Source: a virus. From it: 35,876 nt of DNA. Position numbers and translations under genes: made by a program. Under the pieces are notes generated by a model. It worked only from the letters and a program-made list of their open reading frames with translations. It was not told the DNA's origin and searched no databases. Where the stretch lies: IMG/VR virus record IMGVR_UViG_3300022689_000147, positions 1-35,876 of that record; one strand, given 5' to 3'. Positions 1 through 35,876 of this stretch are shown piece by piece (the first letter of the stretch is position 1; every line of letters starts with the position of its first letter).

Positions 1-113
1 TTTGTTGCTTTAATTATATCCTCGAAATATTCTAAGTGGAAGTCTTTAGGCTGATTGCTCCATCCAAAATCATTTTCCATTACTTGCCATACTTTTTTTG
101 CATCTTCTGTCAT
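1..113 (-). CDS. Partial hypothetical protein, cut by left edge
   Basis: Reading starts at an ATG at 113 and stays open for 37 codons to the window edge (begins MTEDAKKVWQVMENDFGWSN). An A/T-rich leader lies in front of the ATG, as for the other genes here. I do not recognise the protein. It is the next gene downstream of the 96-aa gene at 176-466, with one of the TAACGG spacers between them. The C-terminus lies outside the window, so size and function are unknown. Confidence 0.5.
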   Translation of the reverse strand, partial: MTEDAKKVWQVMENDFGWSNQPKDFHLEYFEDIIKAT

Positions 114-137
114 TCTATTAATTTTTAGTTGTTAAAG

Positions 138-174
138 GCGCACTAACCATACCCAAACCGTTAGCAAACATTGC
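138..174 (-). repeat. TAACGG spacer 1 (attC-like inverted repeat)
   Basis: On the minus strand this spacer reads GCTAACGG ... GGTTAGTGCG just after the stop of the 96-aa gene. CTAAC and GTTAG (143-147 and 160-164) form a short inverted repeat. It shares the TAACGG core with spacers near 497-532 and 877-920 and is richer in G/C than its surroundings. It resembles the core boxes of integron recombination sites but is far too short to call one. Confidence 0.4.
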
Positions 175-175
175 C

Positions 176-466
176 TTACTTCTCGGTAATTGTAATATCA
201 TTTTTGCTAATTCCGTCCCCCCAACCATTCATTGCGCCTATCACGTTGGGTTCGTTGTTGGTTATTTCTAGTCCTGCAAGAACATTTCCACCAAAGTCAA
301 TTTCGTACTTCTTAGTCGGCAACGATTTGCTAACAATGCGTAACCGTAATTGCTCATCTGCGTATTCTTGCATAAGTCCGTAAAGGCTTTCTATGTCTTT
401 TAAATTAACCACATCTTTTATATGGTCATTTCCGTATTCTTTGTCAAAATACTCTTTTGCTTTCAT
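176..466 (-). CDS. Small hypothetical protein, 96 aa
   Basis: The 96-aa ORF starts MKAKEYFDKEYGND at an ATG. It has a central EYADEQLRLR segment and a Gly/Asn-rich C-terminal half. I do not recognise a domain. The segment LMQEYADEQLRL resembles VMEDYAKMYHEHQLKL in the 84-aa zinc protein at 27585-27839; similar short helical stretches recur in small Bacteroidota phage proteins, in my recollection. It sits alone between two TAACGG spacers rather than in an overlapping operon, unlike the replication genes. Confidence 0.6.
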   Translation of the reverse strand: MKAKEYFDKEYGNDHIKDVVNLKDIESLYGLMQEYADEQLRLRIVSKSLPTKKYEIDFGGNVLAGLEITNNEPNVIGAMNGWGDGISKNDITITEK

Positions 467-496
467 CTTATCTATTAAATTTAGTTATTAATTCAT

Positions 497-532
497 CGCA
501 ACTACGGTTACACTCGTCCGTTAGGCACAACG
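497..532 (-). repeat. TAACGG spacer 2
   Basis: Minus-strand core GCCTAACGG (526-518), right after the stop of the 103-aa gene. The plus-strand form CCGTTAGGC fits the GTTRRRY box of integron attC sites, but I could not find a properly paired partner box. It shares the TAACGG core and its position 3' of a gene with the other two spacers. Confidence 0.4.
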
Positions 533-844
533 CTAAAACACATCGTAGTACCTTGGTTCGTAAAGCTTGCCATTTCTTACTTCTGGTGCGCTTAGGTGTA
601 TTAGTGTTTCTCGGTAGTCTGAATCGTTGTTCATATTTATCCAAATGGCAACCTCTATATCTTTGCCATCGGTGGTTTTTTCTACCATATCAGTGTAGTG
701 TTCATTCCAAAGGTTTTTAGCTTCTTCAAGCGTAAGCTCGGATTTGTCTTCCACCATTTTACGTCCGTTCCAATACTGAAAGGCACAGTGCCTAACATTG
801 TGTATAGCACATTGCTGTTCGTTTTCTTTTGATACTGTTTCCAT
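533..844 (-). CDS. Small hypothetical protein, 103 aa
   Basis: The 103-aa ORF starts METVSKENEQQCAIHNVRHC. It is rich in aromatic and acidic residues (FQYWNGRKM, LWNEHYTDM, EPRYYDVF) and has no signal peptide, membrane segment or motif that I can name. The composition suggests a small soluble protein. It is bounded on both sides by TAACGG spacers, so it forms a one-gene unit like its neighbour at 176-466. Function unknown. Confidence 0.6.
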   Translation of the reverse strand: METVSKENEQQCAIHNVRHCAFQYWNGRKMVEDKSELTLEEAKNLWNEHYTDMVEKTTDGKDIEVAIWINMNNDSDYRETLIHLSAPEVRNGKLYEPRYYDVF

Positions 845-876
845 AATTCTAAAGTTTTGTGTTTTTAATTTAAGTT

Positions 877-920
877 AGTGGTGGCAACGTGCCATATACA
901 AACCGTTATACACAAGCACT
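877..920 (-). repeat. TAACGG spacer 3
   Basis: The minus strand reads TATAACGGTTTG ... GGCACGTTGCC. AACG and CGTT can pair, GGCA/TGCC makes a tight hairpin, and AGTG/CACT flank the unit. It lies between the metallophosphatase gene (3' side) and the 103-aa gene. It is the third copy of the spacer type. Confidence 0.4.
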
Positions 921-924
921 ACGA

Positions 925-957
925 TAAAGGACAAAATGTCTTTTAAAGTGTCCTTTA
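925..957 (-). terminator. 9-bp hairpin after metallophosphatase gene
   Basis: TAAAGGACA (925-933) pairs perfectly with TGTCCTTTA (949-957) around a 15-nt loop, about 20 nt beyond the metallophosphatase stop. No long T-run follows on either strand, so terminator is the likely role but mRNA 3'-end protection is equally possible. Confidence 0.45.
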
Positions 958-977
958 TAGGCTTAAATAGGCACCTC

Positions 978-1760
978 TCATCTTCCTCTATCATTAGGGT
1001 ATAAAGTTTTTACATCATCTGATTGCCAATATGATTCAGTATCTATATTCATTATAGATAGTCTACCATCATAACCAGCACCAGTATCCAAATTCCATAC
1101 ATTACATCTTTTCATTGGCACTATGATTCCACCATTTTTAGGTTGGCGTGGATCATTATATTCTCTTAAATGAGGCTTTACGTCCCAATTAAATGTTGAT
1201 GTATGACCTATATAAATTTCATTGTGTTTATACATTCTTTTTGCATGTTTTGGTGCTTTTTCATGAACTCTACCATCAAGCATTAATACTAATTGCCATA
1301 AATCTCTATCCCAGTAATAATCACTTTCATAAGCTTCATGCCCTAATCCTTTTTTAGATCTAAATCCACCATGTACAAATCCTCTATTTTTATCATCTAC
1401 ATAATAATTATGCATTTTATGAAAAAACATTCTATGGCTATCTTTTATTAAATATTTTGTTTTGATATAAGAATCAAAGGTAGATTTACCACCTTGACTT
1501 ATCCATATATTACTTTTTGATCCAGTTTTTAACCAGTCTTCACACCACTTGTCATGATTACCTCTTATGAATATTGGTTTAACTTTTTGCTTCTTTTCAA
1601 ATTCAATTAAAAATTCAATAAGTTCAGCACTTTCAGGCCAACCATCTACGTAATCTCCTAAAAAGATTACTAAATCATTTAACCCTACTTCAGCTCTTTC
1701 AAAACATTGTTGCAATGCTTTTAAAGCTCCGTGTATATCTCCTACTACTAATGTTCTCAT
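978..1760 (-). CDS. Calcineurin-like metallophosphatase (Ser/Thr protein phosphatase type)
   Basis: 260 aa with the ordered metal-binding signature of the PPP/metallophosphatase fold: GDIHG at residues 7-11, GDYVDG at 35-40, GNHD at 67-70, FVHGG at about 128-132 and YIGHT at about 183-187. The C-terminal part (NLDTGAGYDGRLSIMN) is also typical of phage and bacterial members related to lambda phosphatase. It should hydrolyse phosphomonoesters, with two metal ions bound by these residues. The physiological substrate (phosphoprotein, nucleotide or RNA end) cannot be told from sequence. Full length. The ATG at 1760 follows two bases after the stop of a 39-codon ORF, suggesting coupled translation. 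Confidence 0.9.
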   Translation of the reverse strand: MRTLVVGDIHGALKALQQCFERAEVGLNDLVIFLGDYVDGWPESAELIEFLIEFEKKQKVKPIFIRGNHDKWCEDWLKTGSKSNIWISQGGKSTFDSYIKTKYLIKDSHRMFFHKMHNYYVDDKNRGFVHGGFRSKKGLGHEAYESDYYWDRDLWQLVLMLDGRVHEKAPKHAKRMYKHNEIYIGHTSTFNWDVKPHLREYNDPRQPKNGGIIVPMKRCNVWNLDTGAGYDGRLSIMNIDTESYWQSDDVKTLYPNDRGR

Positions 1761-1762
1761 AA

Positions 1763-1882
1763 TTAATGTTCAATTAATTCATAAATTCTATCTACTGCTA
1801 TAGGTATACTTTGACTGTTTAATACTACAAGAGTACGTCTAATAGCATTTTCAATTTCTTTTTTCTTACTCAGTTTATCCAT
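1763..1882 (-). CDS. Small ORF, 39 aa
   Basis: ATG at 1882 (MDKLSKKKEIENAIRRTLVV...), stop TAA at 1763-1765, two bases before the phosphatase ATG. Charged N-terminus followed by an amphipathic helix with alternating Ile/Val/Leu. It lies between the terminator at 1902-1928 and the phosphatase, so it would be the first gene of a two-gene unit. Coding status rests on spacing and composition only; no family recognised. Confidence 0.45.
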   Translation of the reverse strand: MDKLSKKKEIENAIRRTLVVLNSQSIPIAVDRIYELIEH

Positions 1883-1901
1883 AATTTTATATTTAATAAA
1901 T

Positions 1902-1928
1902 AAAAAAAGAGAGGGAATATCCCTCTCT
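1902..1928 (-). terminator. Rho-independent terminator after nrd-HNH
   Basis: AGAGAGGGA (1908-1916) and TCCCTCTCT (1920-1928) form a 9-bp stem with a 3-nt loop. On the minus strand it is followed by a run of T complementary to 1902-1907. It would end transcription from the reductase and HNH genes. Confidence 0.85.
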
Positions 1929-2021
1929 TATAAACTACTAATGGAGCTCGCTGAATAAATCCAGCATTAGCGGTTTTCTTGTATATATAAACTATATATC
2001 CAACAAGGCTTGCCTAAATAA

Positions 2022-2459
2022 CTATACGACTTCACAGGCACCTCCTTTCAAATAATTAATTATTTTTTGAAATTCATGTATTGTAAAATCACCTTTAAGT
2101 CTATTTGCTCGATTACTTATAATTTGAATATTACCTTTTATGTATCCTTTAGAATTATCAATTCTATCTACAGAATATGTCCAATCAGTATTACCGTAAA
2201 TAAATGGTTTATTTAATATAGGGCATTCTTTGGGAATAATAATATCTTTTAATTCTAAATTAAATTTAATATTATTTTTGTTACATCTACTCTTAATTCT
2301 ATTATATATTCTTTTTTGTAAAGGTACTTTAGACCAATCTACAGCAGATTTTTTACAATGTTTACAAGCAGATATATCATAACCCAATTTACAACCTTTA
2401 TGTTTTGAAAAAAAATTACAATCTTTTTCTTTACCACATTTTTTACAGACTAATTTCAT
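2022..2459 (-). CDS. HNH endonuclease (phage homing type)
   Basis: 145 aa. The N-terminal zinc-ribbon-like part has C5xxC8 and C32xxC35; a basic linker follows, then a C-terminal HNH-type core, YSVDRIDNSKGY about residues 95-106 and GNIQIISNRANRLKG about 109-123, as in free-standing phage HNH nucleases. It should make metal-dependent DNA cuts. It begins 2 nt after the stop of the reductase gene. Its last residues (GACEVV) resemble the last residues of the reductase (NNCEIV), including the bases, which may be a trace of how it was inserted. Likely a selfish gene rather than part of replication. Confidence 0.85.
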   Translation of the reverse strand: MKLVCKKCGKEKDCNFFSKHKGCKLGYDISACKHCKKSAVDWSKVPLQKRIYNRIKSRCNKNNIKFNLELKDIIIPKECPILNKPFIYGNTDWTYSVDRIDNSKGYIKGNIQIISNRANRLKGDFTIHEFQKIINYLKGGACEVV

Positions 2460-2461
2460 AA

Positions 2462-4333
2462 TTATACAATCTCACAATTATTTCCTGAACAGGCTAATTC
2501 ACCACTTAAATCTGTATTGTCTTGTAATTCAACTATTTTAGTTAAATCAATATTAGTCAATGTAGATACTAACTCATTATACTTTTCTTCTGTAATATCT
2601 TCAAATGGTGCTTGTTGATAACTACCATTATCATAAGGTAATACAGACAGTCCATTATATACATCTTTATTTTTCCACATCCACTCACCTACAGTTTCCC
2701 ATTCATCTGGTTTAATAGATACAGTTGCTGATACATTATGAGTATTTTGTCCATCAACATGACCTGGTTTAACCCAATCATTGGAAACTTTTTTCACTCT
2801 TTCCAACATTTCAATAGCACTTTCATGTCTTGTTACAGATCCTTTTGGAGCTCTTTGAGGAATAGAAATTACAGCCATTTCTTTAGGTCTAAATATTTCA
2901 TCTTCTACTAATTCAGGATGATTAATAGATAAGTAAGTATAAATTGCTTCATTCTTACCTACTCTAATTCTACGAATATAATAATCATTATGCCACGCAT
3001 GTATACCTGAACTAGTACCAAGCGTTAAACTTGTAGTACCTGCTGGCTTAACACATGTTAATCTAGCAGCAGGTTTAATATTCAACACTTTAGCAATTTC
3101 CGTATTAGTTTTTTTAATATGTTCTGTAACTTCAGTCAAATCATAATTAAAGATTTTCATTGAAGCAATACCAGTTATTGATACTCCCAGTAATGCATCT
3201 CTTTCAGTAGCTTTTTGCCACTTGTGAGATAAGTAATGGAAATCTGTATAACTAGCTTGAAGAGTACCTATCACTGTAGCAGCTTTAGCTCTTTCAATGA
3301 AATCTTCTTTACTCTCAATATTTGACCCATTAATCTCAGTTAAATTACAGAACTGATATGGTCTTAAAGCAATTTCACAACAAGGATTTGTTCCCCAATC
3401 TTTATCATTTGATAAATAAAATCCAGGTTCTCCTGAGTTAGATGCTTCAATCTTTTTCCATAGATCTAAAAATTGACCTTTGGTTACTCTATGTCTTAGT
3501 ATTACAGCAGAGTTATTAGCTCTACCTCTTTGTGGATTAAGCTCCCACCAATTACCTGACTTACATGCTATCATTTCATCATCATCAAATGAGAATAAAG
3601 AAATAAGAGCTGCTCTTCTAATTCCACCTGCAAGTACAGCATCAGCAATATGACATTGTATGTCATGAGCTTGTATTGGTGTCAATTTAGTACCAGTAGG
3701 AACACTATCCAATATTTTAGTTATGTTATATATACAATCTTTTAGAGGTTGAGGCCCAGGTGCTTTACCACCACTAGTAACTAGTAATGCGCCTTTTGGT
3801 CTAATATCATCATATATAAATCTTGGCTTGGATTTACCAAAAAAATAAGCTTTCATAAGAACTTTAATAGCATCAGCCCATCCTTCAATACTATCTCCAA
3901 TAACAAATCTTCTTGATCTGTCAGCAGTACCTTTTACTGTAGGTAATTTTTCAACATGATGTCTTTGTACACTGTAACCAACACCAGTACCACCTAACAG
4001 TAAGAACATAGTTTCATGGAACGCAGTCCAATCTTCTACTGGCAAATAAGCACAGTTAAAAATTCTACTTGGACTCAATTGTATTGGTCGTCCAGCAAAT
4101 TGCATTGACCTCATTGAAGGCAATACTTTTTTAGATCTTACAAAATTATTATACACATTGGTAATTTCGTCCTTTAATTTAGGATACTGATCTATATGCA
4201 TTTGCATATTACGATCTACCAATTCGTCCCAAGTTTCACGTCTTTGTAACTCAGGTAAAAATTTAGCATACTTCATGTATACTGTAATGTCAGATAAAAT
4301 CTCAACACTTTTGTCAACTTCACTTTTAATCAT
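2462..4333 (-). CDS. nrdJ: Adenosylcobalamin-dependent ribonucleoside-triphosphate reductase, monomeric class II
   Basis: 623 aa; reduces ribonucleotides (triphosphates in the family prototype) to deoxynucleotides using B12 and a thiyl radical. Alignment by eye with the Lactobacillus leichmannii enzyme: C94 (its C119), N316-P-C318-C-E320 (catalytic C408 and E410) and C329 (C419) keep the same spacing, LLGGTGVGYSVQ lies at about 112-123, and the C-terminal redox pair is C615/C620 (C-x4-C, as C731/C736). It is shorter than the about 740-aa prototype. The B12 need implies a cobalamin-supplying host or habitat; no cobalamin riboswitch was recognised upstream. The gene follows a long-stem hairpin at 4370-4413 and starts at ATG 4333. 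Confidence 0.93.
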   Translation of the reverse strand: MIKSEVDKSVEILSDITVYMKYAKFLPELQRRETWDELVDRNMQMHIDQYPKLKDEITNVYNNFVRSKKVLPSMRSMQFAGRPIQLSPSRIFNCAYLPVEDWTAFHETMFLLLGGTGVGYSVQRHHVEKLPTVKGTADRSRRFVIGDSIEGWADAIKVLMKAYFFGKSKPRFIYDDIRPKGALLVTSGGKAPGPQPLKDCIYNITKILDSVPTGTKLTPIQAHDIQCHIADAVLAGGIRRAALISLFSFDDDEMIACKSGNWWELNPQRGRANNSAVILRHRVTKGQFLDLWKKIEASNSGEPGFYLSNDKDWGTNPCCEIALRPYQFCNLTEINGSNIESKEDFIERAKAATVIGTLQASYTDFHYLSHKWQKATERDALLGVSITGIASMKIFNYDLTEVTEHIKKTNTEIAKVLNIKPAARLTCVKPAGTTSLTLGTSSGIHAWHNDYYIRRIRVGKNEAIYTYLSINHPELVEDEIFRPKEMAVISIPQRAPKGSVTRHESAIEMLERVKKVSNDWVKPGHVDGQNTHNVSATVSIKPDEWETVGEWMWKNKDVYNGLSVLPYDNGSYQQAPFEDITEEKYNELVSTLTNIDLTKIVELQDNTDLSGELACSGNNCEIV

Positions 4334-4361
4334 TTTATCTTGTTTTTATTTTAGGTTTTTA

Positions 4362-4413
4362 GAAAAGAAAAAGGTTATAAATCTAGTACATTTAAACTAG
4401 ACTTACAACCTTT
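4362..4413 (-). terminator. Long-stem terminator upstream of nrdJ
   Basis: Positions 4370-4387 and 4396-4413 form an 18-bp stem, uninterrupted apart from two G-T pairs, around an 8-nt loop. The minus strand continues with a T/C-rich tract (complement of 4362-4369). It separates the 4446-7331 gene block from nrdJ. Confidence 0.8.
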
Positions 4414-4445
4414 AACAACTCTAAATTATAATTAAGAACCTTAAT

Positions 4446-5024
4446 CTATCTAACTTTCAATGGGGGTAAAGGACTATTAACTTCATTAATAAATTCCTGC
4501 CTAAAAGTTTCATTGTCAATATCAATGATAGATGACAGTTCTGCCGTACTTTCAATTTTTGCTTTTAACACTTCTTCCAAAGATTTTCTAAGTTCTTTAT
4601 CTCTTCTAAGTACTTTAACTACAACATGGTTACCATTTAAACCAAAATATTTAATAATTTGTAACTTAGAATCATGAGATATATGAGAGTATTTACCTTC
4701 TAAAAATAAATCATAATCTCTCTGCATATTCTCATTGATTTCAAAACCTATAATATAATGCTTGGAAGATACGTCTTCATGTATTTTACACATTGGACTA
4801 GATGTTAACATACCTTCATAAGTAGTATGAAATTTACTAGAATCCCATGTGTATAAACAAAATAAATGGTTAGTCATTTCAGGATACTTCTCATGCCTCA
4901 AATAGACATTGACGAGATTATGCATCGTGTTAATTCCTAACTCTTTACACAACAGCGGCAACATATAAGTATATGTTTTAGTCTTATGCTTTGTGTCTTC
5001 ACTCAACTTCACTTTTTTATTCAT
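4446..5024 (-). CDS. Hypothetical protein, 192 aa
   Basis: Starts MNKKVKLSEDTKHKTKTYTY at ATG 5024, directly after the stop of the nuclease gene; an ATG at 5036 would add four residues and overlap that gene by 11 nt. The middle contains a short-strand region (HLFCLYTWDSSKFHTTYEGM, HYIIGFEIN). The C-terminal third is helical and charged (LRRDKELRKSLEEVLKAK), ending in PLPPLKVR. No known domain recognised. It is the last gene before the long-stem terminator and probably co-transcribed with the PD-(D/E)xK nuclease. Confidence 0.75.
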   Translation of the reverse strand: MNKKVKLSEDTKHKTKTYTYMLPLLCKELGINTMHNLVNVYLRHEKYPEMTNHLFCLYTWDSSKFHTTYEGMLTSSPMCKIHEDVSSKHYIIGFEINENMQRDYDLFLEGKYSHISHDSKLQIIKYFGLNGNHVVVKVLRRDKELRKSLEEVLKAKIESTAELSSIIDIDNETFRQEFINEVNSPLPPLKVR

Positions 5025-5025
5025 A

Positions 5026-6081
5026 TTAAAAAACATCTAATGACACATGACCATTAGATTCGTATATATCCCTTGGATATCTATACTTGTCCTGGTTTAC
5101 ATGCCAATTATAATCCTCAAGTAATTGTTTAAACCCTTTAACGTAATTTTGATCAGATTTTATATATCCTCCAAATTCACCTATACTAATGTCTTTAATT
5201 GTAGTAAGCCATACTATAGGCTTATAAGTATTATTAGAGGAAATAACCATAAATCGAAACGGTTCTATTGTATAATTAAGTAAGTGAGGATATTTCAATT
5301 TTAAATAACTCACTGATTTAGTATAGAACGATGCTTGAATATAATAGTTCCATTTCAAATAGGAACTCTCAAATTCCAGCACATCTCCAAAAGTTGTTTT
5401 CAGATCTATTGGTATAATCTTCTTTTCTTTATGATCAATATATAAAATATCTAATAACGATCTACAATCATATTGCATGTATTTCCATATAATAGGTAAT
5501 TGAAATACAATCTCAATATCATCGTGTTCAGGTACTAAATATTTCTTTGTAAATGGGTGATTAGTTAAAGTATAAACACTATTAATAGCTCGTTCATACA
5601 TCCAAGAATCAACCATTATCTTATCGTCACCTAATTCTATTAAAAATTCCCAGTATTTACTACCGCCTTCTTTTATAACTTTATTTGATATCGTTTCATT
5701 TTTCCAGTTGCTTCCACCATAACCAATTTGTCTGGCAGCAGTTACTATTTCCTCTGGATATGATTTTAACGTAGCATTTTTATTATAGAAAAAACTATCT
5801 TTAGAATTATTATGCTTTTCATATACAATGTCTACTATTTCTTTAATTTGGTCTGTAGGAGGATTATGATCCATTATTGCAAATCTTTTATCAAATTCCT
5901 CTTTACCATCAAAAAGTAAACAGTCCACAACTGATCCATAAATCAATGAACTGGTTAATTTAATTTTGTTATTAATGTTAGCAGGATCTTTTGACAATCC
6001 CGCTAACATTGAATAACTTAAATTAGGTAAAGCTCTGTACTCAGGTTCAGTAAGTTCTTTAACTATTTTTGGTCTACTCAT
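5026..6081 (-). CDS. PD-(D/E)xK exonuclease (RecE/Cas4-like)
   Basis: 351 aa. The nuclease core is seen as SLLDILYID with D211, IDLKTT with D226 and K228, and a following Q249-x3-Y253 (IQASFY), the order found in RecE/RecB/Cas4-type exonucleases. The N-terminal YSMLAGLSKDP and YGSVVDCLLFDG (about 48-59) match the usual start of phage exodeoxyribonuclease VIII-like proteins. It should degrade dsDNA ends in recombination, genome processing or host DNA breakdown. No Cys cluster for an iron-sulphur site is evident. The ATG at 6081 overlaps the rIIB stop in an ATGA junction, so the genes are translationally coupled. Confidence 0.85.
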   Translation of the reverse strand: MSRPKIVKELTEPEYRALPNLSYSMLAGLSKDPANINNKIKLTSSLIYGSVVDCLLFDGKEEFDKRFAIMDHNPPTDQIKEIVDIVYEKHNNSKDSFFYNKNATLKSYPEEIVTAARQIGYGGSNWKNETISNKVIKEGGSKYWEFLIELGDDKIMVDSWMYERAINSVYTLTNHPFTKKYLVPEHDDIEIVFQLPIIWKYMQYDCRSLLDILYIDHKEKKIIPIDLKTTFGDVLEFESSYLKWNYYIQASFYTKSVSYLKLKYPHLLNYTIEPFRFMVISSNNTYKPIVWLTTIKDISIGEFGGYIKSDQNYVKGFKQLLEDYNWHVNQDKYRYPRDIYESNGHVSLDVF

Positions 6082-7331
6082 AATACAACAACTCTATTCT
6101 TAACTTTATTATTAATTTCATCTAAAGATAGTGAAATTTCCTTTAAAGTAGAATGATCCATTTCATATGGTATTAATTCATTTTTCTTGAGCTGTTCAAA
6201 ATTATAATCATGTTTTTTCAACATTTTATTAATTTCTTTAATGTCGTAATCACAATAATCATGTTCAAACTCAGTGGTATCAATCTCAATAAGTTTACCA
6301 TTAGTATCATAATCTACAATACCAATTGGTAAATATTCACATACCCTCATTTTGTTTTTATTATACTTAGGAACAGCAACTACTTTGGAAGGATTAACTA
6401 ATACAGCAATACCTTCATTACCAAAATATCCTTTACTCAAAAATGATTTATTACCTACGTGTAGTCCATATGAACAGTCTTGATTAGGATTACTACTACA
6501 CTTAGATCTATCCATCTTAACTATCTCTCCTATTTTAATAGTAAATGTCCTAGTATGAGCATCAGTGTAAACAATTTCTTTTACTTTATAGGTATCTCTG
6601 TTGTTATATAATACATCCAAATTACCAATATACTCATAACTGTCTGTAAGTTTTTTACCATTCTGCATTAAATCATATCCGCTTGAAGATCTAACAACAT
6701 AATAGTTTTTAGTAGATTTCTTCCAGCCTTTTATTTTAAGATAACTTTTAGAAATAAATTTAAACAATTCAGTTTCTTCAGATTTATTATTCGATTTAAT
6801 CAGCACATTTCTATAAGCTACAAAATATCCTTTATTGGTGATAGTAAATTTACCACCCTTTAAAAATTCAAACAAGTCTTCTCTTGCTCTTGGATCAGGA
6901 TTCATTGCAGTTAATTTCCAAAAATTAATTATGTATTCTAACGAAGAATCATCACATTTTTCAATATATTTTGCTAATACAAAAGGTATAGATAACTTAA
7001 TACCCTTCATGTAAATTTGATTACCTTTGGCTTTAAAAAGTTTTTTACCTTTATATCTTTTGGAAAGTATATCTTTAAATTTGATTTTACCTTCATTCTT
7101 TTTAACTAATTCTTTTTCAGCTTTATCTTTAGCTTCTTTCTCAAATAATAATATATCTTTATTTGTCTGTTCAGTCAAAATAGATATAACCTCACTATCT
7201 GTATTTGCATTTATTAAATCTTGATACGCTTTTAATACTTTATCATTCGTACCAAAATCTTTCATATACATTTTGCCTTTAACATGAGCAACTATAGTTG
7301 TCCCTGTATTTATAACTTTCGCAGTTTTCAT
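6078..7331 (-). CDS. rIIB: rIIB-like protein
   Basis: 417 aa. The region around MDRSKCSSNPNQDCSYGLHV, then GYFGNEGIAVLVNPSKVVAV and KMRVCEYLPIGIV, is the hallmark of rIIB-like proteins (polar strand, CSxGLH, NPxxVVxVP). An N-terminal basic segment with coiled-coil tendency (about 60-100) precedes the GYFVAYRNV segment. In T4, rIIA and rIIB are membrane-associated and block exclusion by a resident prophage; the exact biochemistry is not settled. It is directly downstream of rIIA (2-nt gap) and overlaps the nuclease gene by ATGA. The placement beside rIIA strengthens the call. Confidence 0.85.
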   Translation of the reverse strand: MKTAKVINTGTTIVAHVKGKMYMKDFGTNDKVLKAYQDLINANTDSEVISILTEQTNKDILLFEKEAKDKAEKELVKKNEGKIKFKDILSKRYKGKKLFKAKGNQIYMKGIKLSIPFVLAKYIEKCDDSSLEYIINFWKLTAMNPDPRAREDLFEFLKGGKFTITNKGYFVAYRNVLIKSNNKSEETELFKFISKSYLKIKGWKKSTKNYYVVRSSSGYDLMQNGKKLTDSYEYIGNLDVLYNNRDTYKVKEIVYTDAHTRTFTIKIGEIVKMDRSKCSSNPNQDCSYGLHVGNKSFLSKGYFGNEGIAVLVNPSKVVAVPKYNKNKMRVCEYLPIGIVDYDTNGKLIEIDTTEFEHDYCDYDIKEINKMLKKHDYNFEQLKKNELIPYEMDHSTLKEISLSLDEINNKVKNRVVVL

Positions 7332-7333
7332 TT

Positions 7334-10333
7334 TTAATTATTTATTTTTGTCTTATTTATTTTCTGGTAGGTATTTATAGCTATTGAAACTTTTGATATA
7401 AAATGTAAAACTTTTTTTAAGTCAGTATAATACAAACTATAAATATTCTTAATGTTATTATAATGTTTTAAATATATAGCAGATTTTGTATTACTATTAC
7501 CTAATTTAACATCAGAAGCTGTTTTCAATGCTGATTCATTACCAGGAAAAGCTTGTTGAGCTAAAAAGTCTTTATTGTATTTATCACAATATAAATATAT
7601 ATCATGGAAAAAACTATCTTTTTTAACCATTTTTTTATCAAATATATAACTAACAAAAGCATAGTATGCTTGTTTTTCCTCATTTGATTGATATACATTA
7701 TCATGTCTATAATAAGTTAAATAAATTAACATAATTAATTCTATATCAGAATTAATTCTTTTGTTTATATTTTCATGATAATCTTTAACTCTATCCCCAA
7801 TACTTTTTATACGCTTACTTACTTTATTTTTAATAGATTTAACTTCATATAATTGATTAATCATATCTTTAAACTTATCATCTAATTTTAAGTAAGTATC
7901 TTTATTTTTATAAATAGAATTAAAATCCTTATTAATTTGATCTTCAAATTCATTTTTTAAAACTAATTTACCACTTGTGAATAAACTATGTATTACTATA
8001 ATGCTTAATTCATTATTAAGTGAAGTACGTGTTTTAGATAGTTCATTGATATAATTATCTTTATTTATTTTAATATCAGTATATCTATTAATAGCAATAT
8101 ATGCATCTACAAAGAAGTCCTCATTTTTCTTTAAAAAGTCTTCTAATGTAGTTAAATGAGAATATTCTTTTTTTGTAGTAATCATTTTTAAATTAGTTTG
8201 TGAGATTTTACATAATTCTATAGATGGAATATCGAAATATTTATAATACGTATACAATAAAGCTTTTACATAGTCAAAATTATCTAAGATTTTTTTATCT
8301 AAGATATTTTCATTATAAAAAATATATAGAGTTTTATTTTCTCCTTTTTTATAAGGATGAATTTCATCTAGTTTTACATTTGATCTTGTAGTTTTAAAAT
8401 GATTATCAGGCGTATTTAAAATATAATCAAGATTTGTAAATGAACTAGATATAGATAATTTTACTGCACTTATTTCATTTTTAGGTCTGGTATTTTTTAC
8501 AAGAGTTATACTATTTTTAGACTTCCAATCATTATACCATTTAGTAGTTGCTTTATTTTTCTCAATATCATCAATATCAATAAAAAATGCTTTCATCATA
8601 GTTTGTTCAAATTTAATATAAGCATCTATTAAATTTTTATAAACAGTATTTTTATTGTATTCGTCTGCTACTATTTTTAATTTTTTATCATCATCCATAC
8701 TATTGGAAGGAATAAAATTAATATTAGCAATAAGACTCGTATTTATAGAACGGTTTAAAACTCTATGATAATCTAATAAAGATGGATTATTTAAAAATAT
8801 AATTCCTCGGTTATGATATTTGTCTGTAATATAAGTGCGAACTTTCTTATTCAATTTAAAATCAGAATTTTTTGTATAAAAATACACTGATTGCATATTT
8901 GGAATATCCACCGCATTATGATTAAAATTTAATGTAGTAGGAAGATATGTATGTTTATTCTTAGGTGTTTTTCTCCAAGTAGAATTATAATTACCTAAAT
9001 TCAAATAATGAGGTTTTAATGATTTTCTATCAATAAAATTATTAAACAAAGAATTTAAGTTACCATCAGAAATTTTTAAATTTTTATTAATAAATGAATA
9101 ATTAGGAATATTTATATTTATAATTTCATCCCCAAAAGCATTTATATTATATTTATTTTTACATGTTTTATAATTAGATGTAAATATTCTATCTAAACGA
9201 AATATATCATTAATACTTATTTTATGATCTTTATTTTTATCAAATATCAAATATTTAAAAATATTATTATTATTTCGAAATAATTTTAAACCATACAAAT
9301 ATAAATCTTTATCAGTTTTAATTCCTGAAGTTTCCTTATTGATTTGTTTAGCAATAAGATGAATTATTTCTACGCAAGCTTCTTCAAATCTTTTTTCAAT
9401 TATAGCTATTGTATTTTGATTATACCTAATATCTTCCCTACTATAATTAACTGGTATTTCACCAATATCTATTTTCAAAGCTATGGGCAAGTCCATAAAA
9501 CCTTTATATTTAGATTCCTTTAAACATAAATTATAATCTATTGGATAATATACTTTACCTATACACAAACAAACTCTAGATTGAGATATGTTATTAAATA
9601 ATGCATTTGATTTAACATTAGAAGGTCTAAATTTAAAATGTTTTCCTTCGTATATATTAAATTCATTTATATCATTTACTAAATCAATAAAATTACTATT
9701 TAATGTAGGTTTTAATGAATTACCTATTTTTAAATATACATTATCAAAATATCTAAGTTGGGTATAAATTGCTTTTAAAAAATCATTAATATCTCCTAAT
9801 TTTTTAATATAGATTTTAATTATAGTGCCATTTCTTTTGTCTATGGGCATTTCATTAATCTTATCTAATACAGGCCCAACTTCACCTTTACGTAATATAT
9901 AGTTATATTTAATACCATCTGCAATAGTTTCAATATAAAATACATCTACATAAGAAAATGGTGATTTACTACCTAACCCAAAAGCACCAATAAATTCATT
10001 ACTATCTTCTTTATCACTAGACAAATAATTCATATATATGTCTCTCATAGTTTTTGGAGATAGTCCAGTACCCACATCTACAAATTCTATATAATAGCCA
10101 GATTCATCTTTATCCATATTAATTATTACGGCATCGTTTACACCAGCTTTTTTATGGGAATCAAAACAGTTAGATGTTATTTCTCTTACGATAGAACTTA
10201 TACTATCTTTATATATGTTTGAAAAAAACTCCCACATTTTACCAAACTTACTTACATCAATATTAGCTTCTATGCTATCAAAATCATAATTATCTGATGT
10301 TTGTACTTTATTTTTTTGAATTTCTAATTTCAT
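7334..10333 (-). CDS. rIIA: rIIA-like GHKL ATPase
   Basis: 999 aa. The N-terminal GHKL/HATPase domain is clear: E51-x3-N55-x2-D58 in the N box (REITSNCFDSH), DVGTG at 86-90, and GAFGLGSKSPF at about 116-126 as the glycine lid. YSREDIRYN at about 300 is typical of rIIA-like proteins after the ATPase. The remaining 650 residues are low-complexity in composition (Asn, Ile, Lys, Tyr rich) and mostly helical near the C-terminus. It should bind ATP and act with rIIB. T4 rIIA is about 725 aa, so this one carries an extra C-terminal part. Strong A/T codon bias. Confidence 0.85.
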   Translation of the reverse strand: MKLEIQKNKVQTSDNYDFDSIEANIDVSKFGKMWEFFSNIYKDSISSIVREITSNCFDSHKKAGVNDAVIINMDKDESGYYIEFVDVGTGLSPKTMRDIYMNYLSSDKEDSNEFIGAFGLGSKSPFSYVDVFYIETIADGIKYNYILRKGEVGPVLDKINEMPIDKRNGTIIKIYIKKLGDINDFLKAIYTQLRYFDNVYLKIGNSLKPTLNSNFIDLVNDINEFNIYEGKHFKFRPSNVKSNALFNNISQSRVCLCIGKVYYPIDYNLCLKESKYKGFMDLPIALKIDIGEIPVNYSREDIRYNQNTIAIIEKRFEEACVEIIHLIAKQINKETSGIKTDKDLYLYGLKLFRNNNNIFKYLIFDKNKDHKISINDIFRLDRIFTSNYKTCKNKYNINAFGDEIININIPNYSFINKNLKISDGNLNSLFNNFIDRKSLKPHYLNLGNYNSTWRKTPKNKHTYLPTTLNFNHNAVDIPNMQSVYFYTKNSDFKLNKKVRTYITDKYHNRGIIFLNNPSLLDYHRVLNRSINTSLIANINFIPSNSMDDDKKLKIVADEYNKNTVYKNLIDAYIKFEQTMMKAFFIDIDDIEKNKATTKWYNDWKSKNSITLVKNTRPKNEISAVKLSISSSFTNLDYILNTPDNHFKTTRSNVKLDEIHPYKKGENKTLYIFYNENILDKKILDNFDYVKALLYTYYKYFDIPSIELCKISQTNLKMITTKKEYSHLTTLEDFLKKNEDFFVDAYIAINRYTDIKINKDNYINELSKTRTSLNNELSIIVIHSLFTSGKLVLKNEFEDQINKDFNSIYKNKDTYLKLDDKFKDMINQLYEVKSIKNKVSKRIKSIGDRVKDYHENINKRINSDIELIMLIYLTYYRHDNVYQSNEEKQAYYAFVSYIFDKKMVKKDSFFHDIYLYCDKYNKDFLAQQAFPGNESALKTASDVKLGNSNTKSAIYLKHYNNIKNIYSLYYTDLKKVLHFISKVSIAINTYQKINKTKINN

Positions 10334-10351
10334 TATTATTATTAATTTACA

Positions 10352-10639
10352 TTACACAAGTTCTTGACATATATATGTTATAGAATTATCTATTTTTTTC
10401 ATAATACTATATCTATCACCTAATGATTCATCATATCCAGAATCTACTAATCTATTTAAAAGTTGATTTTGTACAGAATGAACCGCTGATTCTATATATG
10501 CTCGTAGAGTATTAAAATCTCTTCTGTTTAAAAGAGCATTAATATATAATTGTTCTTTTTCACCAAGCATCTTAGATAATTTGGTGATTTTATTCATATG
10601 ATCAATTATATATACTTCATTTTCACTTACACTTTTCAT
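10352..10639 (-). CDS. Hypothetical helical protein, 95 aa
   Basis: Starts MKSVSENEVYIIDHMNKITK and looks almost fully helical, with a possible short coiled coil at about 13-40. No family recognised. The start overlaps the end of the resolvase-like gene by 17 nt, and rIIA follows 18 nt after its stop, so it belongs to this operon. Confidence 0.7.
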   Translation of the reverse strand: MKSVSENEVYIIDHMNKITKLSKMLGEKEQLYINALLNRRDFNTLRAYIESAVHSVQNQLLNRLVDSGYDESLGDRYSIMKKIDNSITYICQELV

Positions 10640-10997
10640 TTAATTTCTTTAAAAGGTTGAAAAATTCCTCCTCCTCAAGTATAACTAAGCTTTGATATTT
10701 TTTTCTACCTCTCTTGTGAAAAATTATCTTAGGTAGATTTATTTGAGGATCAGTTGGAGGATAGTTCTTTTTAAGAGCATTATCCATTGACTCAAATATG
10801 TCGTGATAATTTAAATTTCTTATCACAGCTTTAGCTTGTACATTATAGGGTATAAATGCCAAGTCTACTTTACTGTCGTCTAACAAGCGAGAAGCCTGTC
10901 TAGAGGTTTTACAGAAAGTAAACCCAGCAATTTCCCTAAATTTTTTAGCCAAATATCTTTCAAAGTTATGACCTTTTCTTCTATTTGCACTACTCAT
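10623..10997 (-). CDS. Holliday-junction-resolvase-like PD-(D/E)xK nuclease
   Basis: 124 aa from ATG 10997 (MSSANRRKGHNFERYLAKKF). RRKGxxFER with E13, then SKVDLAF with D45, then VQAK (54-56) follow the archaeal Hjc-type resolvase layout found in several phages, with QAK in place of ExK. It should cut branched DNA during recombination-dependent replication. The ATG overlaps the UDG stop (TAATG). An upstream in-frame TTG would add two residues and is less likely. Divergent small PD-(D/E)xK proteins are hard to assign, so a VRR-NUC type nuclease is possible. Confidence 0.7.
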   Translation of the reverse strand: MSSANRRKGHNFERYLAKKFREIAGFTFCKTSRQASRLLDDSKVDLAFIPYNVQAKAVIRNLNYHDIFESMDNALKKNYPPTDPQINLPKIIFHKRGRKKYQSLVILEEEEFFNLLKKLNEKCK

Positions 10998-11668
10998 TAC
11001 CAATTTATTTTTTGTATACCATGACCTTCTAAAAACTCATTAGCTTTTATAAAACAATTATTATGGTTCCAATTAGGTCTTCCAGAATACTTACCCGCAA
11101 CAGGATGTTCACTGTATATCACCTTATGAGGGTGAAGTATAAGAGGCTTGTATTTATTGGCTTGAGCTCCCCACAATAAAAATACTACAGGCTTTGATTT
11201 TAATACTATAACTTTAATTACTTCTAATGTAAATTTTTCCCAATATAGTTTATGTGAATTGGGCTTACCTTTTTCAACGGTAAGAGCTGTATTAAGTAAC
11301 ATTACACCTTGTTCTGGTAAATATGATAGATTTCCATCTAGCAACTTAGTATTAAAATGTGTTGGATACATTTCATTATAAGCATTCATAATATTACGCA
11401 TTGAAGGTGTTATCAATTTCTTGCAATCAAATGCAAGTCCTGTAGCATTCCCATCATGATATGGATCCTGACCTAAAATAACCACTTTAACATCTTTAAA
11501 TGAAGTTTCTTTAAAAACTCTAAATATGTTATTAGGATCAGGATAGCATTCTTGAGTAATATATTGCTTTGCCGCCATATACATTTCATCAAAAATATCA
11601 TCTGTTATTCTCAGAGATAATGGCTTATACCAATCTCCTAACTTATCTTTAAGTTTTTCAAATTTCAT
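10997..11668 (-). CDS. ung: Uracil-DNA glycosylase, family 1
   Basis: 223 aa from ATG 11668 (MKFEKLKDKLGDWYKPLSL); an earlier ATG at 11692 overlaps the HhH gene by 14 nt and adds eight residues. The catalytic water-activating loop GQDPYHDG (about residues 66-73 from this start), the LLNTALTVEKGKPNSH segment, LLWG and the C-terminal SEHPVAGKYSGRPNWNH loop give the complete family 1 set. It excises uracil from DNA. It lies next to a second glycosylase and shares the genome with a dUTPase, so the phage polices uracil at two steps. No inhibitor-like features. Confidence 0.93.
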   Translation of the reverse strand: MKFEKLKDKLGDWYKPLSLRITDDIFDEMYMAAKQYITQECYPDPNNIFRVFKETSFKDVKVVILGQDPYHDGNATGLAFDCKKLITPSMRNIMNAYNEMYPTHFNTKLLDGNLSYLPEQGVMLLNTALTVEKGKPNSHKLYWEKFTLEVIKVIVLKSKPVVFLLWGAQANKYKPLILHPHKVIYSEHPVAGKYSGRPNWNHNNCFIKANEFLEGHGIQKINW

Positions 11669-11678
11669 ATTAATTTTG

Positions 11679-12353
11679 TTATTCAAATACATGAGACCAG
11701 TATCTGCAATCAGGTTGATTTTGTAATCTATCCCAAAAGAGTTGTCTGACCATAAATGGAGGAATATCTACTTGTTTACAATTTTCCAACCAGTTATTTT
11801 CCATTTTTTCATATATTTTTTGTCCTAATTTTGTTTTATAATTTAAGTTCTCAAGGTTATATAATCTTAAATGATGTATATCACCACATAGAACTTGAGC
11901 TTCTAATGGTTTGATCATTTCTAAAGCAAACGATACTTTAGCATGACCTAAACCAGGTATGGTATTTACTATTCTATTTCTAGCAATAGCATGATTAAAA
12001 GTATTTATTTTAAAATCTTCTGGATTATTCCAGAACATGTTTGAAAATTGCATAATATAGTTAGTTCTATTATTATACAATCCTACACCAGATTCTATTA
12101 ATCTGTTTCTAAGGATTAATGGATTATGAATCCATTCTTTAAAATCTTTAATATACTGATATCCTTTAACATTAGACTCCCATGATGTATGTACAGAACA
12201 AAAAGCAAAAAGATATCTTCTAAATATCTCTTGGTTCGTGTATGGAGTAATTGTTGACCAGTATTTTTTATATTTTTCTATATCTGCTTTATCCTTATTT
12301 GTTAAATTGTTAAAGAAATGATATGCCTTCTTTTCACTATATCCACTCTTCAT
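11679..12353 (-). CDS. HhH-GPD type DNA glycosylase / endonuclease III-like
   Basis: 224 aa. The helix-hairpin-helix is seen in NTIPGLGHAKVSFALEMI (about 130-147), and the catalytic Asp is most likely in VLCGDIHHLRLYNL (about 154-167), the order used by the EndoIII/OGG family. No iron-sulphur Cys cluster is evident. It should remove an oxidised or otherwise altered base; the exact substrate is unknown. It overlaps the primase gene by 17 nt and precedes ung, making a base-excision pair. The catalytic Lys of bifunctional enzymes is not obvious, so monofunctional glycosylase activity is more likely. Confidence 0.65.
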   Translation of the reverse strand: MKSGYSEKKAYHFFNNLTNKDKADIEKYKKYWSTITPYTNQEIFRRYLFAFCSVHTSWESNVKGYQYIKDFKEWIHNPLILRNRLIESGVGLYNNRTNYIMQFSNMFWNNPEDFKINTFNHAIARNRIVNTIPGLGHAKVSFALEMIKPLEAQVLCGDIHHLRLYNLENLNYKTKLGQKIYEKMENNWLENCKQVDIPPFMVRQLFWDRLQNQPDCRYWSHVFE

Positions 12354-13380
12354 CTATCTTTTCTTTCAGTTTTGTTTTTATTAATTCTTTAAGTTCATCT
12401 AAAGAATAATCATTTACATAATCTGAAGGATCTTTGGCATTACATTGTTTTGGATTATTGATATACAATAAATCTTTAAAAGTATTTGTTATTGTTGTTG
12501 AGTGCTTTACACCCGCTTCATCATTATCGTAATAAATTACAATATATAAAAATCTCTCTTTAAGTTCAGCGTACATCCGCTGAGTAAAAATACCATTTTC
12601 TGAATGAGGCGCTATTGCACTATATCCACATTCGTATAAAACCATAACATCTTTCAGAGATGAGGTTATAAAAAGTATGTCATCTGTATTAGGTAATTGA
12701 TTATATCCTTGCCAGGGAATTGTTGGGTTTACATTAGTATACCATTTAAAAGTTGAATTAGTCTTGTTAGGTTGATAAATTTTATATATACCATCTTTAA
12801 AATAATATGCATAACACAAACTATCACCATATATAATTTGACTGTCAATTTGAAAAAAAGTAATAGGGCTAACTTTAAAATAATTCAATGTTGAAGAAGA
12901 TATATTATATTTATCTTTCCAATATTCTTTATCTTTAATCATCCAGTTTCTCTCACGTATTTTAATTGTGGGAGGCTTTCTTGTTTTAAATTTAGCTTTA
13001 GCGTTAACTCTACCGTAAAATGGTTTAGAACAATTTCTAATATTATCTGGTATGGATTCTGAATTATATCCCAAATTGAAATCCTCATTAATTATACTTA
13101 ATGCCTGTTGATATGAACATCTATATTTCATTTTTACAAACTGTATAGAATTTCCTGAACCCAACATGAAATCATTAAACATTAATTTTCCCGTATATCT
13201 ACTCACATAAATACCAAATGATGGATGATCATCTATCCTAAATGGTGAAGACGTAATTTTACCAATAGTATACGGCCCATAATAATGATTAAAAATGTCA
13301 TGATCAGATATATGCTTATATATGTTTTTTATACTTATCCCTTCTCCCTCGTACTTTTTAAAATTTAATTCAAATTCCAT
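12337..13380 (-). CDS. DnaG-like TOPRIM primase
   Basis: 347 aa. The N-terminal part, SSPFRIDDHPSFGIYVSRYTG then FNDFMLGSGNSIQFV, matches the CHC2 zinc-domain fold of DnaG but lacks the metal Cys/His set. The middle has the TOPRIM region: ILFITSSLKDVMVL about 230-243, IAPHSENGIF, and IVIYYDNDEAG about 282-292, ending with KDPSDYV. The usual first TOPRIM Glu is replaced by Ser (TSSLKD). It should make RNA primers for PolB; the missing Glu raises doubt about full activity. It starts just after a terminator hairpin at 13384-13415. Confidence 0.75.
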   Translation of the reverse strand: MEFELNFKKYEGEGISIKNIYKHISDHDIFNHYYGPYTIGKITSSPFRIDDHPSFGIYVSRYTGKLMFNDFMLGSGNSIQFVKMKYRCSYQQALSIINEDFNLGYNSESIPDNIRNCSKPFYGRVNAKAKFKTRKPPTIKIRERNWMIKDKEYWKDKYNISSSTLNYFKVSPITFFQIDSQIIYGDSLCYAYYFKDGIYKIYQPNKTNSTFKWYTNVNPTIPWQGYNQLPNTDDILFITSSLKDVMVLYECGYSAIAPHSENGIFTQRMYAELKERFLYIVIYYDNDEAGVKHSTTITNTFKDLLYINNPKQCNAKDPSDYVNDYSLDELKELIKTKLKEKIDEEWI

Positions 13381-13383
13381 ATA

Positions 13384-13415
13384 ATAAAAAAAGAGAGCCC
13401 ATTACAGGCTCTCTT
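13384..13415 (-). terminator. Rho-independent terminator after SSB-like gene
   Basis: AAGAGAGCC (13391-13399) and GGCTCTCTT (13407-13415) make a 9-bp stem with a 7-nt loop. On the minus strand a run of T follows. The T-run ends 4-5 nt before the primase ATG, so the primase either has its own promoter inside this short gap or relies on read-through. Confidence 0.85.
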
Positions 13416-13442
13416 AATTTTAATTTAAATACAACAATTTAT

Positions 13443-14030
13443 TTAAAATGCAGGCGTATTACCATTTTGAGTTGGTCTTTCATCAGCCATTGGAGATGGT
13501 GATGATGATGTAGCTAACATCTTAAAATCATATTTATTGTTTTTATCGTAAGTCAATTGAGTATCTTCATCAGCTACTACAGGAACTGCTGCTCCCTCTT
13601 CAATTGCTTCTGCAAATGGAAGATATCCAATAGTAGCTTTCTCTTTAACTTCACCATTATATTCGTATTGTTCACCACAGAACTTCATTCTAACAGATCT
13701 ACCTCTTAATAGATCATTGAAGTCTTCAATAGATTTTATACTATTAACTTCTTGCTCTGTAGCTACTCTTTTAGCTAAATGCTTAAGTCTTTTCATTGAT
13801 CCTTCAAGAGCTCTTTCACTAGTATAAAGTCTAAAAGCTTTAGAATTATCAGGCCCACCAGCTTTAGCATATAATTCAAGCTCAATATATGGAGCTCCAC
13901 CATTTTCAGGCTTTTCTACATGCGATACTTTTTTAATAACGACATTATTATAGATACCTGGATAGATATATTGTCTTTCTCCAGTTGATACATTGTCGTC
14001 TACGTTTTCAAAATTAAATAATTCTGACAT
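13443..14030 (-). CDS. ssDNA-binding-like protein
   Basis: 195 aa. A beta-rich core, YPGIYNNVVIKKVSHV then YIELELYAK and VRMKFCGEQYEYNG, is followed by an acidic and low-complexity C-terminal tail ending GNTPAF. The overall plan (OB-like core, disordered tail, terminal Phe) fits a phage SSB, although the sequence is not that of bacterial SSB, and the tail lacks the classical acidic DDDIPF end. The gene sits directly before the RecA-like ATPase, a pairing common in crAss-like and other phages. Role inferred mainly from context. Confidence 0.6.
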   Translation of the reverse strand: MSELFNFENVDDNVSTGERQYIYPGIYNNVVIKKVSHVEKPENGGAPYIELELYAKAGGPDNSKAFRLYTSERALEGSMKRLKHLAKRVATEQEVNSIKSIEDFNDLLRGRSVRMKFCGEQYEYNGEVKEKATIGYLPFAEAIEEGAAVPVVADEDTQLTYDKNNKYDFKMLATSSSPSPMADERPTQNGNTPAF

Positions 14031-14091
14031 AATTTTTCTTCTTTAGTTTTAAAATATTTTAAATAATTAAGTGTTGCAATATACAACAAAA

Positions 14092-14847
14092 TTAAGACTT
14101 TTTCAAGTCAGGGAAAATATTTTCCCAAAAAGTTTTCACCTCATAAGTATCTTTATCTGATTCAGATAACAATACTTCTTTACCTGATAGATGAGGCATT
14201 CTATTACCTGTGGCAATATCTCCATCAGATTTAAAGCTAACCATTAACTTATTTCGTTTTCTATATACATAACCTATGGCATCTACATTTTGACATACTA
14301 ATGCTGACAATTTACCAGTAAGATCAATTTCTTTTGCAGAAATTTCCATATCATCTTTACTTGTATATTTATCTTTAGTATGACCAATTAGAATTAAAGT
14401 ATCACACAATGGAACAAAGCTATTTAAAACTTTTTTATATGCATCTCTGACATATTTATAACCTGCACCCATTGGTAAAGCTTTAAGCTCTACAATGTCA
14501 CCATTGAATTTAGACCCCATTGCAGTACGTTTGTACAAGCCAATGGCTATAGAATCACACAACTCTTCAAGTTTGGTTGCTGTGTCAAGAGCAATAAATC
14601 TATATTTATTTTTACCGTTCTTTTCTTTGTATTCAGTAAGTGCTTCAACTAGTTCACGTAATTCGACTACGTTTTCAACATTTACTTTTACTGCATCAAT
14701 AAGATCAGTACCTTTCTCAAAATCTACAATTAAACAATCTGGTAATTGGGCAATTGTTGTAGTTTTACCTGTTTTAGGTAATGCATATAGCAAAACTTTA
14801 TTAGGTGTAGTTCTGGTTGCTTTTACTATTTTATCTGGTAATTCCAT
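14092..14847 (-). CDS. RecA-like ATPase (Sak4-type single-strand annealing/recombination ATPase)
   Basis: 251 aa. Walker A is ALPKTGKTT (22-30), the Walker B strand is YRFIALDTAT (about 101-110), and LILIGHTKDKYTS (about 150-162) is the conserved segment of phage RecA-core proteins of the Sak4 type. It is likely an ATP-driven recombinase acting with the SSB-like neighbour. It lies between the SSB-like gene and a hypothetical gene in the replication operon. A P-loop of the form AxxKTGKT is normal for this family. Confidence 0.8.
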   Translation of the reverse strand: MELPDKIVKATRTTPNKVLLYALPKTGKTTTIAQLPDCLIVDFEKGTDLIDAVKVNVENVVELRELVEALTEYKEKNGKNKYRFIALDTATKLEELCDSIAIGLYKRTAMGSKFNGDIVELKALPMGAGYKYVRDAYKKVLNSFVPLCDTLILIGHTKDKYTSKDDMEISAKEIDLTGKLSALVCQNVDAIGYVYRKRNKLMVSFKSDGDIATGNRMPHLSGKEVLLSESDKDTYEVKTFWENIFPDLKKS

Positions 14848-14857
14848 ATTTTATTAT

Positions 14858-15340
14858 TTATATATTAACTTCATCTTTAATCCATTTTACTACATCTTTA
14901 ATACGATCATAATAAGAATTAGCGTATTCATTGCTTTCATCTTCTAGATCCTCATAAATTTCAGATTCTCTAGGAGTAATATATAATTCCACAGGAGTCA
15001 TAATACTCACAAAAGTTCTATCTTCAGGAAGAAATATTTTATTATCAAAAGTTGCAGAGTCATTAGCTACAGTTATAGTACTTAAATTATTAATAATAAA
15101 ATCTGATACTTTTTTATTATTACAATCTCCCACCATAGTTCCATAAACACATTCAGATGAAGATTCCCCATTTATTTCTGAGTTGAAAACCTTATCAATT
15201 TCCTCTGAAGTAAAATGTTGTGGAATTAATTTACATTCTTCTTGAACTAATTTTACAAAATCTTCCTCGTAAATATTTACTTCATCCTGCTGTAATATTT
15301 CCATATAGTCAGGAATAGTATAATAAGAATACTTACTCAT
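14858..15340 (-). CDS. Hypothetical acidic protein, 160 aa
   Basis: ATG at 15340 chosen (MSKYSYYTIPDYMEILQQ), after an A-rich leader; an in-frame ATG at 15394 would overlap the dUTPase by 32 nt with a lysine-rich extension and looks less natural. The protein is acidic (EDLEDESNEYANS near the C-terminus) and has no motif that I know. It sits between dut and the RecA-like ATPase, so a replication role is possible only by neighbourhood. Confidence 0.65.
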   Translation of the reverse strand: MSKYSYYTIPDYMEILQQDEVNIYEEDFVKLVQEECKLIPQHFTSEEIDKVFNSEINGESSSECVYGTMVGDCNNKKVSDFIINNLSTITVANDSATFDNKIFLPEDRTFVSIMTPVELYITPRESEIYEDLEDESNEYANSYYDRIKDVVKWIKDEVNI

Positions 15341-15362
15341 TTTTTTATATTTTTTTATTTTA

Positions 15363-15803
15363 TTATTTACCTGTAGATCCAAATCCACCTTCACCTCTAT
15401 CTGATGGATTTAATTTATCTACTATTTCAAATTTAACATTTTCTACTCTTTCAAAATAGCATTGTGCTACTCTATCGCCTACTTTATATGGAAATTCTCT
15501 TTCAAGTAGGTTAAAAAGTCTAGGAGTTGCTTCGAATTTCAACTTCCATTCTCCTCTATAATTAGAATCTATCTGAGCTGGACTATTAGCCATAAACCAA
15601 GATTTGTGTGTTAAACTACTTCTTGGTACAACAATAGCTTTAAAGCCTCTTGGTATTTCAGTACCAAATCCTAATTCCACAGTAACTTTATTGTTACTCA
15701 CTCTTTCTACATTATTAATAAATAAATCAAAACAAGCATCATCTTTATGTGCTTTTTTTGGTAATTTACTATCAACATAAAATAACTCTGTTCTTACAAT
15801 CAT
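15363..15803 (-). CDS. dut: dUTP diphosphatase
   Basis: 146 aa, normal length for the trimeric dUTPase. All five motifs are in order: DACFDLF (motif 1, about 22-28), PRSSL (about 60-64), IDSNYRGEW (about 79-87), GDRVAQ (about 109-114) and RGEGGFGSTG (about 136-145). It converts dUTP to dUMP, keeping uracil out of DNA and feeding thymidylate synthesis. It forms a functional pair with the phage uracil-DNA glycosylase. Confidence 0.95.
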   Translation of the reverse strand: MIVRTELFYVDSKLPKKAHKDDACFDLFINNVERVSNNKVTVELGFGTEIPRGFKAIVVPRSSLTHKSWFMANSPAQIDSNYRGEWKLKFEATPRLFNLLEREFPYKVGDRVAQCYFERVENVKFEIVDKLNPSDRGEGGFGSTGK

Positions 15804-15810
15804 TTTTAAA

Positions 15811-16989
15811 TTATGAATTTTGTATTTGTTTATAAATTTCCTCAGTCATATCATATGCTGGAGGAAGTTCTTTAAAAGTATTGGATACACCATTAAAATA
15901 TAACGGGAGTTCAATAAAACCAGCACCAATTCTATTTTTCAATATAATTGCACTCCTAAATTTATCTCCTACTTTATTAATAGAATATCCTTGATATTGA
16001 TTAATATTATGCTTTGCTGGTGAAAATAAACCTATTACTACATGGCAATCTCTAGGAGTTAATTTATTATCTGCTACATTTGCCAATGTAGGTTTAAACT
16101 TCTCCTCTATTTTTGTTCCCATTTTTGTAAATTCAGCTTTTTCACCATCAGCAGCCTGTTGTTGAACATCAACAAAAAAATATTTATAGTGTTTAGTTAT
16201 AATCTTACGACCATAATCAGCACTTAATCTACTCATTGCTTTATGTTGTGTTTCAGCACCTTTTTCTGGTTCTACCAATGAAAAGTGATCCACAATTACT
16301 CCTGTATATTCATCTGGGTTATTAGGTTCATACCTATCATAAAAAATTCTGTCATTTCTAGATTCTCTCATTTGATCAAGTATTTTTGAATATTCTTCTT
16401 TTGTAGAAGCTATTAATTCTTTCCCAGATTGTGTTTTAAAGTAATGTTTACCATTACGCAATGAATAATCTCTGACATATTTATATATACCAGTTGGATT
16501 ACTTATACTATCAATTACTTCTAAATGATCATCTAAATCATTAAAATAATCTCTACATTCTTCAACTTTATTAATAATATCATCATCTATGCTTTTTTCA
16601 AACATAGACTGTAATTCTAATACAGATTTTCTAATTCCATATTTTTCAAAAAGTCTATTGGCAATCATAGTCATCATAAATTCTTCCTTACTTTCTTCTA
16701 ATCCAAAGTAAAGTATCTTGTATGATAAACCTGATTCAGGATGATTTTTAATCCATTCAATAGGTTTGTAAACAAATGTATGTTTACTAAACTGAGTTTT
16801 ACCTATACCAGTACCAGCAGTAATCATCCAATTCGTACCTCTAATTATACCAGGTAATACTGTACGTAATCTGGGAAACCATTCAAATGGTATACAATTA
16901 GGTTTATGATTTTCATCTAAATTCTTTTTATTCTGCTTGATAGTGGATAAGGTATTTTCAAACAATTGGTTTTTCTTTTCCACACTCAT
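15811..16989 (-). CDS. Replicative DnaB-like helicase
   Basis: 392 aa with a RecA-fold helicase core: Walker A TAGTGIGKTQF (about 57-67), then LYFGLEESKEEF (about 93-104), a motif of DnaB/Twinkle proteins, Walker B in YTGVIVDHFSLV (about 230) and the sensor-like FFVDVQQQAADG. The N-terminal DnaB domain is absent, as in several phage helicases. It should form a hexamer and unwind the fork for PolB. The ATG overlaps the previous stop in an ATGA junction with the 208-aa gene, which may therefore encode a partner. Confidence 0.85.
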   Translation of the reverse strand: MSVEKKNQLFENTLSTIKQNKKNLDENHKPNCIPFEWFPRLRTVLPGIIRGTNWMITAGTGIGKTQFSKHTFVYKPIEWIKNHPESGLSYKILYFGLEESKEEFMMTMIANRLFEKYGIRKSVLELQSMFEKSIDDDIINKVEECRDYFNDLDDHLEVIDSISNPTGIYKYVRDYSLRNGKHYFKTQSGKELIASTKEEYSKILDQMRESRNDRIFYDRYEPNNPDEYTGVIVDHFSLVEPEKGAETQHKAMSRLSADYGRKIITKHYKYFFVDVQQQAADGEKAEFTKMGTKIEEKFKPTLANVADNKLTPRDCHVVIGLFSPAKHNINQYQGYSINKVGDKFRSAIILKNRIGAGFIELPLYFNGVSNTFKELPPAYDMTEEIYKQIQNS

Positions 16990-17612
16990 ATCATTTTATC
17001 TGCGTATCCTGTATCACCACTCACTTCATCATCTTTGATTTGTTCGCAGTACCCTGCAAGTCTAGAAACTTTTATTTTACTAGTGTCTTGCTTACTAATA
17101 AAATAATCACATCGTTGTAAATACTTAAAATTATTCTCGTTATTTTCATTAATGTACTTTTCAGTAGCACGTAGAATTAAAGATTTAGAATTGTATTCAG
17201 GATATTCTGAAATAAACCATAACATCTTTTTAAGAGTAGATTTCTTATCTACTAATTTTCCAGATGCTCTGGTATCTTTGAACAACTTTCTGTATTCATC
17301 AATCCAATTTTCTACATCATCACTACTGAGTCTGGTATTCTGCTTGTCACTTAATGTTACTTTACTAATAACACCACTTTTTAAAAATTCAATACCCTTA
17401 CTTCTTAATTCAAATTCAAAGAATTCACTTTCGTAATCAACTATTTTGATGTATTTGCTACATTGCAACTCTTCTAAGCATATGTTATAAAATTTATCTT
17501 TAACCTCATAACATTCTTGTTTACTGTGTAATATTGTTGCACTATAAATGTTTAGGTCTTTAGGTAGACCATTAACATCAATCTGAATTACTTCATTATT
17601 CAAAATTTTCAT
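16986..17612 (-). CDS. Hypothetical protein, 208 aa, before helicase
   Basis: Starts MKILNNEVIQIDVNGLPKDL. The middle part looks like a small winged-helix-type segment (LRSKGIEFLKSGVISKVTL, about 69-87); the C-terminal half is helical (NWIDEYRKLFKDTRASGK...), ending with SRLAGYCEQIKDD. No family recognised. Overlaps the zinc-protein gene by 17 nt upstream and the helicase by ATGA downstream. Position just ahead of a DnaB-like helicase would suit a loader or adaptor, but this is inference. Confidence 0.7.
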   Translation of the reverse strand: MKILNNEVIQIDVNGLPKDLNIYSATILHSKQECYEVKDKFYNICLEELQCSKYIKIVDYESEFFEFELRSKGIEFLKSGVISKVTLSDKQNTRLSSDDVENWIDEYRKLFKDTRASGKLVDKKSTLKKMLWFISEYPEYNSKSLILRATEKYINENNENNFKYLQRCDYFISKQDTSKIKVSRLAGYCEQIKDDEVSGDTGYADKMI

Positions 17613-17784
17613 TTTTCATTCCTATTTCTGTAAAAGAGAGAGGGTCAAAATCATCAGCAGTATCTACTGAGACTTCACCCTCTCTGTTACATAAAGGACA
17701 TACTATATCAGATTCAGATTCTGGATCATATATGTATCCAATACCCAAACACTGAGGACATTCTGTTTTTTTATTATCTTTCAT
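17596..17784 (-). CDS. Small zinc-finger protein (DnaJ-type CxxCxGxG)
   Basis: 62 aa from ATG 17784 (MKDNKKTECPQCLGIGYIYD); a TTG seven codons upstream is less likely. CPQCLGIG and CPLCNREG are two CxxCxxxG repeats as in the DnaJ zinc domain, about 18 residues apart, enough for one zinc site. Such small proteins occur often in phage replication operons; function unknown. Overlaps the next gene by 17 nt. Confidence 0.75.
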   Translation of the reverse strand: MKDNKKTECPQCLGIGYIYDPESESDIVCPLCNREGEVSVDTADDFDPLSFTEIGMKNENFE

Positions 17785-17827
17785 TGTATTTTGGTTAAAA
17801 TGCAATATAATAAATAATAAAATATCA

Positions 17828-18970
17828 TCAAACTAGGTTCTTAAACCTGGTATAAGTAATACTTGATTTGGGAAAAGCCTGTAATGCTTTATTAACCCAA
17901 TCTTCATCTTTAGTATTAATAACAGAAAGTATCCATATTTTAGCTCTATGTCCCTCTCTAATTCTCACTATTCTACCAACTCTCTGTACTAAATCCAGAG
18001 ACTTAGATGTAAGTTGTACAATTAACGCACTGTCTAATTTAGGTATATTTTCACCTTCATTAAGAGCTTTTATACAACTTAATCTGTTAATAGATCCTCT
18101 TTTCAATCTATCTAAATCTTTACTGTCAGTTTTAGAATGATATCTATATGGACATAATATTTCTGCTTGTTTTATGCTACCAGCAAATATCAAGAAGCGT
18201 TCATTTTTATTGAAATACTTTTTAATTATATGTTGAGCAGCTTCAGTTTTACTTGGTAAATCATATATAAATCTCATTCTGTTAAGATATAAATACATTG
18301 GTACATCTTTACCAGAAAACTGTATTTTATTAATTACAGCTGTCAATGCATCATATCTACTCTTTTCAGAAGTAATATATGCATCTTTGGTTTTAGGTTT
18401 AACTTTAAAGTTACGTTTAGTACTTAAGTCAAGTTCTATTACATTTATGTCAAAAGGTGCTACAACACCGTCTTTAACTCCTTGCTCCAATGGATAATTA
18501 AATGATATTTTCAACATAAGCTGTCGATATAATATATCTCTTTTATCTTCATCTTCAGGTGGAGTAGCTGTTAAAGCAATTATTGACTTTACTGTATTAT
18601 TATTAAAGAACTGTGAATTAGCTTCCGTTACTCTATGCGCTTCATCCAATATTACCAAATCATAAGTTTGTTTTTTAATCTTATTGATTGACACATAACA
18701 GTATCTATCAATTTGACCATAGAGAGTTTTACCTCCCCAATATTCAAACTCATTTTTCCAACCTTCATCTCGTAAAGTTTCAGTAGGTACTACAAGTAAT
18801 ATTCTAGCTCTTTTTTTAGATTTAGAATCAACATGCTTTGCAGCCATGACACCAATTCTGGATTTACCAGAACCAGTGCACATAGCTAACAAAGACTTTT
18901 CACCACTTGCTACCCAAGTATCAAAACCCTTTTTTTGTATCTTATCTTTAACTTTATTTACCTGTTTCAT
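17828..18970 (-). CDS. SF2 DNA helicase
   Basis: 380 aa. Motif I MCTGSGKSRIG (about 30-40), motif II LDEAH (about 108-112), motif III LTATPP (about 133-138), and motif VI LVQRVGRIVRIREG (about 330-343) place it in superfamily 2. Short for the family, with no accessory domains apparent. Probable roles are fork remodelling or recombination, like T4 UvsW-type proteins. ATGA overlap with the primase-like gene upstream. Basic C-terminus. Confidence 0.88.
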   Translation of the reverse strand: MKQVNKVKDKIQKKGFDTWVASGEKSLLAMCTGSGKSRIGVMAAKHVDSKSKKRARILLVVPTETLRDEGWKNEFEYWGGKTLYGQIDRYCYVSINKIKKQTYDLVILDEAHRVTEANSQFFNNNTVKSIIALTATPPEDEDKRDILYRQLMLKISFNYPLEQGVKDGVVAPFDINVIELDLSTKRNFKVKPKTKDAYITSEKSRYDALTAVINKIQFSGKDVPMYLYLNRMRFIYDLPSKTEAAQHIIKKYFNKNERFLIFAGSIKQAEILCPYRYHSKTDSKDLDRLKRGSINRLSCIKALNEGENIPKLDSALIVQLTSKSLDLVQRVGRIVRIREGHRAKIWILSVINTKDEDWVNKALQAFPKSSITYTRFKNLV

Positions 18971-19716
18971 ATCTTTATAAATTTAGGTATGAAACCACCT
19001 TGTACACATCCTGGAATAGGCATTAATTGATTGCTACCACCAGTTTGATCTAGATCTTCACCTGCAAATTCCTTTATGGACATATACCAATTATATCCAT
19101 TGGGAGATATTTGTTTAGCATATTCACTAGCTCTTTTAGTATTAACTAATATGTGATATCCTCCTCTGGATTCCAGAATCTTTACGAATTCATTTGATTT
19201 AAATCCATCTTCATTCATAATTGGAAATATATCTTTAAGTCCATTTAAGTCTATATTCTTAGTATCTATATCAAAGTCTAACCAATGTGTATTGTTCTTT
19301 GATTTGGCTCTTTGTATACAACTAATTGTCTCTGCATGTGGATTATAAAAATGATTTCCATTTGCCACAGCATGGGCAAATCTTACTAACACATCTCTAT
19401 TAGCTGTAATACAATCCCTTGGTGTAGGAGTTATATATACAGCTAAAGACTTTTGAGTTGCAGGTGTATTCTTTAATGTGTAACTATTAATAGGAGCTTC
19501 AAGCTGTTTTAGCTTATTAAATAAATACTCCTTGTTACTGGTAAATCTTTTCAACTGCATTTTATCAGATGATGTGGATTTTAAATCATCATCATACTTT
19601 TTACGAGCAAACAAAGCTACATAAAACTTCTCGTAATCATTTAAATCAGGCAACCAATCTATAAATTCTCTTAAGAGTTTTTCGTCTTCTATTATTTTAT
19701 ACGTTTCTTGTTTCAT
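18967..19716 (-). CDS. Archaeo-eukaryotic-primase-like protein (PrimPol superfamily)
   Basis: 249 aa. An N-terminal helical part (FYVALFARKKYD, LKRFTSNKEYLF) is followed by an AEP-type core: THWLDFDIDTK with DFDID at 147-151 (DxD metal site), ESRGGYHIL at 182-190 (sxH-like, H188), and GGSNQLMPIPGCVQGG near the C-terminus (about 225-240), as in PrimPol proteins. It could prime or copy short stretches of DNA. Its presence beside a TOPRIM primase is unusual. No helicase or zinc domain is fused. Located between the SF2 helicase and PolB. Confidence 0.65.
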   Translation of the reverse strand: MKQETYKIIEDEKLLREFIDWLPDLNDYEKFYVALFARKKYDDDLKSTSSDKMQLKRFTSNKEYLFNKLKQLEAPINSYTLKNTPATQKSLAVYITPTPRDCITANRDVLVRFAHAVANGNHFYNPHAETISCIQRAKSKNNTHWLDFDIDTKNIDLNGLKDIFPIMNEDGFKSNEFVKILESRGGYHILVNTKRASEYAKQISPNGYNWYMSIKEFAGEDLDQTGGSNQLMPIPGCVQGGFIPKFIKI

Positions 19717-20060
19717 TATCCTAATTGATTATAAATTACTTCTTTTACCGCATTTTCAGCAGCAATAACTTCGTCAGTACTAAGTTCAATTTCTTCATTT
19801 GTATCATCATCTATTTTTACAACACTAAATGATTTAAACTGAACATTATTGTATTTAATATCTACCACCAAAGGTTCACTCAAATTATCTCCTTCTGATC
19901 TATCATCAGTATCAAAAACAGCTACACCTTCAGTATAAATAGTGTTTAAATCATGACCTTCAAAAGTAATTTCTCCTTTTTCATAATCTGGAATAAATTG
20001 CCAATTTTCTTTTTTAGATTGTGCAATTGTTTCATAAACTTTGTTTGCTTTTACATTCAT
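19716..20060 (-). CDS. Hypothetical acidic protein, 114 aa
   Basis: Starts MNVKANKVYETIAQSKKENW. Contains short beta-strand segments (GEITFEGHDLNTIYTEGVAV, LVVDIKYNNVQFKSFSVVKI) and an acidic C-terminal helix. No family recognised. Shares one base with the primase-like gene. It lies between PolB and the AEP-like gene, hence a replication accessory role is possible. Confidence 0.7.
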   Translation of the reverse strand: MNVKANKVYETIAQSKKENWQFIPDYEKGEITFEGHDLNTIYTEGVAVFDTDDRSEGDNLSEPLVVDIKYNNVQFKSFSVVKIDDDTNEEIELSTDEVIAAENAVKEVIYNQLG

Positions 20061-20103
20061 ATTTTAAATTATTATAGATTTAGATTTATTCAGATTTATT
20101 ATA

Positions 20104-21963
20104 CTAATTGAACATGCTTAACTGTTCTGGCTCTACCACACGTATAATCTTATTACATTCATTTACATAATATTGATAATCTATTTTATAATCTTTTATT
20201 GGCTTATTAATATATTGATTAAATATAGTAACTCCCCATCCAGACTCAATCATAGATTGTCTACCATCTTCATGAACTTTGTAGAACGAACCGCCTTTTT
20301 TAGATATATAATATCTATTCGTTTTTTGTAACTTTTCACGTATAGGTATAGGATTCATATTTTTATCTATTTCTACTTTACCTATCTCAACTGTCCAACC
20401 TTGATTAGCTTTAAACATACCGCAAAAATCATATATGTTTTTATGATTTCGTATAGTTTCTTCAATTGGCTTATTATAAATAAAATACTCTTTCAATGCT
20501 ATTTGTACAATTTTAAAAGAAGTATTTTTCCAAATATCTTTATCTATTTCAAACGCACCTTTATATTTTATACTACCTGCAGTATTAACTGCTAAATAAT
20601 TATTAACATCTCTTAGTACTAACTTCTCGTATGTATCATGTTCTAATTCAAGCTTAGTCATATTTTCCCATTTAGAACATATATCCATATATAATTCTTT
20701 TTTTGATTTTGGTATAATACATTCTAAACCGTCTGTATTTATCATTAACATTTTAAAACCATTATCTTGTAATTCTTCAGCTAACATTGTCAATAGTAAT
20801 TGTCCATTAACTGTTATTTTCATAGTAAACAATGGGTCATAGAAAAAAGAGTAAACACTATTTGATTTACCAAATGAACCATTCAATGCTAATTTATAGG
20901 CTTTATTTCTTGGGTCTGATTTGGGAATTTTAGCTCTTTCATCATATAACCATTTATAAATTTTACAAAACCTATTTGATAAATGCTGTGGATAAAAATT
21001 ATTGTTAATTGCAAGATTTGGATAATATGATTTAACATCACTACTTAGTATTAACTCATCTTCTTTTGGAATATATATTCCTGGATATGTTGCACCATGG
21101 ATTCCTCCAGTGCCAAAATCATATTTAAATCCTTTATAAATGACTGATTCATTCAATGCATTTTTAGTTTGAGTTATTACTTTATCTTTTATCTTGTTAA
21201 AAAATAAATTAAATTCTTTAGACTTATATTTTATATTAGAAAGTATTACGTCTTTAAAATCTATTTTATGTCTATAAGTTCTTCCTTCTTTAATATCTTT
21301 TTTACTCTTACCTTTTAATGATAAAAAATGTAAAAATATTTCCTCACCTATTTTGGTGTCATTCGCATTTAAAATATCTGTGTTAATAATATTACCAATG
21401 TTTTTTCTCATATCAATTGCAGAGCGAGTCATTTGATAGAGCTTCTCTGTAATCACTACATCGTTAATATTATATTTTATTATATCATCTATTTCACTAA
21501 ACTTTACTAATTGATCAAATTTAATTGGTAAGTCTTGTATCCATTCATGATTAATAGCTATTGCCACCTGCTTCAATGAAGTACGCTTAGCTTTATTATC
21601 AAAATGATATATTTTAAAAAGATCCAACTGGGGTATTTGAACAAACCAACTAGGTATACTAGACCACTCTTCGTTAATAATACGTTGTGATTCAGTATAT
21701 AATAAATCATTGATTTGTGCATAATCCATTTTTACCAACATATCAGCGTTGGTAATAATATAATGGAGTACAGGGTAGTCGTAGTTTATATTATTAAACC
21801 CGACTAACCCTTTGAGTTCTGAGCAGGTAAGAAACTCAATGTACTCCTTTATTTGGTTGTTACGTTCAGATATTTCAAATATACGAATATCACCAGTGTC
21901 CTTATTTATTCCAGTATAAGAATGAAAATTAGGAAACTGTTCTATATCGTATATTTCGATCAT
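20104..21963 (-). CDS. DNA polymerase family B with 3'-5' exonuclease
   Basis: 619 aa, compact. Exonuclease: YDIEQF with D6 and E8 (Exo I), GFNNINYDYP (about 55-64, Exo II), YNIND ending at D168 (Exo III). Polymerase: TGGIHG (285-290, YxGG-like), motif A SDVKSYYPNL with D309, motif B KLALNGSFGKSNS (about 357-369), motif C MINTDG (N409-T-D411). The first Asp of the usual DTD is Asn here, while the catalytic second Asp is kept. It replicates the phage genome with proofreading. No terminal-protein region recognised. Confidence 0.9.
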   Translation of the reverse strand: MIEIYDIEQFPNFHSYTGINKDTGDIRIFEISERNNQIKEYIEFLTCSELKGLVGFNNINYDYPVLHYIITNADMLVKMDYAQINDLLYTESQRIINEEWSSIPSWFVQIPQLDLFKIYHFDNKAKRTSLKQVAIAINHEWIQDLPIKFDQLVKFSEIDDIIKYNINDVVITEKLYQMTRSAIDMRKNIGNIINTDILNANDTKIGEEIFLHFLSLKGKSKKDIKEGRTYRHKIDFKDVILSNIKYKSKEFNLFFNKIKDKVITQTKNALNESVIYKGFKYDFGTGGIHGATYPGIYIPKEDELILSSDVKSYYPNLAINNNFYPQHLSNRFCKIYKWLYDERAKIPKSDPRNKAYKLALNGSFGKSNSVYSFFYDPLFTMKITVNGQLLLTMLAEELQDNGFKMLMINTDGLECIIPKSKKELYMDICSKWENMTKLELEHDTYEKLVLRDVNNYLAVNTAGSIKYKGAFEIDKDIWKNTSFKIVQIALKEYFIYNKPIEETIRNHKNIYDFCGMFKANQGWTVEIGKVEIDKNMNPIPIREKLQKTNRYYISKKGGSFYKVHEDGRQSMIESGWGVTIFNQYINKPIKDYKIDYQYYVNECNKIIRVVEPEQLSMFN

Positions 21964-21969
21964 AACATT

Positions 21970-22329
21970 TTACTTTTTCTTGGAAAACAATACTCCAAGT
22001 TCTTGACTCCACTCTTCCATTTCATCACGAAGATCGGATAATTTACTTTCAGCTTTTTCTAATTTAAATTTAGCTGTTGCAATTCCTTCAAGATAAGCTT
22101 TTGAAGAACCAGCCCCTTTAATTTCATCAGTAGGATATCTAGCAGCTGTAAGTTTTTCTTTACTATCTTCTACTTCAGTTTCTGCATCAACAATAGCTGA
22201 TTCCAATGCACTTAATTGAGATTTAATAGCTGCATTAGCTTTTCTCTCATTTCTTGTTGCAATTACTTTATCAGAATCTCCCTGAAGTCTTGCCATTGTT
22301 TCTTTTACAAAATTACTCATAATGTCCAT
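21970..22329 (-). CDS. Coiled-coil hypothetical protein, about 116-119 aa
   Basis: Two candidate starts: ATG 22329 (MDIMSNFVK) after AAACAA, or the internal ATG at 22320. Residues 28-60 and 80-110 are long charged helices (SALESAIVDAETEVEDSKEK; KLEKAESKLSDLRDEMEEW) with coiled-coil heptads. Ends SKKK. No family recognised. Sits 6 nt before polB and may be a structural or replication accessory protein. Confidence 0.7.
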   Translation of the reverse strand: MDIMSNFVKETMARLQGDSDKVIATRNERKANAAIKSQLSALESAIVDAETEVEDSKEKLTAARYPTDEIKGAGSSKAYLEGIATAKFKLEKAESKLSDLRDEMEEWSQELGVLFSKKK

Positions 22330-22334
22330 TTGTT

Positions 22335-23399
22335 TTAAATTAAAATTTGTTTTTTGATTACTTTACTTACTTTATTTTTATTGATTAACACTGGGTCGTT
22401 TAAAATATAATTATTTACATCTGTTGCATCTGTTTCTTTTACTTTCTCTTCACTTGAAGTAGTTAATTCCCAAGAGAATTCTTCAAAAGCAGTATTTTTA
22501 GTAGCTTCAGTAATTATTGATTTGCCATAATGATCACCAGTTGTATTAGCTACGTTAATTATTGATTTATCAAAGTGAGCAATATTTTTAGTACTTGCAT
22601 ATTCTATAGCTTCAGCTTCACTTAATATAGTATAGTTTGTATCTTCAAGGTTAAAATTATCAGTTCCTCTATAATGTAAATTATCAAATACCTTGAAATA
22701 AACATATCTACGCCGCCCATCTTGATTCTCAGAAATTCTAATAACCCTTAATAATCTACCATCATAGGTATTAGAATAATTACTAGTTATTACATAATCC
22801 CCTACTTCTAATTCTTTATGTTTATCTTGATCTTCATTTTTATAAACTTTTTCTAGATTATTATCGCTTATTGCTTCCTTTACACCCTCTAAACCAACCC
22901 AAGAAAAATCATAAACTCCTGATTTTTGGATACGTGTTATTTTATGTATACTACCTTTTTCTTTTAGTTTTTTAAAGTAAGGAATATCATTACATCCATG
23001 ATCAAGATTAGATTTTGTATCTACAACTTTAACATAATCACCTACTTTTAAATCTATATCTTTTTTCTTTTCCTCAGTATCTATATTATATACACCAGTT
23101 TCTATATTATACACATGTGGTAAATAATCTGGATGTATATCAAAACAAATAGCTTTAATATTACATTTCCATTTATTATGTTCAGGGTGTACAATATTAT
23201 CAACTTTTTTATTCAATATATTTTGATAATGGTCAGACTGATCAAACCAAAATATTTCCCCTTTTTTTACATTGGTTTCTAGAAGAGTTCCAACAGCTCC
23301 CTTAAAATCATCTATTGTTAAATTTCGATTTAATATTGCTTTAAATTTACCAGGCCCTGGGGAAAATGGAGAATGTTCAATATCTTTTTTATCTTTCAT
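22335..23399 (-). CDS. Hypothetical protein with two SH3-like repeats, 354 aa
   Basis: Two similar stretches, DLKVGDYVKVVDTKSN (about 115-130) and ELEVGDYVITSNYSNT (about 195-210), look like small SH3/KOW-like barrels that recognise nucleic acid or peptide. The N-terminal part is Pro/Gly-rich (HSPFSPGPGKF); the C-terminus is acidic then basic. I cannot name a family. Start overlaps the previous stop in ATGA. Gene order suggests association with the replication block. Confidence 0.65.
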   Translation of the reverse strand: MKDKKDIEHSPFSPGPGKFKAILNRNLTIDDFKGAVGTLLETNVKKGEIFWFDQSDHYQNILNKKVDNIVHPEHNKWKCNIKAICFDIHPDYLPHVYNIETGVYNIDTEEKKKDIDLKVGDYVKVVDTKSNLDHGCNDIPYFKKLKEKGSIHKITRIQKSGVYDFSWVGLEGVKEAISDNNLEKVYKNEDQDKHKELEVGDYVITSNYSNTYDGRLLRVIRISENQDGRRRYVYFKVFDNLHYRGTDNFNLEDTNYTILSEAEAIEYASTKNIAHFDKSIINVANTTGDHYGKSIITEATKNTAFEEFSWELTTSSEEKVKETDATDVNNYILNDPVLINKNKVSKVIKKQILI

Positions 23400-23644
23400 A
23401 GTTGTTGCATTTCTTGAATTAAATAAGTTCCTGGATATATTATATCAACATTATATTTAATATTAATATAATTCTTTTTTTCTTTCATCATATCATCAAA
23501 TACATCATCATATTCTGAATAGAACTTAGATTTATGCAATTTTATTGTGATAACCTTTTTAAATAATGTCAATTCTAAATATTTGACATAAAAAAACCTC
23601 GAAAAGATTTCCGAGGGTGCTATTGCAAAACTCTTTGTTTGCAT
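23396..23644 (-). CDS. Hypothetical protein, 82 aa, start uncertain
   Basis: ATG 23644 chosen (MQTKSFAIAPSEIFSRFF); an ATG at 23698 would give 100 aa. The reading frame covers a terminator-like hairpin at 23590-23616, so the true start could also lie downstream of it. The coding status is supported by the ATGA overlap with the next gene and its regular composition (YINIKYNVDIIYPGTYLIQE). No family recognised. Confidence 0.4.
   Translation of the reverse strand: MQTKSFAIAPSEIFSRFFYVKYLELTLFKKVITIKLHKSKFYSEYDDVFDDMMKEKKNYINIKYNVDIIYPGTYLIQEMQQL
23590..23616 (-). terminator. Hairpin with T-run after tRNA cluster
   Basis: CCTCG (23597-23601) and CGAGG (23612-23616) enclose a 10-nt loop, followed on the minus strand by seven T (complement of 23590-23596). 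It would end the tRNA transcript, though the reading frame of the next gene runs across it. Confidence 0.7.
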
Positions 23645-23720
23645 ATAAATTTTAATTTTTGTTTTTAATAACTTAGATCTTGACATTAGTGTTAGCATTA
23701 TAATTTAGTTTAAGTGTTTG

Positions 23721-23793
23721 TATTCCCACAGGGAGTCGAACCCTGGTTTCTACATAGAAAGTGTAGCGTCCTAGACCACTAGACGACAGGAAC
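23721..23793 (-). tRNA. tRNA-Glu (TTC)
   Basis: Acceptor GTTCCTG pairs with TGGGAAT (mainly A-T/G-C with G-T), T loop TTCGACT, anticodon stem CTACA/TGTAG and loop CTTTCTA reading TTC. Closest tRNA gene to the replication block. Confidence 0.93.
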
Positions 23794-23809
23794 ATAATTT
23801 TTAATTTAG

Positions 23810-23891
23810 TGCACCCTATGGGATTTGAACCCATACCTCCAAAGAGACAAGATTTTAAGTCTTGCGTGTCTGCCAGTTCCACCAAGAGTGC
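23810..23891 (-). tRNA. tRNA-Leu (TAA)
   Basis: Acceptor GCACTCT/AGGGTGC, Leu-type D arm (TGGTGGAACTGGCAGAC), long variable arm, anticodon stem CAAGA/TCTTG with loop CTTAAAA reading TAA. Decodes UUA, abundant in A/T-rich genes. Confidence 0.93.
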
Positions 23892-23894
23892 TTT

Positions 23895-24308
23895 TTATTT
23901 TTTATAAATATCAGACTTATATTTAAGTTTACTATATTCTGGATTATCCATCCTAATTATTCTATTTGTAATAGAAAGGCTTTTAGATAATTTTTGTATA
24001 TCTTTAGATATATATTTATTAGGATTATTAATATCTCCAAATATATCAACTGCTTGTCTACTTTGTACATTCCTATTTACTGTTGTAGGTATGCTTATAG
24101 CAACTTGTGATTGTCCATAAAGTCCCACAACATTTACAACAAGTTGATTTTGTATAGGAACTGATGGTAATACAGTTGTACCTGTAAATGGAGAAACTCC
24201 CCAAATACTACCTGTATTTTGTTGTGAATATCCTTTATACACAACTAATACGAATAAAATTATAGTCAGTATAACTGAAGCTATAAAGTTTGATTTTTTA
24301 ATTTTCAT
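23895..24308 (-). CDS. Signal-anchored hypothetical protein, 137 aa
   Basis: The N-terminus MKIKKSNFIASVILTIILFV is a typical positively charged signal or anchor segment, one TM helix at about 9-25; a signal peptide cleaved after GYSQ is possible. The rest is beta/loop-like (SPFTGTTVLPSVPIQ, QLVVNVVGLYGQSQVAISIP) and may face the periplasm. No known domain. Isolated between tRNA-Leu and a tRNA-like element, so an accessory cargo gene. Confidence 0.65.
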   Translation of the reverse strand: MKIKKSNFIASVILTIILFVLVVYKGYSQQNTGSIWGVSPFTGTTVLPSVPIQNQLVVNVVGLYGQSQVAISIPTTVNRNVQSRQAVDIFGDINNPNKYISKDIQKLSKSLSITNRIIRMDNPEYSKLKYKSDIYKK

Positions 24309-24335
24309 AATTTTTGAATTTAAGTTTAATATATA

Positions 24336-24435
24336 ATCTCATGAGAGGATTCGAACCTCTATTTTAATACTGTTCTTTAACACTAATTCAAAAAATATTT
24401 TTAGTATTACGTAATACCTCTTATACTACATGAGA
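24336..24435 (-). tRNA. tRNA-like gene with about 28 extra nt in the anticodon loop
   Basis: Acceptor TCTCATG/CATGAGA is perfect, the T arm is AGAGG-TTCGAAT-CCTCT, and a D arm with GG is present. A 7-bp perfect stem TAATACT/AGTATTA stands where the anticodon stem should be, but it encloses 31 nt (24361-24411 region) instead of a 7-nt loop. Total length is 100 nt. No anticodon can be assigned. Either a minimal intron-like insertion or a decayed tRNA. Confidence 0.6.
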
Positions 24436-24645
24436 TTAAGAATATCCAAGAATATCCTGCTCTTTTATTGGAAATATAGGCGTATTGTTAACAGTCACTT
24501 GATAGCATCCCAAAGCTTCATTATATCCAGCAAATCTACATTTCCCTGTAATGGATGTAAATTTGTTCCATATAATTTTACCCTCGTTGTCTCGTGCATT
24601 AATTCTAACAGTTACACTTTTTCCAATTAAATTATCCCAGTTCAT
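24436..24645 (-). CDS. Small hypothetical protein, 69 aa
   Basis: Starts MNWDNLIGKSVTVRINARDN. A short beta-rich protein (SVTVRIN, KFTSITGKCRFAGY, CYQVTVNNTPIFPI) that may form one small barrel. The stop codon abuts the 5' end of the tRNA-like gene. Lies between this and the 3' half of the split tRNA. No family named, but small proteins of this style occur in Bacteroidota phage tRNA clusters in my recollection. Confidence 0.65.
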   Translation of the reverse strand: MNWDNLIGKSVTVRINARDNEGKIIWNKFTSITGKCRFAGYNEALGCYQVTVNNTPIFPIKEQDILGYS

Positions 24646-24680
24646 AGTTTTATAGTTTTATAGTTTTATAAAAATCATTG

Positions 24681-24716
24681 TTGGCCCCAAGAGACTCGAA
24701 CTCTTAACCTTCTGAT
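24681..24716 (-). tRNA. 3' half of a split tRNA gene
   Basis: Minus-strand ATCAG (3' side of the anticodon stem), variable loop, T arm AAGAG-TTCGAGT-CTCTT, and acceptor end GGGGCCA plus A. Its missing 5' half is 494 nt away at 25211-25244, with which it pairs in both acceptor (TGGCCTC/GGGGCCA) and anticodon (CTGAT/ATCAG) stems. Confidence 0.8.
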
Positions 24717-25210
24717 TGTTTGCAATATTTATTGTTTTGTTGTTTTATTATGAACTTATTCATATCTTGTGGACCTAGTAGGACTCGAACCTACACTCCC
24801 ACTGCTTATGAGGCAGGAATTTTCACCAATTAAACTATAGGTCCATGAAAAATTGTATAATATGTCAAAATAAATTAACAACTACACAAGTTAAATATTG
24901 TTCTAATAATTGTAAACAAAAAGCTCATTATAATAAGCATAAAACAAACACCAACTCTACATATTCTCAATACAAACGAGGAGTAGAAAGAAAACTAGAA
25001 TTAGTAAATAGTATAGGTGGTGTTTGTTCAAAATGCGGATATAATAAGAATCTAGCAGCACTGCATTTTCATCATTTAAAAGATAAGAAATTTGGTATAG
25101 ATATTAGAAAAATATCTAACACTAAAATGCTTACTCTTAAAGAAGAAGTTGTAAAATGCATACTATTATGTGCAAATTGCCATGCTGAGGAACATAATCC
25201 TCACATGAAC
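24717..25210. mobile_element. Insertion in tRNA anticodon loop: tRNA(CAT) plus HNH gene
   Basis: About 494 nt between the two halves of a tRNA gene. It holds a complete tRNA(CAT) and, on the opposite strand, an HNH endonuclease gene that starts one base beyond the tRNA 5' end. Exact edges depend on the lost anticodon. No group I intron core that I can recognise. Most likely created by HNH-driven homing into a tRNA array. Confidence 0.65.
24770..24844 (-). tRNA. tRNA with CAT anticodon (Met, or Ile2 if lysidine-modified)
   Basis: Acceptor GGACCTA/TAGGTCC, T arm GTAGG-TTCGAGT-CCTAC, anticodon loop CTCATAA reading CAT. The initiator tRNA is elsewhere (25756), so this is elongator Met or the AUA-reading Ile2. 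It lies inside the insertion that splits a neighbouring tRNA. Confidence 0.88.
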
Positions 25211-25225
25211 ATCAGTTCTCTCTAA
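24845..25225 (+). CDS. HNH endonuclease, only plus-strand gene
   Basis: 126 aa. N-terminal treble-clef-like zinc site C4xxC7 and C19xxxC23, then the HNH core: GGVCSKCGYNKNL (C61, C64), HFHH (74-77), and LLCANCHAEEH (C109, C112, H113, H117). A DNA endonuclease expected to cut a tRNA-gene target for homing. The ATG is adjacent to the tRNA(CAT) 5' end, and the final codons (NISSL-stop) are read from the 5' half of the split tRNA, showing it invaded that gene. Every other gene in the window is on the minus strand. Confidence 0.85.
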   Translation: MKNCIICQNKLTTTQVKYCSNNCKQKAHYNKHKTNTNSTYSQYKRGVERKLELVNSIGGVCSKCGYNKNLAALHFHHLKDKKFGIDIRKISNTKMLTLKEEVVKCILLCANCHAEEHNPHMNISSL

Positions 25226-25244
25226 CCAGTTGAGCTAGAGGCCA
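25211..25244 (-). tRNA. 5' half of a split tRNA gene
   Basis: Minus-strand TGGCCTC acceptor 5' strand, D arm with GGTTA, then CTGAT (anticodon stem 5' strand) and abruptly HNH sequence. Pairs with the half at 24681-24716. Depending on where the halves joined, the anticodon would be TAA, TCA or AAA; none can be confirmed. Confidence 0.8.
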
Positions 25245-25248
25245 TTAA

Positions 25249-25359
25249 TTACATCTCTTTGAATTTTCCACCATTATTTATTCTATCTATCATTTCTTTA
25301 ACTAAAATGCCAATTGACGTTATAATAATTATGACAAATAATATTGTTGCGGTATACAT
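25249..25359 (-). CDS. 36-aa single-pass membrane peptide
   Basis: ATG 25359 to TAA 25249-25251: MYTATILFVIIIITSIGILV then a charged tail (KEMIDRINNGGKFKEM). One TM helix at about 3-20. Lies between the tmRNA terminator and the split tRNA 5' half. Coding status rests on the clean hydrophobic/charged pattern; function unknown. Confidence 0.45.
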   Translation of the reverse strand: MYTATILFVIIIITSIGILVKEMIDRINNGGKFKEM

Positions 25360-25385
25360 ATTATATAGTTTTTATTTATTCATTT

Positions 25386-25415
25386 TAATTAAAGAGGGAG
25401 ATTTCGTTCTCCCTC
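25386..25415 (-). terminator. Terminator after tmRNA
   Basis: GAGGGAGA (25394-25401) and TCTCCCTC (25408-25415) form an 8-bp stem with a 6-nt loop, then TTTAATT on the minus strand. Ends the tmRNA coding piece. Confidence 0.85.
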
Positions 25416-25675
25416 AAATAACGTGCTTACGCCGCCAGTCTAACTGGTTGCGGAGCAATAGAAACAACTTTAGTGTCGTTTATTGTAATATCCTCCATTT
25501 AACATAACCTACATAGTAATCCAATCAAAACCAGTCACGCCCATGTATTTGTAATTAAAGGTTTGCACTAAGCTTTAAAACTATTACCTAACTTTAATTA
25601 CACCATAATTGGTTGTGTGGACATGGTGGGTATCGAACCCACGTCTTGAAAAACCTTCAATTATAAGAAGATATT
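25416..25675 (-). ncRNA. ssrA: Permuted (two-piece) tmRNA
   Basis: On the minus strand the 3' acceptor piece comes first: T arm GTGGG-TTCGATA-CCCAC (25626-25642) and acceptor CATGTCC plus ACA (25625-25616). After 73-76 nt, containing an inverted repeat GTAATTAAAG/CTTTAATTAC (25551-25560 with 25592-25601), follows the 5' piece starting GGGCGTGACTGGTTTTGA at 25542. GGGCGTG pairs with CATGTCC over seven positions (two G-T). The tag frame ends NDTKVVSIAPQPVRLAA and stop at 25427-25429, in a CCAGT/ACTGG hairpin. tmRNA frees stalled ribosomes and tags the peptide for proteolysis. The order is that of two-piece tmRNAs of alphaproteobacteria. The resume codon and pseudoknots are not assigned. Confidence 0.75.
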
Positions 25676-25676
25676 G

Positions 25677-25753
25677 AATGCGTGACAGGATTTGAACCTG
25701 CGACCTCCCTTATGTTTATGGAATAGGGCGCTCTACCACTGAGCTACACACAT
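25677..25753 (-). tRNA. tRNA-like gene with 12-nt anticodon loop
   Basis: Acceptor ATGTGTG/CACGCAT, D arm GCTC/GAGC, T arm GCAGG-TTCAAAT-CCTGT are all normal. The anticodon stem CCCTA/AAGGG closes a loop TTCCATAAACAT, about 5 nt longer than usual (77 nt overall, D loop only 7). If read as positions 32-36, TTCCA gives Trp (CCA), but a normal Trp tRNA exists at 26268. Shares TAAACAT with the aberrant tRNA at 30014. Confidence 0.75.
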
Positions 25754-25755
25754 TG

Positions 25756-25828
25756 TTGCGGGAACAGGACTCGAACCTGTGACCTTTGGGATATGAGCCC
25801 AACGAGCTACCAACTGCTCCACCCCGCA
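25756..25828 (-). tRNA. Initiator-like tRNA-Met (CAT)
   Basis: Acceptor TGCGGGG/TCCCGCA, D arm with GGAGC, anticodon stem TTGGG/CCCAA with CTCATAT loop, T arm ACAGG-TTCGAGT-CCTGT. The three G-C pairs next to the anticodon loop fit an initiator tRNA. Confidence 0.93.
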
Positions 25829-25834
25829 ATATTG

Positions 25835-25906
25835 AGCAAAATGTGAGATTCGAACTCCGTCCCCTGATTGGAAGTCAGGTGCTTTGCCAATTAAGCTACA
25901 TCTTGC
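25835..25906 (-). tRNA. tRNA-Gly (TCC)
   Basis: Acceptor GCAAGAT/ATTTTGC, D arm GCTT/AAGC, anticodon stem CCTGA/TCAGG with loop CTTCCAA reading TCC. T stem weakly paired (only three of five), but T loop TTCGAAT intact. Confidence 0.85.
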
Positions 25907-25937
25907 ATAAGAGTATCAAATCTCATAGATATATTCT

Positions 25938-26003
25938 AACAACTATCTTCTCGAACTACTCACGATCATCAATGAGCAATGAGGGCTCTAACCTCACGTT
26001 GTC
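25938..26003 (-). other. tRNA-like remnant or structured RNA, 66 nt
   Basis: Ends GACAAC/GTTGTT pair, an inner GAGG/CCTC hairpin stands at the D-arm place, GCTCA/TGAGT closes a 10-nt loop TTGATGATCG, and TTCGAGA resembles a T loop, but the T stem does not pair. A decayed tRNA is the simplest reading; loop GAT would be the Ile anticodon. The rest of the 150-nt gap (25907-26056) shows no gene. Confidence 0.3.
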
Positions 26004-26056
26004 CTACAGGTGACCTCCATAGTTTTCAACACTACTTCATTCTCCACTCTTTAAAG

Positions 26057-26130
26057 TACTCTATATAGGATTCGAACCTATAAAACCTTGATCCTAAGTC
26101 AAGTGCGTATGCCAGTTCCGCCAATAGAGC
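26057..26130 (-). tRNA. tRNA-Leu (TAG) without long variable arm
   Basis: Acceptor GCTCTAT/ATAGAGT, Leu-like D arm (TGGCGGAACTGGCATAC), anticodon stem CTTGA/TCAAG, loop CTTAGGA reading TAG, T arm ATAGG-TTCGAAT-CCTAT. The variable loop is only GTTTT (5 nt), whereas leucine tRNAs normally have a long arm. Confidence 0.85.
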
Positions 26131-26182
26131 ATACAAATATAATGAAACTATTTATAGGTTCAAAAACCAATTAATAGTTTTG

Positions 26183-26255
26183 TCTAAGAGGGAAGACTCG
26201 AACTTCCAACCTCATGCTCCCAAAGCATGTAGACTACCAATTGTCCTACTCCTAG
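26183..26255 (-). tRNA. tRNA-Pro (TGG)
   Basis: Acceptor CTAGGAG/CTCTTAG (with one G-T), anticodon stem CATGC/GCATG, loop TTTGGGA reading TGG, T arm GGAAG-TTCGAGT-CTTCC. Confidence 0.92.
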
Positions 26256-26267
26256 ATATTTATTTTG

Positions 26268-26339
26268 CACACCCGCTAAGACTCGAACTTAGAACGATGG
26301 TTTTGGAGACCATAATGTTACCAATTACACCACGGGTGT
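26268..26339 (-). tRNA. tRNA-Trp (CCA)
   Basis: Acceptor ACACCCG/CGGGTGT with discriminator G, anticodon stem ATGGT/ACCAT and loop CTCCAAA reading CCA. Complete and normal length. Confidence 0.92.
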
Positions 26340-26344
26340 GTTTG

Positions 26345-26419
26345 AGACCAAGGTGGGAATTCAACCCACGTTTTATAGTTTTGCAGACTATCCCCTATCG
26401 CAACATTGAGTACTTGGTC
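26345..26419 (-). tRNA. tRNA-Cys (GCA)
   Basis: Acceptor GACCAAG/CTTGGTC, anticodon stem ATAGT/ACTAT with loop CTGCAAA reading GCA, T arm GTGGG-TTGAATT-CCCAC. D loop is long and D stem short. Confidence 0.88.
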
Positions 26420-26423
26420 ATTG

Positions 26424-26495
26424 TTGCTTTACTAGGATTCGAACCCAGACCTTATAATCCGTAGTTATATATTCTATCCATTAAACTATAAAGCA
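26424..26495 (-). tRNA. tRNA-Arg (ACG)
   Basis: Acceptor TGCTTTA/TAAAGCA, anticodon stem TATAA/TTATA, loop CTACGGA reading ACG (would be ICG after deamination). T arm CTGGG/CCTAG with TTCGAAT loop. Confidence 0.9.
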
Positions 26496-26502
26496 TTATT
26501 AG

Positions 26503-26590
26503 AAGAGGTGGTGGGACTCGAACCCACAAACCGCTTTTAAACGACCTACTTGTTTTCAAGACAAGCTCTTCATCCAGCCAGATCACCTCT
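26503..26590 (-). tRNA. tRNA-Ser (TGA)
   Basis: Long variable arm, acceptor AGAGGTG/CACCTCT, anticodon stem CTTGT/ACAAG, loop CTTGAAA reading TGA, T arm GTGGG-TTCGAGT-CCCAC. The discriminator is T rather than the G usual for Ser. Confidence 0.9.
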
Positions 26591-26597
26591 ATAACTG

Positions 26598-26688
26598 CAG
26601 AGAAGATGAGACTCGAACTCACACACCAGTTTAACCTGATGAACACCTTAGCAGGGTGCGCCAATACCAATTATGGACTTACTTCTCT
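26598..26688 (-). tRNA. tRNA-Ser (GCT)
   Basis: Acceptor AGAGAAG/CTTCTCT with discriminator G, long variable arm, anticodon stem GCACC/GGTGT (one G-T) and loop CTGCTAA reading GCT. Confidence 0.9.
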
Positions 26689-26692
26689 ATAG

Positions 26693-26764
26693 CGGTCTAT
26701 GAGAGAATCGAACTCTCATCTCATGATAGACAGTCATGCATCCTAGCCGTTGAACGAATAGACC
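26693..26764 (-). tRNA. tRNA-Asp (GTC)
   Basis: Acceptor GGTCTAT/ATAGACC with discriminator G, anticodon stem CATGA/TCATG, loop CTGTCTA reading GTC, T arm GAGAG-TTCGATT-CTCTC. Confidence 0.93.
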
Positions 26765-26773
26765 TCATTTATG

Positions 26774-26847
26774 TGGAGATAGTGAGAATTGAACTCACCC
26801 AGGTTGATTGCAAATCATCCTCGCCAGCCATTGGAACATGTACCCCC
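26774..26847 (-). tRNA. tRNA-Ala (TGC), tentative
   Basis: Acceptor GGGGGTA/TATCTCC (G-T pairs), anticodon stem GATGA/TCAAC with one mismatch, loop TTTGCAA reading TGC, T arm GTGAG-TTCAATT-CTCAC. The D region (TGTTCCAATGGCTGGCGA) is poorly paired, so identity is less sure. Confidence 0.7.
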
Positions 26848-26853
26848 ATTTTG

Positions 26854-26927
26854 TGGAAGTGAGTGGATTTGAACCACTGTCCACCTGATCTTCAATCAGG
26901 CACTCTACCAAACTGAGTTACACTTCC
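26854..26927 (-). tRNA. tRNA-Phe (GAA)
   Basis: Acceptor GGAAGTG/CACTTCC, anticodon stem CCTGA/TCAGG with loop TTGAAGA reading GAA, T arm AGTGG-TTCAAAT-CCACT. Confidence 0.93.
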
Positions 26928-26946
26928 TTAACTCTATAAAATTATG

Positions 26947-27030
26947 TGAGAGTGGTAGGATTCGAACCTACTCAGCATTTAAGCAACGGATTTACAGTCC
27001 GTCTCACCTCTCCAACTGTGGCGCACTCTC
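26947..27030 (-). tRNA. tRNA-Tyr (GTA)
   Basis: Acceptor GAGAGTG/CACTCTC, long variable arm, anticodon stem ACGGA/TCCGT with loop CTGTAAA reading GTA, T arm GTAGG-TTCGAAT-CCTAC. Confidence 0.93.
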
Positions 27031-27037
27031 AGTAATG

Positions 27038-27110
27038 TACATTCTATAGGACTCGAACCTATAACTTTCTCCATGTAAGGGAGACACTCTACCAATTGAG
27101 TTAAGAATGT
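27038..27110 (-). tRNA. tRNA-Val (TAC)
   Basis: Acceptor ACATTCT/AGAATGT, anticodon stem TCTCC/GGAGA, loop CTTACAT reading TAC, T arm ATAGG-TTCGAGT-CCTAT. Confidence 0.93.
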
Positions 27111-27112
27111 AT

Positions 27113-27301
27113 TTAATTTATAAAATGATTATGTGCTTGTTCATTAACAAAGTCACCATCTTCATTTAGATTATCCAGTTGTTCTTCTGTCATTTCTTTT
27201 CCATTATAATCTGCACTTACTATATGAGCATCAGAGAAATCTGGGTAATCTGAAAGATTAACATCTTCCATTACTATGTTATCTATTAATTTGTAATCCA
27301 T
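27113..27301 (-). CDS. Small acidic hypothetical protein, 62 aa
   Basis: MDYKLIDNIVMEDVNLSDYP, then FSDAHIVSADYNGKEMTEEQ. Acidic, Asp/Asn/Glu-rich. The pattern DxPDFSDAxI...ADYxGxxMTEEQLDxLN recalls a family of small proteins that I have seen in phage and Bacteroidota sequences, without a known function. Sits inside the tRNA array between tRNA-Val and tRNA-Asn; its stop is almost contiguous with tRNA-Val. Confidence 0.75.
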   Translation of the reverse strand: MDYKLIDNIVMEDVNLSDYPDFSDAHIVSADYNGKEMTEEQLDNLNEDGDFVNEQAHNHFIN

Positions 27302-27329
27302 ATTACTAATTTTATTTGATTAAACCAAG

Positions 27330-27401
27330 CGCCTGTTGATGGATTTGAACCACCGACCAATTGATTAACAGTCAACTGCTCTACCGCTGAGCTAAACAGG
27401 C
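27330..27401 (-). tRNA. tRNA-Asn (GTT)
   Basis: Acceptor GCCTGTT/AACAGGC with discriminator G, anticodon loop CTGTTAA reading GTT, D arm GCTC/GAGC, T loop TTCAAAT. Confidence 0.92.
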
Positions 27402-27410
27402 TAATAATTG

Positions 27411-27483
27411 ATCCCCTATTCAGATTTGAACTGAAAACCTCTTCATTACAAGTGAAGTGCTCTACCAATTGAGCTATAGAGGA
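27411..27483 (-). tRNA. tRNA-Thr (TGT)
   Basis: Acceptor TCCTCTA/TAGGGGA, anticodon stem CTTCA/TGAAG, loop CTTGTAA reading TGT, T arm TTCAG-TTCAAAT-CTGAA. Confidence 0.92.
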
Positions 27484-27493
27484 ATAAATAAAT

Positions 27494-27561
27494 AAAGGTG
27501 AGAGACACGCCAAACAGCCTCTACTTTATGTGCAATGATTTAGCCTGTATGCACTACCTTT
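27494..27561 (-). other. Structured non-coding element, 68 nt
   Basis: AAAGGT (27494-27499) pairs with ACCTTT (27556-27561). Inside are two hairpins, AGAG/CTCT (27501-27504 with 27519-27522) and GTGCA/TGCAC (27530-27534 with 27550-27554). Together they make a three-way junction between tRNA-Thr and the next gene. No tRNA T or D signature. Function unknown. Confidence 0.35.
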
Positions 27562-27584
27562 ACTCTTAATTTAAATGTAGGCAA

Positions 27585-27839
27585 TTAGTTTGCTAATGGT
27601 CTGTTAAGCCTACCACAGTCATCACACCAATTATCTTTCAGTATGTGTTTACTACCACAATACCTGCAAACTAACTGTTCTTTTTGCCTTTCAATATCGG
27701 CTATATCCAATAATTTTAACTGGTGTTCATGGTACATTTTAGCGTAATCTTCCATAACATCGGCTATCTTATTTGAATCATTAGACCATTCTTGTCCATG
27801 TTGGTCTATAAATTCTATGTATTCTTTTGCTGTTTTCAT
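27585..27839 (-). CDS. Small zinc-ribbon protein, 84 aa
   Basis: ATG 27839 chosen (MKTAKEYIEFIDQHGQEWS); an upstream G-T-G in frame would extend it by 27 odd residues. An N-terminal helix (VMEDYAKMYHEHQLKLLDI) is followed by a C-terminal zinc ribbon, CRYCGSKHI ... CDDCGRL, four Cys in CxxC pairs. Possibly a DNA- or protein-binding adaptor. Its helix resembles that of the 96-aa protein at 176-466. Confidence 0.7.
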   Translation of the reverse strand: MKTAKEYIEFIDQHGQEWSNDSNKIADVMEDYAKMYHEHQLKLLDIADIERQKEQLVCRYCGSKHILKDNWCDDCGRLNRPLAN

Positions 27840-27929
27840 AATATTTAGTGTTTTAAATCCGTAAAAAACCAACTCCATACCCAAACCCTTGTACGCAGTT
27901 TCCTCTTCCACAAATTTCACAACTCATAA

Positions 27930-28193
27930 TTAAATGACAGGAATATTAACGTAATTTTCGATAACAAACGTCTTAAATTCTTTAAAGTGTTCTTGTACAG
28001 TTTCAGCATTACATATACCAGCGTTGAATAACCCTTTGTATCTCGGGTTAAATTTAGTATATGGAAGTCCCTTTGCTTTTAAGAAACTTGCAGTAATGTC
28101 AGAAACAGTTTTTGTTGTTACTTTTAATCCTTGACTTCTAAGCCAACATTCTATGCCATAACAGGCGTTTGTTTTTCTTTGTAAATTACTCAT
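27930..28193 (-). CDS. Hypothetical protein, 87 aa
   Basis: MSNLQRKTNACYGIECWLRS, with GLKVTTKTVSDITASFLKAK and C-terminal KTFVIENYVNIPVI. A mixed alpha/beta small protein without a recognised domain. Its ATG overlaps the stop of the 55-aa gene (ATGAGTAA), showing coupled translation. Confidence 0.7.
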   Translation of the reverse strand: MSNLQRKTNACYGIECWLRSQGLKVTTKTVSDITASFLKAKGLPYTKFNPRYKGLFNAGICNAETVQEHFKEFKTFVIENYVNIPVI

Positions 28194-28353
28194 TTTTGTT
28201 CTTTTTTGAATGTTTATTTCTAATCTCTAACTCAATCAACTCCTTTGGTTTTGCCAGTTCCCTATCAAGTTCGCATTTCATTTCAATGATATCTAATTCA
28301 GTTTGTATTGAGTAAGGTGATCTTTCCAAATAAGGTAATCCTAAATAGTGCAT
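28186..28353 (-). CDS. Small hypothetical protein, 55 aa
   Basis: ATG 28353 (MHYLGLPYLERSPYSIQTEL) to stop 28186-28188 inside the start of the next gene. In-frame coding-like sequence (IIIKAKEDGDTIA) continues upstream of the ATG to an in-frame TAA, so this may be a gene with a lost 5' end. Charged helical C-terminus (ELDRELAKPKELIELEIRNK). Confidence 0.5.
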   Translation of the reverse strand: MHYLGLPYLERSPYSIQTELDIIEMKCELDRELAKPKELIELEIRNKHSKKNKNE

Positions 28354-28888
28354 AGCGATAGTATCACCGTCTTCTTTGGCTTTAATAATAATTTAATTAG
28401 CACCATCTATAATAGCTGTACTATGCCTTGCTCAACATTACTTGTTAGAGTGATATTCGCATTAAGAGTTTATTAATCAACCGCAATTAATCATATATCA
28501 TCGGTTATACTCTCACTATTATAAATGGTCACGAGATAAATAGACATCCTGATTGCCTCCAAGTATTTTTGTCGCTAAACTCAACTAACTTATATATTTA
28601 TTATCTCTTGCAATGGAACTCCTAACTCTATTTAGTATTTCAAAAACTTACTATGACGAACCAAGTAATTAACCCACGCTTCACGTTTCTATAAGGGTTA
28701 TTTTTTACTTCCAACATATCCATAACTACAGTTGGTAGAGTTGATAGATTTAATATATAATGTGCTAACTTTTTGCTTACACCAACATATTTTCCTTTAC
28801 AATTTATATTCTATCTTTTTTAGTGATGATACTGAGCTTTCCAAAGTACTAACGTTCTCATCACAAGGTATAAGGTTTACCTATATTT
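28354..28888. other. Gene-free stretch, 535 nt, with hairpins
   Basis: No convincing ORF on either strand. The stretch holds several inverted repeats: 28533-28542 with 28595-28607 (GAGATAAATA and TATTTATTATCTC), 28823-28829 with 28858-28864 (GTGATGA/TCATCAC), and TTACT/AGTAA near 28650. The first unit is about 75 nt with a tRNA-acceptor-like closing stem but no T loop. May be decayed tRNAs or structured RNAs. Confidence 0.5.
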
Positions 28889-29713
28889 TTAAAGATTATC
28901 TTCAACCCAATGAACAATTTCTTTTAATTTAAGCATGTAATCATAGTTTACATTTTCTTTGTGTTTAAAAGCCATTCTTTCGTAAATAAACTTTAAATGA
29001 TTGCCTGACGATCCTTTAAGAAATTGTAGTTCTTCTCTGCTCCAACTAGTTTTAATTGGATGAATAGTAATTTCATTATGTGAATTTACTTTAAGTGTTT
29101 GTATATATTGTGAGTCATTTACACTACACTCTTTAGCACTCCAACATTCATCATAATTATCACACTTGCATCTAGGACATTTTTCCTCATACTCAACCAA
29201 CACTTCATCAATACCACCTACTTCACAATACTTTTTAATAAATGCTTGTGATGGTTTAGGTAAACGCTTATCTCTCATTTTGGGAAATGGTACAGTATCA
29301 TCATGTTCTCTTCCTATTACTAAAGATTTATTAGTAGTTGCTATTATTTTTTTAACCTCTTCTGGATAACAGAACCCACCGCCTTTAGTTTTTGCAGGTT
29401 GAATCATTAATTTTACTTTTCCTCTTATAGATTGAGGTGACTCGTGTCTGTAATAACATTTTCTAATACCATTTTTAATAAAATGCCCTCCATTAATTAT
29501 AAACCAATCACCTTCTTTAATTTCATCATCTGTTGTGATGTAAAGGTGTTGATACTCATAACCTCTTTCAATAAGATTATTTTTATTTTCCATATTTGGA
29601 ACATATCTTAAAGGGTTTCCGTGTGCTTCTGTAAAACAATATGTATTTCTTACTATATCTGTTTTATCTTCTGTAGGTAACACTATTACCTTTGCTTTCT
29701 TATTCACTTCCAT
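28889..29713 (-). CDS. Hypothetical protein, 274 aa
   Basis: MEVNKKAKVIVLPTEDKTDI ... then ITTDDEIKEGDWFI (about 60-73), KKIIATTNKSLVIG (about 121-134), LPKPSQAFIKKYCEVGGIDEVLVEYEE (in two parts about 151-177) and a CPRCKCDNYDECWSAKEC cysteine cluster (about 179-196). This layout is common in Bacteroidota phage proteins of unknown function in my recollection; the cysteine cluster may bind zinc. Located between the two tRNA clusters, after a leader with hairpin 29737-29770. Confidence 0.75.
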   Translation of the reverse strand: MEVNKKAKVIVLPTEDKTDIVRNTYCFTEAHGNPLRYVPNMENKNNLIERGYEYQHLYITTDDEIKEGDWFIINGGHFIKNGIRKCYYRHESPQSIRGKVKLMIQPAKTKGGGFCYPEEVKKIIATTNKSLVIGREHDDTVPFPKMRDKRLPKPSQAFIKKYCEVGGIDEVLVEYEEKCPRCKCDNYDECWSAKECSVNDSQYIQTLKVNSHNEITIHPIKTSWSREELQFLKGSSGNHLKFIYERMAFKHKENVNYDYMLKLKEIVHWVEDNL

Positions 29714-29736
29714 TTGTTTAGTTTTAAGATTAATAA

Positions 29737-29770
29737 AATAAGTATAAGCTGCCTAACCTATACTCTTATT
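29737..29770 (-). other. Leader hairpin of 28889-29713 gene
   Basis: AATAAGTATA (29737-29746) pairs with TATACTCTTATT (29759-29770) with a two-base bulge, around GCTGCCTAACC. It lies in the short leader between tRNA-Lys and the ATG at 29713. The loop carries GCCTAAC, seen also in the TAACGG spacer at 497-532. Confidence 0.4.
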
Positions 29771-29851
29771 AACGCAATTAATATCACTCGCACCTCTATT
29801 GCTAGTCAGTGCTTACCTCTTTAGTGTTTTAATACTATGAGTCAATTATAG

Positions 29852-29926
29852 TTCCCCCACTTGGATTCGAACCAAGGACTCCTACATTAAAAGTGTAGTA
29901 CTCTAGCCAGCTGAGTTATAAGGGAT
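29852..29926 (-). tRNA. tRNA-Lys (TTT)
   Basis: Acceptor TCCCTTA/TGGGGGA (two G-T), anticodon stem CTACA/TGTAG with loop CTTTTAA reading TTT, T arm CTTGG-TTCGAAT-CCAAG. Last of the five-gene second cluster. Confidence 0.92.
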
Positions 29927-29932
29927 TCTAGA

Positions 29933-30003
29933 AGCTTCAGATGGAGTCGAACCATCATCTGATGATTAGAAGTCAACCGTTCTATCCATTGAACTATGAA
30001 GCC
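29933..30003 (-). tRNA. tRNA-Arg (TCT)
   Basis: Acceptor GGCTTCA/TGAAGCT, anticodon stem GTTGA/TCATC (one mismatch), loop CTTCTAA reading TCT, T arm GATGG-TTCGACT-CCATC. Decodes AGA/AGG. Confidence 0.9.
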
Positions 30004-30013
30004 TTATAAATAG

Positions 30014-30088
30014 TATGAGATCCTGGATTCGAACCAGGGCACAGGTCATGTTTACGGTAACCTTGCTCTCCCACTAAGCTAATCTCAT
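30014..30088 (-). tRNA. tRNA-like gene with enlarged anticodon loop
   Basis: Acceptor ATGAGAT/ATCTCAT perfect, D arm GCTT/GAGC, T arm CCTGG-TTCGAAT-CCAGG. Between them, GGTTA/TGACC closes a 9-nt loop CCGTAAACA (or AGGTT/GACCT an 11-nt loop ACCGTAAACAT). No clear anticodon. Shares TAAACAT with the tRNA-like gene at 25677. Confidence 0.75.
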
Positions 30089-30090
30089 AG

Positions 30091-30163
30091 TTACTCTATC
30101 AGGGATCGAACCTGAACTCTTCTGAACCAAAATCAGACGTGTTACCAGTTACACCATAGAGTA
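30091..30163 (-). tRNA. tRNA-Gln (TTG)
   Basis: Acceptor TACTCTA/TAGAGTA, anticodon stem TCTGA/TCAGA, loop TTTTGGT reading TTG, T arm TCAGG-TTCGATC-CCTGA. Confidence 0.93.
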
Positions 30164-30169
30164 ATTTTG

Positions 30170-30243
30170 GGTGTCTGGGGAGATTCGAACTCACCGTCAT
30201 CTGGACCACGATCAGACATTCTACCAATTAAACTACAGACACC
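30170..30243 (-). tRNA. tRNA-His (GTG)
   Basis: Has the His-specific extra G at -1 opposite C73, acceptor GTGTCTG/CAGACAC, anticodon stem TCTGA/CCAGA (A-C mismatch next to the loop), loop TCGTGGT reading GTG. Position 33 is C, which is unusual. Confidence 0.9.
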
Positions 30244-30317
30244 ATGTAGTAAATAGTCTACAAAACTAAAAACTATATTTATAATAACCAAACTAATTAT
30301 AGAAAATAATATAAATG

Positions 30318-30346
30318 AAATAATAAAGAGTGTTATAAGAACACTC
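30318..30346 (-). terminator. Terminator between 30386 gene and tRNA cluster 2
   Basis: GAGTGTT (30328-30334) and AACACTC (30340-30346) form a 7-bp stem with a 5-nt loop, followed by TTTATTATTT on the minus strand. The tRNAs downstream must then have their own promoter. Confidence 0.8.
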
Positions 30347-30385
30347 CTCATTATCTCATATTACAAACTATAATAAAGGTGATTA

Positions 30386-30763
30386 TTATAACGCATCAAG
30401 CTCAGCTTCAAGCTCAGCTACAGACTTACTACCAAGTTCCTCATCTTTCTTACGAGAGATAAGTTCCATAAGCTTTTGCTTCTTGGCTTTAGTCTCAGCA
30501 GCTCTTGCAGCTCTATCAGCATCAGATACTTTAGTTTCTAAAATATCCAATACTATATCAAACTTAAGTTTATCTTCAGTTTGAGTTGTGGTCTTCTTCT
30601 CTAAGAAGCTTTTCTTTGATGAATTGTCAAGTTTTTCACTCAGTGAAACAGCTAATTCATCTAAACTGTCAATTGGTAAAGTCCATAGTTTTTCTACAGA
30701 CACTGATCCCGCTTTTGTTTGTACACGTAGACCTTTTTTACTGGCTCTTTTGTAGATATCCAT
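30386..30763 (-). CDS. Hypothetical phage protein, 125 aa, coiled-coil
   Basis: MDIYKRASKKGLRVQTKAGS, then SVEKLWTLPIDSLDELAVSL, a basic/acidic middle, then a long charged helix (KVSDADRAARAAETKAKKQK) and ELGSKSVAELEAELDAL at the C-terminus. The plan, an N-terminal 40-residue sheet-like module and a coiled-coil tail ending with SVAELEAEL, occurs in many phages without known role. Follows the 728-aa protein by 19 nt. Confidence 0.8.
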   Translation of the reverse strand: MDIYKRASKKGLRVQTKAGSVSVEKLWTLPIDSLDELAVSLSEKLDNSSKKSFLEKKTTTQTEDKLKFDIVLDILETKVSDADRAARAAETKAKKQKLMELISRKKDEELGSKSVAELEAELDAL

Positions 30764-30782
30764 TGTTTATGTTTATTATTTA

Positions 30783-32969
30783 TTAAAATTTAATTTTCAT
30801 CATACGTTGATGACTACCTTTTACTTTTACAATTAATTCATCTCTAACAGTAGAGTTGAAACCAATACCTGCCAAGTGATCTATCTTATCAGGGTCTTTA
30901 ATTATAGCTGTGTTAGATAAAACACTCATTGCTTTCCTAATCTTATTAAGTTTAGGATTTAAGTTATCATTATGAAAACCTTTTAATGGTATATCAGCTT
31001 TACAATTCTCTAACATGAACATATAATGCTTGTGTCCCACTTTATTGTCATTCCAATAATTAGGAGACAATGACAACATATTGATTTTATGGAAGTTCTG
31101 GGTATTAATTCCCCATATATTCTTCTCACTGGAACTAGATGGAAGATTATGTTCTATGTCAAAGTTTCCATTTTTATCAACAGTTACAATAGCTACATCC
31201 ACATTTCCTGATACTGATCTGTCATAAGTATATTCATGCAGTTCACCATTGAATTCAATTTCAGCTTTAAATCCTTTACTATTGCGAGCACTATATTGAT
31301 TCACAAAAAACTTAAAAGTTTTATCTTTAAGTTTAGAAAGTTCACCAAATGTAATATTTTCAACAACTTTTTTAGAATTACGTTTGTGATTCAACGGTCC
31401 TGTAATATCAATATCTAAAACACCTCCAGTAATATAACCTCTTCTGTCACTAAAATATATATGATCATATTTACCACTAGATCCAGCTCTACAATGTGCA
31501 TCAAGATCAGAGTTATCAATACTATCTCCTTCACTCCACATAATACTGAATCGTAGTACACCATCAACACCACCACCTTGAGATTTAACAGCATCTTTGA
31601 TTTCAGATTTACCAGTTAGGTTATTTCTATACGTCCAAGAATATCCGTTATTCCATTTAAATAGATCTGTAATGTCATCAGGATCTTTACTCTTAGTAAT
31701 TGCCACAAAGTTATCAGCATGTCTATTTTCAACATAAGCTTCAATACTGGATGCAGTAGGTACAATATTCTCCATAAATTTCTCAATGGATATTTCTTCT
31801 ACTTTATCAAATTCACTACGCTTATGTCTAGTAGATTTCTTAGACTGTGTTGGAGCAGAATCAAATATTGATACAGATTTGTTACTATCTGTTTCAGCAT
31901 CTACATTCATGTGCTTAATTTCAGTTAACTTGATATCATCAAGTTTAGCCAAAGTTCTAATTAATGCAGATTCACTATATCCTAGAGCTTTAAACTCTTT
32001 AGCAGCCTGTTGCATCATTTTTTTAGTAACTGGAGCAGTCACATTTTTATAGTTAGCTGGATCCACTCTTTTATTCCAATTCTCACAAGCTTTGTTAAGT
32101 TCCATGCCTTCAGCAAGCTCAGTACACAATACTCCAATCAAAGTATTCTTGAATCCATATTGAGTAGGACTATTCATAGTATAGGTCATATACCAATATA
32201 GTATTTCCCTATTCCATGTAGATTTTTCAACCTCTTGAAGATATTTCTTGAAATCCTTTATGTTCTTCAAGTAAGCATTACCATTTAGTAATGATCCTTG
32301 ATTAATCAGGTCTATTACTAAATCCAGAGTATCTATTGGTATAATTGTCACACTGGATTTAAATAGATTATATTTATTTCTATAATCACCTACAATGGCA
32401 TCAATTGATTTGCCTGTTTTGTTTACAAACTCTTTAGGTAATTGTATACTGAAATGATGGAATTCAGTTATTTCTCCTACTTTACATGGTTTTAAAGTAT
32501 GAGCATCTACAGTTTGTTGATCCCATTGCTTAAAATTCTTCTCAAGACCAAGTCTATACAATTCTTGTGTTTTATTGGTTTTTTCATATGGTAAGCTATT
32601 CAGCTCATCAAATGTTTCAAAGAATACATTACTGATACCATTACTCGTCAATGATTTACTCATTCTTTTGAATGGAGCATAGTATTCATTGTCTTTGTCT
32701 AATTCTTTGTAAATATCAAACATTGATACCAGAGTTCCCTCTTTAGTAATACCTATGATATTGCCATATCGTCTGATAAAGTTATTACAATTTTGACAAT
32801 CGTGAAGACTTTTTTGAGGATCTCTCCATACAGGATCATCATCCTCTTTAAAATTTTCTAGATATAAATCCCAAATAGTATTGGTATTCACACCTGATCT
32901 AAATAACATATTTTGTGCACATACTACATTGATAAAATATGTTTGAAGCAATTTGTTTATTTGTTTCAT
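30783..32969 (-). CDS. Large hypothetical protein, 728 aa, with a C-terminal beta-sandwich-like domain
   Basis: The N-terminal ~350 residues are helical (LYWYMTYTMNSPTQYGFKNT, KRVDPANYKNVTAPVTKKMM) and include GYSESALIRTLAKLDDIKL. From about 470 on, RFSIMWSEG, SDLDAHCRAG, IYFSDRRGYITGGVLDIDIT and VVENITFGEL resemble the YfaP/DUF2135-type domain in which Trp, DLD and lDvD strands form a calcium-like pocket. Function unknown; a role in tellurite/TerD-like stress systems or virion would be speculation. A 54-aa ORF precedes it after a terminator. Confidence 0.65.
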   Translation of the reverse strand: MKQINKLLQTYFINVVCAQNMLFRSGVNTNTIWDLYLENFKEDDDPVWRDPQKSLHDCQNCNNFIRRYGNIIGITKEGTLVSMFDIYKELDKDNEYYAPFKRMSKSLTSNGISNVFFETFDELNSLPYEKTNKTQELYRLGLEKNFKQWDQQTVDAHTLKPCKVGEITEFHHFSIQLPKEFVNKTGKSIDAIVGDYRNKYNLFKSSVTIIPIDTLDLVIDLINQGSLLNGNAYLKNIKDFKKYLQEVEKSTWNREILYWYMTYTMNSPTQYGFKNTLIGVLCTELAEGMELNKACENWNKRVDPANYKNVTAPVTKKMMQQAAKEFKALGYSESALIRTLAKLDDIKLTEIKHMNVDAETDSNKSVSIFDSAPTQSKKSTRHKRSEFDKVEEISIEKFMENIVPTASSIEAYVENRHADNFVAITKSKDPDDITDLFKWNNGYSWTYRNNLTGKSEIKDAVKSQGGGVDGVLRFSIMWSEGDSIDNSDLDAHCRAGSSGKYDHIYFSDRRGYITGGVLDIDITGPLNHKRNSKKVVENITFGELSKLKDKTFKFFVNQYSARNSKGFKAEIEFNGELHEYTYDRSVSGNVDVAIVTVDKNGNFDIEHNLPSSSSEKNIWGINTQNFHKINMLSLSPNYWNDNKVGHKHYMFMLENCKADIPLKGFHNDNLNPKLNKIRKAMSVLSNTAIIKDPDKIDHLAGIGFNSTVRDELIVKVKGSHQRMMKIKF

Positions 32970-32983
32970 TTGTTTTTTTGAAA

Positions 32984-33148
32984 TTAAAATGGTTTTGGAC
33001 TTATTTTTACTGATACATTCATACGAATGTCACTTGCGACTATCTTACGAAGTGTTTTGTTTTGTAGCCTATTGAATAAGACTAGATTTCTTTCATTAGC
33101 TCTTTTTGTTATTGTGCTAATTTTTGTAATCTTTTTAGAATTTTTCAT
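32984..33148 (-). CDS. Small basic hypothetical protein, 54 aa
   Basis: ATG 33148 (MKNSKKITKISTITKRANER) to TAA 32984-32986. Strongly basic, with FNRLQNKTLRKIVASDIRMN in the middle. Downstream of the terminator at 33171-33200 and upstream of the 728-aa gene by 14 nt, so it would be first in that unit. No family recognised. Confidence 0.55.
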   Translation of the reverse strand: MKNSKKITKISTITKRANERNLVLFNRLQNKTLRKIVASDIRMNVSVKISPKPF

Positions 33149-33170
33149 TTTTTGCGTTTTAAAGTTTTAA

Positions 33171-33200
33171 ATAAAATAAAGAGAGGCCATAGACCTCTCT
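33171..33200 (-). terminator. Terminator after structured RNA
   Basis: AGAGAGG (33180-33186) and CCTCTCT (33194-33200) form a 7-bp stem with a 7-nt loop; TTTATTTTATTT follows on the minus strand. It ends the transcript that includes the 33443-33961 gene and the structured segment 33288-33433. Confidence 0.8.
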
Positions 33201-33287
33201 CTAAATCAAATCACTTAACCTATTTATCTATAATCATGAAACACATGAGTACACTTAGTAGTACAACCTACACAAGCATATATAAAT

Positions 33288-33433
33288 AGTGAGTGCAATA
33301 CAAATCAATGCCAATACCAGCATTGTTTGTATGCACCCACTTGACTATTCTATTCTGGGGTATTCATTTGAATAGTCTAATAATCGAGCAAACTACATGT
33401 TTGATTCAGATGTCCTTGACATCTCTCGATTAT
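33288..33433 (-). ncRNA. Highly structured non-coding segment, candidate RNA
   Basis: Three elements: a 54-nt hairpin (33288-33341) with about 20 pairs and three small bulges, including GTGCA/TGCAC, TACAAA/TTTGTA and CAATGC/GCATTG; an 8-bp hairpin GACTATTC/GAATAGTC (33343-33350 with 33370-33377); and a three-way junction closed by ATAATCGAG/CTCGATTAT (33380-33388 with 33425-33433) with inner hairpins CAAAC/GTTTG and AGATGT/ACATCT. It sits between the stop of the 172-aa gene and a terminator. No ORF fits. Likely the 3' UTR or a processed RNA; function unknown. Confidence 0.5.
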
Positions 33434-33442
33434 GTTTTGATC

Positions 33443-33961
33443 TTACGCTGTAAGACCTTCAGAACTAGGAGCTCCTGCAAGCTCTCTGAAATCCTCGATG
33501 TCCCAAGCTTTAGGCTCAGCCATACCAGTATGATTTACATACTTGTCTTCAGCTCCTGCAATAGCCAACTGTGTTTTTCTGAACACAGGTTTACCATTAT
33601 GAACAAGAATGTTCATGTCGTCACCATTGTTTCTTTTGAAGTTGAATCCAACTCGCTCCTGGTCACTCAATGCTTCATACTCATCCTGAGTTACCTCAAG
33701 AGTCTGAATAGTCACATCATCACCAATTGCTTTACCAAAGTCATCACCTTCTTTGAGACCAATAGCTTCAATGTTTGAAGTTTTCATGGTTTCAAAGGCT
33801 ACAACTCTTTGAACTGAACTGGCATTGTCACCCAGCATCTTATTTCTAAGATTTGACAATGTTGATGGCCTTTCTCTTTCTGTTACCAATTGTAATGTTG
33901 AGAAATCCTTGTTTTTACCTGGTCTTGGTGCTAAAATAGCTTCTACGATTACGTTACTCAT
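33443..33961 (-). CDS. Hypothetical protein, 172 aa
   Basis: MSNVIVEAILAPRPGKNKDF, then STLQLVTERERPSTLSNLRN, a Glu/Asp-rich beta-like middle, and NILVHNGKPVFRKTQLAIAG followed by a C-terminal tail (GAPSSEGLTA). Small SH3/OB-like barrels are possible. No known family. Preceded by a leader with two competing hairpins and followed by the structured segment. Confidence 0.7.
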   Translation of the reverse strand: MSNVIVEAILAPRPGKNKDFSTLQLVTERERPSTLSNLRNKMLGDNASSVQRVVAFETMKTSNIEAIGLKEGDDFGKAIGDDVTIQTLEVTQDEYEALSDQERVGFNFKRNNGDDMNILVHNGKPVFRKTQLAIAGAEDKYVNHTGMAEPKAWDIEDFRELAGAPSSEGLTA

Positions 33962-34005
33962 TTTTGTTTTAGTTTAGAGTTAAACTTGAATTTATTTTGA
34001 ATTGT

Positions 34006-34041
34006 GAGTTAAATTTAATGACTTTAAACTCTTGGTCATTA
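34006..34041 (-). promoter_or_regulatory. Leader with two competing hairpins
   Basis: GAGTTAAA (34006-34013) can pair with TTTAAACTC (34023-34031), or TAATGAC (34016-34022) with GTCATTA (34035-34041); the second would break the first. It lies in the leader of the 172-aa gene. An attenuator or antiterminator is possible; no ligand site recognised. Confidence 0.3.
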
Positions 34042-34149
34042 GAATTACTTTAATCTAATCAACAGTCTTACTCTTAATTTTATACCTAATTGTGTTTTGA
34101 CTTACTAGTCCTGTTTAGTAGTATAATTTTAAGTAAAATGTATTAAAGA

Positions 34150-34452
34150 TTATTTCTTTCTAAATTCTAGAGACAATTGATTTATTGTCTCAATATTGTT
34201 TGTACTGTAACCCAGACTTTCTCTGAGTATATTCTTTGTGTTCTTTGACCTCGATCCATTATAAGATGTCGAGAACAGTGTTTTTTGATGACGTAATACT
34301 TTATACCATCTATCCTTTACTGTATTAATAGTAAGAGGAATATTTCTGTTGCTTAGCTTTACGCTGGCTTCAATAAAAGCTAAGGACAAGTTTCCCTGTC
34401 CTTTCTTTACACATTCTAAGATTATCTGATCACTGATTTTCATCTCCTTCAT
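34150..34452 (-). CDS. Hypothetical phage protein, 100 aa, probable HTH
   Basis: MKEMKISDQIILECVKKGQG (or from the internal ATG at 34443). It is helical, with LSLAFIEASVKLSNRNIPLT followed by VKDRWYKVLRHQKTLFST, a pattern like small DNA-binding or Myb/SANT-like proteins of phages. I cannot confirm the fold. Overlaps the 87-aa gene by 23 nt, indicating coupling. Possible regulator of the downstream gene unit. Confidence 0.6.
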   Translation of the reverse strand: MKEMKISDQIILECVKKGQGNLSLAFIEASVKLSNRNIPLTINTVKDRWYKVLRHQKTLFSTSYNGSRSKNTKNILRESLGYSTNNIETINQLSLEFRKK

Positions 34453-34693
34453 TTATTAAAGTGAATTCTTCAATTTTGTGATCAGCACAATACTTCTTGT
34501 ACTTTTTGATCTTCATCTTTCTAAGATGGTGATCATCCTCCTGAATTGCTTGCATCCACAATCCACTAGCTTCAAAATGCTTAGATGATAGTTCCATCTT
34601 TTCTGGATCTTGATGTGTATGATTATTTGCTGCAATGTTTAAGTGAAATTCTTGTCCTTTATAAGGATAGAATTTGTTTGGCTTTTGTGACAT
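34430..34693 (-). CDS. Hypothetical protein, 87 aa
   Basis: MSQKPNKFYPYKGQEFHLNI, Asn/His-rich (NNHTHQDPEKM), with a helical basic middle (LRKMKIKKYKKYCADHKIEE). No domain recognised. Overlaps the next gene, so it is part of the same unit. Confidence 0.65.
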   Translation of the reverse strand: MSQKPNKFYPYKGQEFHLNIAANNHTHQDPEKMELSSKHFEASGLWMQAIQEDDHHLRKMKIKKYKKYCADHKIEEFTLINEGDENQ

Positions 34694-34711
34694 GATATGT
34701 TTTGGTTAAAT

Positions 34712-34960
34712 TTAAATAAGTAATAACAATGTTATAATAGCTATTACAATTATGTAAATTATAACAGCCTTATTTCTCGCTATTTCTATCTTATCAGTTG
34801 ACCAGCGAGCTGCTTTCAGACAATAAATGTCTGCAATTAACAATAATATCATACTACTTATAAAATAAGCATAAATGACATTTCCTGTAATAATTGCCAT
34901 AATAGATAAAATGACCAATATTACTATTGTTATGAATTTTGTATCAATTAGACTTCTCAT
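34712..34960 (-). CDS. Membrane protein, three TM helices, 82 aa
   Basis: MRSLIDTKFITIVILVILSI then TM segments at about 8-27, 30-48 and 65-82, with a basic loop (LKAARWSTDKIEIARNK) between the second and third. No family recognised. Its ATG overlaps the lipoprotein stop (ATGA). Inner-membrane location is expected; a phage superinfection or lysis-related role is possible but unproven. Confidence 0.7.
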   Translation of the reverse strand: MRSLIDTKFITIVILVILSIMAIITGNVIYAYFISSMILLLIADIYCLKAARWSTDKIEIARNKAVIIYIIVIAIITLLLLI

Positions 34961-35196
34961 TTCTTGAATGGTTTAGGTACTTTAATTCCAAATACATAGA
35001 AATTGTATGGATCTGACCTTCTCATTGCTGCCTCAAAATTATAATGTTTTTGAGTCTTAAACACTGTGTGTGCTCCTGTCCGTCCATTGATACCACTACT
35101 CCTTTGAGTAAATACTTTTTTTCCTCCACATGATGTGGCTCCTGCTGTGATTATAATTACAAAAAGTAATGTAATTAATTTGTTAATGAGTTTCAT
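34957..35196 (-). CDS. Small lipoprotein, 79 aa
   Basis: MKLINKLITLLFVIIITAGA followed by TSC at residue 23 gives a typical lipoprotein signal (lipobox ending in Cys). The mature part is basic and short (GGKKVFTQRSSGINGRTGAH). Expected in the host periplasm or outer membrane. Overlaps the membrane-protein gene by ATGA. Such small lipoproteins can act in superinfection exclusion or in lysis (spanin-like); with a neighbouring small TM protein either is possible. Confidence 0.75.
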   Translation of the reverse strand: MKLINKLITLLFVIIITAGATSCGGKKVFTQRSSGINGRTGAHTVFKTQKHYNFEAAMRRSDPYNFYVFGIKVPKPFKK

Positions 35197-35225
35197 TTGA
35201 GTTTTGATTTAAGTTTGAATTTATT

Positions 35226-35438
35226 TTATGATTTTACTTTCTTCATTACAGATGAAAGAAATATTAAGTGACATATAAAAAAGAATATAGCCATTATAAT
35301 GAAATTCTCTTTCATTGGCATTATATCTTGGTTTAGTCCGTCTATTTCTTGCCATGTTTGTGCGTAATTAATACTAACACACACTGCAATAAGTGTAACT
35401 ACACTCATTATGAGTGGTATAATGTTTATTCTGTTCAT
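35226..35438 (-). CDS. Small membrane protein, 70 aa
   Basis: ATG 35438 chosen (MNRINIIPLIMSVVTLIAVC); a TTG 16 codons upstream would extend it but is less likely. TM segments at about 6-24 and 44-64. Between them a short polar loop (NYAQTWQEIDGLNQDIMPMK). It sits upstream of the lipoprotein gene. Role unknown. Confidence 0.65.
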   Translation of the reverse strand: MNRINIIPLIMSVVTLIAVCVSINYAQTWQEIDGLNQDIMPMKENFIIMAIFFFICHLIFLSSVMKKVKS

Positions 35439-35486
35439 GATACGATATGATTCGAAAATATACGGTAGTGATTTGTTTAAACGCAA

Positions 35487-35729
35487 TCTCTAATCCTATC
35501 ATTTTTTATTTATTAGATAACTTGATTGCGATCTACACGAGTTACTAATTCGTGTAAACAGTTTACATATAATTACAATAATTCTGTTTTATTCACGTTA
35601 CTTTAAATAGTTGTAATTAACAATAGAGATAGTTTTTCGATTGCTCTATTTACTCAAGACCGCTTCTGCGCACAAAGCGTTGTTATTACAATGTCAATAT
35701 GTCCTGAGTTTTATTGACAAGGAGTTTTT
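35487..35729. other. Intergenic stretch with hairpins
   Basis: No ORF of note. Short inverted repeats: TACACGA/TCGTGTA near 35534-35555, AATAGAG/CTCTATT near 35622-35651, and GTCAATA/TATTGAC near 35692-35717, the last just beyond the stop of the right-edge gene. May carry terminators and promoters of the two neighbouring units; no clear promoter match. Confidence 0.4.
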
Positions 35730-35876
35730 TTACCTTTTCAACACGAATGCTGATAAAGGGTATTTTCTTACTCTTACCTCATGATAAGTACTATCGCTGT
35801 CATAATATGACACGGGTTTTACATTCTCATTAGAGGCCACATGCCATTCGAAATAAGTATGGCTTTCTGTACTATC
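35730..35876 (-). CDS. Partial hypothetical protein, cut by right edge
   Basis: The last 48 residues are seen (DSTESHTYFEWHVASNENVK ... RVRKYPLSAFVLKR) to a TAA at 35730-35732. The composition is protein-like: aromatic and charged residues in proportion. No family recognised. The N-terminus lies beyond the window. Confidence 0.5.
   Translation of the reverse strand, partial: DSTESHTYFEWHVASNENVKPVSYYDSDSTYHEVRVRKYPLSAFVLKR

Follow-up and report, generated by a model that had tools for sequence, protein, structure and literature searches.

A circularly permuted tmRNA gene, probably of a Bacteroidota-phage lineage, within the tRNA array of a virus record

The stretch of DNA analysed here (the window) is a 35,876-base IMG/VR virus record, likely a fragment, with a dense array of tRNA genes on its minus strand (22 by ARAGORN, more by Rfam). 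Within this array lies a tmRNA gene in circularly permuted, two-piece form (Table 1). An earlier note, made from the letters of the sequence alone, had proposed such a phage-borne gene, and the two tmRNA searches that bear on it confirm that it is genuine. ARAGORN predicts a permuted tmRNA (25336-25708, -; tag DTKVVSIAPQPVRLAA), and the Rfam model RF04321 (tmRNA_permuted) matches 25427-25678 (-) over its full length with 53.8 bits (E 6e-8), above its curated cut-off of 47 bits. ARAGORN called 0 tmRNAs and 0 tRNAs when the window was shuffled 150 times with dinucleotides preserved, which rules out a chance origin of the call. The note had pointed to the alphaproteobacterial and cyanobacterial Rfam models; it is the permuted family RF04321 that responds, whereas among RF01849-RF01851 neither alpha_tmRNA nor cyano_tmRNA is listed over its cut-off in the window (lower overlapping matches of the same clan being omitted from the listing), and beta_tmRNA reaches 36.3 bits against its own cut-off of 84, with the tRNA-like domain alone matched.

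Table 1. Features of the tmRNA locus and related loci (window positions unless a locus name is given)
Feature	Position	Strand	Basis
3' (acceptor) piece	25618..25676	-	ARAGORN, RF04321, unconstrained two-piece fold, pairs kept across class
Intervening sequence, predicted to be removed in processing	25543..25617	-	Sequence, fold
5' (coding) piece	25394..25542	-	Sequence, ARAGORN, RF04321, fold; 3' end approximate
Tag reading frame DTKVVSIAPQPVRLAA + stop	25427..25477	-	ARAGORN; resume motif and related tags in class
Hairpin GAGGGAGA-ACGAAA-TCTCCCTC 3' of stop codon	25394..25415	-	Fold, comparison
tRNA gene directly adjoining acceptor piece	25677..25753	-	RF00005, 52.6 bits
SmpB/tmRNA contig loci	L278:11555-11998 (G444 91557-91982), L207:4862-5203		

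The order of the parts is as described earlier, with the acceptor end ahead of the coding piece. The acceptor piece, whose 5' end is approximate, comprises a helix strand, the T arm (GTGGG-TTCGATA-CCCAC, 25642-25626), the acceptor strand (CATGTCC, 25625-25619) and the discriminator A (A73) at 25618, all on the minus strand; CCA is absent from it. The coding piece starts with GGGCGTGACTGG at 25542 and supplies the other acceptor strand (GGGCGTG, 25542-25536), the D-loop analogue TGGTTTTGA, the resume motif, the tag and a final hairpin. The two strands pair over seven positions, five Watson-Crick and two G-U, and the G3-U70 alanine identity pair is present together with A73. The resulting tRNA-like domain has a 7-bp acceptor stem, a 5-bp T stem and a TTCGA loop, and lacks an anticodon arm. 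Folded together without constraint, the two pieces form the acceptor stem and the T arm as well as a long helix, which joins the start of the acceptor piece to the region ahead of the resume codon. This codon is GAC, preceded by UAAAC, and the tag frame ends VRLAA, again as first noted, with a small/hydrophobic C-terminus ahead of the stop.

The inverted repeat seen earlier in the intervening loop also holds up (GTAATTAAAG, 25601-25592, with CTTTAATTAC, 25560-25551), and folding places stems of unrelated sequence at the same position in the related tmRNAs of loci L220, L045 and L090 and of the phage Panino. The reading of the element behind the stop codon as a terminator fared less well. The hairpin is there, but related tmRNAs have one in the same position, and in Panino, L090, L192 and L220 it is not followed by a T run; it is therefore not simply a terminator, and we rejected that reading in its plain form. 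It appears to be, at least partly, a structural element of the RNA, and may terminate transcription as well.

The surroundings of the gene have some unusual features of their own. The adjoining tRNA has an enlarged anticodon region, with 14 nt between CCCT and AGGG, and is called by ARAGORN only with the intron option; the same applies to a tRNA-like match of 100 nt at 24336-24435 (-). The tRNA/tmRNA cluster also contains an HNH endonuclease gene, encoded on the other strand (24845-25225, +), and a second endonuclease gene (HNH/endonuclease VII type, 2022-2459) adjoins a ribonucleotide reductase gene. Both endonuclease genes are possibly homing elements. No SmpB is recognisable among the window proteins, no integrase was recognised among those scanned, and no riboswitch appears in the Rfam listing.

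Weak use of Shine-Dalgarno sequences is typical of Bacteroidota. Shine-Dalgarno-like sites precede only 1 of 32 genes in the window and 1 of 34 in Panino; on contigs carrying tmRNAs of the class described below the count is 14/297 (5%, equal to composition), versus 381/915 (42%) on contigs with other permuted tmRNAs (Fisher 2e-39). Phage records contain 89 relatives of the window primase, and all but a few belong to crAss-like, Bacteroides or Cellulophaga phages; one window protein is closest, among the isolates matched, to Cellulophaga phages. These signs therefore speak for a host that is most likely a member of the Bacteroidota, in agreement with the host suggested before. The B12-dependent ribonucleotide reductase (2462-4333, -) goes against these signs, with 65% identity to a Microcystis phage protein; we regard it as misleading and relied for the host on Shine-Dalgarno use and the primase instead.

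Relatives of the gene are not found through its genomic context. Among 28 records related by the window polymerase or by a 728-aa protein, none has the gene over the cut-off, so that conservation was sought via features of the tmRNA rather than synteny. When phage records were searched at the nucleotide level with the tmRNA region, only tRNAs matched, and scanning viral contigs for exact copies of the acceptor end of the window gene gave no match. A degenerate DNA pattern for permuted tmRNAs recovered at least 119 stretches from viral contigs. Judged by the first residue of the tag, these form a large group beginning with A (ANDE..., as in Proteobacteria) and a smaller one beginning with G or D; the smaller group has UUUUGA where the other permuted tmRNAs have UUUCGA. 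Two further scans of viral contigs with the UUUUGA signature gave 29 and 20 stretches. All these counts are conditional on the patterns used; searches with RF04321 are independent of them.

The resulting class has about 35 members, found in Bacteroidota phages or their kin, in viral contigs and in prophage-like loci of two Bacteroidota genomes. We define it by the UUUUGA D-loop analogue, a UAA(A/C)N resume motif before G, a tag starting with G or D, and a host without Shine-Dalgarno sites. Its named members include the Maribacter isolate phage Panino (PP540027.1; 62.2 bits, tag GKVMNVSFAPTVRQFA), crAssphage cr7_1 (NC_055895.1; 66.4 bits), the less certain crAssphage cr53_1, which is over the cut-off but has no ARAGORN call, and Dulem virus 42, which is below the RF04321 cut-off and has the tag GNDNNIVDYTHVA. 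A permuted copy in such a phage had been thought notable; permuted it is, and in a probable Bacteroidota phage, but it is not solitary. Among 84,980 species genomes the UUUUGA signature matched only two, both of them Bacteroidota (Carboxylicivirga sediminis and a Bacteroidales assembly); each also has an ordinary one-piece ssrA, and the neighbours of both permuted copies match phage families, as in prophages. The statement that Bacteroidota hosts carry one-piece ssrA is borne out by 40 of 41 genomes over cut-off, and a further permuted tmRNA over cut-off occurs in 1 of 395 Bacteroidota genomes (tag GKVIQMNNAPVRLAA).

The window tmRNA has every one of the defining features. Its nearest class member is 0.79 identical, Bacteroidota ssrA 0.70 and other permuted tmRNAs 0.72; because the sequence is this divergent, its membership rests jointly on the tree, the tag, the resume motif and the host signs. 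In a tree built on 72 columns it lies within a clade made up entirely of class members (support 99/89). Its tag aligns with those of L211 (GKVIQMFAQPVRLAA), L220 (GKVIQMNNAPVRLAA), L193 (DNNVISIAPLRAVA) and L210 (DAKVIKMNQPVAQRAAA), and its resume motif, AAUAAAC before G, also occurs in L090 and Dulem virus 42.

The pairing of the two pieces, on which the proposal of a two-piece RNA had been made to depend, is conserved in related phages. Over 34 sequences of the class, all 238 acceptor-stem cells and 169 of the 170 T-stem cells are paired, and several compensated pair types occur at positions outside the search pattern (six types at acceptor pair 5). All 34 members have G3-U70, although in most of them the search pattern had prescribed its U side. 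Essentially every member has a complete tag frame, with resume motif and stop, and in three pairs of members the codon differences within the tag are predominantly silent: five synonymous and no non-synonymous for L038/L183, six and three for L211/L220, five and two for L194/L204. One phage contig of 123 kb encodes, besides a permuted tmRNA with the tag GNTNYSYRMAA and 13 tRNAs, a complete SmpB of the normal family (158.8 bits); an SmpB together with a permuted tmRNA was found in 1 of the 20 records searched. The compensated pairs, the synonymous change in the tag and the SmpB-encoding phage together favour an RNA that works in trans-translation over a relic.

Integration at ssrA genes is common, and a decaying copy picked up by imprecise excision or left by use as an integration site would fit with the prophage-like loci of some class members and with the divergence of the window copy. 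However, every pair of the acceptor and T stems of the window gene is intact, as is its tag, and the lack of a recognised integrase among its scanned proteins also argues against this origin. Moreover, the permuted form is not the usual one in Bacteroidota hosts, so that a captured fragment of the host gene would not be permuted. We consider a relic hardly credible. The phage RNA could instead act as a decoy that binds host SmpB or occupies ribosomes and so dampens trans-translation by the host. There is a precedent for this in mycobacteriophage DS6A, whose tag-less tmRNA is reported to dampen host trans-translation (PMC11915505, PMC4131195), and the phage RNA would compete with the host's own for SmpB. 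Against a decoy stand the tag frame, resume motif and stop retained in essentially all members, the preservation of the peptide by synonymous change, and the SmpB that one member encodes itself; a decoy is very unlikely on these grounds.

Our preferred reading, to which we give a probability of about 0.82, is that the window carries a working phage-borne two-piece tmRNA of a Bacteroidota-phage lineage that derives from the one-piece ssrA of Bacteroidota. L214, the one-piece ssrA of the Bacteroidales assembly named above, starts with GGGGCTGTTTGGTTTTGACAGC, ends with TTTGGACGAGGGTTCGACTCCCTCCAGCTCCAC, has the resume site UAUAACU-GGC and encodes the tag GENNYALAA; the 5' GGGGCTGTTTGGTTTTGACAGC, this resume site and the T arm are common to L214 and the class, and the best identity to Bacteroidota ssrA, 0.92 over the compared columns, is that of phage locus L045. 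Class members resemble Bacteroidota one-piece ssrA in the tRNA-like domain, the resume site and the start of the tag, unlike the other phage permuted tmRNAs sampled, and for this reason a separate permutation inside Bacteroidota phages is favoured. The nearest bacterial relatives of the class are one-piece genes of Bacteroidota, and not the two-piece genes of other phages.

The competing view is that phages of other bacteria supplied a permuted tmRNA of alpha-, beta- or cyanobacterial type, and that its Bacteroidota-like features are convergent. The parts are arranged in the same way, the window sequence by itself has similar distances to the two sets, and forcing all permuted tmRNAs to a single origin lowers the log-likelihood on the 72 columns by 42 units, which is not enough for rejection (AU p = 0.112). 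On the other hand, most class members group in the tree with Bacteroidales ssrA, and the other permuted tmRNAs stand apart. The tag starts with G or D in 31/31 class members, as opposed to A in 81/87 of the other permuted tmRNAs and G in 16/46 Bacteroidota ssrA, and the UUUUGA signature and a nearly identical tRNA-like domain are common to the class and Bacteroidales ssrA. Acquisition from such phages is improbable in the light of these features. Several class members may have arisen separately. The fuller scenario, in which permutation happened independently in phages from a Bacteroidota one-piece ssrA, the gene was kept almost only in phages and prophages, the tags diverged towards a different fate of the tagged proteins, and at least one phage came to have its own SmpB, has about an even chance of being right.

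The divergence of the tags deserves separate consideration. Tags ending in LAA or MAA make up 9/31 in the class, compared to 45/46 in Bacteroidota ssrA (p 4e-11) and 68/87 in other phage permuted tmRNAs (p 2e-6), and [LV]R recurs in the class ahead of the last three residues. As the class tags have drifted from the ends used by the host, the fate of tagged proteins may differ, which we take as a hint. If this were the main role of the gene, the phage tag would replace the host degron and thereby change the protease or the rate of degradation. This is possible but doubtful, given that the window's own tag retains the usual LAA end; it is compatible with our preferred reading and does not exclude it.

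tmRNAs are processed by tRNA enzymes, charged with alanine by way of G3-U70, enter stalled ribosomes with the help of SmpB, and tag and release the unfinished protein. For the phage gene we suggest the following model. The tmRNA gene would be transcribed together with the tRNA array, and host tRNA-processing enzymes (RNase P and those of tRNA 3' processing) would cut out the intervening sequence; 3' processing of the adjoining tRNA may set the 5' end of the acceptor piece. The host would add CCA, and the two pieces would be held together by the acceptor stem and the long helix beneath it. Host AlaRS, reading G3-U70, would charge the RNA with alanine, and host SmpB and EF-Tu would deliver it to ribosomes stalled on broken mRNA, where translation would resume at GAC and append (Ala)-DTKVVSIAPQPVRLAA. 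Ribosome rescue and proteolysis tagging are thus the activities we infer for the window tmRNA; its function is most likely trans-translation during infection with host SmpB, or with the phage's own in one relative. The benefit to the phage may be that ribosomes are kept available during infection. Form and tag distinguish the phage copy from that of the host in the same cell, which would allow a direct test of what the phage gains.

Two-piece tmRNAs have been described from three bacterial lineages, the alphaproteobacteria, the betaproteobacteria and the cyanobacteria. The class shares with the permuted tmRNAs of these lineages (RF04321) the tRNA-like domain and the order of acceptor piece, intervening sequence and coding piece; it differs by UUUUGA in place of UUUCGA, the G or D at the start of the tag and the signs of a Bacteroidota host. 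With the Bacteroidota one-piece ssrA (RF00023) it has in common the tRNA-like domain, the resume site UAUAACU-GGC and a tag starting with G (as in L214), but that gene is unpermuted, has the tag GENNYALAA, and has a long region separating tag and acceptor end, which is missing from the phage gene. Phage tmRNAs as such are not new. Huge phages carry tmRNA and SmpB (PMC7162821), and in a survey of 133 unique phage tmRNA structures 53 were two-piece, 50 of them from marine or aquatic phages (PMC9004378). The Methylophilales phage Melnitz and other aquatic phages resemble the present case in that a virulent-type phage has a permuted tmRNA and also tRNA genes (PMC9004378). The Melnitz copy, however, is of alphaproteobacterial type with a glutamine riboswitch (PMC9004378), whereas the present class is of Bacteroidota type and the window has no riboswitch listed by Rfam. 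The tmRNAs of Panino (PMC11590407) and cr7_1 are likewise permuted, lie beside tRNA genes and have a related tag or resume site; the genes are annotated only as tmRNA, and the tmRNA passages of the Panino paper are silent on the permuted form (PMC11590407).

In the literature searched (openly readable main texts) we found no description of a permuted tmRNA in Bacteroidota phages. Permuted phage tmRNAs are known as a gene type; what appears to be new is a lineage with tags of its own and a probable ancestry in Bacteroidota ssrA. Standard annotation records some such genes simply as tmRNA and so hides the permuted form. If the proposed origin is true, a phage lineage derived from the host's one-piece gene would show the split of tmRNA taking place in phage genomes; there the gene is often surrounded by tRNAs, whose processing enzymes are able to cleave the precursor.

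Two minor observations concern individual phages. One of the 13 tRNAs on the SmpB-encoding 123-kb contig has the anticodon CUA and is a possible stop-codon suppressor. Cellulophaga phage Calle_1, considered as a candidate member of the class, was rejected because its tmRNA is one-piece (MT732432.1 42950-43311, L167); this tmRNA encodes a long, unusual tag, AQIEANMEAVNAILNLEVAVGV.
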